Shown: piece after piece, positions 1-64,000 of the stretch
How the letters are laid out: each line of letters begins with the position of its first letter
Numbering within the stretch: position 1 is the stretch's first letter
Assembly: GCA_948567375.1 (NCBI GenBank)
Contig: OX419760.1
Location: 10,664,001-10,728,000, forward strand
Source of the DNA: Lunularia cruciata
Taxonomy: Eukaryota; Streptophyta; Marchantiopsida; Lunulariales; Lunulariaceae
Length of the DNA: 64,000 nt
Direction of reading: 5' to 3'
Position numbers and translations under genes: made by a program
Notes under the pieces: model-generated
Told to the model about the DNA's origin: nothing
Databases searched by the model: none
What the model saw: the letters and a program-made list of their open reading frames with translations, nothing else

Positions 1-176
1 CTGGAAGGTGGGGTTTCCACTAGGCGTCTTGTCAGAGAAGGTGGGAGGACAAGGGGCCCTATGCTACATCCCACCGCAAGAGATCAGCAAGGAAGACTAT
101 TTTGATAGGACCTATGTGGGAATCCAGAGTGGTAGAATTGTTTGCTTTGCACACATAGGGAGCACCTCGGGGAATT

Positions 177-855
177 TTGCAGAAAAGAATGAAAGGGAAA
201 GAGAGAGTTCTGAAAACAGCAAGGGAAATGGATGATAGCAAGACTATCATTGGAGTGTTGGAGGATTGGGGAGAAGGCAATGCAGTCCAAAAGGTGATTA
301 GGGCAATGGAGAAAGGAGAACCCGTGATCGAAATAGGAAAGGAACTTCATGAAGCACTTTCAGAGTTGGTTCATGGAGTGGAGTGTAACACCAAGTACAA
401 AACAATGGACAAGAAGGTTTGTCCTGTTGCTGTCTCATTGCCAGTGGATGCTTTTGAGTTGCTGCGTAGGACTAGAGAGGAACCAAGATTGAGACAAGAA
501 AGGGATATCGGTCATTCATTTACTAAAGAGACCTTGACTGAACTTACAATTGGAGGGGATGGTTTGCTCACAGAGGTTGAGCGCCATGCATTTAAGGAGA
601 TGATTAGTAAGTGTGGGAAAAAGCTTTTGCTTTCAAGATTGGGGAGATCAGGTGTGCAAACCCACAAGAAGTCACACCAATGATAATTTTCACAGTTCCT
701 CATGTACCATGGGATTTGAGACCAATACCAATGCCGAAGGCGCTTCTGCCCTAGCTGACGGAACTATTGAACGAGAAAGTTCAAGCAAAGATTTTAGAAC
801 CATCAGAAGCGCCATACTCAAATTGTTGGTTCATAGTCCAGAAGAAGAACAATAA
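177..855 (+). pseudogene. gypsy pol: protease-RT linker and RT N-terminus (broken)
   Basis: The peptide from 177 to 683 carries the spacer typical of some gypsy polyproteins: a KYKTMDKKVCPV stretch followed by an acidic helix-rich segment (LLTEVERHAFKEMI). From about 700 the reading moves to another frame with PHVPWDLRPIPMPKALL-like wording, which is the entry into the RT palm region. There are stops and at least one frameshift. The call rests on order and resemblance to gypsy polyproteins. No protease active site is visible in the window. Confidence 0.6.
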
Positions 856-874
856 GTTGCGGTTTATATAGGAT

Positions 875-1531
875 ATGCAACTGCCAAATAAGGTAACCAT
901 CCAAAATTCTGGTGTAGGATTGGTTGTGGATGGATTTGCTAAGGAGTTTGTAGGGAGGGCAATCTACTCTATAGGAGATTTGTATTCAGGTTATGATCAG
1001 TTTCAGCTTGCTGAAGGGAGCCAAGACATAACCATGATGCGAACACCATTAGGGCTGATGCGTATGTGTACTCTTCCAATGAGGGCTACTTACTCTATGG
1101 CACATATGCAAAGTGTTATGAATCAAATCCTGCAGTCCTTTATCCCTGAGAAAACCCGTCCATTCCTGGATGATATACTTGTCAGGGGCTGCACAGAGAG
1201 CAAGAAGGATGAGACCTTGATGAATGGCGGCATTAGAAGGTTTGTTTAGGATCACATTTAAGATGTGGAAGTGATACTGAGAAGATTGATGGAAGCGGGG
1301 GTGAATCTCTCTAGGAAGAAGTTGGCATTTGGACTTGGAGAGATCCTTGTAGTGGGACACCTGTGTGGCTTATATGGAAGGAAGCCAAATCTGGAGAAGG
1401 TGGACATTATCCGGAGGATCAAGGACTGTTCCTTGGTTCAGGAGGTAAGACGGTTGTTAAGAGCATGTGTCTTCTACCGTATCTGGATCCCACATTTTGG
1501 TCATGTTGCAGAGCCACTCTACAAGCTTTGA
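875..1531 (+). pseudogene. gypsy reverse transcriptase (broken)
   Basis: Two frames together cover the RT core. The first (875-1249) reads through NSGVGLVVDGFAKEF, IYSIGDLYSGYDQFQL, the TPLGL turn and FLDDI, which corresponds to the catalytic YxDD box with Tyr replaced by Phe. The second (1265-1531) carries the thumb, with LRRLMEAGVNLSRKKLAF and a YRIWIPHFGHVAEPLYKL end. A stop at about 1249 separates the halves. It belongs to the surrounding gypsy remnant and is inactive. Confidence 0.8.
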
Positions 1532-1559
1532 GGAAAAGGATCAGGTTTGTCTAGAGACC

Positions 1560-2096
1560 GGAACATTTGGTTGCTATGGCAAAATTGAAGAAAGCACTTC
1601 AAAACCCGCTTGTGCTCCACCCGCTTGACTACCGCTGTGGGCGACCAATCATAGTTACGGTTGACTCAAGTCCCTATGCTACTGGTTGGGTTGTGGGCCA
1701 AGACAATGAAAATGGCAGCAATTTGTAGCTAGGTTTGGAGCAAGGATCTTCACGGAACGGCAACGGAGGTATCCTCAGATCAAACGGGAATTGTGGGGTG
1801 CCAAGATAGCGCTAAGACAAAATAGGAATTGCCTAATTGGTATCTATATCATCCTAGAGACAGATTGCTTGCCATTGCTAGGAATGGTGGCCAATTGTGA
1901 CACTACAAACATTGCCATGTTGCGATGGATAGCATTCATTTGGATGTTTAACCCAGAGCTTAGGTACACAGTTGGAAAAGACAATCCCATGGCTGATATG
2001 CTGTCTAGAGCATGTTATGAAGAAGTTGGGAATGACTGTATGGTGGATGTGCATGAAGTGGGTTTGAACTTACCCTTTAGAGAAGAACTATACTAG
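1560..2096 (+). pseudogene. gypsy RNase H (broken)
   Basis: A VDSSPYATGWVVGQD stretch (about 1655-1710) matches the first acidic motif of gypsy RNase H. A LETDCLPLLGM stretch (about 1855) matches the later aspartate motif, and the end, YTVGKDNPMADMLSRA, matches the closing tether of gypsy RNase H (usually N-x-x-ADxLSR). A stop at about 1727 interrupts the domain. It follows directly from the RT remnant. Confidence 0.75.
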
Positions 2097-2099
2097 GAT

Positions 2100-3089
2100 G
2101 ATCTTCTAATTGTTGGAAAGTATCGTAGTTCTCTAGAGAGGAACCCCGAATGTGCCAGAGAAGAGTTTGAGAAGATTAGAAGGAGATCCAAGAAATTTCT
2201 ATTGAAGGACGGGTTTCTCTGGCGAAGGCCCAAGGGTAGCTTTGGAGTTCCACTATGAGTGTTGGGAGATGAAGAAACGAAGTAGAGAGTGCCACAAGAG
2301 TTGCATGATGTGGATGCTGCCGGACATCGTGGGGTTTAGGGGACATACGAGCACATCCGGGGTTTGTACTGGTAGCCAAGTATTTATACAGAGGTATGAA
2401 GGTATATGGAAACCTATGAAGTTTGTCAGATCTACTCCAAGGTAAGGCACAGAGATGGGTTGAAACCCACTTACCCTCTGAGCCTTCATTTTTAGTGGGT
2501 TTTGGACTTGGTTCATATGCCCTTAGGAGTCCGGGGAGCTAAATATCTAGTACTAGCTAGGGAAGATCTGTCTAATTATGTGGAAGGAAGAGCGTTGTCG
2601 TCTACACATACCCAACAGGTGTGTTGGTTTGTCTTAGAGGATATCATTGCTAGGCACGGATGTTTCTACCAAATGAGGGCATATCGAGGAGAGTTGGATG
2701 CATGGGAAGCAGCTGACTTCTTTGCTAAGTTCAACATCAAACTGAACCTGAGTACTGCCTACAATCTGGAAGCCAACGGTAAGAGTGAACAAGGTTATCC
2801 GCCAATCATGAATTCTTTGGTGAAGGCTTGCCAAGGTGAGACATACAGATGGCCTGATTTGCTGCCCTTAGCACTTATGGCTGATAGGTTGACTTGCAGC
2901 CCCCTGACTGGAATGCCGCCTACTGAATTAGTATCAGGGCACTTACCTATTATGCCTATGGAGGAGGACATTGTTAGTTGGAGAACTATTCAGTGGGAGG
3001 ATAACGTGTCTATAGAGGAATTGATTTTGTGCAGAATTGAGCACTTTAACCTGACATCACATTCCGCTCCGCCGAGTTCAACAAATTGA
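2100..3089 (+). pseudogene. gypsy integrase (broken)
   Basis: The clearest part is 2502-3089, an rve-type core: MDLVHMPLGVRGAKYLVLAR in place of the usual D-x-V-x-MP start, a central segment where the second catalytic Asp should be but reads AYRGELDAWEA, and the NLEANGKSEQGYPPIMNSLV helix. The first Asp and a Glu-like position are present but the DNG motif is lost. Upstream (2100-2480) are shifted pieces of the zinc-binding region. Clearly non-functional. Confidence 0.7.
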
Positions 3090-3095
3090 GCCCAA

Positions 3096-4369
3096 GGTAG
3101 AAGTGTGCTGCAAACGGCACAATCTAATGTGGAGGTGACTTATCCCACAGATTCCACACCATTTGCTCATTCTCCCGTGAAAACACCTCGCCCAATTTGT
3201 AGGCTCTCCTGCAAACAACTTATGGAAGAACACCGCTTGGTGTTTCATCAGATAAGTCGTTCTCTCCGGCTTCAAAATTGCCATGAGAACACTCACGATC
3301 CTTCTCTTCACTGGATCCTTGTAACTCTCAACCTTGTACCCATTCTTTGTTCTCTTTGACGAGAAGGCATCTCTCACCTCCTGAGTTTCTTGGGCTATCT
3401 CTCCTTTCCCCAAGAACATGGCTCCCTACTCCGAGCCCGCCTCCTTCCCGAGTACGAGTCTCCAATCTGACTTTGTCCAGCAAGCCGGATTTCCTCTCTT
3501 CCCTTCTTCCTTGGGTCCATCGAGACACTTACTCTTGATGATTTCTGTCATGAATCTTGGAAAACTTACGTTCCAATTCCATGCCAAAAAGGTGATCTGA
3601 AGTCGGCTCAAGACTTTGATCCTTGCTATCACATCTAATCTCCGAATCGCATGATTTCTCATTGTGAATTCGGAGATCTTCTTCCCTCCTCCCATCTCTT
3701 CTACTTTCTCACTTTCTCTCGATTTCACTCTTGCGACTTCTTCCTTATGCACTAACACGAGTCCAACTCTATTTCCCTTTCCCCGATCACCTGCAAGACG
3801 ACTCCTCAACGGCGAAGGACAATTCCTCAACATTTTGTCGTTGCAGTTTTGATTTTTATAGAGTTGGACTTCTTTGTTCTTCATCACTTTGAGTTTCTAC
3901 CAAGAAATCACACCTCCTGCATGCACCTGTCACTGTCAATCAACCTTTGCGCGTATGAGCTGCCAATTTTGAAACGGCCCCTTCTTGAATTTCTCGCCTC
4001 GACGAAAGGTTGTTAGACTGTCTTTGCCTCGGGTTGAGCTCCCTCCCGATCCGAAGACAATTTACTTCATATTGTATGCTGACATGGCATTTCCGAGTAC
4101 TTTGCCTTATGACCCGAAGTCCTTTTACTTCGGGTTTCATACCAAAGACTCTTTTCTTCGCCTTCTTCGGCCATACAAGCGCAATCCGACTTCTCTATAC
4201 ACTTCTTCTCCTTTATTCTGAAAAAAACAAAAAATGTGTGCACCACACTTGCCTTCTCTCCTGCTCAGACCCTACTGATCTTCCGAAACTCCTCGCTGTC
4301 TAAAACCCTTTGAGGTTTCTATTCATGCAAAAACCTTTGTTATTTCTCTATCTCTCTCTTCCCTGCAAA
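3096..4369. other. No gene recognised; pyrimidine-rich unassigned stretch
   Basis: Open frames exist on both strands but none has recognisable domains, and their composition reflects a C/T-rich plus strand. The piece near 4255-4285, read on the minus strand, matches a phrase of the right-hand array near 11050 (gatcagtagggtctgagcag). It is therefore probably outer sequence of the left inverted-element copy. Confidence 0.5.
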
Positions 4370-4790
4370 AACCCTTTCAGATTTTTCTTTTCCTGCCAAG
4401 CCCTTTGATATTTCTCTTTGTTTTTCCAACTCTTCTATAATTCTTCTTCCTCTTCACTTCTTTGTCCTGCCAAGCCAAAACCCTTTTGATAATTCTCTCT
4501 TCCTCTTCACTCCTCTGTCCTACCAAAACCCTTTGAGATTTCTCTATCCTGCAAAAACCCTTTGATAATTCTCTCTTCCTCTTCACTTCTTTGGCCTGCC
4601 AAGGCAAAACCCTTTCGATAATTCTCTCTTCCTCTTCACTCCTCAGTCCTACCAAAAACCCTTTGAGGTTTCTCTGTCCTGCCAAAACCAATCGATAATT
4701 CTCTCTTCCTCTTCACTACTCTGTCCCACCAAAAAACCCTTTGAGATTTCTCTGTCCTGCCAAAACCCTTTGAGATTTCTCTGCCCTGCA
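4370..4790. repeat. C/T-rich tandem repeat array
   Basis: Short phrases recur in a loosely periodic way: ccaaaaccctttgagatttc, then tctgtcctgc, then gataattctctcttcctc, at least five times. Spacing varies, as in a degenerate minisatellite. It lies on the outer side of the left (minus-strand) element copy, mirroring the array at 10191-11430 outside the right copy. The minus-strand peptide that spans it is only the repeat translated. Confidence 0.75.
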
Positions 4791-5436
4791 TTTCTCTCGA
4801 CCCAATTCTCCTGTCCTTTTAATCCACCCTACTGCCCTCTCTCCATTCAAAGATTTTCCTCCCATTTTCCTGTCCACCTGTCACACCTCTATCACACTTC
4901 TCTCCTCTCCTGTGGGAAAAAAATCCCCTTTTTCCATTGTCTGTCCCTGCCTTCTCAAAAGCCTCTTTGAGAATTCCCTTCATAGATCAAACACTCCCAA
5001 CCAAGATTTTCAGGAAATTCCCAAAGGGATTTTATTGCTCAAAACACTAACTAAAATACTCACATGAGACTTATTTGCTCAAATGGCACTAGACTAAATA
5101 CTCTCTCAAGATTTACTTTGCTCAAATGACACTAAGTAAATATTCCTGAGATTCTAGTTCCATAAACAAGTCATGTGTCGGTGTATCACAAAGTTGAGCT
5201 CCAAGTGTCGTGTAACACAAAGAAACTCTCAATATTAAGTATTATAAAGGGAAACTCTAGAGCTCACCAAATAGCACCAACTCTCTATGAATCAGTTCCC
5301 CGATGACATTCACCCCCACCAATCCTGTGCAGCCACCGGTCTGCACCAACAAGTTCAGAATGTAAAACTTCTAGTTTCCTTCCGTGGCACCCTCTGAACC
5401 ATCTTTATGGTCTTTTCCTCCTCTAGTTCCCGATTT

Positions 5437-5688
5437 CTATTTGAAAAGTTTAACCCTTTTTCTTGCATATGGCAGACAATGTTCAGTACCATCTAGCTCT
5501 CGCACACTATAGGTGGCATTCTTGTGAACTTTGGTAACAACAAATGGACCATGCCAACGGCGGGCAAACTTCTTGAGGGTCAAATGCTGTACGTCTAGGA
5601 TGTTTGTGACAACCCGGCAAATATCACTTTTGCGGTAATCGGGTAAGTAAAGTTCGTTCCCGCAGAGATATGAGTCAGAAATGTCCAA
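5437..5688 (-). pseudogene. gypsy integrase C-terminal GPF-module fragment
   Basis: The 83-residue minus-strand frame ends with KKFARRWHGPFVVTKVHKN, a YSVRELDGTE strand and a basic KRVKLFK tail. This is the GPY/F module found after the DDE core in many Ty3/gypsy integrases, which is involved in integrase-DNA contact. The DDE core itself is absent, so this is a fragment. Its first 30 residues are also encoded, with changes, at about 10108-10187 on the plus strand, where the match stops abruptly. The breakpoint of the inverted copies thus lies within this frame. Confidence 0.6.
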
Positions 5689-6715
5689 ATACGAAGCAAA
5701 GTAACAATTTCAGTTCTTCTTGAGTTCTTCTTTAGTCTCTCAGGTAGAAACCACACCCAGAAGAGAGTAACAAGCACTGACTTGCAGTCTTGTCACAAAT
5801 TCACACTCCTTAATCACAACTCCATCAAATCTTTCCAAAAAATCTTGATTGTGATGATTCAGGCTCTCCCAAAAACGGCACTTCACTGCAAAATGACTTC
5901 ACCTCAGAATTGTGTTCCACCCCTCCACTGAAGGCACAACTTCCTTGATCGAAATTGCTTCACATCAACTTCGCACTGCACTCACAAATGTAGAATACTA
6001 CCAACACTACAATTCCTCTCAGATCTGTCAAGGCATTGCTTCGATTGCACTTTACTCAGGATCAAACACCCAGAATGAAGATCAAGGCTGTGGAATCCAA
6101 CATCCAACAAGCACTCTGACTTGCACTTTGAATTTTTCCAAACATTCACAAACACAATTGCAAAGTTGATACTCGGAATCAAGCTCAAGCGACGAGCACT
6201 GCTTTACAGCACTTCGCTTTATCTATTCTCAGAAATAATGAGCACTGAACAACAATTTCCTGCGAATGCCACTCTTAAGTAGTGAAGCAATCGACAGTTC
6301 TAACAACTATACCATTTCTACAACAACTGTTCCAACCTGCAGATCCGAAATGACAATGCACCTCTTCATATCTGCCCCTTCAAATCTCAAATCGGTTACT
6401 AATCCGATCCGATGTCTACTTCTTCTTCAGCTTTCAAACCCGAACCCAAAGTAATCTTACTTCCTACTACTCTGTCCTCGGGTTTCACATCTCCTACTTC
6501 CTCCACTAATTCTAACATTTCTCCTTCCTGATATGAAATTCCTATCATAGTTAAGCCTTCTAAATCTCTATCTCCCGACCCACTCTTCTCTAAAGTGTCA
6601 AATGTCAAATCCGAAGACACCTGCATTTCTATCTCTCTTACCTCGGGTTTCACTACTATCAATTCCTTTACTAATTCTAATGTGTCATTGTCAAAAATTG
6701 TAATTGAAAGCATGG
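5606..6715 (-). repeat. Left arm of a large inverted repeat (element copy A)
   Basis: Read on the minus strand, this segment matches 9100-10187 on the plus strand over roughly 1.1 kb. The shared part includes the C-terminal end of the coiled-coil ORF, the following non-coding leader-like stretch and the start of the GPF-module frame. Both arms contain readings such as KQCLDRSERNCSVGSILHL. Differences are frequent, so the copies are not recent. The arms face each other across about 2.4 kb. Confidence 0.8.
6399..6713 (-). pseudogene. C-terminal piece of the coiled-coil element ORF (copy A)
   Basis: The 104-residue frame is a diverged copy of the end of the plus-strand coiled-coil ORF at 7387-9387. 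The two share a KPEV segment, a TLEK segment, LVEEVGDVKPED against LVEEVEDLKPEE, then VVGSKIT and IGS near the stop. The N-terminal two thirds of the ORF cannot be found further up on this strand, so copy A is truncated. Function is unknown and the fragment is unlikely to be expressed as a protein. Confidence 0.65.
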
Positions 6716-7386
6716 ATACACTATCTACACCTTCAATTTATAACCCACTTTCCCCTAATCACTCATGTTACTAACCCAAAGACACTTACAGTCTGATCCT
6801 GCACTTCGGGTTTATTCACTACTGCTATTTCTCCTTCAATTCAGGTTCCATCTTCAATTAGAACTGAAATTGAAGTCATGTGTATCCTAACTATCTTCTT
6901 TCTCTACTCTAACTTCCTCTGATCCCTCTCGCAAAACTCCCGAAGTCACCTTCACTGCACTCCAAGGTTTGGCTACCTCTGATTTAGTCATTTTCATCTT
7001 GAGGCAAAGTCTCATGACCCGAAGTCATGTAAACCCGAAGTACAAAGTATGAAGTCCGAAGTACGAAGTCACATTGACCCGAAGACACTTTGACCCAAAG
7101 TACATCTACTCCCAAAACTTTAAATGCTTGTAACTTCTACAGACCTTCAAACTTTGCGATTTTGGTGGCAATGGAAAGCCCTGAACGAGACGTTTCCAAC
7201 GAGATATAGCACGCTTGATTTGGACTTATGGTCATTGAGATATGGCCCCCGCAAGAAACCTGACCTGCAACTTCTATTTCTCCTTCGGCGTCTGCCCTCC
7301 TTAACGTCTGCTCCGAGTTTTTCCCTCCTCTGACACAAAGTAAGCTTCTTCGGGTCTGATCCAAACCAAGCCATTCTTCCTCTTAC
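6716..7386. other. Spacer between the facing element copies, with cccgaagt-type motifs
   Basis: No gene is recognised. Between about 7015 and 7105 an octamer-like motif (cccgaagt and close variants such as tccgaagt and acgaagt) occurs about six times. The same motif is scattered through the neighbouring element sequence, for example near 4113. This suggests element-derived short repeats rather than host sequence. Confidence 0.45.
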
Positions 7387-9387
7387 ATGAAGTCAATTTC
7401 CTCGGGTTTGATCAAATCACAAGTTTACACTCATTTCTTCTCCATTTGGTTTCAATTTGGTTTCAGCAAGGCACTTCTTCTTCAAAACTCGTCCAAAATG
7501 AAAAATGTGGGTACCACAATGTTATCAAAAATCAACACCCAGTCCCCTTCATTGATAGGCACCAGTAGCAGTCGGTGAGTCTTGTCAAAGTATACCGTGT
7601 CGCACTTCCATCCTGATGTACGGAAGGAGGTCAATGTCGAGGAGCAGCAATATATTCACCAAATCCGGAGCACGGACAACTACTACGCAAAGACAGGGAA
7701 AAACATGGAGGTCATAGTGAGTACCCCAACGAAGAAGAGGACTCGGCAAGCAGAAGCCGAAGAAAGCAAGAAACCTCGGAAGATGTAGAGAAGTAACCCG
7801 AGGCGAGGAATGGTGGTAATTGAGTCAAAAGATGAAGACTCAGAAGGCGAGGCCGAGCTCAAAACAGAGGACTCAAAACATGAGGAGGAACCTGAGCTGA
7901 CACTGCAGAGCGAAGATACGAGCAGTAATAGTGAAGACGGTGGAGAGATGACCTCGGCGCCAGCGGCTGAAGAATACGAAGAAGAAGTGCAAGCCGAGGT
8001 AGAAGCCAAAGACAATACAGCGCTGGAAGACAAAGTACCGGTGCCAGAGGACAAGAAGATCGCAGTACAGCAAGGAGTTTGCTCGCGACGAGAGGCAAAG
8101 TGTGAGGCGAGGCCGAGTAGAGTGAAGGTAGAGGTAGAAGAAAGCTCGGGCAGTGAGGCATCAATCCCAAAACAAAGACTCCAAAGAAGAAGGTGAGTAT
8201 TAGGAGAACACGAGGAGAAAAGAGAGACCACTCCGCGGGAGGAAGAAGTTGCTAGTGATGGAGTGGAGTCCCTGCGAGAGGTAGTGTGCCCGTTGTTGGT
8301 AAAGTTGGAGCACAAGAAGAAGGAGATGCAGTTGACTTGTCCCGAGGTAAAGACTGTATTGCAGGTGGTAGCAAGATTAGAAGAAGAGAACTCGGAGTTG
8401 AAGAGGAGTGTAACCCGAGGTGAGGAGGAGAGAGAAGTACTGTAAGCAGAGGCAATAGAGAGAAGTCAGGTAATTGGAGACCTGAAGAGGGAAGTGAGCT
8501 ATTGAGAAGATCTTGCGAGGAAGAGTGACATCGCACGAGAGAGACAGGTAGCTGAATACAAAATCTTGAAGCAGCAATTTGTTGATTCAAGAGTAGAGCT
8601 TATTCATGCTATGGCGAGGGTAGCAGCAAAGGATCAAGAGCTTGATAGAATGATGGAGAGTATGGAGGAGAAGAAGCAACTCTGGCAACGAGAGCTGGCT
8701 GTGCGGTATAGAGAAGAAGAGAGATTACAAGAGTTACTTCGTAATCAGGAAGAGAAGATTGAACAGAAGGAGAAAGAGAAGGAAGCAGTGAAAGCCGAGT
8801 TCGAGACAAAGTTGGCAATGTACCGAGAGGAATGGCTTGCAGATCGGGAACGAGAAAGGAAGACAAGATTGGAGCCATTGCAGGAGATAGTCCTCAGGGT
8901 GAACGTGATGTTAAGTACAAAGGCCAGCGTTCAAATTGAAGAAGCACGTCTGCACGAGTTGAAGTTGTTGGTGCAGGAGACAAGGCGAAGACAAGCAAAG
9001 GACACTGAGATGAATGCCTTGTTAATCAAATTAAGAACTCGTGTAGACAGAAAGGTTTTGGAGGTAGAGGATAACATTTCAATTAGATTAGACTTAGTGA
9101 AAGTAGAGCTAGAAAAACTTTGGAAAGATGTTAAAGCAAAACCCGAAGTAGATAACGTAGGAGTCCAAATGTCTTTGGAGTTGCCCTCAAAGACATTAGA
9201 GAAGATTGGGTTGGGAGATAAGGAGTTAGATAGATTACCCACTAGTGAAATTTCAGATCAGGAAAGGGAATTGTTGGATCTGGTAGAAGAAGTAGAAGAT
9301 CTGAAACCCGAGGAAAATGTAGTAGGAAGTAAGATTACTTCGGGATTGGGTTTGAAAGCCGATGACTATATAGACATCGGATCATAG
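7387..9387 (+). pseudogene. Long coiled-coil ORF of an unidentified retroelement, interrupted by stops
   Basis: One reading frame runs about 2 kb and is cut only by five stop codons, at 7576 (TGA), 7786 (TAG), 8194 (TGA), 8443 (TAA) and 8503 (TGA). No frameshift is needed. The middle is very acidic and low-complexity (SEDTSSNSEDGGEMTSAP). The last 273 residues are heptad-like and highly charged, rich in Glu, Lys, Arg and Gln (LQELLRNQEEKIEQKEKEKE), and should form a coiled coil. There is no zinc knuckle, protease or polymerase motif. The C-terminal third recurs on the opposite strand at 6399-6713 next to a gypsy integrase tail, so a gag-like or accessory ORF of a gypsy-type element is the best guess. 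A host gene seems unlikely because the sequence is duplicated with element flanks. Confidence 0.55.
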
Positions 9388-10187
9388 TGGTAACAGATTT
9401 GAGATTTGAAGAGGCAGATATGAAGAGGTGCATTGTCATTTTGGATCTGCAAGTTAGAACAATTGTTGTAGAACGGTATAGTTGTTAGAACTGTCAATTT
9501 ATTCATTATTTAAGAGTGGCATTCGTAGTCAGATGTTGTTCAGTACTCATAATTTTTGAGAATAGATAAAGCAAAGTGCTGTGAAGCAGTGCTCGTAGCT
9601 TGAGCTTGATTCCAAGTATCAACGTTGTACTTGTGTTTGTGAGTGTTTGGAGAAATTCAAAGTGCAAGTCAGTGTGTTTGTTGGATGTTGGATTCCGTAG
9701 CCTTGATCTTCATTCTGTGTGTTTGATCCTGAGTGAAGTGCAATCGAAGCAATGCCTTGACAGATCTGAGAGGAATTGTAGTGTTGGTAGTATTCTCCAT
9801 TTGTGAGTGCATTTGCGAAGTTGATGTGAAGCAATTTTGATCAAGGAAGTTGTGCTTTCAGTGGAGGGGTGGAACATAATTTTGAGGCGAAGTCGTTTTG
9901 CAGTGAAGTGCCGTTTTTGGGAGAGCCTGAATCATCACAATCAAGATTGTTTGGAAAGATTTGATGAAGTTGTGATTAAGAAGTGTTACTTTGTGACAAG
10001 ACTGCAAATCAATGCTTGTTACTCTCTTTTGGGTGTGGTTTCTACTTGAGAGATTAAAGATGCAACCAAGAAGAATTGAAATTGTTACTTTGCTTTGTAT
10101 TTGACCAATTCTGAATCGTATCTCTGCGGGAACGAACTTTAGTTACCCAATTACCGCAAAAGTGATATTTGACGGGTTGTCACAGCA
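9100..10187 (+). repeat. Right arm of the large inverted repeat (element copy B)
   Basis: Mirror copy of 5606-6715. After the coiled-coil ORF stop at 9387 there is about 700 bases without a gene that is shared with copy A, then the start of the GPF-module frame (reading SYLCGNEL). Similarity ends at about 10187, just after a ggttgtcaca string. Copy A continues into integrase sequence at that point, whereas copy B continues into a tandem array. This is a rearrangement breakpoint or an element boundary. Confidence 0.8.
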
Positions 10188-10190
10188 AGT

Positions 10191-11430
10191 AAGTTTCCCA
10201 TAGGAATGGAGGAGTGCAAGCTTGGACAAGGGAAGAGTGAATTTTTGAGTTGGACAGGTGGTCTGAGCAAGAGAGAAGGCAAAGAAGTTTCCCGTAGGAA
10301 TGGAGTGCAAGCTTGGATAGGGGAAGAGTGAATTTTTGAGTTGGAAAGGTGGTCTGAGCAGGAGAGAAGCCAAGTAAGTTTCCCGCAGGAATGGAATGCA
10401 AGCTTGGATAGGAAAAGAGTGAATTTTTGAGTTGGACAGGTGGTCTGAGCAAGAGAGAAGGCAAGGAAGTTTCCCACAGGGATGGAGTGCAAGCTTGGAC
10501 AGGAGAAGAGACAGTAGGGCTGGCAGGAAGTTTTTTGGGAATTGAGAGGGTTTTCAGGAGAAATGTTTGTGGAGTTTAGTCAGCATGAGTTTTGATAAGT
10601 GGAGTAGGGCTAGCAATTGAGTTTCAGGAATTGAGAGGGTTTTCAAGAGAAATGTTTGTGGAGTTTAGTCAGAGGAGTTTGGAGAAGTGGAGTAGGGCTA
10701 GCAGGAAGTTTTTGGGCATTTCCATGAGGTTTTCAGGAGAAATGTTTGTGGAGTTTTGTCAGCAGGAGTTTTGAGAAGTGGAGTAGGGCTGGCAGGAAGT
10801 TTTTGGGAATTGTCATGAGGTTTTCAAGAGAAATGTTTGTGAATTTTTAGTCAGCAGGAGTTTAGAGAGAGACAGTAGGGTTGGCAGTGGAGTTTTCTGG
10901 AATTGACATGGGTTTTCAGGAGAAATGTTTGTGGAGTTTAGTCAGCAGGAGTTTTGAGAAGTGGAGTAGGGTTGGCAGGAAGTTTTTGGGAATTGACATG
11001 GGGTTTCAGGAGAAATGTTTGTGAAGATTAGACAGTGAGGAGTTTTGGAAGATCAGTAGGGTCTGAGCAGGAGAGAATGCAAGGAAGTTTCCTGCAGGAA
11101 TGGAGTGTAAGCTTTGACAAGGGAAGAGTGAATTTTTGAGTTGGACAGGTGGTCTAAGCAGGAGAGAAGGCAAGTAAGTTTCCCGTAGGAATGGAGTGCA
11201 AGACAGGAGAAGAGACAGTAGGGCTGGCAGGAAGTTTTTTGGGAATTGAGAGGGTTTTCAGGAGAAATGTTTGTGGGGTTAAGTCAGCAAGAGTTTCGAG
11301 AAGTGGAGTAGGGCTGGCAGTGGAGTTCCGGAAATTGAGAGGGTTTCAGGAGAAATGTTTGTGAAGTTTAGATAGTGAGGAGTTTCGGAAGATTAGTAGG
11401 GCTGGCAAGAAGTTTTGTGAATTGACATGG
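10191..11430. repeat. Two interleaved tandem-repeat families (about 90-100 bp units)
   Basis: Family 1 (about 90 bp: aagtttcccgtaggaatgg, gtgcaagcttgg, tgaatttttgagttggacag, ggtctgagcaggagagaagg) repeats from 10191 to about 10510 and returns at about 11040-11215. Family 2 (about 90 bp: gtggagtagggctggcagg, aagtttttgggaattg, ttttcaggagaaatgtttg, tagtcagcaggagtttt) repeats about six to eight times from 10500 to 11040 and again at 11215-11430. Minus-strand peptides across this area are translated repeats, not genes. Confidence 0.85.
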
Positions 11431-12700
11431 GTTTGAGGAGAAGTGTTTACAAGAGAATGGTGAGGGTTTTGGAGAGAAAAATAGGAGGTGAGTGACACAA
11501 TTTTGGGAGAAGAGAATGGAGTGACTTGTGTTTTTCTTGGCAAAGAATGTGTGGAGTTCCGGAAGAGAGAGAATGCCTTGATAGGGCTTTGGGCAGTGAC
11601 ATGACCAGGGAGAGAAATTTCAAAATTGAGGAGCTGATGGGTGTGGATGGAGAGAGAACTTTCAAGGGAAAAGCTGACATAGGACATAAATGACTGAGCA
11701 AATGCTTGCACAGGACTTTGAAAATGGAGAGTCAAAGATAGTTGTGCATCGAACTGCTGATAGAAGTTTTCTAAAAGGTGAGGTGCTTGCAACAACAAAA
11801 GGAAAACAAAGAGGGGAAGTATTTTGTGAATGGAGTCTGAAGGAAGAAGAGGACTGGTTCAAAGGAACAAGAGACTGGGGAATGTATCAAGGGTTTTTTG
11901 AGAAGTGGAAAATTGAGGAGCTGAGTGTGTGGAGATAGGGTTTTTCACAAAAAATGTGGCTGAAGTTTTTGGCAATGACTGGAACAGTTAAGAGGTCAAG
12001 AATTGATTTATGTGAACAGGAGAGCTAAGGACATTTCATGAAAGGATCTTTGGCTGAGAACAGAAACCTTTGCAAGGAAGCATTGATGGGAGTGCTGCTG
12101 AGAGGTGAAGGAAGAGGTCCAGAAGGTGAGTTGTCTTTACTGTTATCAAACAGAGTGTGTGTGAAAAGCGCCATCTGAAATGGTTTTTTGTCATAATTTA
12201 GTGCAAACACTGTATGAATTGGAGTTGGTTGGCTTGTCCAAACTTATGAACCTCGCAGCTGAAATTTTATGAATGACAAATCCTGAGATGATGGTGTGTT
12301 TGATCTGTGACTAGCGACAAGGAAGCTCCATTTTAGTAGCTCTCAGTTCATCTATATGAATGGTTCGATTCAGTAGTTTGGGTGTAGGGTTGAGCCCAAA
12401 TAGAGCCCGAACAAATGTTGTTTGTAAATTCCCAATTATTTCTAGGAACCAACGGGTCCAAAATCATAGCTGAACCCGCGTGAGCTACCCAATTCTGTGA
12501 AGGCCAAAGAAAAACACAAAACCTCAAGAAACCCAACCTCAAGAAACAAAGAAAACCCAAATTCTTATAGAGCTGAGACTTCCAACATACCAAGAATAGG
12601 AAGAGAATGTCAGTCTATGAGAAACTCTAAATCAACTACAATAAAGACAAACTGAGCACAAGCAGCCAGGTGCCCGGTGCACTCTTGAGGCCAAAAAAAT
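11431..12700. other. No gene recognised
   Basis: Frames on both strands are short and lack domains. The first few hundred bases still resemble the preceding array (agaagtgtttac, gggctttgggcag phrases). From about 12230 on I see nothing that can be assigned. Confidence 0.5.
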
Positions 12701-12763
12701 TCCCCCACAGTCTTTTTCCAGCATTTCAATTTTGGTCCACCTTTTTCTTCCCCCATAGTTGCA

Positions 12764-13985
12764 CTACATTGATCTTAGATTTGCAAATTGCTCCGTGATA
12801 GTTTGAAGGGCATCTTTTGGTAGAGGTGCAAGAACAAGAGCAACTTCTTCTTGTGGTGCCATCCTTACTACAAAAGGATCAGAAGTCCTACCATATTGTA
12901 GACTTGTAGAAGATGTACAACTTCTTGCACCACCAAATCTCTCATTTTCTTCCAAACTTTCTTCCATACAAACTACAATCTTGATAGTTTCTACTTTGGA
13001 AGAAGGTTTCTCATTTCTCAACTTGCTTCTAATTTGTGGTTTCAACTCTCCTAAAAAATTATTGGTGAGCATGGTTCCTATCCCAATCATGGTAGTCTCC
13101 ACATCAACTCCACTCTTCCTCAACACTATATGGAACTTGGACTCTAACTTCTCCATTCTTTTTGCATAGACTTTCACTTTCACTTTCTCTCCATCTCCTT
13201 GCTTGAGGAAGTAAGCTCATTCATCAATATCTCAATACTCTCATCCAAAAAAAAGTTTTCAATGAGTGGTGTAGTCAAACTCTCCAAAGGTTCCTCTTGC
13301 CCATCTCTACTCTCTCTCTCTCTTTTCGTATTCTAACTCATACTATGTAAGAGCTTTACTATTAAAGAAATCTAGTAGTAATGAGACCCACTCATTCTTC
13401 TTGCTCTTGTTTCCTATACAAGCCTTCTTGAATTTTCTCACAAAAGCCTCCACATCCTCTCCATTCATGCCAAAGAAAACTTGGATTTTCTCCATCATTA
13501 TCTCCATCACTAATTTGGAGAACTATGTGATGAAGTTAATTTCTCCCTAGTGGAACTAAGACTCTCCCCAATATGTTTCACCAAAGTGCTATTATTCCAC
13601 TACACTCATGCTCTTTGGAAGTTGTTATACTCCACAAGCCTCTTATTATACCTTGGTTTTAGATCTCCTCTCTCTCAATCTTGGTGAAGAAGGTCCCACA
13701 TATAATCCCAAGTCAAGTAAACCTCTTCCTTCCTTTAATCTCTTGGTCTCAAAGGTCAATGGACATGAACTCGCCTTATATCACTTCTTTCTACATAAAA
13801 AGCATTTAAAATCACTCTTTATTCCAAGTGGTGTAGGTTTTTGCATCAGCTCAACACTCTTAGAATTCTATTCTAAATCATTTTGTTTCAAATCAACCTC
13901 TACAATCACCTCAAACCCTTGGAGAACCTTGCATAAACCTCACCTAAGCTCTTTATGGCCCTCAATGCTCTTGTTCCCAAGATGA
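12764..13985 (-). pseudogene. Decayed retroelement-like ORF with a CCHC-like remnant
   Basis: Two minus-strand pieces look coding. At about 13780-13815 the reading CFLCRKK-YKASSCP resembles a gag zinc knuckle (C-x2-C...C) whose histidine is lost and which contains a stop. At 13183-12764 a 139-residue frame contains LGELKPQIRSKLRNEKPSS and KVETIKIVVCMEESLEENE, similar in texture to gypsy gag segments. The knuckle lies upstream of the gag-like part, the reverse of the usual order, so the two may come from different elements. Function and family are uncertain. Confidence 0.35.
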
Positions 13986-13999
13986 GTCTAAACACTCAA

Positions 14000-16900
14000 A
14001 CATACCTTTGGTTGTTTTCACACTCCTCATGCATGAGGACTCAAGTCCCTAGAAATGACTCTTCTTCACAATCTTAGTCAATCCTCCCATTTGGTAACCC
14101 CAAATTGTCTACAATTTTTCACAGACAAGCTTCACTCTAGATATTATTCCCCTACAAAATTTTAGTCCTTTTCATTGACCAAAAAGGCAAGGAACCCCAA
14201 CTCTATCACACTCCTCCAAGATTGGAACTCCAAGGCACCTCCAAGACTCAAGTCATTGCTCACTAGCAAACTCAATGAAGAAGAGATAGTTGCAAATGAA
14301 AGAATGATAAATATCTCCTCACTCTAGATTATATACTTGTGAAAAATTACACCTTAAAAATTATTAATTAAAAATGAACTCAAGTGGCTAAAGTCAAATA
14401 AAATATGAAATTTTAAACGAATATCCAAGCATATGAGGATAATCCCATGAGTAGGTGGTCTTATTTGCACCTACTACCTAAGTCAAAATTCCTTTACATG
14501 GACTATCCTTGGACTATAGGAAAATTTGTAGCAACAAGGCTTGTGAGAACTCTTGGATCCAACAAAGAGTTCTCAACTCTTTCTTCAAAGTCAAATAACT
14601 AGAAATAATACCAAGTCAAAACACTAGAAGACAAAATAGTGATGTTCACTCTTTTCCCTTCCTCTAGAATAGAGTCACTTTTATTTTAGCTAGGACTAAC
14701 TCGGGTAATCATGACTAATGTAGAAGCTTGACTAAACTCCAAATAGATAATGTTTCTCCACTACTTGGAATATCAAACTTAATATCCCTTATAGAGCATA
14801 CATGCACCAATGGGTGTTATAGGACTGAAATTTTCTATCACACAATTGTCAAAATCTCAATTAAGTTGTTAGATTAGATAAAGGAGAAATTAAGACCATA
14901 ATTGGTGTGGTGATAGAGTAGTTAGATTTGGCAAAGAACATGCTTAGCCATCTAAGACCTTTTAGAGCAAAGTGGAGTAGTAAGACATTTTAGAGCAAAG
15001 TGGAGTAGTAGTGGAAAACTATACAAAAGGCTTTGGCCCAATAATGAACAAGTCCACTTCTCCATACAAATTTGTATCCTACCAAAGTCTAATTTGATTA
15101 ATATGAATTCAACTAGTGTATGGCTTTGAACACCCTTGCCAATATAGAGGTATTAATATTGCTAAAGGATTGTAGTTGTTGACTCTAGGAAGAAGCATTG
15201 GCAATTGAAGTTTTAACATATAGAGTAGCGCAATGATGGATTTCATCAGTCTAAAGTACCATCAATAACACAGAATCAAACTTTAGAGACATTTTCTTGC
15301 TAGTTAAGGCCCTTTGGGTAACAATAGAACATGCTATCAAGGTTGGTGGCTCTGGGATAAAGTGCACAATCACCTTCATGTTAACTTTGGTTACAATTAG
15401 TTTTGAGAGTGGTTAAGATACTTTCTGGTTTTTGTAGAGTGCCATAGTGATTCTAGTCTCTACCTTCATATTAGGAGTGCTATAACCTAAGCGGTTAAAC
15501 AACAAATAATAAATGAATTTCAACTTGTGATACTTTTCCCTTCACTTCTAGCCATGTCTTACTTGTATCCTTGTGGGATCAACTCATATAAACCATTTTA
15601 CTATTAGAACATTGACATTGGGTTGTTACAAGTACTTAGCAAGTACCTGGCATTGATCAAAGTGTGCATTGAAGGATCCAAAAGAGTGAACATGGCAAGG
15701 AGTGGATTGAGAAGCTCAATCCATGGGTAGTACCACGAAACCTTAGACATTTGGCCAACATGAAGTAAATCCTATAAGTTTTTCCTTCTAGGAAGGGTAG
15801 AATGCACTTGTAATGATGAAAACTTTGAAATGGAGTGGCACTTGGAGTGAAAGCAATCCATCATCTTCAAAAGCAATCCTAGTTAGAACTTAGAGTGGAA
15901 GTGATTTTTTTTTATTTTTTTTTTAGTGTGCCACAATTCATGACACTATCCTCTTCTAGGAGTGTTTCTTGCCTAAGAGGTTAAATAAGAAATAGTAAAC
16001 CAAGGATGACATTGTGATACTTTTCTTCATTCTTAGTCATTTCTAATTTCCAATGTGTATCCTCATGGGAATGACCTATTCTTATTGATTATACTATAAG
16101 CACATCAACATGGACTGTCATAAAGAGTCCAATAGTCAACTAGCAAAGTAGAGTTCTTTTTTTTACGTATTTCATAAAGGAAAATTTCCCCGTGCACCTA
16201 ATTTTGTAGATTACATAGTCTTTAAGGAGACCTAAGAGTTCAATAGCCTACTAGTAAAGTAGAGTTCTTGTTTTAAAGTATCCTATAAAGAAAAATTATC
16301 TCCATGCTCTAAAATTTGTAGATACTAAAATTATATGATTTGACTAACTTGATGTGAAGAAAGTTTATCTACAAATTTGAATGGAGCTAATACTCTTATG
16401 AATCTAGAGTGGTTGAGTGATAATTTCAGAAGAATATATAATCGAATTGCATTACTTCAACTAAGTCACTACACAAGAGAACCAATGCAAATTTGGCATC
16501 CTTCTTTGCAATCAACCAACTTGGAAATTTTATAAGCCTATACTATGATGGAGCATCTCTTTGTAATAAATTTAATAATTAGTTTTGAATTTATAGTTTA
16601 TGAAGTACAAACATATATTTCTTATATGAGTCCATTGAGAAAATTTCATGTAGTATTACTAAAAGTAATCTGGTCACCTATTTTCTTATTAGTTGTTGAA
16701 TGTCCTATCAATATTGATAGTAGTACATATAGCATGTGATTGTTGAGGTTGGTATAGCTTATACCATACATTTTTGAAGTTAGGATTTGCACATAACACC
16801 CAATGGCGGTGCTAGTTAGTTTTAGTGCACCCAATGCTTGTATATAGGTTTTTACCTTTCATTGAGGAAATTTCACTATTCCATCAAGATACTAGTGGTA

Positions 16901-17886
16901 TAATCAAGAAACCTTGAGAAGAAAGTGGGACATACAATGGCAAGTAACATGACTAAGTGTTTCATTAGTTTAGAACTTGCATACCATGTGACTAGATCTG
17001 CAATAAGAAGAAGTATGTAGAGTGCTTTGAGTATCTTTTAGTGATCCTTCTGTTTGTAATTGATGTGCAAATTTTTTGCATTAGTTTCATGAGCATTTTC
17101 AATAGGTTATGGGCATACCATGCTTCAGTTGGATGTCAAGAGTGATAGAAGATTATTCTTGATGGAGAACTTTAAATAGATTGAGAGACTAGAATAGATC
17201 TTTCAGATATGAGAGTAGATTAGGACACAATGGGAACAAAGGAGTAATGTGAGAGATATATCCCACATTAGCAAATTCAATGGGGAGAATTTCTTGATTA
17301 GGAAATTCCAAATGATGATCATATTCAAGTCCAAGAGAATTACAAAGATCATAAATGATATAGAGATTATAAAAAAGCCATAACATGTGGAAGAGAGACA
17401 AATTTGTAGAGCAAGAATGATGCTACAAAAATGTACATCTATGCAGCCATGGAAGAGAAAAGTATGCATAGAAAATAATCAATTCCAAAACTACAAAACA
17501 AGACATGGAGTAGATTTATTACATTGTATGAGCAATGTGCTCTAAAGAACAAGCACAATCTCCAACAAAGATTATTTCAATTGTAGATAAAACTAGATAG
17601 CTATTTTATTGACCAAGAGTTTCTCTTAGCCAAGAAACTCTTACTGGTCACTTAAGTAACCTTGGTGTAAGAATAGGTAAGTTTTCAATCATTACCAAGA
17701 TTATTTGCAATTTACTACCAACCTATTGCCATATAATGGCAACATGGGATAATGTATTCAAGGAGTAGCAAACCATACGTAACTAAGAGAAAAGATGGTT
17801 AGTTTTATTAGCCAAATAGAAACTCTTTCTAGCCAATTAAGTAACCTTGGTATAAGAATAGATGATTTCTAAGTCATCACCAAGAT
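14000..17886. other. AT-rich stretch without genes, with old internal duplications
   Basis: No frame has a recognisable domain. Several blocks recur imperfectly: about 15520-15625 with 16010-16125 (gtgatacttttc phrases), 16130-16215 with 16225-16320 (tagcaaagtagagttctt), and 17640-17711 with 17830-17886 (aagtaaccttggt). This looks like old, decayed repetitive DNA. Confidence 0.5.
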
Positions 17887-18086
17887 NNNNNNNNNNNNNN
17901 NNNNNNNNNNNNNNNNNNNNNNNNNNNNNNNNNNNNNNNNNNNNNNNNNNNNNNNNNNNNNNNNNNNNNNNNNNNNNNNNNNNNNNNNNNNNNNNNNNNN
18001 NNNNNNNNNNNNNNNNNNNNNNNNNNNNNNNNNNNNNNNNNNNNNNNNNNNNNNNNNNNNNNNNNNNNNNNNNNNNNNNNNNNNNN
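17887..18086. other. Assembly gap of 200 N
   Basis: Exactly 200 undetermined bases. The left edge falls inside the second copy of a local repeat (17830-17886). The right edge falls inside the 5' LTR of the next copia element. The true gap size is unknown. Confidence 0.99.
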
Positions 18087-18300
18087 GAACTCTAGAAGGA
18101 GGGAGGGAGTAAAATTCCTTGATTTGTGTTATCATGGAGCAAGTGACTTTGAACCACATTCATTCTTGTGCATATATGGAGGTGTATGAGTATATTTTTC
18201 TACTTTTCCCCCAATATGTCTTTCCTTCCTATGGAAGTTTGATCCTGATAGTTGAAAATTGTCATTAGATGAAGAAATAAATAAGAAGGGATCCCCAACA
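18087..18300 (+). repeat. 5' LTR of copia-2 (3' portion only)
   Basis: It matches the end of the 3' LTR at 22905-23135 (shared phrases attccttgat, gagtatatttttctact, gggatccccaaca). It ends with CA at 18300, two bases before the primer binding site. Its beginning lies in the sequence gap. Confidence 0.85.
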
Positions 18301-18302
18301 AC

Positions 18303-18314
18303 TGGTATCAGAGC
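18303..18314 (+). promoter_or_regulatory. Primer binding site, initiator tRNA-Met
   Basis: The 12-mer tggtatcagagc is the classical plant copia primer site, complementary to the 3' end of initiator methionyl-tRNA. It lies two bases after the LTR end. Confidence 0.93.
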
Positions 18315-18341
18315 AATAGGTTTGGAGGAAAGTGCAAGAGC

Positions 18342-21300
18342 AATGGAAGGAGAGGAAAGAAAGGTCAAGATAGACATATTAGATGTGAAGACTTTGGTTT
18401 TTGGAAAATGCAAATCAGAGACTACTTGTACCAAAAAGAAACTTCATGTACCTCTTGAAGATGTGAAACCAGAGCTCATGTTACAAGAAGATTGGGATTT
18501 GATGGATCGACAAGCTTTGGGAGTTCTCTGCTTGACATCAGCTAGAAATAGGCATTCAATGTTCTAGAGGAAAAAAATAATATAGGTCTACTGATAACTT
18601 TGTCTAACATGTATGAAAAACCATCAACTTCCAACAAGGTGTATTTGATGCGTTCTCTTTTCAACCTAAAGATGAAGGATACTCTATCATAGATCATATT
18701 AATGAGTTCAACTTGATCACGAGCCAATTAAGTTCAATGGAAATCAATTTTGAGTAGTTAAGTGTGTGCTTGAATTCTGCTATCCTCTTTACTTGAAAGC
18801 TAGAGTGCAATTATGCCAGCAATAAGCAACTCTTGTGGCTCAACAAATTGAGGTTTGAGGAGATCCAAAATTTGATACTCAAAGACAATATGAGAGGAGG
18901 AAGTCTAGCATAAACTCTGGATTGGCTCTGAATACTTTTGAAAATAGAGGAAGAACTATGCAATGTAGTGATGATCAAAGTAGATCCAAGTCCAAGAGGA
19001 GAAGCAAGTCTAGATCAAAAGATGGTGGATGTTGGCATTGTGGGTAAGAAGGTGCACAAAAGAAAGAATTATTGGCTCATAAGAAGAATCCAAGCAAGGG
19101 GTAGAATGAGGATTCATTGAATGTAGCTATGGAGGAAGTCAATGATATTTTGATCCTTAGTGCTGATAGTTCTATGGAGTCATGGATTCTTGATTCAAGA
19201 GCTTCTTTTCACTATATCTCACAAAAGGAGTGTTGAATTACATTGCTGGTAATTTTGGAAAAGTTTATCTTGCAGATGATGAGCCTTTAGAGATTGTGGA
19301 GAGAGGTGATGTTTATATTAAAATGCCAAATCAATCTAAGTGGAAATTGAAGGATGTTAGGCATGTTTCAAGATTGAAGAGAAATCTAATCTCAATTGTG
19401 CAACTTGACAATGAAGGGTATGTCACAACCTTTGTAGGTAGTTCATGGAAAATTACCAAAGGAGTTATGGAGGTTGCAAGGGGAACAAGTTACGAACTCT
19501 CTACATAATCAACAACACCAAGAACACAGTGGCACTTGCAGATACAATATCAAATGGTAATCTTTGTCATTGTAGGATTGGACATATGAATGAAAAAGGC
19601 ATGAAGGTGATGATGAAGAAAGACCAGCTACATGCTTTGAAAACCTTTGATGTAGGTTTTTGTGACGATTGCATATTTGGGAAGCATCAAAATGATTAGT
19701 TTCTTGAAGGGTGGAAAGGCACGTAGGAAAGGGAAGCTAGAGCTTGTACAAACAGATGTGTGGGGTGCTTCTATACTTGCATCTCTTGGTCCATAATATT
19801 GCATCACTTTTATAGATGACTCAACCAAGAAGGAAGGAAGGAAGGAAGCTTTGGGTATATTTCTTGAAATGCAAATCAAAGATATTTTCCACTTTCAAGA
19901 AGTGGAAAAGCTTGCTAAAAAATGAGTCAGGTGCAAAGCTAAAGCAACTAAGATCTGACAATGGTGGTGAGTATGATAGAAGTGAGTTCAAGGAATTTTG
20001 TGCAGTATATAGAATCAAAATGGAGAATGCAGCATCAGAATGGAGTGGCTGAATACATCAATCAAACTCTAAATGAAAGAGCTAATTGCATGTGGATTGA
20101 TGCTTGTATGCCCTAGGTGTTTTAGGCTGAAGCAATCAACACTACAACATACTTGATAAATAGGGGTTCCCATCAGTTCCCTTAGACTATAAGTTGCCCA
20201 AAGAGGAATGGATAGAAATACCAATGAGTTTGTCTCACTTGAGAATCTTTGGTGTGTCTCTTCCATGCATGTCAATGTAGAGAAAAGGTACAAGTTACAT
20301 GCACAATCTAGGAAATATTTCTTTACTGGATATAGTGCAAATGACTTTGGGTACAAGTTTTAGGATATAAAGAGCAAGAAAATCATCAGAAGCAAAGATG
20401 TGATATTCAATGGATGTCTTTTTTACAAGGATAGAAACACTCTTGATTCTGATAGTGTACATGAGTAGAGCAAAGAAAAAATCAAGTTGACTTGCAAGAG
20501 ATAACAAAAGAAAATGTTATCGTAAAGGTTTTAGGGAAAACCAAAAGCTTAGCTACTACTCTACACAGCCTCAACCATGTGCACCCTAGTTGAGGAGATC
20601 TATAATAATCACAAGACCAACTATGAGGTATTCTCTCTCTCTACATTACCTACTATTGACAGATGGAGGTGAACCTGAATATTATAAAGAAGCCATGCAA
20701 AGTGAAGACTCAATGAAGTGGAAGCTTCTCATGAAGGATGGGATGATATACTTGGATAAAAATCAAACTTGGGAGCTCAGCTTACTACCAGAAGGCAAGA
20801 AGGCATTACATAACAAGTAGGTCTACAAGGTAAAAGAGGAACACAATAGTAGCAAATGGTACAAGGTAACATTAGTTGTGAGGCTTCCAGCAAAAGGAGG
20901 GGATTGATTACTTTGAGATTTTTTCACTTGTAGTCAAGCACTCAACAATTAGTTTCAATATAGTAGTTCTCAATATAATGGTGGTAGAAGACTCGTATCT
21001 GGAGTAGATGGATGTTACTATTTCATTTCTACATGGTGAGATTGATGAAGACATCTATATACAACAACATGTTGGCTTTGCAGTCCCCAACAAGGAGAGC
21101 ATGGTATGCAAGATGCAGAAAAGTCTATATGGTCTGAAATAGATATCAAGATTATGGTAGAAGAAATTTGATAGGTTCATCATCAATAATAGATTCACAA
21201 GATGTCAAGAGGATCATTTTACTATCTAAATACTCTTGATAAGACTCTTGATAATAGTTTTATCATCTTACTTCTTTATGTTAATGACATGTGTATAGTT

Positions 21301-22233
21301 GGACCAAATATACTAGAGGTTGAGAGATGGAAGAAAGAATTATCAAGAGAGTTTGCAATGAAAGACATGGGTGCACCAAAATAGATACTTGGGTTGAAGA
21401 TTGAAAAGGACAATGTGGTCGGAGCATTGGAGCTCTCTCAAGGTAGGTACATTGGAAAGGTGTTGGAAAGGTTCAACATGATAGATGCAAGTTCTGTGAA
21501 GACACTAAATCACTTTAAGCTATCAAAGGAACAATAGCCTAAGGATGATGAAAAGTTGAAGGATATGTCAAAGGTAACATATGCTTCAATTAAAGGCAAC
21601 CTAATGTATGCAATGATATGTACTAGACCAAATATTACACATGCATTTGGAGTTGTGGGTAAGTATATAGCCAATCCTTGAAGATAACATTGGGAGGCTA
21701 CCAAATGGATTTTTCGATATCTGAAAGGTAACAAAGATATGGGTTTGTGTTACAAGAGAGGCAGCTATACACTACAAGGTTTTGTGGATATAGGCTTGAG
21801 AGGTGATATGGATACTAGAAGGAGCACCCCAGGGTATGTTTGCACCATAGGTGGGACAACAATGAGTTAGTTCTAGTTGTTGTAAAAAATTATTGCTTTG
21901 TTGACAATTAAGGTAGAATATTTTGCAATTACATAAGCTAGTAAGTAGATGATTTGGTTACAAAACCTTCTAAATGATCTAGGCAGAGAGAAAAATTGTA
22001 GTGTTTTATTCTGGTACAATCAAAGTGCTATTCACTTAGCAAAGAATATAATGTTCTATGCTAGAACAAAACACATAGAGTTGAGCTATCATTTCATCCT
22101 GAAGTTACTTGAAGATGGCAATTTGTCACTTGACAAGATTCAAGGTGCTAAGAACTCCGTGGATATGTTGACAAAGATTGTCACTTTAGAGAAGTTAAGG
22201 CTATATATAACATCAATTGGCCTGCAAGGATAA
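18342..22233 (+). pseudogene. copia-2 gag-pol (broken)
   Basis: Gag starts near 18342 (MEGEERKVKIDIL) and holds KKLHVPLEDVKPELM and LGVLCLTSARN, typical copia gag wording. The pre-integrase segment (about 19560-19695) has the zinc-binding pattern CHCRIGHMNEKG...CDDCIFGKH. Integrase is at about 19740-20100 with LRSDNGGEY, RT at about 20700-21540 and RNase H with its closing segment at about 21660-22233 (KHIELSYHF). The RT box reads YVNDM where copia elements have YVDDM, so a catalytic Asp is replaced. At least a dozen stops or shifts are present. Confidence 0.85.
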
Positions 22234-22346
22234 CTAGATAGTGATGATGGTGCACAAAGTATGTTGATCAATCAAGCACAAGAAGTTTATTATCCTCTCT
22301 TCTTTAGATGTATAGTCAAGAAGTAGTAGTCTCCAAGTGGGAGAGT

Positions 22347-23135
22347 TGTTAGAATATGGAGCCTGATCGGTCCGATTTGTCTCATCGGTCATGCATAGAT
22401 TTGGTTGGGGTCATAAGCGGGATATATTGTCCAGGGTCAAGCCAGCTGTTTGACAATCGAGGAAATCGAGGTGGCATAACGAATGAGTAAGTTCTTGTTT
22501 CGTGCTATAGAAGAAGGTAACCGTTCGACCTGCTGAGAACTTTTGCAATGAGTCAAATATAGGAAGCACATGTGAAAAAAGGATCAAGGGGAACTCTAGG
22601 TACCTTTGGTTAGCATGAAACTGGCTAGGAGAGATCAGATCTGATCTGATCAGACAAGAAGGAGACAATCAAGAGAAGAGCGGATCAAGATAGACTCAAG
22701 AACAGATTGGATAGGGAAAGAGTTGATTGGGTCAGAGTTTCCCATTGATCTCTGTAACCTGTAGAGGAGAAAGAGATAATCAGGAGAAAGACGGATCAAG
22801 ATAGACTCAACAACATATTGGACAAGGAAAGAGTTGATTGGGATAGAGCTTCCAATTGATCTCAGGTTACCATTATCTCAGTAACCTTTTGTTGAGAGGG
22901 AGGAAAGTTCCTTGATGTGTGTTGTCGGCGCTGTAATCCGTATTTAGGAGTAAGGTTCTTTGATATGTTATCGCGCGGTCGTAAGAACAAGTGACTCTAA
23001 ACCATTATTTATTGTGCATCTATTGAGGTTGAGTATATTTTTCTACTTTTTCTCTCGATATGTCTTCCTGTGTTCCACAGGGTTGATCCCAATAGTTGAA
23101 GACTGTCACTGGAGGATCAGAAGGGATCCCCAACA
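22347..23135 (+). repeat. 3' LTR of copia-2 (789 bp)
   Basis: It starts TGTTAGAATATGG directly after the purine tract ccaagtgggagagt and ends ...ccccaaCA, matching the end of the 5' LTR. Within it, gagaaagagataatcagg-type phrases are repeated (about 22660-22860), suggesting an internal duplication in the U3 part. Confidence 0.85.
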
Positions 23136-23214
23136 ACCATCTCTGGTTCGGCAGTCACGTCCCTGGAGCGGGACATGCATGCGAGCATCCTAGTCTTGGC
23201 TCTGGCTACCCTGC

Positions 23215-23567
23215 TCTCTATGTTCAGTTGATTCGACAGTCGACTGAGATGCAGGCAATCTCATGTGTTTAGTACAACGTGGCCAGTCTATGTTAAGCCT
23301 ACCTGCAAGTGAAACCTCCTGGAAAGAAGTACGCTCACAATTGATCAACTCAGACTGGAGGAATGATTGAGCAATTGAGCAATCTAGGTTCTCCATGTTC
23401 AGTTTCGACTGTCAACTGAGGTGCAGGCAATCTCATGTGTTTAGTACACGCGGCCAGTCTATATTAAGCCTCCCTGCAAGTGAAACAATCTTAGCAACCT
23501 CCTGGAAAGAAGTACGCTCGCAATTGCTTAACTCAGACAGGGGGAATGATTGAGCAATTGCCAGCTT
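23215..23567. repeat. Tandem duplication of about 176 bp
   Basis: Copy 1 (23215-23390) and copy 2 (23391-23567) share the phrases gcaggcaatctcatgtgttt, ggccagtctat, ttaagcct, ggaaagaagtacgctc and gaatgattgagcaatt in the same order. Copy 2 has a short insertion (aatcttagcaa). There is no coding content. Confidence 0.85.
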
Positions 23568-24043
23568 AATCATCCCTCTTTGAATTGAGCGGCTTAATTG
23601 GGGTCCTCATCTAATTTATAACTCTTTGTGTCTAGTATCCAGAGCTGCGCGAAAGTTAACCGGAAAGCCTACTACTAGACGTTCTCGGTGATGTCGACGA
23701 TTGTCCCACATTGCTCACTGCGTCTCAAGAGGACCAATCAACCCAACTAAACTTTATTTTATGACGCACTACGGCGATAGGAGACTACTACCGAGTATTA
23801 TCATCGATTTAAAATTGCGTGCGGCCAAAGAGGTGGCTCTTGGTGGGGTTGTGGGAGCATATCTATTCCTTGGCTGAACTTGTTGGAAAACACCGTAGTA
23901 CATGTAAGCATTATATACATCATCAAGAGACAGATCAACCTTCTACGGAAAAGACGTGACCATCTCACATGTTTGAGAATCCGAACCGCCTTCTGCATGA
24001 AGCCTTGCAGATGCTACGTAGGTTTTTAAATTAAATAGTCCTT

Positions 24044-26746
24044 CTAGTCCTTGAACTGCTCTAAGAAGTTAAGAAGCAACTTATTCACCTCCTCGTGCTT
24101 CTCCTGATGCATGAAGTGCCCAGCATCTTCCAGAACCACACATTTCTGATGATTCGGCAAATTCTTCTTCATATTATCAGGATGTGTTATCTCCAACATA
24201 CCAGGCATCATCAAAGTTAGGTCTTTTCTCGCAAGCACCGTCATGGATGGTGTGTGTATCTTCGCGTAAGCCCACGGTTTCTTCAGCTCACTATTTCTGG
24301 TCAGACCACCAACATCGGGCACAGACGTTAGATGCATGACTGCTTGATTTGACTTTGGTAGCATGAGAAGATAAGCTGAAGGGAGGAGAAAAAAGCCACG
24401 TTCAAACTTTATTCTAACTGAGAGACATCGGACTCGAGACCTTTGAACTCAAGACTCAACAATTTCTGCCTACTCTCCCATCTTCATTCTCCTGATCTGA
24501 TTGCTTGATCGCCAAACTGAAGAAGTCAGAGAGGAAGTAAACAGTGGAGTGAGCTTCAACAAAATTCAGTAGGACACCAGTTGCCTGTAATAGAAATAGT
24601 AGTTCAAGCTCATGATAGAAAGAAGATGTTCTTGGAAGCTCATAACCACGTTACATTTGGTTGTGAGAGCAGCGAGTGAGCATCACAGAGCATAACCTGC
24701 AATCTCACACTTTCAATTTCGAAGCTGTTTGAATCTGTGATAGAGGACGTACTTTGCCATGGCACGGTAGTGATTGAAACCACCTGTGAAGCCCGATCTG
24801 TCAAAGGTTTCAGCGTAGTACTTGACATCCTTCTGTGTTAACCACTCAGGAAGAGCCTCAGCATCATCTCCATCTGTGAAGAACCTTGGCAGTTCGAGCT
24901 GTGAGCAGAGGTGCCACCTGAGGAAGAAGCCTTTAAGAACATTCGCAGTTCTTGAATTTGCAAATAATGCTTCCGCATGGCCAGGTTTCTGCAATGTAGG
25001 GCATATCCAATGTCAATTCTTGCTACCTCCTGCTGTCCATTACTATGTTGAGCAAAGGGACCAGGAATAATGCTTCGTATCTCGCTGTAGATGAACAAGC
25101 CAATCTTATAAAACAACAGCTTGTTGCAATTGAAGCAAGTGCTTCCTCAACTTAGAATGTTACACCTATTAACAAAGCAGGTCCTGCCAATTTGGAAACA
25201 GACCTGAAAGACGTTGATGTAAACCTGGTCACCAGCCATCATCATGAAGTCCACAATCGAAGCTTTTGGGTTAACTGGTATATAAGGTACAGAAAGAAAA
25301 ACGACTGCTTTGACACGGTCTGGTCTCATAAGACAAAGATCAGCCGCGTACTGTGAACCCCAATCATGTCCGACCACTAGAGCCTGGAATGAAATTTCAA
25401 AGTAATTTCAATGTGATTAGTTCCAATAGCAATTCAAAAGGGCTGCTTACTATCATGCCAGACAACTATACAATAGTACGATGACAGTTACCCCTCCACT
25501 TCGGCCAAAAAGGTCCAAGAGGGCGTTAATTTTGCTTGGACATTGTCATGAGCTGAGATTATACGAAAACGAATCATGATTTGCTTCCCACCTTACCGTT
25601 AGGGTTTAGATGACCAAATGTCAGTCCTCCGACCTACGTTACTACAGTAAATTTTATCCTATATCTCGCGAAGTGTCACTGAGACTACTTCCAGCTGCTA
25701 CCTGCAGTTGTGATGTTTGAGGTTCAAATTGTCTAAACTTGAACTCTGCTTCCAAGAGACCTACTGCAGGAACCAAAACTCATGAATCCACACGGACTAT
25801 TATATGCACATACCTTATTCACTTGTAACAAATCGAACAGTCCAATTATGTCCCCGACAACATAAGGTGAGGTGTATTGATCAACAGACTCAGGTACTCC
25901 ACTTTCACCAAAGCCACGAAGGTCTGGGACCACCACATGAAAACCTGCAGCAGCTAAAGCTGGAATCTGGTAGCGGTACCCGTACCAGTAATCCGGAAAT
26001 CCATGCAGAAGCAAGACCGTTGGCCCTGTGATATGTAAGATGAGTTCACATACGGAACTTGAGTTCAATAGAAAGGAAACTACCATCAATGGAAACACAT
26101 CACTAGATGCTTTTGCTGTAGAGCACTGAAAATACTGTAAGTCGCGTGAGACTTAAGCTAGATAATGTTCCTGAACTTCAAGAAGCTGTTGAAACCCTAA
26201 TTGTCTATCAATCTACTAAAGCTCCAACTTCAAACAGGACAAGTTCAGATGAACCATTATTCCTCTGATGTACAAACGAGATGAATGCCTCGTCGAAAAA
26301 GAGAAACCTACTACAGAGTGGTAAAGTCCCTGCCACTAGCATACAGTTATACAAACTTCCAAATTCAGCTGTGAAACCTCTGAGCTTACAGGAAGATACA
26401 AGATCACCTTAAAACTGGTACTCAAAACTAATTTCTTCTTCTATCATTCACTGAATGTCACATGATTATAGAAGCGGTATCTAGCAGAGTCTAGTAATCT
26501 GAAACTCTAAAAACAATGTTGAACCCCACCGTTAAGTCTAATTTCTTCTATCCTGAGCGGTACGTGACAGGATCCACTTAACTCCAAGCTTTCTTACAAA
26601 TATCTACTGACCAACTCCAGTCAAATATGTACGGGAATGTTAGCTAGTGGCCTACCTGATCCTGTTTCAACATAATGGAGTTTGATGCCGTTTGTGTCAA
26701 TAAACTTGTGAGCAATTCTATCTACGGTGCTCGCTACATCCGCCAT
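24044..26746 (-). CDS. Epoxide hydrolase 1 (alpha/beta hydrolase), five exons
   Basis: Exons (minus strand) 26746-26656, 26025-25814, 25383-25204, 24988-24753 and 24296-24044 join with GT-AG introns into 972 nt, giving 323 residues; phases close exactly. Soluble plant epoxide hydrolases add water to epoxides, such as fatty-acid epoxides, to give diols. The oxyanion motif HGFP is at residues 38-41, the nucleophile Asp108 in GHDWG, the acid Asp265 and the base His300 in GHFMH. The lid tyrosines are Tyr156 (VYINVFQ) and Tyr235 (FNHYRA). Length matches the plant family. No signal peptide is visible, so it is probably cytosolic. It is paralogous to the gene at 43271-45955, with the same intron positions. 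All catalytic residues are intact. The start is the first ATG in frame, giving MADVAST. Terminal-exon acceptor choice is supported by the paralogue. Confidence 0.92.
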
Positions 26747-27906
26747 GATTGTTGCAGACAACCTGCCCTGCTCAAAACTTGAGCAGTTTGCAAAGCAACA
26801 TCAGAAATTCAAACTCAGTTCTGCAATAATCTTGCCAGAAGCACCTTGTAAATGATGGTAACTCTACTCACTTTGCACCAGGGTACCTCCAGAATACAAT
26901 TTGGACACTCGAAATAGTCGAAATTTCAATTCACCGCATCCAAAGCTAGCACTGGAAATGATCATTGACAGAAGGTGGCCTTGCAATTGCTGCCGTAGAA
27001 TCCAGAAGTTCAGTATCGAAAAATCTTATAGCTGCAATGCCATGAAAGCCCGTAAGAATCTTAAGAGTTCCACGTCAACATCTTCGTGACCTGGGAGAAT
27101 ACCGGGCAGAGCATCTACAACAGCAGGTCAGCTTCTGTCCTGAGGACTTCAGGTCCTCAGGACAGAATCCTACTAAATCCTACTGTCCTACTAAATCCCT
27201 ACAGCATGTCACCTTCTGTTCTTCCTTCCGGTGAAAAATCTCTCGGTCTGAGGTACTGCATGCGGTGTTTACACGTCTCACTCCCTTCCCCGATGAGGAA
27301 AACTTTTTAGGATTATTGACTAATCTACTGACTGAAACTCGATATACATTTGATGAATCTTCGTGGACAATTTAGCTGTGGGGCTCTATAATTCTAACTG
27401 AAACGATTCAGACCTGATTGAAGATGAACACATTAGAGTGTTCGTTTTCCCAATGTTGTCTCCCTGGTTCTGGGTTTGAGATGTTGCAAATGCTCCGGAG
27501 GAAGCTGACGATGGCTGTCAGTTTGTGGTCTCAACCCGAAACAGAATTTTGGTGGTACTGATTTGGCCCCAAGGAGTGAGCAGCTCAATCTATTTTTATT
27601 TGTGTTACCAGGATGAATCTTCCGTTCATGAAGCTGATTTCCTTGGCTGACTCAAAGTAATTCATTCTAATCAATTTCCCATGTTTAGGATGAGAAACCT
27701 TGAACATCTTGTCGGATGGATGCAGTACGATTTTGCGAAACTGCACCGTGTGCCAAGCACATGCTCTGTCTCAATCAGTGGACCTCCCGATTCATATTCT
27801 ACTTCTCATAATGTGCTTCTTTGTGCCATTTACTCCTCGGTTGCAACAAGGATCAACTTTTCTCCACGGTAATATTAGTCCATGTTAAATTGGTAATATT
27901 AGTCCT
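26747..27906. other. Upstream region of epoxide hydrolase 1; no other gene
   Basis: No convincing coding frame is present. The region presumably holds the promoter and 5' untranslated part of the epoxide hydrolase gene on the minus strand, but no clear TATA box can be singled out. It contains a strong 15-bp hairpin at 27133-27167. Confidence 0.5.
27133..27167. repeat. Perfect 15-bp inverted repeat, 5-nt loop
   Basis: Left arm TTCTGTCCTGAGGAC (27133-27147), loop ttcag, right arm GTCCTCAGGACAGAA (27153-27167). It is followed by a short direct repeat, atcctactaaatcctactgt. It lies about 400 bases upstream of the epoxide hydrolase 1 start and could be a foldback remnant of a small transposon. 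No target duplication is evident. Confidence 0.85.
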
Positions 27907-28257
27907 TGTTAAATTAGGTGATCTTTAGTTTAGTGACTTTTTGTTAGAATCAGACAAAATAGATATTGTTGATGTGCGAACATTGTTCATGTCCAGTGTT
28001 CACATGTTTTCCATAAGCTACATGTGTTACATGAGCACTATGGTAGCACACTCTTCTATCTATATAATCCCCCTCAAGAGTTGAATTCTAGCATATCCAC
28101 TCTGCATTTTTTGAAGTCTTGAGTTGACTAACACCATCTCATGAGTGTTTTGTAATGGAATTCTGTATCTCAGTATTGGAGGTTATTTGTGTTGCGTGAA
28201 TGAATGGGATGTATTGTCTTTGAAGACTAGGAGAGAGTTGAATCTTTCTATGTGCAA
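27907..28257 (+). repeat. 5' LTR of copia-1 (3' limit approximate)
   Basis: It starts TGTTAAATTAGGTGATC at 27907 and matches 32571-32766 plus 42654 onward. A tatctatataatcc string near 28056 resembles a TATA region and is conserved in both copies. The exact end is not clear because no canonical primer site follows. The limit is set near tgtgca before the gag leader. Confidence 0.75.
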
Positions 28258-28302
28258 TTAGGAGTGTATGCTCTGGTGAAACTAGAGAAGTTGAATGTTA
28301 GG

Positions 28303-29937
28303 ATGTCTGATACATCAAAAGTCAGAATGCCTGAGAATAGACCATCTACTTCAAAGAACAGAAACAAAGGTTCTCATCAGGTTATGGGCCCACAATCACC
28401 ATTGGGATTGATAGGAGAACTTGGGAAAACCAGAGAGATAGAGAAATTGGGAAAGACTAACTACAAAGCTTGGGCTTTGGATGTGAAGTCTATCTTAGAC
28501 AGTTATGACTGTCTAGAGTTTGCATCATAAGCTCATGATATAGATGAGCTAGAGACCAACAAGGAGGAGAGAGTTAAGCATGCTACTACTAGGAGATATC
28601 TGCTAAGGGCTATGGAAGAGCCAGCTAGAGATCTAGTAAATACTTATGCTTGGAGTTGGGAGATTTGGGACAAAATCAAGAGTTATTACACTGTTGAGAA
28701 GCTAGAGAGCTCCTATCGAGTCTGGTCTGCAGTAAAGAACTTGAGATTGCAGGATGGTGAAGATTTCACCTGTTATATGTCAAAATTGCAAAAACTCTTC
28801 AAGAGTATCAAGGAGGATAAGGTTGTACTTACAGAGAAGTACGAGATCAATCATCTCTTAGATAGTCTTCCTTCAAGCTATGACTCTGTCCTAGTAGCTC
28901 TGCAAGTTTTACCAGTTGAAATTGTCACATGGGATTATGTGATACACAAATTGTTGGTGTTTAGCAGACATAGAGAGGACAAAGGGCTGAAGTTAAATGA
29001 GCAGGGAGATGTTGCTCTGTTCAGTGCTTCTTCTCATTCAAGAAGAGTGCCAGATGGAAGAGTGAACAAACCAGACCAAGCCAGAGTGAGTAAATCTGGT
29101 AAAGGAGTTAGTAGTGTTGATGACAGGACTTGTTATTTCTGTCATGAGAAAGGTCATATTGCACCTTTATGTCCCAAGAGAGGAGAAAGGAGAGAACAAG
29201 AGCTGAAGAAGGTAGGCAAGAGACCTCAACCAGCAAAAGGTCGAACATCTGGGAGTTCAGCTTACAACTCAGAGGAGTGCCATGAAATAGTCAGCGATGA
29301 GGAGGGGTACTCAACAGAAGAGCCAGATTATGGAATGTTGGCAGAATCACAGTTGTCCTCAAACGGTTCTGGATGGTTCTTGGACTCAGGAGCCACCTCT
29401 CATATCTGTTATCAAAAGGAGCTGTTCTCAACTCTTCAACCTTTGAAGACTCCCAAGAGTGTCCGTTGTGGACTTGGGATTCTGAATCCAATGTTAGGAA
29501 TTGGCAAAGTTCCTATTGCCTTCATGGGATGTTCTGGAAAAGGCTATTGGGAAAATGTACTGTATGTTCCAGATTACACCAAGAACTTGATATCAGTACA
29601 TAGCCTCATGGAGCATGGAGTGGATGTTCTGTTTGAAAGCAACAGAAATCAGTGTACTTTGGAGAAAGGAGAGTTGGTCCTTGGGTATGGTACTGCCAAA
29701 GGGAAACTGTTCAAGTTGATGGAAGCTGATTGTTTTGATTATGCGTTGGTAGCAGAAAACAGAAATGATATCCATCTCTGGCATTTGAGATTAGGGCACT
29801 TGTCAGAGCAAAACTTATATGCTCTAGAGAAGGTAGTGGAGGGGTTGAAACTAGATCACAAAGGAAAACTTGAATTCTGCATTGGGTGTGCAGAAGGTAA
29901 GGCACAAAGCTCCTATCCCCAAGAAATCTTCATCTAG
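28303..29937 (+). pseudogene. copia-1 gag, zinc knuckle, protease and pre-integrase (broken)
   Basis: The start is ATG 28303 (MSDTSKVRMPENRPSTS), supported by the second copy at 42933 (MADTSEVRMPENRPSTS). Gag is cut by an in-frame TAA at 28528 and resumes in the same frame. A CCHC knuckle, CYFCHEKGHIAPLC, lies near 29130. The protease motif WFLDSGATSHIC is near 29374 and the pre-integrase WHLRLGHLSEQNL...CIGCAEGK near 29780-29900. A frameshift near 29905 separates this from integrase. Apart from these lesions the wording is well preserved, so it is younger than copia-2. Confidence 0.88.
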
Positions 29938-32563
29938 AGCTTCTGGTCTTCTAGATGTTGTACATTCTGATGTATGGGGATACATGACTGAGAAGTCATT
30001 GAGTGGAGCAGCCTACTACGTTTCCTTTGTGGATGATTATAGTAGAAAAAGCTTTATATCTGATGAAAAGCAAGGATGAAGTGCTGCAAAAATTCCAGAA
30101 GTTTGTAGCCATGGCTGAGTTGCAGACTAGGAGGAAAGTCAAGCGATTGAGAACATATGGAGGCAAAGAGTACAAGAATGAGGAATTCCTCTCTTTTCTG
30201 TCAGAAAAAGGAATCCTCCTTGACTATACTGCCAGAGATAGTCCTGCACCAAATGGAGTTGCAGAAAGGTTGAATAGGACACTAGTGGACAAAGCATTGG
30301 CAATGCTCCAACATGCCAAGCTGGAGAGAAAGTTTTGGGGTGCTGCAATTAGTACTGCAAATTTTCTTAGAAATATCAATGGTACCACAGCATTGCAAGG
30401 AAGAACTCCTGAAGAATGTTGGAGTGGTAAGACACCTAATCTTTCAATTTTGAAAGTTTTTGGATGTCCTGCCTATGTTCATATCCCCAAGGAGCAGAGG
30501 AGGAAGTTCACAAAGAAGGCTGAGAGAATGCTTTTTGTAGGATATGAAGAGGGACTGAAAGGATATCTTCTGTACAATCCTAAGTCTGGACAGATCATCA
30601 GAAGTAGAGATGTACTCTTTGATGAATTGAGGACTTGGAGTGAGAATAGTGATGAGTTGCAAAAGGAAGCTGATCAATTTGATCAGCCTGATCAATCTAT
30701 CTTCCCAAGCTGCAGAGTCAGTTTTTCAGATCAATCATTAGAAGAGCAATCTCTACCTGAAGCTGATGGTTCACCAAAGGAGAGTCTGAAGGTGTACAAT
30801 AGAAGGCCTAAACAGACAGTGGCTTCTGATTCTGATACTACAGAAGATGACCCCCAGAAGCAGACTGCAGATGCAGAATCTCTAAGTGAGACTCCAGAGA
30901 TGTCAAGAGATAGCATGAATCTTCTGGGCACAGAGCCAAGAAGATCACAAAGAGATAGAAAACCTATAGACAGACTTGGTTTTCTATCAGAAGAGATGTT
31001 AGATGAATCTTACATTTGCCATGAAGATTGTGATCCAGACACTTTACAGCAAGCTATGCTCAGACCAGATTCGAGTTAGTGGGAGTTGGCTATAGCAGAA
31101 GAGAAGAAGTCTCTTCAGACTAATGGTACATGGGTACTAGTTGATTTACCACCAGGTAGGAAAGCAATTGGCTGCAAATGGGTTTTCAGGGTCAAACGTG
31201 GAGCTGAGAATGAGATCTTGAAGTACAAGGCAAGACTTGTTGCAAAGGGCTTCAATCAGAAAGCATCAATAGATTATTCAGAAACTTTTGCACCAATTCC
31301 TAGATATGGATCTATTCGCATGCTTCTAGCTCTTGCAGCAGAGAGAGATTGGGAAGTGGAGCAGTTGGATGTGAAAGCAGCCTTTCTCAATGGAGATTTG
31401 AGAGAGACTATCTATATGGATGTTCTAGATGGATATACTGAAGGCAAAGGAAAAGTATGCTTGCTTAAGAAGGCCTTATATGGTCTTAAGCAAGCTCTTG
31501 GAGCCTGTTATGAGACTCATACTTGAGAGAGTAGGATTTCAAACGAGCAGATTCTGACATGAGTGTGTATACTAGAGATGATGTATACATAGCTGTATAT
31601 GTAGATGATCTATTACTGTTGGGGAACAATGAATCTATCAAAGGAATGATAGATTTCTTGTGCTCTATTTTTGAGATGACTATCCTTGGTCTTGTAAAAC
31701 TCATTTTGGGAATCAAAGTGAGCAGAGACAGAGAAGCAGGATGGATCCGAATCAGTCAACCACAATATATGAGATCCATACTAGCTAAGTATCAGATGAC
31801 AGAGGCAAATCCTGTCTCTACACCTCTTGATCTGGGGTGGAAGCACAACAGAATCATAGATGGGGAGATGAATCTCTTGACAAAGTATTGTATCAGAGTG
31901 CTCTTGGTTCTCTAATGTTTATCATGGTTTGTACAAGACCAGATATATGCTATGCAGTGGGAGCACTAGCTAGATATACTAGCAACCCTGCACAAGCACA
32001 TTGGAAAGGTATAAAGAGAGTATTCAGGTACTTAAAGGGTACTCCAGATGCATTCTTGGAGTATAGAAAGCAAGGGAACATACTTGCTCCTACTCTTGAA
32101 GCATATACAGATGCTAGTTGGGGAGATGACACAGATAACAGCAGATCAACTAGTGGATATGTAGTTATGCTTGGTGGTGGAGCAATCAGTTGGCGTAGTA
32201 AACAGCAAACATCTATTGCTCTGTCTACTACTGAGGCAGAATTTATGGCTGCTTCAAATGCTACTCAAGAAGTCATCTGGAACAGGAGACTTCTTAAGGA
32301 GTTGGGTTTTGAGCAGGAAAGTCCTACTACATTGTACTGTGACAGGAAGTATAGCACTCAGCAAAAATCCTGTACATCACCCAAGGACTAAGCACATCGA
32401 GATTAGAAGAAGATTTGTAGAGGAGAAAGAAAAGGAGAATGTTGTGAAGTTAGTTTACTGTCCTACACAGGAGATGACAGCAGATGTGTTTACAAAAGCA
32501 CTACCTAAAGATAAACACATGAACTGTGTAGTAGAAATGGGAATAGTCCTAAACTCTCATTAA
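29938..32563 (+). pseudogene. copia-1 integrase, reverse transcriptase and RNase H (broken)
   Basis: The integrase core has DVVHSDVWG, a mutated second motif (RTYGGKEY, normally R-x-D-x-G-x-E-Y) and SPAPNGVAERLNRTL. A frameshift near 30050 and a TAG at 31077 follow. RT begins GTWVLVDLPPGRKAIGCKW (31126 on) and is shifted near 31500 and again before YVDDLLLLG (about 31600), the intact active site. RNase H has YTDASWGDD, STTEAEFMAA and KHIEIRRRFV, with one shift near 32350. The end, TADVFTKALPKDKH, is typical of copia. Not functional as it stands. Confidence 0.88.
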
Positions 32564-32570
32564 GTGGGAG

Positions 32571-32766
32571 TGTTAAATTAGGTAATCTCTAGTTTAGAGA
32601 CTTTTTGTTAGAATCAGACAAAATAGATATTGTTCATGGGCAAACACTGTTCACATGCTTTCCATGAGCTATATGTGTTACATGAGCACTATCGTAGCAC
32701 ACCCTTCAGCACACCTTTCAGTACACCCTTTAGCACACCTGTCAGTACACCTTTTAACACACCTTT
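32571..32766 (+). repeat. 3' LTR of copia-1, part before the gypsy insertion
   Basis: It starts TGTTAAATTAGGTAATC after the purine tract. Near its end (32695-32766) a 12-13 bp phrase (agcacacctttc and variants) is repeated about six times. The 5' LTR has only one such phrase, so the array expanded in this copy. The gypsy element sits within this array. Confidence 0.85.
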
Positions 32767-33216
32767 TGTCACGCCATTTGTAGTTCCGCATCTAGATGCT
32801 CGGACACTGGAGTTCCAGTGATGGTAGTTAGAGTTATTCTAGCAGTTTCTCAGGGACTACTTTCTGATGGTTAGATTTTGTGTTCGGGGTACTGACTTCA
32901 CGGTGGGGCCCACCGTCACTTTGCACCGTTTGCACCGTCGAGTGTGCCGTCAGCGGGACCGTTAGGGTTTCAGGGCTAGCTCGAGTCCAAGGGGTATAGT
33001 TTCGAAGGTGAGCTCCAGAGAGCTCACTTCTCTGATGTTGAGCCTTCGAGTTCCTGGCTATGGTGGATAGAGGCCGGCGAGCGTCACCTGGATTCTCTAT
33101 GCTTGAGTGGGTGTGGCTTGACTGTAATCAGTGCCCAATTGTTGGCAGTTTATAGAGTGACAGATCAAGTACTGATCTGAGTTGAGTTGAGTTGAAAGTG
33201 TTAAGCAATCTGATTA
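32767..33216 (+). repeat. gypsy LTR block Q, left copy (450 bp)
   Basis: It matches 42098-42547 with about five differences. It begins TGTCACGCC and ends ctgatta. The usual preceding LTR block (P) is missing here, and the internal leader follows directly. Confidence 0.9.
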
Positions 33217-34710
33217 CATCAAAGAAGTGAAGTCAGGGGGAAATCGGGTGCAGGAACGTTGAGTGTTGGTGGTATCTCCAAGCTCGGTGGATCGTGGTAG
33301 CTCGATTCAGGTTCTGTGTTTCCCTAGTGTGCAGAAGCTCGTGTAGTTGATGCAAATTTGGCAGTTAGGCGGACGGTATGCGGAAGCGCTGGCCAAATTT
33401 CGAGCAAAGAAGGAGCAATTTTCGAGCAGTGTTGTGATTTTGAGCTCAGGAGGTGAAGGCAGGACCAATTTGCTGCGAGTTGGGCTCAGAAAGTGAAATT
33501 GAAGGTGGAGTTGGAAAGCTCTTCTCATGAAATTGTGATTTGGAAAAACCCGTTTTGTCAATTTGGCTCGAGTGGAAAGTTAGCGGGGGATTTGGCGGAC
33601 ATCCATCTTTAGGGTTTATGTCAGATTTACATCAGATTTTTGGGCCAGAATTGGAGGAGTTTCGCTGTTTGGCCAGATTTGGAGAAGTTTCGCTAGTTTG
33701 GAGGAGTTTCGCAGATTTGGAGAAGTTTTGCCAATTTTGGAGGAGGTTCGAAGTGGCAACAAGAAAGGCCTCATTTGGCTGAATTTCGGCATTTAGAGGC
33801 TTCGAGGCATAAGGCTGTGGGCTATGAGAGGCTACGAAGGCCTAGAAGGGCCAGCAAGCCAGCTTGCTGGCATGAGGCTAGCTAGTTTAGTGTAGATCTT
33901 GGTCATTGGTTGGCAAAATCTGCCTTTCTTGCTAGATTGTGCGCAACAGGGTTTGACCCCTAGATCTCTTGTTCCTAGACTGGTGCCCTAGCCAACTGGT
34001 CCACCCTCACTTGTTGTCATAGTGACTGTGCCATTGTTATCTATACACATGTAGCTTTGGCTAGGAGAGGCAGTTTGATCCCATTCTTGGTGATCCTGGT
34101 AGCTTAGGACTTAGATACGAACTACTCTTATGTCAAATGTCAAATGGTGGCAGAGTCAGTCCCGTGTTGTGTTATGAGATGGAGGGTTTTCATTTAGATT
34201 TCTTGTGATTGGATCCCCTTCATTCTCTACTTCCTGTTTGTGCACCACGTTTGTGTGAGGTGCCTTGACTTTTGAGCGTTGGTGCTCTGGTGTGCTCTCG
34301 GTGGTGAGGCTAGAGTGATGACCAGTCAGACTACCTTTGTTTCTCTCCGGTGAGGCAGGAAGTGATGACCTGCAGACCGTGAGAGTGCGTGTTATGATGG
34401 CAGGTTACAGGTTGCCCTTCCCCTAGTGTAGTTATCTCGGTAGAGTTACATTAGTGGGTGGTGTTTAGTTGGTGTTGGCACGTGGTGGTGTTGGCACTTG
34501 GTGGGGTACTTGCGGTTGCGACTTGCGGTTGCAGTTGGTGGTTCGGGTTTGCTGTTGCAGTTACGTGGTCACGACGGAGTTCTTTGGAGATTCCAGAGGA
34601 GTTAGCCCTGCAGTACGCAGTGGGTTTACTCGGACTCTGAGTTGGAGTTCGACACAGGAGCTAATTCAGTTGAGAGTGCACTTGGTGTGTCCGCACCGTT
34701 GTTGTGGGAC
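33217..34710 (+). other. gypsy 5' leader, no gene
   Basis: About 1.5 kb between the left LTR block and gag. No canonical primer site lies at the block end. The nearest resemblance to the initiator-Met site is tggtatctcc near 33270. A short phrase (tttggagaagtttcgc and variants) is repeated about four times at 33650-33750. Frames at 34458-35071 other than gag are shadows. Confidence 0.55.
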
Positions 34711-36213
34711 ATGGACGAGATTTATGGGGCCTCCAAAGGCCCTAGGCGTTACTCTGGTACAGTGGGTACTATTGAGTTGGATGATTTCATCCAGGAGTTC
34801 GATAGTTGGTGTGATCTGCAGCAGATGCGGAACCCGACTTTGTTCACACCCTTCATGGCATGGAAGGGGTTGCTTCAGCACTTGGAGGGTCCACCGATGG
34901 ATGATTACCATGAGTTCAGGAGAGCTCATTTGGAGGAGATTGAGTTATGGAGACAGTATTGGTCTCCACACTATGTCTCCATCACTTCAGGCTCGGTGGC
35001 CAGGAGTAGATCGGCTGTACCTACGAGTTCTAGCTCGAGTAGTGTTGGTGGAGCTAGTGGAGGTGCACTAGCTAGAGATAGTGCTACTACGAGTGGAGGT
35101 ACCGCTGCAGGATGTGGTGTGGTACCGGGGTTTAACCCCATGGTGGAGTTCTTCCTATGTTTGAGGCAGAACTACCAGGGAGTACGGACTGACAAGTTGA
35201 GGAGCTTGCAGGAGTTCCAGCGGAAGGCTGGAGAGAGCCTACGCGAGGCATACACTCGCATGAGGCGGCTGATCAGTTTCACTCAGGGAGTTACTGAGGC
35301 CCAGGCAGTCCAGTTTTGGTATGGGATACTGGATAGGGAGTTGCGACGTAGAGTTCGTGATGCTACGTTGTTGCAGGCTACTTCGCCCACTTTGGCAGTA
35401 GTCTTTGGTTTGGCTGAGCGTATTGAGCTCAACATGGTGGAGGAGAGAGTGGTGACAGCTGGATTTGGTAGAGAGACCTCATCCACGGTTGCGACTTCTT
35501 CTAGAGTGCAGCAGAGTGCACCACGCCCAGTTGGTTTTCGAGGATAGGGTGGACAGCCCAGATCCTATGGAGCAAGTGGAGGGCCTAGTGGAGTTAGACC
35601 CTTACCCTCATTTTCGGGTCAACAGCAGCCAGTGAGTGGTGGTGTTGCTTGTTGGACTTGTGGTGGACCTCACCATAGGAGAGAGTGTACTCAGGGCAGC
35701 GGACCGGATACCTCTGGTGCATCACAGCCAGCACAGAGGCAGTGTGAGCATTGCCATAGATTTGGTCATACTAGTGACCGGTGTTTTGACCTACACCCGG
35801 AGTTACGGAGTGGTAGGGCTGCTATGACAGGTAGTAGAGGAGCTCCAGTTCATGGAGGACGAGGTGGTAGAGGTGGTGGTAGAGGATCTACACCTAGTAG
35901 GGGTGCAGTACCTGCCCTTACTTCTGACACAGCTATGGCTACTCGGATTGAGCAGTTGGAGCAGAGATTGGCTAGTATGGCTATTGCTCAGAGGAGATCA
36001 AATTCGGGTGCTGAGGCTTCCACCTCATATGCTGGTGATAGAGATGCTTTGGACTTCATGTGTGGAGTGGCACAGGTGGATGCATCTGCAGCAGTGACTA
36101 GGAGTGCAGTACGTGCTCCAGAGCCTAGAGGAGCATCAGTGGAGTTGGTTGGACCCACAGAGAGGAGAGGTTGGGAGACAGGTCAGACTTCCCCAATCTT
36201 TCACGCTATCTGA
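34711..36213 (+). pseudogene. gypsy gag with two zinc knuckles (one stop)
   Basis: The start is ATG 34711 (MDEIYGASKGPRRYSG). The capsid-like part around 35140-35440 reads FQRKAGESLREAYTRMRRL and LRRRVRDATLLQ, a Retrotrans_gag-type fold in wording. An in-frame TAG at 35545 interrupts it, and the same frame continues. Two zinc knuckles follow: CWTCGGPHHRREC (about 35650) and CEHCHRFGHTSDRC (about 35740, exact C-x2-C-x4-H-x4-C). A Gly/Arg-rich stretch (GGRGGRGGGRG) near 35860 should bind nucleic acid. The frame ends at 36213, overlapping the pol frame. Confidence 0.85.
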
Positions 36214-37408
36214 GGCATTGCAGACGACATCCATGGTTCCTAGACGTCCCAGTGCAGGTGTGGTAGGTGGTGATGGAGTACCTGATGGAGTACCTGCTAG
36301 TCAGCCACCTGCTACTACACAGACTGAGTCTAGCATGATGTTGGGGGCGGCTCAGCTGATTATGTGGCATCCTTTATTTTCAGCCAGTGACATGTTTACA
36401 TTGGGAGTTGACCCAGCCCCAGTGTTCCGGTTGGCTGCCACGTTGTGTGAGAGTAGGGATGGTGCAGTTCCTACTACTAAAGCAGAGGTGGTTGGTAGTG
36501 GAGCTGACTTGGTTGAGGAGCATGGGATCCGTTCAGCGACCAGTGGTTTATGGCAAGCAGCAGCGGCTAGACTAGAGGAGTTGCCAGCTAGACCGGCCTT
36601 TGAGAGAGCGCGGTTTACACCTGGTGTTGTCCTATTGGATAACCAGAGGGGGATCTTTCGTTTGGTGGGACCTTCAGGGAAGGTCTATACACCACAGAGA
36701 GTCTTGTTAGACTCTGGTGCGCAGCCCCTTATGTTGGGGAAGGCTGCAGTTGTTGGTCTGGAGTTACGGAAGACCGATGTGGAGAGGTGTCCATTTCAGA
36801 TCCAGACATCTCTAGGTGGTGGTTCGACACAGTACATCACACGTGGGGAGCTTGTTGTCCAGGTTCAGCCTGGTCATCCGACTGATAGCTCGGTGGTGAG
36901 AGCTCAGGCTATTGCGACGATAGCTGAGTCATATGATGTGCTAGTTGGGGGAGCAGTGTTATACCCTATGGGTTTCAGTATTGACTATTGGGAGGAGACA
37001 GCCTCTTATAGACCTGGTTGGCAGTCTGGTGAGGGACGGGTATGTTGCCTACCAGTACGTTTTAGTAGTGGCAGTCTTGGCTCACTACAGTCCGGGACCA
37101 TGGCAGCATCAGTTTTGGCTTTCAGCGGTGCAGTTACTTGGCCTGGTGACTTGTTGGAGGGGAACGCCCATGCAGAGGATACTCCAGTACCAGAGGAGAT
37201 CACTCGGCTATGGAGTACGAGTGGGATTGTTCCATCCACCTTGGATGTTCCATTGTGGAGTTCAGAGGAGGCATTGCAGCATCATGCAGATCAGTTGGTG
37301 CAGCAGGCTTGGAGTGGAGCCTTCGTACCATCAGGGGATGAGTGTGAGGATGAGCCTCCAGAGGCGATTGCTTTGACACCTCTGGATACCACACTCATTG
37401 CTTGGTAG
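36098..37408 (+). pseudogene. gypsy aspartic protease region of pol
   Basis: This frame is +1 relative to gag and open from 36098, overlapping gag by about 116 nt. The protease motif is RVLLDSGAQPLMLG, with the catalytic Asp codon at 36710-36712, followed by a flap-like segment and the VLVGGAVLYPMG strand. It would cut the polyprotein into its parts. About 170 residues precede the motif and are unassigned (linker rich in Pro, Gly and Thr). A TAG at 37406 separates it from the methyltransferase, and the same frame then continues. Confidence 0.82.
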
Positions 37409-38707
37409 TACCCAGTAGAGGGGATATGCCTATTGGAGTTGTTTGGTGGGATCAGCACCGGACTAGTTGCGGTGTTACAGGCGGGTATCCGAGTACAGAG
37501 GTACTTGTATGTAGAGAGAGATGAGACTGCTAGGCGAGTCTCTCTACATCATGTGGCACACTTGGCCTATCGGTATCCGGAGTTATTACCGATGTTAGCA
37601 GTCAGAGGTTACCAGAAGGCCTTACCAGGAGACATTTCCTTACTGGGGGCGCATGACCTAGAGAGACATGGGCCTGTTCACTTGGTGATTTCTGGATGGC
37701 CATGTCAGGGACATACACGTGCGGGCCGCGGTTTGGGTCTTCAAGATCCTCGTTCTGGTGTGTTTTGGGAGATGTTACGGATATTACAACATCTCCAGGT
37801 TCATTAGTCTATTTCTCCAGCTTACCTTTTGGAGAACATTCCATTGATGGGTGATTCTCGCACTAGAGTGGTGGCGAGTACACATCAGGTCCATTCATGG
37901 ATGGGACCTGCTGTATTGTTAGATGCAGCCAGAGTGGGATCACGGGCTCATCGTCTTCGTCTTTGGTGGACAAACCTCTTACCCAGAGAGGTTCTACAGC
38001 GTGCTTATGATGGGATTCAGCGACTAGACCACATTCTTGTTGATGATATCTTGGATGTTGGGCGTCAGTCTCAGACAGTGGTAGTGGCTGATAGGTCACC
38101 CATGGCAGTGGTGAACCTAGTTGGACAGCCTAGAGCTGCATTTCCCACACTCATGAGTTTCCCAGGCTCTCATGCTTTTCGAGAGGGAGGACCTGCACTT
38201 GTTTGGGACTCACAGTTACAGCAGTTGGTGGAGCCCAATGCTGATGAGAGAGAGCGGGCGATGGGTTTTCGCACCGGTATTACCGCTGTTCCAGCAGTGT
38301 CAGAGGCATCTAGGCATCAGGTGTTAGGTCAGGCTATGGACCTGAACTGTTTGACCTGGATTGTGAGCCTTGGTTTGGTAGAGCAGCATAGGATGCGCTT
38401 GATAGGCATCACCACTCGGACACTTGTGAGCCCTGTGCCTATCGAGACGATTCAGGCACATGCTGGGGGCGATGGACCGAGTGGACATGGTATTCTTGGG
38501 ACACATCCAGTAGCTACTAGGGAGAGTGGTCTACTTGGAGTCCATCCAGGTGAGCATGGGCTACTTGGATTACACCCTTGGTCCACATGGGATGCAGCCA
38601 GAGGACGTATGGAGCTTGCAGCCAGAGTGGAGGGAGTTTTTCACACAGAGGTTGGGAGCTCTAGTGGTCGGGAGCATGACACCATTGCTCCCAAGGGCCC
38701 AGTGTAG
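37409..38707 (+). pseudogene. DNMT3-like cytosine-5 DNA methyltransferase domain inside gypsy pol (one internal stop)
   Basis: Sequence shows motif I LLELFGGISTGL followed by VLQAGI; a GPVHLVISGWPCQGHTRAG segment with the motif IV catalytic Cys codon at 37703-37705; motif VI LLENIPL with the Glu codon at 37832-37834; motif VIII RAHRLRLWWTNL; and a C-terminal ERERAMGF and HQVLGQAMDL segment standing for motifs IX-X. Motif order and wording (LFGGISTGL..L..GI; AHR.R..W.NL) resemble DNMT3/DRM-type de novo enzymes more than DNMT1. Known role of the family: transfer of methyl from S-adenosylmethionine to cytosine C5. A TAG at 37805 lies between motifs IV and VI and another ends the segment at 38705, all in one frame. 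After the domain comes an LGxHP triplet repeat (about 38490-38580). It sits between protease and RT, so it would be made as part of Pol. Confidence 0.85.
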
Positions 38708-41416
38708 CAGCCAGTCAGTACGTCTTCCACTCCTACTACAGTTACAGAGGATACTTGGGAGCCAGATCTTGGACCCAAGCTTACTGGAGAGGAAAGACGG
38801 AGGGTTTGGAGGTTCTTGAGGAGTCACACGAGTTGTTTTGCCTTCAGTATGAAGGATTTGGGTGCTCTGAAGGGACCTGGTATACGGATTGAGCTGACTA
38901 GCGACACACCTGTTTTCTGACGTCCTTATCGATATAGTGAGATGGAGAGGACATTGAGTCAGAGCCGGAGTAGTGACCTTTTTGAGGCTGGTTTGGTGGA
39001 GATTTCACATGGAGAGTATGCATCAGCGACAGTGATGCCAGCCAAGAAGGATATGCATGGCAACTATACAGATAGGCGGATGTGTGGAGATTACCGTCCT
39101 ATCAACCGACAGACCAGGGCTGATCGGTATGCCATGCCTACACCGGAGGAGATTTTTGATGCGATTGGGCATGCAAAGGTCTTCAGTACTTTGGATCTAC
39201 GAGCGGGATATCATCAGTTGCCGATCAGGGAGGAGGATAAGTCCAAGACAGCATTTTGGGCTATTGATCCTCACGGCAAGGATGTGTTATATCAGTGGAG
39301 GTTCTTACCATTTGGGTTGAAGAACGCTCCTGCTGAGTTCCAGAGGGTCATGGATAGGATCCTAGCTGGACTGGATTTTGCTCGGTGCTATATTGATGAC
39401 ATTTTGGTGTATAGCACTACTGTGGAGGAGCATGAGCGACAGTTGTTGGAGGTGTTTGAGAGGTTGAGATCTCATGGACTCAAACTACATCCTGGGAAGT
39501 GTAGGTTCTTCCACGAGCAGGTTGAGTATTTGGGTCACACTATCTACCCCAGAGGACTTGCTGTCCAGCAGACCAAGGTGGAGGCTATTGCACGTATTCC
39601 TCGGCCTACGGATGTGAGCAGAGTGCGAGCATTCCTTGGGTTGGCGAACTTCTATCGCCGCTATGTTAGAGGATTTAGTGCCATTGCCAAGGCCTTGACG
39701 AAGCTGACCAAGCTTACACAGGAGTGGTGGTGGGGAGATGAGCAGGAGAGAGCTTTTGTAGAGCTCAAGGAGAGGTTGACATCTGCTCCTATTTTGAGGA
39801 GACCGATCAGGGGACGACCATTTCAGGTTCACACTGATTGGAGTATGTTGGGGCTTGGAGCGGTGCTCACCCAGCATGATGATGAGGAGAAGGAGTTTGT
39901 GGTGGCCTATGCTAGTTGCTCCAACAATTCAGCGGAGGCAAAGTATAGTTCATATGAGGGAGAGTGCTTGGCAGCAGTTTGGGCAGTAGCACATTTCCGA
40001 TGTTACCTATTTGGTAACCCCTTCACTCTCATCACTGATCATCAGCCGCTGAAGTGGTTGATGGAGTCCGACAAGCTTTCAGGGAAGCTTGCACGATGGG
40101 CTCTGATTTTACAGGAGTATGATTTCACGGTTGTTCACAGACCTGGAGTGGTGAACCGTGATGCAGATGGGTTGAGTAGAAACCCATGTCCCAGCCAGCA
40201 GGATCAGACCGGAGCACGTTGGCATGGTGAGACAGATGAGGAGATGGTGCCAGGTTGGCATGCATCAGCCTTTCTGTGTATATTTGCAGAGACATTGGTG
40301 GTATCTCTCTCAGCGCATACAGGAGGAGTTATTGAGGTCACAGATCCAGAGAGTGAAGATATTGGTACAGTTCAGCGAGACATTCATGATGATGTCTTAG
40401 TGATGGACTATCTTCGCACTGGTGTTGTGGGTGGCACAATTGGGGCCAAGGAGAGAGACCGTGTTCTTCAACGAGCCAGACGGTTCAGATTGGAGGGTAG
40501 ACACCTTTTGCGTGTATGGGAGGATGGTAGAGTGCGAGTAGTACCACTTCCATCACAAAGACCACAGTTGGTCCGTCATGCTCATGAGGAGCTAGGACAT
40601 TTTGGAGTAAAGCGTACATATAGCTTACTCCAGAGTCATTATTGGTGGTGCGGTATGCAGACCGAGGTACAGCAGTTTGTTGCCAGATGTGTGGTTTGTG
40701 ACCGAGTTAGAGCATCATTCAATGCTCCTACGCCACAGTTACACCCATTACCTATCATGGGATTGGGTTACCGTTGGAGTTTGGACTTTGCCAGACCTTT
40801 ACCGCTGACTGTGAGACATCATCGGTATGTTTTGGTGATGGTGGAGCACTTCTCCAAGTGGATTGAGTTGGTGGCACTTCCTGACAAGTCTAGTGAAGGG
40901 ACAGCTTACTCGTTCCTGGATCGAGTTCTTAGTCATTTTGGTGCACCAGTTGAGGTTTTGACTGATCAGGGTACAGAGTTCTTGGGAGAGTTTCAGGTCT
41001 TATGTGACAAGGCTTTGATTGATCATCGTACTACATCTCGAGATCACCCTGAGGCAGATGGCTTAGCAGAGAGAGTGGTTCAGACGGTGAAGAGAGGATT
41101 GCGAAAGTATGGTTTGCAGAGAGGCCACTTGGGAGATTGGGATCTCCAGTTACCTTGGTTGGCCATGGGCTATCGGTTCAGCCGGCAAGCCTCCTTAGCA
41201 TCCTTCTCTCCATACTTTCTACTCTATGGACGAGATCCAGATTTACCTGCAGCCATTTGTCGAGATGCTACTATAGTTTTGGACTTGGATGACCCTGATG
41301 TATGGATGAGCGCATGTTCTCAACGGGCAGAGATCTTTCAGAGAGTGATGCCGATGGCCTTCGAGAACTTGGTAATTGCTCAGCATAGAGATACTTTACG
41401 TTATGCTACCATTTGA
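38708..41416 (+). CDS. gypsy reverse transcriptase, RNase H and integrase
   Basis: From ATG 38942 the frame is open for 824 residues. The same frame is also readable from 38708, with one TGA at 38918. RT: STLDLRAGYHQLPI, FLPFGLKNAPAEFQ and the active site YIDD at residues 150-153. RNase H: VHTDWSMLGLGAVL, YEGECLAAVW and TDHQPLKWLM. Integrase: an H2C2 zinc site (HAHEELGHFG...CVVCDR), then DDE residues in WSLDFA, LTDQGTEF and HPEADGLAERVVQ. All catalytic residues are present. The frame ends with TGA at 41414 and coding sense resumes in frame behind it. This is the best preserved pol in the window. Confidence 0.93.
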
Positions 41417-41821
41417 GGAGGAGGTTATAGACCCTCGATCCGTCGATTTCATCCAGGCGACTATGTATATCTACAACAGACAGCACCGACGACACTTGAT
41501 GTTTCTACAGGCCGCACTATCTTGAGAGTGCGCGAGGTTTTGCCATCTGGAGTCCTTGTGTTAGAAGGACGTGATGGTGTTGTTTGGAAGGATCATGTGC
41601 ACAATTGTGCGCCATGCCACCTCCCAAACATTGATGGTACTATGGACCCAAGCTTGGCACTTGTACGTGCAGGCTTGAGGTGTATGTTATGTGGCTCTTC
41701 TGGTGGAGCTGCTACTATGTTAGTGTGTGATAGTTGTTCGAGAGGATGGCATATGGCATGTATGACTCCTCCCCTCACGGTGGTTCCTCAGGGACAGTGG
41801 TTATGTCCTAGATGTACTTGA
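41417..41821 (+). pseudogene. Integrase tail and C-terminal PHD finger of the gypsy element
   Basis: In frame with pol after the TGA at 41414. The first part (RRFHPGDYVYLQQ, then VREVLPSGVLVLEGRDG) is the usual post-integrase SH3-like segment. The last 48 residues (about 41678-41818) form a C4HC3 PHD finger: CMLC, CDSC, GWHMAC and CPRC, with the conserved Trp before the last pair (GQWLC). PHD fingers of this kind bind histone H3 tails; in this position chromoviruses usually carry a chromodomain. The inferred role is target-site choice. The natural stop TGA is at 41819-41821. Confidence 0.85.
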
Positions 41822-41976
41822 CCTATAGCTAGTTCATTCTTTATATGGTATAGATTGCAGACAGGTGACTAACGATGGGGCTCCATAGCACCCGGCCTCC
41901 TGATCTTTGCCCATTAGAGGGTATACCATATACTTAGAGTAGATGGCTATTTGGAGTTAGAGGGACCTAACCGCCA

Positions 41977-41990
41977 GCTAGGGGGGCGAT
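41977..41990 (+). promoter_or_regulatory. Polypurine tract of the gypsy element
   Basis: The string ctaggggggcgat lies directly before block P (TGTGGCACTTT). This is the position and composition expected for the plus-strand primer, and it argues that the functional LTR begins with block P at 41991. Confidence 0.7.
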
Positions 41991-42095
41991 TGTGGCACTT
42001 TAGAGTCTATGTATGACTTATGTGTGAGTTGTGCTTTTATAGTGTATGATGTTGACAGCGATGTATGTTGTGTAGCGATGTATATACGCACGACA
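41991..42095 (+). repeat. gypsy LTR block P, first copy (105 bp)
   Basis: TGTGGCACTTT to cgcacgaca, repeated at 42549-42653 with one difference. It is separated from block Q by gc, which creates the 10-bp palindrome GACAGCTGTC at 42092-42101. Confidence 0.9.
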
Positions 42096-42097
42096 GC

Positions 42098-42547
42098 TGT
42101 CACGCCATTTGTAGTTCCGCATCTAGATGCTCGGACACTGGAGTTCCAGTGATGGTAATTAGAGTTATTCTAGCAGTTTCTCAGGGACTACTTTCCGATG
42201 GTTAGATTTTGTGTTCGGGGTACTGACTTCACGGTGGGGCCCACCGTCACTTTGCACCATTTGCACCGTCGAGTGTGCCGTCAGCGGGACCGTTAGGGTT
42301 TCAGGGCTAGCTCGAGTCCAAGGGGTATAGTTTCGAAGGTGAGCTCCAGAGAGCTCACTTCTCTGATGTTGAGCCTTCGAGTTCCTGGCTATGGTGGACA
42401 GAGGCCGGCGAGCGTCACCTGGATTCTCTATGCTTGAGTGGGTGTGGCTTGACTGTAATCAGTGCCCAGTTGTTGGCAGTTTATAGAGTGACAGATCAAG
42501 TACTGATCTGAGTTGAGTTGAGTTGAAAGTGTTAAGCAATCTGATTA
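42098..42547 (+). repeat. gypsy LTR block Q, right copy (450 bp)
   Basis: It matches 32767-33216 at about 99 percent. Together with the preceding block P it makes a 557-bp unit (41991-42547) that looks like one whole LTR. Confidence 0.9.
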
Positions 42548-42548
42548 T

Positions 42549-42653
42549 TGTGGCACTTTAGAGTCTATGTATGACTTATGTGTGAGTTGTGTTTTTATAG
42601 TGTATGATGTTGACAGCGATGTATGTTGTGTAGCGATGTATATACGCACGACA
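42549..42653 (+). repeat. gypsy LTR block P, second copy (105 bp)
   Basis: A repeat of 41991-42095 joined to the end of block Q through ctgattaT. It ends GACA at 42653, after which copia-1 LTR sequence resumes. Confidence 0.9.
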
Positions 42654-42932
42654 CTTTCAATACACTCTTCTATCTATATAATCCCAGTCAGGAGTTTCTT
42701 CTAATGGGGTTGAATTCTAGCACTTCCTCTCTGCATTTCGTGAAGTCTTGAGCTGCCTAACACCATCTCAGGAGTGTTCTGTATTGGAGTTTTGTATCTC
42801 AGTATTGGAGGTTATTTGTGCTACGTGAGTGAACTGGTTGTACTGTCTTTGAAGGCTAGGAGAGAGTTGAATCTTTCTGCGTGCAATTAGGAGTGTATGC
42901 TCTGGTGAGACTAGGGAAGTTGAGTGTTAGGA
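42654..42932 (+). repeat. copia-1 LTR continued after the gypsy insertion, plus gag leader
   Basis: It resumes ctttcaatacactcttctat, matching the 5' LTR near 28050, and continues through the LTR end into the untranslated gag leader seen at 28258-28302. This is what follows a 5' LTR, not a 3' LTR. Confidence 0.85.
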
Positions 42933-43009
42933 TGGCTGATACATCAGAAGTTAGAATGCCTGAGAATAGACCATCTACTTCAAGGAACATGAACAAAGGT
43001 TCTCATCAG
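42933..43009 (+). pseudogene. Second copia-1 gag start, truncated
   Basis: It reads MADTSEVRMPENRPSTS and stops matching copia-1 after tctcatcag (28380 in the first copy), then runs into unrelated sequence. Only about 26 codons remain. It shows that a second internal region once followed the LTR. Confidence 0.85.
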
Positions 43010-43270
43010 TCTCTGTAACTCGTTTGTACTAAGTTTAATAGCAAGAGCTTTATTCCAGTTTCAATTCTTATTCTGTTATCGACTAAATGATGTTATGACA
43101 AAGCATTGCAACACGTCCAGAATTGATTCCATGGCTACGGGAAGGTAATATATTATATGCATTCAAAGGACAAACGTAATAGTAGTATGGTAAGCAGGAG
43201 ACCCCTTAATATCTGGATCCTCTCCACCTCTAACCCTGCTTGATGTTTGTTGCCCAACTTCTACTACCTT

Positions 43271-45955
43271 TCAGTCCCTATATCGAGCCAAAAACTCAAG
43301 CAACAACTGATTCACTTCCTCGTGCTTCTCAAAATGCATGAAGTGTCCACAATCATTTAGTTTTACGAACTTCTGCTGGTTTGGCAGAGCTGCTTTAACC
43401 GCTTCAGGATCACTTATGAACTCCGGAACACCAGGAAACCAGGTAACCATATCTCTGTCGGCGAGCACAGTCATGGCTGGAGTGTCTATAGGTTTACCCG
43501 CCCATGGAGCTCTCAGCTTAGAATTCCTGGTCAAAGTACCAGCAGACCACACAGATGTCAGAAACGCGATGGAACGAGCATAACAAGTGAGGTTGCATGA
43601 TTGTCCAAATAAACTCGTGTTCTACCGGAGTCTACCCTCTGAATAAAATACTCCATAACTACTTAAAGTGACATGCTAGTCTGCAGAGCCCATCCAGGAT
43701 ATACTGCAAAGTGCAAGATATAAGGAGACTACAGTGCTCAGAATGTAAGAAAGTACATGAATGAATTTTCTATTTCAGTCGATCATAGTGGCACGCAGTA
43801 GGTAATTATGTCTCCACAACCCTATGAGATAAAAGGTCGACAGTGCTATTATAAGTCATGCGGACGTACCAGGGAAAAAATTTACTGTACATTACCAGAT
43901 GACAGTACAGTAGATGATATAATATTTTGTGAGATCAGGCAATTCGTGATTGGGGTGGAAGACGTACTGGGTGATGGCGCGGTAGTGATTGAAACCACCC
44001 GTAAAGCCCGTCTTCTCGAAGGTTTCAACATAGTACTTCAAGTCCTCCTCGGACAAATACTCAGGAAGAGGATCATCAGCTTCATTTGGTGAAAAGTCGG
44101 GTACTGCGAGCGTCTTGCAGTCGTGCCACCTGAGGAGGAAGCTTTTCAGAACATTCGCAGTTGTTGCTTTCGCAAACAAGGCCTCCGCAACTCCTGGTTT
44201 CTGCGAAAGGTAGCCGCCCGTGTAAAAGGTAATGATAATCCCAACTTGATAATGGGGACTTCACTAAACAAGCCGGTAACTTGGGATCCAGTACCGAAGA
44301 GATTTCCTTATTCCCTTTAGAGATTCGCTCCAGAAGAAAGTCTCTTGACAGCACGTTCTCATTTCGACGACATCCGATACAATTTAACTTTTCTAAACAA
44401 TAGAGGTCAAATCATGTACGTTAAATGTAAAGTTTTATGCGTTCGGTTCAAGGTATTATTGCAGATGTATGAAGTCCTGCACCAGTTTTAAAGGTGAAGG
44501 TTTCACTGATATGTACGCTTAAGCATAGTAAATGGACCATCAATCATCAATCATCAATCCACATATGTCAAGAACTACACGCACCTGGAACTGGTTGATG
44601 TAGAAGTGTTCACCAACTTCCTTTGTGCTGTCAAGTAATGAACCTTGGAAACGACCAGCGTTTATGTATGGTACGGACAGGAACACAACTGCTTTCACAC
44701 GGTCAGGTCTCATATGGCAAATATCACCGGCGTAGACAGCACCCCAATCATGTCCAACCACCACAGCCTGGAACAAAATCAAGTTCACATTCCGTCAAAA
44801 TGTGACCTGTCTTGAGTGCAGTTTGCACAAGAATTAGAATGCATAAATCCTAACAACTCGACTGGTTATTATGATGCTTCTCATCCGCTCTCTCAGCTTT
44901 CACAGGAGAGCTCCAAACATAAAATGCCTGTCATTGCGCACGAATTCACCACTATCTCCAACCTTCACTTTTCAGGAGCCGACTTGTTGCGATTATCTCA
45001 AAATTTCACCAAGGATCTAAGAACCCCCTCCAAAGAGGAGTCATAATCTGTTCATAGTTGGTAGAACGATTACTGGCTTCGGAGCTGAACTCCTATTATC
45101 TGGTGACCATAATTACAAGTGGGAAAAAGGGCAGTACTGCACACGAACGCCTGGTGTAGGCTTAAAGCATCTACCTGCTTCACTTCTAAAAGGTCCAACA
45201 ACGCTATGAAGTCTCCAACTTCATGAAGGGGCGTATACTGATCCACAGTTTCAGGTATTTCGCTTTCACCAAAGCCGCGTAGGTCCGGAACCACCACGTG
45301 GTACCCTGCATTAGCCAAAGCTGGAATCTGGTAGCGGTAGCTGTACCAAAAGTCGGGGAATCCATGTAGCAACAAGACAGTCGGTCCTGGTCAATGCGAA
45401 ACAAGTTGAAGTCCATGACTTCCCAATTAGTAGGAAACAAAGAATGATCTTGAGATACTTCGAAATTTTTTGGCAATTCTGCACGTAACGTGGACTCTTA
45501 AGGCAGATTTATGGGAATTAGTCTCTGGAAGAATCAAGATCATAAATCCAACAGAAACTGAGCCTAGGTTGATGTTGTAATCTCTGTGTGACAATCATGC
45601 TGCAGATCGAAACAAATCCTTCCGTCATGAGCTCTCTCAATAGTCATTTTCCTTGCATCAAATCGGTTGTCCTAGTAGCTGGTCAGGCCTGATATCTCCA
45701 GCTCTACACACTTTTATTTACCCGGGACCAGTGTATGGCATAAAACCAAGTGCATATCAGTGGAATTATATCCACCAACTGTTAATAGTACAGAGTGCAA
45801 CTGGTCTTCGAAGCAGTCACGACTCGCGATCTTGTTTCGAATCCCTGAGCAAATAACTAACCTGAGCCCATTTCAACGTAATGCAACTTGATGCCATTGG
45901 CCTCCACATAGTTCGACTTTGCTCCATTCACATGGGTCGACGCAAGCTGTGTCAT
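43271..45955 (-). CDS. Epoxide hydrolase 2 (alpha/beta hydrolase), five exons
   Basis: Exons (minus strand) 45955-45862, 45386-45175, 44767-44585, 44200-43968 and 43526-43271 join with GT-AG introns into 978 nt, giving 325 residues; phases close exactly. It has the same fold and chemistry as the paralogue at 24044-26746, hydrolysing epoxides to diols. The oxyanion HGFP lies in exon 2. The nucleophile is Asp109 in GHDWG, the acid Asp266 in ADRDM, the base His302 in GHFMH, and the lid tyrosines are Tyr158 (FYINQFQ) and Tyr236 (FNHYRA). All are intact. Intron positions are identical to gene 1, and exon lengths differ only in exons 1, 3, 4 and 5, by multiples of three. No targeting peptide is evident. 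The start at 45955 gives MTQLAST. Lid residues 186-215 differ most from gene 1, which could mean different substrates. Confidence 0.92.
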
Positions 45956-47038
45956 CTTTCGTTGCTGATGAAGACAATCGGCTTTCCTGTTTTTAGAAGA
46001 CCTGCACACAGTATGACGGTTAAGCTCACATGCATATAATGATTACTTCAGCTCTTGTAGAGTACATCCATCTCCTATTCGAGGAAGTGTCACTCACAGA
46101 AAGTAAGGCACAACCGTCGATAAGAAAAGGATATGACCTGGTGAAATTGAGGTGCTAAATGTCTGAAGTAACTCGAAGTAGAGAACTTCCTTATAGAGGA
46201 ACCCTCGCTTCTCACTCACCTGCAAGAGGAACTCCCAAGATGCTAAATACGTTGTATCCAGATCAATCCTTCTCTTCGTCCTCGAGCTAGAGTACACAAT
46301 TTGCGTGCCGTACAGAAGCTTGCACTCACAGAGACAGCAGTATCAATCAGCCCATGCATAGAAGCAGTGTCTACTCAGTCTGCCTGGAGTCATCGCTTAT
46401 GACATTCCTCAAGCACCATTTGTGACTTTATTTGGAATCTTCTTGTCAGTGATTATATCTTCGTGTGTCAGAATATTGTTTCAGAGCAACTTGTATTTTC
46501 AGGTAGTCCATGCTTAAGCTTTGCTAATTCCGACGTGAAGGCCTACAGCATAGGTTCTCTTCGAAGACCCGGTCGAATGGCTTCAGACATCAACTCCACT
46601 GGACTGTTTGACTCGATACCGAATTTTGATATGGTGAGACTTTGGTGGGGTTAAGAATTGATAAGATATTCTCTTACTTTTTCGAGCAAACCATCTGAAT
46701 TGATCTGAGGAATTGCACGGCTCTGGAAAAATCGTACAAAAGTAGGATAGACTGTACCAGAGTGGTACCAATGAGTGAACTTTAGTTGTCTACATATTAT
46801 TTGCCGCCCAGGACTCAGGTTGTAACCTTCTGGCGCCGTACCTTACAAGTTTGATCCACATGTGTCGCGTGGATATGGAACCTTATTATATTGGGCAGGA
46901 TGTTTTCCACTGCATAGGGATTAGTTTACAGATCTCAGTTGAGGCCATGCAGACAAAGTTTGGTTGATGCACTGGAGAAGGGATGAATGGACTGCATTGC
47001 CTGAGTTTGTGGATCTAGATGTGAGAAAAGAAAAGAAA
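45956..47038. other. Upstream region of epoxide hydrolase 2; no other gene
   Basis: Probably promoter and 5' untranslated sequence of the gene on the minus strand. No frame with recognisable domains was found. Confidence 0.45.
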
Positions 47039-47667
47039 TTATCCCAAACTCTTGGAGAATGAGTCAGCTCGTAAGATTTCATCATCATCGTACAGCATAT
47101 CGATGCAAAGTGCCCTTTTTGCACACTGTAGTTCGCTCTCAGCAATGCAATGGAAATCCGTGCCAATTGTCTTGACTTCTGACCCGTGAGGAGTAAAGTG
47201 AATCCGACCGTACCAGCGTAGATACTGGGACCCAAGACTTATCTTCTTGAAATACAATATCTTTCCGAACAAATACACTATGTACTATATTGGACGTGAC
47301 CAAAATTCCTCTGTGCAGACTCAGGCTAGTAAATTTGTGGCGTGCAAGTATGTAGGTGGAATCTGATAAAGGGATACCGTTCCGGAACCTATCAGTACAG
47401 TATCCGGTTGTTGACATAATAGATGCCTCATAGGACGGCTCGCATCTTACCAATGCAAAATTTTGTACTCAAAGGTGGAGCACAGTTGAAACTGGGTATC
47501 TGGGTATTAGGGTTAAACATTACTCTTGAAAGACCAAATTCCTCATGATTCTTCTCCGAAGTGTGAAACTTCTCGATTAGAAGGAGCAGGTCCATTCTTA
47601 TCAGCTTCAGGTTCTCTTCAATTAACCAACTCACCTCTTCGCTGTGGATCGTGTAGTGGACTCGTGA
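47039..47667 (-). CDS. Possible exons of an unknown host gene
   Basis: Three minus-strand segments look coding. Segment A (about 47667-47453) has AG before it and a GTAAG donor after it, reading ASRVHYTIHSEEVSWLIEEN then LKLIRMDLLLLIEKF. Segment B (about 47367-47304) would continue in phase 1 with DSTYILARHKFTSLSL. Segment C (47227-47039), after a CAG, reads YLRWYGRIHFTPHGSEVKTI then DFHCIAESELQCAKR and ends at a TAA. A and C share an R-(V/I)-H-(Y/F)-T-x-H...EV phrase. I do not recognise the family, and the phase from B to C is not settled. It could be a degraded gene. Confidence 0.35.
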
Positions 47668-47699
47668 TGCCTGTGTCATGAATTATAAACGAAAAGAAA

Positions 47700-48780
47700 C
47701 TGGTAACTTATATAGAAAACACATCAGGGCCTCTCGCACTCAACCAGAGCTCGAGATCCCGAATACCGGTAGACCCGCCAAAGCCAAGTCTGTCCACTAG
47801 CTCAAGTCCCTCGACGTTGGATTGTGATCTACGGTTATTAAGGGAAACATGTTTTTTGAACAATATTTCCGGAAGCGGAAGCCTGAGGCCACGTTCGATC
47901 CGAGGCGTGCACTTCCAGCTTGGCCCAGGAAATGAAATGAAAGTAGGTGATTCTCCTGACCGAAGGTGCCATGTGGGACCAAGAACTGCAAGGTGCCACT
48001 TGTCGAGGAAAAAGCACGACGTTTCATCGACGAAAATGATACCGTAGACAGACGCGAGCTTGTAACAAACTCAACATGTGGAACGCTTGAAGATTTTGGA
48101 GAAGTTCGATGGCCAATCGGGGGTGCATCCTCCTAGCAGATGGAGACTGCCTAATGAGTTTTCCCACTCGTTCCTCGGTCAAATTGCGTGGAGATCGATG
48201 GAGGAAAAACGTGCTGGACAACGTTCTCATACTGACGCGGTGCAAAATGACATCACCAATGCTCGGGTAATCTTATTTTTTCCCTTAGTTTTGCGTTTTG
48301 CTTGTTGACAATTAACTATCCAACACTTTGCGGTATCAGCTCAATGTTTGGAATGATTCCTTGAATCTACTTCGACGTGGAGGTCAGTAGGCCTGTAACT
48401 CAGAAATTGTATTTGAATCGACGAAAGTGCATCTCTTCGGTTCTATACTAACGAAGCCTCTATCGACCATTCTAAACTTCCGTCGAGCTTCCTCGATGGA
48501 AGCTTAGCTTATCTTTATTGGAGACGCGTGAAAGCATTTCCGATGCTACTTCAGATATCCAATCACATAACAAGATCCGCGCAAAACCTTGAATTCTTGT
48601 TTGGAGCGACTATCATTGCATCCCCTAATCCACACTTACTGTTATAGACTCTTGCCTCGAGGTTGCTCAACGGGTTGGACTTTAGAGATTTGTCACCAAA
48701 ATTCGTAATCAATTAAATTATTCGGAAACAATCCACCCCGCCCGAAACCCTCGGCCCTCATGTGAGATCTGTGGATTATA
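47700..48780. other. No gene established; weak coding candidates on both strands
   Basis: A plus-strand frame at 48078-48270 (RLKILEKFDGQSGVHPPSRW onward) is followed by a GT donor-like site, and a minus-strand frame overlaps it. Neither has a known domain or partner exon, so both stay unassigned. Confidence 0.35.
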
Positions 48781-48792
48781 ATGGCATATAGC

Positions 48793-49900
48793 CAGGCCTC
48801 TTTATTTGCGGTGTGGGCCTCAAATACCGCAAATAAGCTAATTGTGGCTCCAAGGAAAATTAAATGCGACAGTTATAGAAAACGACACAGGTGCTCATCT
48901 ATTTCTTTAATAAAACTCGATGGCTAACCCAGTTCGCTCTTTCGTCATCCTCAAATTTCACACAGCCAATCGGAAGGACACACCACGATGAGATAATCTG
49001 AAATGAGGGAGAATTGAGCAGGATTCATCAATCTAATCCGGTATCTTGTTGTAACGACATCAGCTCCATTACCTCCATTACCATCTTTTCGTCTAGTACA
49101 TCTTCAAATATACTAAGAGCGCACTCCTTATTGGTGTCATTACCACCATCCTGCTCGTAAAACAATTCGCGAAAGATAACAATTCGCGAAAGATAACATA
49201 GATGATATCCTTGTCCACAACCAAATGAACATGAGCTTGTGAACCACCAAAGTGCGATTGGATGACGATATCCTTGTCAACAAACAAATGAACAGGACCT
49301 GTAAACCACCAAAGTGAGATTTGATGATGTCGCGGAAAACAACAAGAGCATTGTCATCAAAAATGTTTGTCTTCTCGCAATTGTCAAGGGCTGAATAGTC
49401 CTTCCAGCGCTGGGGATATTTGGTCTCCATGTGTCTTCGGTCAACCCGTCAATCGGTTTCTTCAAATACATGACGTTGGTCTTTCGACTGCATTTCTTGC
49501 AGATATTCTTCTCGTGACCAAAGTGAATGCAGAACATGCAAAAGACTGATATCACTACCTCAGTCTCAGCATTGTGCTTGCAGATTTTGATGCCAAACTG
49601 CAAAGAGTGTCCCTTCTTCTTGAATGAAGTGGAGTGTGGCATTACAAGAGAATGATCAACAAGCAAATATATTTTTAACTATTTTCATAAAAATGAATTT
49701 TGGATTTGTAGGGATGACTTATGCAAACAGTATTTTAGTTTAGCGTATTTCCTTATTTTATTAGGGTTTGCTACTTTAATCTTCTATACCCAATGTTCTG
49801 CAACGTCATAAAAAGATCCGCTTAAATGCAACACCGCACAAAAGTTATATGCGGCTAAATGCGGCATTTCCACAAAAGAAGCCGCAAATAAAGAGGCCTG
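48793..49900 (-). mobile_element. hAT-like DNA transposon (1,108 bp) with 8-bp target duplication
   Basis: It starts CAGGCCTCTTTATTTGCGG, and its right end is the exact reverse complement over 19 bp. Flanking it are perfect 8-bp direct repeats catatagc at 48785-48792 and 49901-49908, as hAT superfamily transposons make. Subterminal GCGG/CCGC motifs recur several times at both ends. It encodes only a broken zinc-finger piece (minus strand) and no RNase H-like transposase core, so it is a deletion derivative that would depend on an intact relative. Confidence 0.88.
49142..49642 (-). pseudogene. Zinc-finger (BED-like) N-terminus of a hAT-type protein, frameshifted
   Basis: From MPHSTSFKKKGHSLQFGI (49642) the frame runs into a C-x2-C finger half (FCMFCIHFGHEK), then SRKTNVMYLKKPID. 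After a frame change near 49430 it resumes as METKYPQRWKDYSALD, which supplies the later His-type half (reading TWRHMETKYPQRW). This C-C...H-type arrangement before a hAT core is the usual DNA-binding domain of such transposases. The gene ends in a tandemly duplicated stretch (49180-49330). It is not functional. Confidence 0.5.
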
Positions 49901-49908
49901 CATATAGC

Positions 49909-51180
49909 GGATCGATTGTAATCGGTACTGTCCTGGCAATTTGCAGACCATAGACAAGGAATCCGTCCGCAGAGACTGTCCTTCATGCCTCATGATCAAT
50001 TGAACTGAGGAAGTACAGAAACGGGCCACCAGGCTATGTACGATGAAGGAGACCAGTACTTTGAGCACCAGCAAACAGACATCACGAAACAGTTCGAGAC
50101 GCCAATTCCTTCCCACTCTTACAACCCGAAAATATTAAACGCGCCGGATCCCTCCCATGTTATCCAAATTTGCCTACGGAAAGTCATAGGGGGAGCGCAT
50201 AGGAAAAGCAGCGATGCTTCGGCTGGGAAGTCAGGTAGACGTGGCCATTGTGGTTTTCGCGGACAAGTTCATGTCCTGCTCAGGCAGGCGCTCCTTGTAG
50301 GGCCGGCAAGTGCCCTCGATCCTAGCATTTCGACGAAACCACACTCCATGCCCCTTGCAAGTTTTGCCTCATAGAATCAAATAATGGCCAATGAATTTCA
50401 TTAGGAGTATATATTTTAATTTCAAGTGTACTGTCACTAACCACCATCCCGCGTCCGGATCCAGTGAGATTAATAAGCAGATTTCAGCAGAGACAATGGT
50501 CCTAACTGCAGTCCGTTTCCACCCGGCTTCATGAGTGGCGATTCGGCGGAGAAACCCCTCAACGGTGCTACTTAGCTATTTCGCTATGCAACTTAGGGTT
50601 TATTATCGGCTTTCACAATGCCCTGCTTTATTTCTGAAAGAAGTCTCAACAACCATTTGGTATGCTCCTAGAATTTCTCAATACGGTGCTTAATTTCTGA
50701 AGGGAGCCTTAACAACCATGTAGAATGCCTAGAGAATCTTGTCCTTGACATGAGCATGAGAAGAAAGTCACAAACTGCCTGTGATGGTTCAAGTGAGTTA
50801 GATTGACAGCCATAGTGTCACCATATCACCTCCTCCGTCACGAAGTGATCATTTCAAATTATTCTGGTCATCATAACCGATCCCCTTATCGATGTCTCTC
50901 ATTCGATGTTAAGTTTCCGTGGTGGTGTATCACACGCTTGATCGGAAGCCATGGGAGTTTGGATCAATTTTGGGCATACAGTCTCTTATCATATATTGTT
51001 CTCGTGTATTCTCAAGAAGATTTTATAGGACAAGATTTAAAAAGGGTTCTAGTGTTTCCCGAAATAATTTAATTTATTTTTATGAATGATATCAGAAAAG
51101 AATTTATTATTTACCTTAATACACGAGAGTCGCTTACTATAGTAAGTCCCTGTAGTCCTATAGTAGGAGTATAGGTACCC
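49909..51180. other. No gene recognised
   Basis: A plus-strand frame at 50036-50374 (EHQQTDITKQFETPIPSHS) is open but shows no domain. The rest has no coding signal. Confidence 0.4.
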
Positions 51181-51620
51181 CAAACTGCTACCGGATGCGA
51201 CAGGTGGGCGGAGGGCTATGGCCAAACTGCTACCGGATCCGACAAGTGGACGGAGACTATGGCGGGAGTAGGGAGGAGGACGGGACGGGACGGGGCGGGT
51301 CGGGTAGGTTCTTTATACCCGTGCATTGTGTAAGGTTTATTTTAGTTTGATATAAGAATATTAATTACAATTTTATTATTATATTTTTGAAATATTTATT
51401 GAATAATATATATATATCGAAATATATTTCTACAATATTGAAAAATAATTTAAATTTATTTAAGATTTAAGATTTTAAATTTCAAACTGTATATTTTAAA
51501 TAATATACAGTTTAAATAAAAATACTATTTAATGAAACTACAGTTAGTCGAAAATATATTCTTATAAAACTGCTAATGAAGATATATTATTATAATAAAG
51601 TTCAATAGAAAACGAAACCA
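51181..51620. repeat. 42-bp tandem pair followed by GC-rich then very AT-rich sequence
   Basis: caaactgctaccggat is repeated at 51181 and 51223 in two copies of a roughly 42-bp unit. A short G-rich run (gacgggacgggacggggcgg) follows at about 51280, then about 300 bases of almost pure A/T (51320-51620). The sharp composition shift suggests decayed element sequence or a structural spacer. Confidence 0.6.
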
Positions 51621-51817
51621 AGAAGTGAGCACTCTACACACAAGTTTAATGATCGTAAATGAATCCCCTTCGGTTAGACTTGGATGGAAAGAAAAACTTA
51701 TGAAAGAAGAGAACAGTGGCCAGATGCATCATCGAAACTTAAGGAGGTTCGGGAGGAAGAGCGCTCCAGCATACCATCCATACTTGAAGACAGAGGTGAG
51801 AACAGCATACTCATGAA

Positions 51818-52833
51818 CAGGCCTCTTTAACTGTGTGTTTTCCAGCATATACACAAAGAAGCTATTTGCAAGGCAATGTCAATTTTATTTGCAGTATTTA
51901 CGGAGTCAATTAGAACATGCTTCTTTATACACCTTGAGGTTGTGAACTAATTTCTACAAAGTTTTGAACTGCTTAAAAAAAAAATTTGTTTCAAGTGAAG
52001 TCTGTAAGATCAACTCAGTAATCATTTTTTTCATATTCAATGATAGAAAAAGTAAACTCAATCATTGGAGTATTGCCTCTGTAAAATTGTTCAAGCAATG
52101 GAGATTGACTTTTTATGGGTGCATAACACTTTTTGAAGCATCTACATTATTCATTATTGCTTCTTAGAACTATGGTTCTTCTTGAATAGCACTCTTTGAA
52201 GCTTTTTTTGAGGCATTTACATTATTCACCATTACTTCTTAGAATTGTGGTTCTTTGGGTTATAATTCTTTGAAGCTTTTTGAAGGATCTGCATTGTTCA
52301 TCATTGCTTCTTTGAACTATGGCTCTTCTTTGACAACTTACTTGGAGAATTATGGGTTGATATGCTCGATGCCTGCATCTTTGAAATGCGACAGTAGATG
52401 TTCATAATGAGTTTGAAGAACTTTCACAAATTATCTTTTATCAAGGTAAGCAAGCTAATCCGGCAATGTTGGAGGAAGTTCATCATTGGACTTGTTTGAC
52501 AGTTTGTGCTTGCAAACAAATTTGAGAAATGCAGTTTGCATCATGAACCCTTATGGCATAGTGGGTATAAGGACACAAAACAAGCACAACATACATGAAG
52601 AATAATGTTTAATGTGAACGGTAGTAATGCAAGATAACTAAAGAAGTGCACTTTATGCAACAAACGTAGAGAAGTGCAATTTACAAGAGAACAAACAAGT
52701 GCAATTCAGAAGGTAAACCTAAAAAAGTACAATTTATACAATAAACCTTGATGGTAATTTCGTGGTCTGAGCAAAGTCTATTTGCAGTCTTTGCGGGGTT
52801 TCAGACACCAAACCCTACAATTAAAGAGGCCTG
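51818..52833. mobile_element. Second hAT-like element sharing the same terminal repeat (1,016 bp, non-coding)
   Basis: The left end CAGGCCTCTTTAA and the right end ttaaagaggcctg are inverted repeats of 13 bp, sharing their first 12 bases with the terminal repeat of the element at 48793-49900. The flanking octamers are ctcatgaa and ctcaggag, matching at six of eight positions, which would be a decayed target duplication. The inside is AT-rich with internally repeated phrases (attattcattattgcttctt). No transposase remains. Non-autonomous relative of the first element, and older by its flanks. Confidence 0.7.
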
Positions 52834-52841
52834 CTCAGGAG

Positions 52842-55300
52842 CCTTTGAAGACCACATGAGTTCAACCATGCTACAAGGACATGTGCACACTTTACCATTT
52901 TATCTTTAAATGGTGATTGTCACCTACATAGCAGTTTTATATATATATAAACGGACGGAACTCTATATTGACAAATGGAACTGAGACTAGGAACGGAGAC
53001 AAGGAAGATGGACGGAACTGCCACTTGGGACAACGGGTGGGGACAGAGGACTATGCATATCTTCATAGATATTTCTGCCCTGATGATGCATGGGGATGGG
53101 GACTACATATGTCTTCGCGAGTTTTTCGGGACCTCGTGCCTCATGCCCGGGGCTTACCCTAGTGAGTTTTTAAGATGCGCGAGTTTTTCCACGCTATGCT
53201 TTTAGACCTGTATGTTGTGAGGTTTAGGGGAGTCGGGGCTCGTGCAAGGCTAAGCAGAATTAACACTCGCAGCGTCTGGGGACGAGTATGATATAATAAG
53301 CTTGTTACCGCATCAGTCTTTTGGATGTTCTTACGTGACCCTTGGGATGTGGAAGCTACGAAAAAGTGTCCTGTGATTTACCTGAACAATTGTTGCTTCT
53401 CAAGCATGGTTTAACCGGCGAAATCCTGGTAAGATGAGTTACGTAGCAGAGGTACTGAATTTGCGTTATCTCACGGACACCGAGGGTTGGCATTGAGATC
53501 CGAAGTTCTCCTGGGCCTCCGTCCGTATTCCATTCACGCTTCGACGTGAATGGAATACGTACAGAGCACGTAGTTCCGCCGAGAACGACCAACAGAATGG
53601 ACAACCACATCTGTCATGTACTATGTTCGACGTCCCATTTCCTGAAAGCAGTGGGGCATTTAGTACTCGTCACCGTCCTCACTGAGAATAAAAATCTCCT
53701 TAGCTTTCAGAGCACAATGTTTGCGCTGCTTATCCAACTTTTGAAAACCATGTGCAAAGAACAATTCGATACTTTCAACTATCAGGGTCAATCTTTGCCG
53801 CAGTTATCCTCCTCGGTAATGAAGGAAAGATGGCACGACTTCTGTGCTAGGAGTCAGAGAGTACTCGATCACCATCACTTCATTTTACGAGATAAAACTA
53901 GGCCTTGCCAGAAAGTCGCTTACTTGTCAGCTCAGGTATGGGCGTTGATAAACGCCAACACCCAAACAGCACAAACGTAGGAGAGTACCAACGAAATAAG
54001 CCACCTGATTGTAGATATAGAATCATTTTAATTAGGAGACCCTACCAGATTGGGTGCGTAGATTGTTGTTGCAGTTGCTACATTGACAAATGACACGGGC
54101 ACTTGAAAAATCTTCCTTGCTACCAACACTTCTCAAAACAATGCACCTAAAAACTTGGAAGTGTGCAAGCCTCACTGGCAATGAGAACCGTTTGCAGCAT
54201 GACTTCGCCAGTGACAAGCAAATCCTACCAAATACTAACATTATTGAGGGTCAGGTGTTTTGACCGGATCCGCACTGACTTGAACATGTCTAGCATAAGC
54301 TAAAAGTGTCGTCTCCAAAGTGGCATCTGAGTAGATCTAATAAGCAGTGAAGACAAAGCCTGTCCGGAAGCTGATTCGCACAAAGCAGCTATAACTACAC
54401 AACTACCGGTGGTGTTATTTATATGCAACTCTAGCGATTCCAGCCACCACCACCGCATTTAAGTGCGGAGGACAAAAGCAAAGTCTACGCTGACACAATA
54501 ATCTTCCATCCTCCTCCCAAGAGGCAAATATTTTACAGGTAAGTTCAGCAATTTATCTCCATTTCTGCTCCTGCTCTTCCAATCCTGCATTCGGGAGACG
54601 GTCTCCAATGTTAGTATTTGAAGTAAAGTAGGATACTGCAGAAATTTACTGCCTAGAATCCATATTCCCAAGGTCGTGATATAGACGAGACGTTCTGGTC
54701 ATATGCACTTTCGACACTTGCACACCTTGAGAGAGGAGATCTTTACCTTTTGGGTACTTCACAAAAGCTTGAAGAAAGGCCAGTGGTGAGGGAGAGAGAA
54801 TGGGTGTTGCTCCATTTCGTGCAGGCAAACCCTAACGATTATATTTTCGTGGGTAAGTGGGGTCATTGTTAGCTGCAGCATTCCGACGTGAAAACTTAGT
54901 CGTTGTGCCCAGGTCTGACATTAAAACTCAAAACCATGCTATTATTGAGGATCGTAATCGACTTATGGAATAGGAGTAAAGAGTACCAACCAAGATATCC
55001 ACCCACGTTTCAATTGAGACAAAATCTTGTGATTCACAACAACAGTGCAATCTTAGCTAGAAAATGCGCCAAACACTCATCGCTCTCAGTCTCACCCTGA
55101 ATAACAGGAGCTTGACGTATAAGGGGCCATAACCCACAGCCACCAAACCAAAACAGGCTTACTGATTCTTCATCTTACGCTTAGGCAAGCCCTGCCAAGA
55201 AAACAAGCTGCACTGTACAAGATTAGAACTAAAGGTGTCAACCTACAGCAAAATGTTGGACTGCAATAGCAAGGAAGAAGCAACATGCTATCAAGATGGA
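52842..55300. other. No gene established
   Basis: Frames such as 53546-53980 on the plus strand and 54459-54828 on the minus strand are open, but they lack ATG starts, domains or consistent splice partners. The only clear structure is the hairpin at 53524-53559. Confidence 0.4.
53524..53559. repeat. Perfect 15-bp inverted repeat, 6-nt loop
   Basis: Arms CGTATTCCATTCACG and CGTGAATGGAATACG are separated by cttcga. A transcript from either strand would fold into a stable stem-loop. There is no T-run, so it is not a simple terminator, and plants do not use such terminators. It may be a foldback scar. Confidence 0.85.
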
Positions 55301-55365
55301 TAGGGATACAAATATAAGGGCCCGCATAGAAGGTCACCTTACAGAGAAGCTCCATTCCTTCTTGA

Positions 55366-58300
55366 TCAACTTCCAGAAATAACATAGGCGATAATGCTTC
55401 CTGCAATATCCCAGAAGTACTTATAATTGAGTGCTACGCAAATCATATCAATTTGTTTCAAGTCTGATTGGACCTGGCAATAATAAGTCCATCATTACTC
55501 GGTCAGGCAACGCTTACCTTGTGTCACCACCAACACAGTCTCAGTTGAGACTGCTGCAAGGGCAGCCACGCGCTCACTAATGAATATGGTCTGTGAGACT
55601 GCGCCAAACAGCATACACGTTAGAATTTAGAATTTCATCGAGATCCCAGGAACTTGTAGCAGTCCTAGATATACAAACCTAGAGGAATTCTTTTAGAAAC
55701 CCCCAGAGATACCTCAAAATATTTGAGCAACGGGGAGCAGAAGCCGTTCGAAAGACGGGAGATCCAGAATTACTTAGATACATCAAGATATTTGAGAAAT
55801 CGGAGCAGATGAAAAGGGTGGCCCAGAACCAACTTAGACACATCGAGAAACTTGGGTTGAGGCAATGCCCACCTCTAACGGGGAGGCCAGGTGTGCATCC
55901 ACCAGCCGTCTTGAAGTCCAAGGAAACTTCCTCAGCTCCATCTTCAGGAATAGTCCCGACGTAGTTGGAGTACCGTCCATCTGAAAGCCATAACTTTCGC
56001 ACAACACCTGAATCCAGTTGAAAATGGCAGGCACTTAAGATGACAAAGATAAAAAAGCGCCAAATACCAAGGAAATAGAAAGATCCAGCACGATACAAAT
56101 GCAAATAGTTGTGGAGAAGTTCCACAATCTCCCCATAATATTGAACATTAGCGGACATGATCTATCACCGTATCTTCTCAATGGACTCATGCAACAGTCT
56201 ATGATCACAGTTAAAACCCACTCACCACGCTTGACTTCCGCAGGGGTGCCTTGTACAGCTGGAAGAAGCACTGCCATTGACGAAACTTTCATAGATGTGC
56301 GGAGTGGAGTCATCTTCGGATGACTGACACGAACAGAGTTCGTTCCTCGATCTTGAATGTCTTCCAGAGCCAGTAAGTGCAAGTCTCCACTAGAGTCAAG
56401 AACAACAAACCTCCTTAGAGAAATCTCCTGGATATCCACCACCTGTGCCTGCAGCCCTCCCTTGCCAGCCATAAACCCATCTTGCTGGCTTTCCTTACAA
56501 GTTGCCACAAACATTGGCCCTACCAAACCCAGACCCTGCTTTTGCTTTACATGGCTGAAAGCTATGAGCTTCTCATCTGATAGATGTAAATCCTCAGAAA
56601 GAGTGTTTGTCTCAACGCTGCCAATACCCTCTGACCCAGAGCTGAAAGACTGAGATCCATCAACGTTGTACATAATCTCATGACAATTGCCATTGTGCAA
56701 AACTACACCATTCCTCTTCTGTACACCCCCTGCCTTCCAAAGCGACTCCATGATGGCTCTTTTTCCCAAGTGATCAGCTGCAAACAAAATCACCATAAAA
56801 CAGCTAATGACAAAGAGGATTTCGCTTCAGTAAATAATATCCACGAGAAAAAGAAGCCAAAATTAAATAGAGACTGCTCAAGATATATGTCCCAAAACAG
56901 AATATGCAAACGAATTGACACAAACCCTCGAGGCATCCCTTGAATTGACACGTCCCGTTCAGGTGTATTATTACGAGGCGTCAATTAGATGCCTCACCAT
57001 ATCGATCTCAGCACGAAACAACATAAAAACTGTGTAATTCATGTTCTCTATATTTTAGCCACGAGAGGGAACAGATATGTACGACTAGTGGCCTGCCTCT
57101 CATGGCATAACGACAAAACACCTCGCACCCGCTAAGACCTTGCAAATGTCCGGGTTCAACTAAGATGGGGATTAAGAAACAATAATTACCAAAAAGCATG
57201 ACAAAAGTCGTTCATGTGGCGTGAGGATCTACAGATTCAAACTTTCTCCTAAGGTCCTGAGTTTGATCACGATAACTAGAAGATGTACAGAGCAGGCGGA
57301 AGACAGAAGCAAAAATGGTCACAAGACAAAAGTACAAAGCGAACAATCGTTAAGAGATCAAGATACCCCACAATACTGATTGCAACAATACAAGACTGGT
57401 GTTCGGGAAACAGATTGACAATATTCTTACGCCTTATGCCTCGGTAGTGACTGTTAAGCAGTGGAAGTCCTGACTCTCGGATGAACAGGTAAGCTGTAGC
57501 ACGACGTCCCTCCCGGGGGGTGAATAGATACAGGTTCTTGGAGCTCGCCAGCAAGCACATGGCACTCCTCTGACGGAGTAAAGCTTGCAGAAAACTATCA
57601 CGAATTATACTAATCAAGAGACGTGAATCATGTCGGAACAAGTAACGTGAAAGAAGTGGTGGCAATGTACACCCGTCAGTCAAGAAATACGCTGCAACTT
57701 AGGGTTCTTACTTCTCCCAACTGTACTAGGGATATGCCATTAAACCTTTCAATCGACGCTCCACTCAATCTCCTGCTTATCGTAAGATTAAGCAGTCTTA
57801 TAACCTTTCCTCTTGCTCACCTTAGGGCAGTGCATTATTCCAAACCCTACAATCATACTTGGAATGAAGTGAATGATCTCAATGCCGACACACGTCCTGC
57901 TCCAGGAAACGGTGTCCTATGAGATGAAATACACCGGTATTTCTCGAACATCATGCCTCGGGAGAAATCTCTCTTAGTGGGAAGCAGACAAGATATCAGA
58001 TGTGAAACTATATCCAAGCACAGCCACATTTCACTGTGAAGAGTAGTCTGGCATATGACCTAAGAGGTAAGAAAAAAACCAACCTGCCAGATCCTGCTTT
58101 CGGTCAGAAGTACCCTTCTAGACGTCTGTTTCGCAGCAAGCTATGAATCCTGTAAAATCACTCCATACTAGTGGTGCTTGCGGCTTCTAGATCGGTTCTA
58201 GGAGTAACTTCAGAGCATTCAAAACTAAGTAGGGATGTAATGTTGATAATTATCAATTGAAGCTGATATACCGAGAATTACCCTTGGCCATCAGCAAGAA

Positions 58301-60022
58301 ATTCGCAAGCTTAAAGAAGCAAAATCCAGCTCACTTTCTTCCGCGCAAGCATTTAAGGGAGAGATGGGACGAAGAAAAAGTACCGTCTTCCTTGACATAA
58401 TGAGTTCCGTTCGACATATTTTGCAGATCGTCCTTCACGGCAGCGGCAATGTAATCCTGGGTCATACTCGAGACTTTTAGATGGTTATCTTGTACAGGGA
58501 TCCCATGAGTCAAAGGTAACCCAACAAAGTCGTTCCCTGCTGGCTGGGCATTACCACCTTGTTGCTGCCCATTTCCTTGCCGAGGACTTCCTCTTGATCC
58601 TGAATCTAGCTCCAAATTGAAACCATTTCCCGAACTTTGCGTTCTAACCACAAGACATACTTTCCTTTCCTTGTCATGAAGTCCATTTCTAGGTGCAATT
58701 TCATTCCCCGGTATAGCGTCGCCACGTTTAACCTGCTCCTTGTCATCTCCTTTACCAGCGTACAGTCCATTCTTTCGAACAGGTCTCAACTCGGAAATTC
58801 CAGCTACTGCACTCACTTCCCCGTTCGAGGCATGTTCGGCATGAACGACGGCAAGATCTTTCATGGTTGGATCCATTTGCGAATTTTTGGACACACTTAA
58901 GGATTGCACTTCACCCATCAAGGTCAAGTCTTTTGGCAAGTCTTTGGGCCGCTCTCGTTCTTTAAGTCGTTTACCCGGTTTGATAAGGGGGCGCAAAGGC
59001 CAAATCCAGACACCTCCAGCCTCGCCCAACAGCAAGTGCTGAGGGGAGACGAACAAGGAGTAGACAGGCCTGTTGCACTCCAACACGGCACATTTCATCA
59101 ACAGCAGGTGACCTGAACTGTCCACGTCTCCTCCACTCTCTGCCCTTCTATTTATTCCTAGTTCAGATACCTTCTCGGCCGGGCTAAACCCAGTCCCACG
59201 GAAAGACCGACCTCCATGGTCTTTCGGTAGCTCTGGCACACCGACGTGCTTCGCGGCCAGAATCCAAATTCTACTTCCAGAGACCGAATAGACAATGACG
59301 ACGTTGACGGACGCAACCATTCTCATTGTCATCCCATGAGGAATTTCTAGACGTGCCGCTCTCCACTTGCTAACATGTCGCCGTTGCTGGAGATCATTGT
59401 TGTCCGGATGATGACCAATATCGGAGCCTCTAGAATTTCTCTTCGGGTAATCTATTTCCACATTGGCTCGACTGAACACGGGTGGCTCACAGTGCCAAGC
59501 AAACACATCAATACATGATCCTCCCCTGGCAGGCTGCGATGTCAAGAAAAAAACACGAGTGCGGATAGTATTCCCAGCAGATTTCCCGTTGTTTCCATTC
59601 GCAACCACTCTAGTATTACTGCTCCCCTTCCCTCCTCCTCGTGGCCCAACTCTGGGTGTGATCTTCCCTGCTTCCACTCCACCTGCTTCCACCCCTACCT
59701 TACCAGCATAGTGATCCCTCGACTCGCCCCCAGAGGTTGAAATGCCTCCGGAGGCTCCTCCTCCTTTTTCTACCGGATACAACACACGAAATGGTAAGGA
59801 ACCGCCGCCTGCAAGCACTCGAGCCTGCAGGCGCAAAAAGCAGGCATCAGTGCAAGGGGCCGGGATTGAAGTCGGTTGATAAGCAGGCAACGACGAGAGC
59901 GACACCAGGAGACAAGAAGAATCCGCTAGCACAAACGCAGCACAGTTGGATCGCGGCTCCACACACACTTTCACCACTTGTGTGTGGTGCGCGTCTGCTA
60001 TTCGCAGCCTGTACGCCTGCAT
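55366..60022 (-). CDS. Conserved-looking host protein of unknown function, six exons
   Basis: Exons (minus strand): exon 1 from ATG 60022 to about 58335 or 58384, exon 2 about 57594 or 57583 to 57431, exon 3 56777-56226, exon 4 56007-55873, exon 5 55598-55518 and exon 6 55400-55366. All introns are GT-AG. Both choices for intron 1 close the frame, giving 884 or 864 residues. The N-terminus MQAYRLRIADAHHTQVVKVC is followed by Ser-rich and Gly-rich low-complexity linkers. Several short strand-like segments recur (LLLGEAGGVWIWPLRPL, RRFVVLDSSGDLHLLALED, VRKLWLSDGRYSNYV, VLVVTQGSIIAYV), which is what beta-propeller blades look like, but no true WD motif is visible. I do not recognise the family. 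No signal peptide or membrane helix is seen. Confidence 0.8.
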
Positions 60023-60039
60023 CCCATCCCTTCATCCGC

Positions 60040-60530
60040 TCTCTTTCTATCCTCTTCCTCCTCCTCTTCCCTCCCTCACTTCTCCCTCTCGTCTCAATTC
60101 CCCACCATTCTCTTCTCTTCTCCTCCTCTTCCTCTTCAATCTCTCTCCAATCTCCTTCAGCCGCTCGCGAAACTAAAATAACATCTCCACGTTCCCTCCT
60201 CCTCCTCCTCCTCCCTCCTCCTTTCTTATCAATCCTCCCTCCTCCTCCTAATCTCGCCTACACTCCTCCGGTCCTCCCTCTCCAATTTCTTCCTCTTTGC
60301 ACTCGATACATCTGCTTCCTCTGTCCTTCTGTTTCCTTCCTTCCTTCTGTAGTCCTCGTCGTGGTCGCGGCTTTCCTACCCGTAGCAGCAGATCTGATCT
60401 TCCTTTCCTCCCTCCTTCGTTCCTTCCTCTCGGCAGGGCTGCGGCCTCCCCTCGTTCTCACAATTCTTCTTCTTCCTCTTCTGTCTTCTCCTTGTGGAAT
60501 CTCTCGGTGAGGCAGCAGCTTCGCCAGCCA
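60040..60530 (-). promoter_or_regulatory. Purine-rich 5' region of the unknown gene
   Basis: The plus strand is almost entirely C/T here (runs such as cctcctcctcctccctcctc), so the minus strand upstream of ATG 60022 is a long GA-rich tract. GA-rich 5' untranslated or proximal promoter sequence is common in plant housekeeping genes. Open frames across it are composition artefacts. No TATA box was found. Confidence 0.5.
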
Positions 60531-62627
60531 GCCCAAGCGAGGGCTGAGGACGGAAATGTACGATCGCCTCAGCTGATGTCATTCCATTCCCTTTCTCCCA
60601 ACAGCTCGGTAACTTTCATCATTGACCTTAGGCTCCAGATTCACTTTCCTGTGCTGCTCATACTCCCCCGGCAGGCAGAATAATCCATCACTCCGGCAGA
60701 GACTGGACATTTTCCTCACCGAGAATATATCTCGTGAGCGTTGGTTCTCCAAGAGCGCTCTTCAACTGCCCGGTAATTTCCTAAAATCTCCCACCAATTT
60801 GTCAGGAACCCGGCCCGTTTCGTACTTACTCCCACAGAACGAAAACCTCTGGAAACGTTTCCCGACGACTGCCTCCCGCATTCCCTCGTCCCTATCTAAT
60901 CAATCAACTCGCGGCTGCCTCTGACGTGTCTAAACCCCCCTCCCCCTCTGCCCTCTCGATTAAAGAAACCTAGAATTTTCCGGTCTTTCTCTATTGCGGC
61001 TTAGCTCTATTTTTCCTATTTTGTCTTACCCTTGTACGGCTCGATGGGGGTCTTCCCATCCTTCGTGTTTTCTACGCGGTCGCCCTTTTCACTTTCTCTA
61101 GTTTCAAGTTACGTCCTGCTCTCGGCGCAGTTCTATCCTCTACAAGTTACTCATATGATTTCGCCAAGGAGAGATAGATTCCTGGATACTAAACGTGCTT
61201 GTTTTTATCACAAACATACATGGAGGAACAACTCCAGAGAGTTTTTGTTGGCAAGATCATTCACTTTGAAGAGATCAAAGACCTAGGACTACAGTGGTAA
61301 TGAAGAGCCTATGGTCCATTGGTGATTTACTCTAAACCTTCCCTCCATCTTCCTTTTCCTCCCTTTCGAATCTTTGGAGAGGAGAGGCTCTACACCCTAC
61401 CACGAACATAATTGAGAGGATGACATCTTGTAGGAATATCTTGTAGTCAACTATACTAAATAACATTTAACCGGATTTCGCTGTTCAACTTGGCAGGAAA
61501 TTTGTGGGTGGAAGATTTCTTCGGCATCATGCTTGAGTTTATTACTGTAGTTCTGCTTTTCTCCGAATGATGAGAAGGATATTTCATCTCTAACTCCTTA
61601 TTAAGCCAGTTGAATTCCTAATATACCCCATTCCGAGTTAGTACCTTTTGAAACTTTTTCTAAAATTTCTTTGTTTTCCATGCTTGCAATCTTGGGCAAC
61701 GCGAGAGGTTCCTAAACAAATCAGAGTCACCCGTTTGTAGAACATCAAGTTGGTCAAGTTGGTTTCTCAATTGACTGAAGTACACTACTAAGTATACTTC
61801 AGTCCGAGGTCAAATTTCCAAAGGATATATTAGGTGTTGCTATAATGGTCATATATGATTAGTTCCCCTCTTTCTCCGCTTTACTCCGGACAAAGGGGCA
61901 TCCATTCCTAATCCACAGGGCTGCCTTACCTCCGGAGATTCATAGAAAGTGAAGGAGACTAGACTGACTGAGTGAATTGAAAGAGAGAATGAATTAAAGG
62001 ATGATCGATCTGTCGCGATGGGTCCGAAGAATCACGTCTTAGCAATTGAAGGAGATATTGTGGAGATTGACGGTAGTTGTATCGGTGTGAGGGTATAGGA
62101 AATTAAGACCAGACGTGGCCATTTTTGTGATTGAGGGAAAAGAAAAATTGGTGTCCACTGTGGTGGCGTATACTTTAGTAGGGGATTGAGATTGACTATG
62201 TTGACTATGCTTTAGTAGGAGATTGAGATTGACACGGACATGACTATGTTGTAGTGAGAAAAAGGTGACCACATAGAACACATGAAGGATGGGAAGATCC
62301 CATCAAGCCGTACAAGGGAGAGACAAAAAAGGTAAATGGCATTAGCCCCAATAGTATCAATATGATAAATCTGCCTACCGCACCTAAGATATCCGAGCTA
62401 TGCAAGTCGTAAGGTCTACAAACTACTAGAGCATCTAAAGAAGTATCACCTAGAGTGATTGCTCTCCTATAGATTGCACTAGCCAATGCTCTATATAGAG
62501 CAATGGACACACATTGTCTAAAGAATGCTACAAAGTATGAGAGTGAGAGTGGTACCTCTTGGCATCTAATATGAAAAGCTTTTGTGCACTCCCTAACAAA
62601 TGTGTCAAATGCCACGTCCATCACTCC
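60531..62627. other. Intergenic, no gene recognised
   Basis: Scattered frames without domains. A short direct repeat (agtaggggattgagattgac / agtaggagattgagattgac) lies near 62175-62235. The minus-strand frame at 62244-62624 has no recognisable domain. Confidence 0.45.
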
Positions 62628-62993
62628 TGTAACAATATGGAGTTTAACAATGAAGTTAGTAGGGCTAACAAAGTAGCAAATAAGACAAATTAGCCTAGAA
62701 TACTTTGGAAGTATCTAGGAAGCTTCTTGGGAAGCTTCCCAGCCAGCTTAGCTTGCACGCCAAGTAAGCACTTTCTAGAAAGAAGCTTCTTGAGAAGCTT
62801 CCCAATTAACTTGGCTTGCACTCCAAGAAAGCGGCTCAAGGAAGCTTCTTGAGAAGCTTCTCAAGAGCCTTATATGATCTCTATAAATACAAGAGCCAAA
62901 GCTCATGCTAGGCATTTGGATTTTACCCACATTCAAGTGTCCCAAAGTGATCTTCCATTCTCCTATTTCTCTCTTTGGTCTCGGTCTTTTACA
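62628..62993 (+). repeat. 5' LTR of the terminal gypsy element (start approximate)
   Basis: The end is fixed by CA at 62993 just before the primer site. The start TGTAACAATATGG is the best TG candidate but cannot be verified without the other LTR. Confidence 0.55.
62718..62888 (+). promoter_or_regulatory. LTR promoter: three GAAGCTTC clusters upstream of a TATA box
   Basis: Three near-identical 20-22 bp inverted clusters lie at about 62718, 62781 and 62841 (gaagcttcttgagaagcttc form). Each carries GAAnnTTC cores of the heat shock element type. A TATA box, tataaat, follows at 62882. The spacing fits a stress-responsive LTR promoter. The function is inferred. Confidence 0.5.
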
Positions 62994-62994
62994 T

Positions 62995-63006
62995 TGGTAT
63001 CAAAGC
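62995..63006 (+). promoter_or_regulatory. Primer binding site, initiator tRNA-Met type
   Basis: tggtatcaaagc differs from the canonical plant site by one base and lies one base after the LTR end. Confidence 0.85.
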
Positions 63007-63443
63007 ATGAATGGGATGGATGGAATTTATGGACCACCAAATCCACTTCCACCAAACCATTGGGATTTTTTTGTCCAAGTACTACCCAAGCATCATTCAC
63101 ACAATTCATCACCTCACGCTTTGGACAAGATTTTCTACATATGATCACCATATCTAAGGAACCCTTGGTGCTTCAGATTGTAACTTATGGAGAACGGTGA
63201 GCATACTACTTCTATGTGTTAATATTAGGTAGATTAGGAGTGGCGTGATAGAGTAGCAACCATGGCGGCAATACCTGAGGTTATCATTGTTATGTAGTAA
63301 CAAATCAAGCACCTTACATGATTGTTGGATGAATGAGACCATCGACGACAAGAGCATGTAGAGAGGGTACCAGTTTGAGAAGGAGAAGATCAAATGTAAT
63401 TCCCTAAACCCAAGGTATTTGAAAGCAAGAATCTCCTGGATGC

Positions 63444-64000
63444 AATGGAGAATTTTGTGTTTGACTGTGAATGTTATTTTGAAGCTACCAATCTTCAAGA
63501 TGAGCAAAAATAGATTCTCTTGGCTTATAGCCAATTGGATGGAGTAACAAAGCTCTAGTGGAGATTCCAAGTGGAGCAAGCTGAACTAAAAAATTATTGT
63601 ACTAATCTTGACGTGGGCAAAATTCAAGAGTGCAATAATTGGTCAATTCCATGCTATAAATGCCACACAAGCTACACGAGATAGGTTGGCGGAGTTGAAA
63701 TAGATTACCTCTATAAGAAGTTACATCACACAATTCTAGAACATCATCATGAAAATTCAAGACATATTGGGAGGTGAAGCTCAAGACCTGTTTGTGAGGG
63801 GCTTGAAGTCAAGAACCAAATTAGAGGTAACCATGCAAGAGCCACAACACTTGGAGGAAGCCATGCGATTGGCCAAACATTTTGATTCCTTGGTTGCAAC
63901 AACTTGGTCTCAACCTATGAGTTGGTCTGTCTCTCACTCAACATGAACCTCTGATGGCTATTATGGTAATGCACCATGGACTAAGAAGGCAAAGAACCTC
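63444..64000 (+). pseudogene. gypsy gag (broken, partial)
   Basis: It reads MENFVFDCECYFEATNLQDE, then LLAYSQLDGVTKL with the W-R-F segment of gypsy gag. After a frame change near 63600 it continues QFHAINATQATRDRLAELK, and then the 63749-63946 frame with DLFVRGLKSRTKLEV and LEEAMRLAKHFDSL, the conserved C-terminal half of Retrotrans_gag. Stops are mostly TAG where Gln would be expected. No zinc knuckle is reached before the window ends. Confidence 0.8.

What the first reader, a model, noticed from the sequence alone, without database searches (positions are those of the whole stretch)
37409..38707. Gypsy retrotransposon with a captured DNMT3-like cytosine methyltransferase between protease and RT
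Motifs I, IV (catalytic Cys in WPCQG), VI (ENI), VIII and IX/X-like segments occur in family order, in frame with pol. Cytosine methyltransferases inside retrotransposons have been described in dinoflagellates and a charophyte alga, as far as I know. This one lies in a land-plant-type genome and looks DNMT3/DRM-like by wording. An element that methylates DNA could silence itself or relatives, shield its DNA from host recognition, or alter its insertion neighbourhood.
Basis: partly seen in the sequence, partly recalled or inferred. Interest (0 to 1): 0.93.

Follow-up and report, generated by a model that had tools for sequence, protein, structure and literature searches.

The report
Jumping gene carrying DNMT3-like DNA methylase
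A very abundant retrotransposon in what looks like a bryophyte genome carries its own DNA-methylating enzyme, the kind of mark that hosts use to silence such elements, and related elements with this enzyme appear in other bryophytes and in green algae.

Summary
Confirmed and extended. Window 37409-38707 encodes a DNMT3-type cytosine methyltransferase (MTase), motifs in unrearranged order, between protease and reverse transcriptase of a Gypsy-type element (32767-42653, TSD CTTT). This copy is broken. It is no one-off insertion: a protein search scored 97 copies, all at least 97% identical, and the element's terminal-repeat junction occurs 2,038 times. In 35 of 35 distinct copies compared the MTase frame ends at the same UAG (34 in the leaky CARYYA context), so the MTase belongs to gag-protease-MTase, and RT-RNaseH-integrase-PHD would need read-through. 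Ends are not plain LTRs: integrated copies read B-internal-A-B-A, TG...CA, with 4-bp TSDs in 11 of 13, as if a two-LTR circle had been opened at an internal palindrome. Related elements occur in Marchantia, Calypogeia, Riccia, Sphagnum, two green algae and metagenomes; MTase and polymerase distances correlate, which suggests one old acquisition and a move within the polyprotein. The MTase is the best conserved ORF1 part in 15 of 17 comparisons. Closest known: KnitGypsy-Dnmt3 of Klebsormidium (2018). New here: land plants, apparent age, relocation, leaky stop, PHD reader, permuted ends. Methylation of its own cDNA is likely but untested.

The parts
32767..42653 (+). whole element, TG...CA, flanked by CTTT target-site duplications (32763-32766 and 42654-42657)
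32767..33216 (+). repeat B1 (5' terminus); no A repeat follows it
33217..33221 (+). CATCA just inside B1 (primer-site side by position); the same 5 bases sit in the B2/A2 junction of 2 of the 100 listed places
34711..35700 (+). gag region
   Evidence: weak Retrotrans_gag hit 17.2 bits, below the cut-off 24.1; 97.6% to the open ORF of another copy
35701..36030 (+). zinc-knuckle region (one CX2CX4HX4C and one near match, by eye)
36515..37294 (+). aspartic protease region (LLDSGAQP); this copy changes frame upstream of it
   Evidence: no Pfam hit here, but homologues P0017, P0147, P0149 carry PF13650
37409..38398 (+). DNMT3-type MTase core (catalytic WPCQG); private stop at 37805
38399..38704 (+). 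poorly conserved tail of ORF1
   Evidence: 29-47% identity or no match in P0121, P0122, P0124 (Marchantia) and P0001 (Calypogeia)
38705..38713 (+). TAG CAG CCA: shared stop of ORF1 in leaky-stop context
   Evidence: 35 of 35 distinct copies TAG; 32 TAGCAGCCA, 2 TAGCAGCTA, 1 TAGCAGCCT
39041..39700 (+). reverse transcriptase
   Evidence: RVT_1 E 4e-32
39731..40120 (+). RNase H
   Evidence: RT_RNaseH E 1.6e-35
40511..41200 (+). integrase: H2C2 zinc-binding domain and rve core
   Evidence: PF17921 8.9e-18, PF00665 1.2e-12
41681..41815 (+). PHD finger at the C end of pol (an in-frame stop lies upstream at 41414 in this copy)
   Evidence: PF00628 E 1.1e-11
41978..41989 (+). CTAGGGGGGCGA, polypurine-tract-like, directly before A1
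   Evidence: 7 of the 8 copies compared show this end, 6 identical and 1 with one change; the eighth lacks it in the fetched stretch
41990..42095 (+). repeat A1
42092..42101 (.). A1/B2 boundary, palindrome GACA-GC-TGTC: proposed joined-ends (att) site; the GC is absent at the outer ends
   Evidence: identical in 5 of 8 copies, one base changed in 1, not seen in 2
42098..42547 (+). repeat B2 (5 differences in 450 from B1)
42548..42653 (+). repeat A2 (3' terminus)

Best explanation
SHOWN: a broken copy of a very abundant Gypsy-type retrotransposon whose ORF1 is gag, zinc knuckle, protease and DNMT3-type MTase, ended by a conserved UAG; in frame downstream come RT, RNase H, integrase and a PHD finger; the integrated form is B-internal-A-B-A with TG...CA ends and 4-bp TSDs in most copies tested. 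INFERRED: recent activity (near-identical copies); UAG read-through makes a minority of full polyprotein, so the MTase is made in Gag-like amounts and is packaged and cleaved out with Gag. In the particle or nucleus it methylates the element's double-stranded cDNA de novo, so new copies arrive carrying 5mC, while the PHD-bearing integrase reads chromatin. The likely gain is to look like the methylated repeat DNA of the host (tolerance) or to limit further activity of the new copy. The MTase was acquired once, long ago, with vertical inheritance or spread among green lineages, and has been kept by selection since. My confidence: structure about 0.95; selection for a retained function about 0.85; cDNA methylation as that function about 0.45.
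For: Family. Copies: 97 scored of 15,225 candidates, each covering at least 431 of 432 residues, 64 without stops (one is the query itself); 40 of 40 listed DNA copies full length, 39 at 98% and the window itself at 100%. Shared UAG 35 of 35. ORF1 open for 1,330 aa from its first ATG in one copy. 15 unnamed ORFs of 1,228-1,451 aa (P0134-P0143, P0145-P0149) also end 80-140 aa after the MTase. Constraint: identity to Marchantia P0121 is 75% for the MTase, 63% gag, 57% protease, 49% zinc knuckle, 47% spacer; to P0135 it is 53% MTase, 43% protease, 23% gag; MTase highest among ORF1 parts in 15 of 17 comparisons. MTase and pol distances correlate: Mantel r 0.78, 0 of 20,000 permutations; 0.61 and 0 of 20,000 after dropping three close taxa. 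Ends. Enzymatic precedent: SymbioDIRS-Dnmt3 enzymes methylate CG de novo (PMC5890265, abstract and discussion).
Against: No activity, expression, particle or methylome data. The within-genome selection test was not significant (shared versus singleton changes, p 0.28, 0.20 and 0.08 at sharing of at least 2, 3 and 5 copies; the copies added there came from the score-ranked list). C>T decay at CG and CHG in the copies is what host MET1/CMT would also cause. Read-through is inferred from context only, and the stop is not universal in relatives: P0151 and P0171 run from MTase into RT in one ORF, as do some Marchantia gene models (P0124, P0125, P0129, P0133), which may be spliced predictions. 'MTase highest' fails in the two Sphagnum models P0018 and P0155. 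Some branches disagree between the trees (P0164; P0170/P0172). Non-MTase retrotransposons succeed without such an enzyme. No K. nitens protein turned up in my three protein searches.
Confidence: 0.7

Rival explanations
1. The MTase has lost catalysis and serves as a DNA- or RNA-binding or structural part of Gag (as DNMT3L does beside DNMT3A; recalled).
For: The C-terminal half is divergent: Pfam covers only its profile positions 48-153 of 324, and the IX-X stretch scores only 4.0 bits in the best PDB match.
Against: WPCQG kept in 35 of 35 copies; EN(V/I) in 33 of 33; AHR.R..W.N region in 20 of 20, with one R to H change inside it; MTase highest among ORF1 parts in 15 of 17 cross-species comparisons.
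Confidence: 0.15
2. The MTase acts on RNA (genomic RNA or the primer tRNA), not on DNA.
For: De Mendoza et al. raise RNA methylation for SymbioLINE-Dnmt, whose tested enzyme did not methylate DNA in yeast (PMC5890265, discussion).
Against: The profile ranks DNMT3 (2.8e-23) far above the tRNA-C38 MTases/DNMT2 (9.4e-6 and 1.4e-5).
Confidence: 0.1
3. Separate captures in bryophytes, K. nitens and green algae, not one old acquisition.
For: De Mendoza et al. concluded an acquisition in the K. nitens lineage (PMC5890265, section 9); the MTase sits in two different places in the polyprotein; deep nodes are weak and P0164 and P0170/P0172 sit differently in the two trees.
Against: One edge (support 0.884) parts all element MTases sampled from the host DNMT3, DNMT3A and prokaryotic enzymes; MTase distances track pol; nine RNaseH-MTase-integrase elements form one clade in both trees (0.975 and 0.996).
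Confidence: 0.15
4. The element MTase came from a phage or bacterial DNMT3-like enzyme, not from a host DNMT3 gene.
For: tblastn finds 333 phage records, best E 2e-15; in the tree the host DNMT3 and DNMT3A pair with phage enzymes (0.993), not with the element clade.
Against: The PDB profile puts DNMT3A first, though few prokaryotic relatives have structures; plasmid matches are weak (10 records, best listed E 5e-5); the tree is unrooted with long branches.
Confidence: 0.2
5. The split repeats are a by-product of nesting or solo LTRs, and the element is an ordinary LTR element.
For: Two of 13 copies with both ends lack a TSD, and one of them lies in sequence of the same family; one copy (C10) has B2 but no A2 behind it.
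Against: Same order and exact ends in independent copies; 11 of 13 have 4-bp TSDs; the B2/A2 junction occurs 2,038 times, reversed-pattern control 0.
Confidence: 0.04

Closest known systems
KnitGypsy-Dnmt3 of Klebsormidium nitens (de Mendoza et al. 2018, PMC5890265; abstract, sections 9 and 11 and passages read)
   Same: Gypsy domains, unrearranged Dnmt3-type MTase without introns in the Pol ORF, repeats described as having the structure of a DIRS element, MTase under constraint (reported Ka/Ks < 0.2)
   Different: Charophyte alga, described as having fewer copies than Symbiodinium and as an acquisition in that lineage. Here: apparent land plant, 2,038 terminal junctions, MTase upstream of a conserved UAG, PHD finger (the paper's main text does not contain 'PHD'), ends resolved with TSDs, relatives under the names of a chlorophyte and a prasinophyte. 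No direct sequence comparison was possible.
SymbioDIRS-Dnmt3 and SymbioLINE-Dnmt of dinoflagellates (same paper)
   Same: Retrotransposon-borne DNMT; the DIRS type has de novo CG activity
   Different: Tyrosine-recombinase or LINE machinery; here an rve integrase
DIRS/PAT/Ngaro split-direct-repeat elements (recalled)
   Same: Split direct repeats; circular intermediate proposed (recalled)
   Different: rve integrase, TG...CA ends and 4-bp TSDs here
Host DNMT3 gene (this genome, C7 near 31.99 Mb, MTase spread over at least two exons)
   Same: DNMT3 motif order
   Different: Intron-bearing; not close to the element enzyme
Chromoviruses (Gypsy with a chromodomain after integrase; recalled)
   Same: Chromatin-reader-type domain at the C end of pol
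   Different: PHD finger, no chromodomain hit

Membership tests
C5-cytosine MTase, DNMT3 family | PF00145 match above the gathering score | tested here: met
   26.1 bits window piece; 27.3-33.0 bits in four copies
C5-cytosine MTase, DNMT3 family | closest solved relatives are DNMT3A/B/C; unrearranged motif order | tested here: met
   DRM chains match only over profile positions 59-188; no chain named DNMT1 or CMT among the 59 at E up to 1
C5-cytosine MTase, DNMT3 family | groups with cellular DNMT3 in a tree | tested here: inconclusive
   element MTases form their own group; host DNMT3 and DNMT3A pair with phage enzymes
C5-cytosine MTase, DNMT3 family | de novo methyl transfer | not testable with these tools
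   no bench data
DRM (domains rearranged MTase) | motifs VI-X before I-IV | tested here: not met
   order I, IV, VI, VIII, IX/X
Gypsy (Ty3) LTR retrotransposons | PR-RT-RH-IN order with rve integrase | tested here: met
   (PR by homology and LLDSGAQP, not by a Pfam hit in the window)
Gypsy (Ty3) LTR retrotransposons | identical LTR at both ends of the integrated copy | tested here: not met
   5' end B, 3' end A-B-A
Gypsy (Ty3) LTR retrotransposons | TG...CA ends and short TSD | tested here: met
   4 bp in 11 of 13 copies with both ends
DIRS/PAT (tyrosine recombinase) | tyrosine recombinase, no TSD | tested here: not met
   rve found, no phage-integrase hit in the seven ORF pieces; TSDs present
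DIRS/PAT (tyrosine recombinase) | split direct repeats | tested here: met
KnitGypsy-Dnmt3 lineage | Gypsy pol with Dnmt3 and DIRS-like repeats | tested here: met
   feature by feature against the text of PMC5890265 section 9; figure not seen
KnitGypsy-Dnmt3 lineage | sequence kinship of MTase and RT with the K. nitens copies | not tested
   no K. nitens protein among the listed hits
Chromovirus | chromodomain after integrase | tested here: not met
   PHD only

The most novel reading that the evidence does not exclude
A lineage of Gypsy retrotransposons across green plants inserts from a circle. Reverse transcription makes an ordinary linear form with A-B repeats at both ends; its ends (B end at the primer side, A start at the polypurine tract) are joined to a two-LTR circle; integrase then opens the circle at an internal palindrome, GACA-GC-TGTC, the A|B boundary, and inserts B-internal-A-B-A with a 4-bp TSD. 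The element's own DNMT3, made in Gag-like amounts, methylates that circle before it inserts, and the PHD-integrase reads chromatin. Writer, reader and a circular integration substrate would all be encoded by one element.
Probability: 0.28. Interest if true: 0.92.

Novelty: new variant of a known kind. Interest (0 to 1): 0.74.

Why it matters
DNA methylation is how plants silence transposons. An element lineage that has kept its own de novo-type MTase over deep time, and still reached about 2,000 junctions in one genome, is the opposite of what silencing theory would lead one to expect. One 2018 paper is the main precedent that I found, and it treated the green-alga case as confined to that lineage. 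Relatives annotated in Marchantia polymorpha, a transformable model (recalled), make the old question 'why would a transposon methylate DNA?' directly testable. The permuted ends would, if read rightly, revive the idea of a circular integration substrate.

Tried and rejected
Rejected: one-off insertion; DRM-like; strand-biased CHH hypermutation (G>A 15 versus C>T 3 in the MTase alone, vanished over 4.3 kb; in that same call G>A exceeds C>T at CG sites, 40 of 119 against 21 of 120, p 0.005, which I leave unexplained); relatives in IMG/VR (28 pattern matches, none a relative); a tRNA-3'-end primer site directly after B1 (by eye no TGG there; 0 tRNA genes in the window). Inconclusive: selection from copies of one genome. 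Led nowhere: structure prediction (switched off), so no fold search was made; naming the organism (8 contigs of 60-85 Mb make 558 of 566 Mb,'s lengths; no tool gave a name; 'bryophyte' rests on the nearest named relatives). Papers: PMC5890265 abstract, sections 9 and 11 and passages; PMC12344493, PMC6453930, PMC8566409, PMC5784723, PMC12477816 passages only; all others search listings only. 'Not found in print' rests on searches in an open-licence library without most subscription journals.

Full report
1. The observation. The window (G000:C10:10664001-10728000) holds a 9,887-bp element, 32767-42653, between CTTT duplications. The piece 37409-37804 carries one Pfam family, DNA_methylase. Four of four other copies of the stretch pass the Pfam cut-off, and one matches DNMT3A first in the PDB, E 6.9e-10, with motifs I, IV, VI, VIII and a weak IX-X stretch in canonical order. 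A profile of 57 relatives ranks DNMT3A 2.8e-23, DNMT3C 6.4e-21, DNMT3B 8.6e-20, a 'DNA methyltransferase' (4onj, a plant DRM by recall) 1.6e-13 and DRM2 1e-10 (both over the first half only), HaeIII 1.5e-7, HhaI 3.6e-7, tRNA-C38 MTase/DNMT2 9.4e-6 and 1.4e-5; no chain named DNMT1 or CMT is among the 59 listed. Chance is excluded.

2. Copies. A DNA search lists 40 copies (40 scored of 5,634 candidates), all 1,299 of 1,299 bases: the window and 39 others at 98%. A protein search scored 97 of 15,225 candidates: all at 97% or more over at least 431 of 432 residues, 64 of 97 without an internal stop (ranked by score, so biased to open copies, and one is the query). The exact junction between two terminal repeats occurs at 2,038 places (974 + 1,064; the pattern read backwards 0); these places need not all carry a full element. 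So this is a large and, by its near-identity, young family. B1 and B2 differ by 0.9-2.9% within the seven copies measured, the window's own pair by 5 of 450.

3. ORF plan. In a natural copy ORF1 is open for 1,330 codons from its first ATG: gag, zinc knuckles, protease, MTase, tail. The stop behind the tail is TAG in 35 of 35 distinct copies, followed by CAGCCA (32), CAGCTA (2) or CAGCCT (1); no stop inside the MTase is shared by more than 3 of 35 (two more element copies, L005 and L006, were dropped because they did not match without gaps). UAG-CARYYA is the leaky context of tobacco mosaic virus (recalled; one search found no paper joining the terms). RT, RNase H, integrase and a PHD finger (E 1.1e-11) follow in the same frame. 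So the MTase should be made with Gag, and pol by read-through (inferred). Among relatives, 15 unnamed ORFs also end 80-140 aa after the MTase, but P0151 and P0171 run on into RT without a stop. The window copy is dead: frame change between the zinc-knuckle and protease regions, stops at 37406, 37805 and 38918 not seen in the other copies read there, and one at 41414 that was not checked in other copies.

4. Ends. The integrated order is B1 - internal - A1 - B2 - A2. Of 18 copies whose ends I looked at (window included), 13 show both ends; 11 of these have a 4-bp TSD next to TG...CA (CTTT in the window, then AAGG, ACTC, ACTT, TCAT, AAGT, ACAA, ATAT, ACTT, CCTT, TTCC) and 2 do not; 5 lack an end in the fetched stretch. 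A polypurine-like CTAGGGGGGCGA abuts A1 in 7 of the 8 copies (one with a base change; the eighth lacks that end). The A1/B2 boundary is a palindrome, GACA-GC-TGTC, identical in 5 of 8 copies, with one change in 1 and not seen in 2; its two middle bases are missing at the outer ends. I read A-GC-B as the LTR that reverse transcription makes, and the integrated form as a two-LTR circle opened at that palindrome. The model predicts that B2/A2 is a joint of cDNA ends: of the 100 listed junctions (of 2,038) 96 are exact, 2 have an extra A and 2 carry CATCA, the first five bases behind B1, as if primer-side bases had been kept. The two CATCA places may be siblings, so this is support, not proof.

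5. Relatives. Named sources: Marchantia polymorpha, Calypogeia fissa, Riccia sorocarpa, Sphagnum species, the prasinophyte Cymbomonas tetramitiformis and the chlorophyte Monoraphidium neglectum (one protein each, so contamination of those assemblies is not excluded); most others are unnamed. Of 62 proteins over 560 aa whose plan was printed, 15 have the MTase behind RNase H and/or directly before integrase, and 47 have it behind protease and/or before RT. PHD fingers recur at the end of pol in 8 of the 50 proteins by precomputed Pfam. For 19 elements with both parts, MTase and RT-RH-IN identities correlate (Mantel r 0.78, 0 of 20,000; after dropping three near relatives r 0.61, 0 of 20,000), and nine RNaseH-MTase-integrase elements are one clade in both trees (0.975 and 0.996). 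The trees also disagree in places: P0164 is next to the bryophyte elements by pol (0.997) but unresolved on a long branch by MTase, and P0170/P0172, deepest by pol with MTase-less P0173 outside, join the RNaseH-MTase-integrase clade by MTase (0.745). Since P0170/P0172 have the MTase before RT, I infer one acquisition and one later move, with moderate confidence. In a tree with host DNMT3, DNMT3A (part), three phage, two cyanobacterial-plasmid and two stand-alone enzymes, one edge (0.884) parts all element MTases sampled from the rest; the tree is unrooted, deep nodes are weak, and the donor is open.

6. Constraint. Between this plant and Marchantia P0121 the MTase is 75% identical, gag 63%, protease 57%, zinc knuckle 49%, spacer 47%, tail 47% over 36 aa; RT and RNase H to P0125/P0133 68-81%. 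Against P0135 the MTase keeps 53%, protease 43%, gag 23%. The MTase is the highest ORF1 part in 15 of 17 proteins compared; the exceptions are the Sphagnum models P0018 (protease 60.0 against 59.2) and P0155 (zinc knuckle 55 against 50). This argues for long selection on the MTase. Within the genome the test is weak: singletons 67 N, 45 S, 8 stops; shared by at least 5 copies 1 N, 4 S; Fisher p 0.08.

7. Methylation history. Among 323 singleton changes in 20 copies over 4.3 kb, C>T (or G>A) hits 61 of 239 CG, 121 of 509 CHG and 62 of 1,472 CHH sites. Inserted copies have thus probably been methylated at CG and CHG. Host enzymes suffice to explain it, so it does not show what the element's enzyme does.

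8. Known and new. De Mendoza et al. 2018 (PMC5890265) described Gypsy elements with Dnmt3 and DIRS-like repeats in Klebsormidium and DNMT-bearing DIRS and LINE elements in dinoflagellates, and reported CG activity for retrotransposon DNMTs. A 2025 DNMT survey (PMC12344493, passages seen) cites streptophyte and dinoflagellate cases from that paper. I therefore file this as a new variant of a known kind. Mechanism beyond the anatomy is inference: cDNA methylation 0.45; the novel case with circle integration 0.28.

Noticed in passing
window 41681-41815; P0156, P0157, P0159, P0161, P0162, P0164, P0165, P0169: PHD finger at the C end of pol recurs in MTase-bearing elements with both MTase positions; writer and possible reader travel together.
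   Followed up: partly
window 32767-42653: The element's plus strand is G- and T-rich (GC skew 0.21, AT skew -0.12; CpG O/E 0.49) against GC skew 0.08 and -0.06 in the window flanks; a strand bias of unknown cause.
   Followed up: no
20 copies L009-L028, 4.3 kb each: At CG sites singleton G>A (40 of 119) exceeds C>T (21 of 120), Fisher p 0.005, with no such bias at CHG or CHH.
   Followed up: no
L044, L045, L046 (phages muut, CRP-603, Epa40): Phage cytosine MTases match the element enzyme (tblastn E 2e-15, 5e-14, 1e-12) and pair with cellular DNMT3 in the tree.
   Followed up: partly
P0121, P0122, P0124, P0105 (Marchantia), P0058 (Riccia): Element ORFs sit in public proteomes as gene models (Mp_4g09160, Mp_8g17980, Mp_6g11220, Mp_7g09570, R1sor_014310) and can be mistaken for host DNMTs or PHD proteins.
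   Followed up: no
P0027: A protein from a bacterial MAG (Obscuribacterales), 51% identical to the element MTase on a contig of at most 2.4 kb, looks like retroelement contamination.
   Followed up: no
L029/L030 (C7 copy): This copy is flanked by sequence of the same family in reverse orientation: the element seems to insert into itself.
   Followed up: no
G000:C7 31986500-31993500 (L047); L004: Host DNMT3 gene with at least two MTase exons; a second DNMT3-like exon is at C1:51668693.
   Followed up: partly
window 43271-45500, minus strand: Exon-like pieces that read like an alpha/beta-hydrolase (epoxide-hydrolase-like) by eye; not searched.
   Followed up: no
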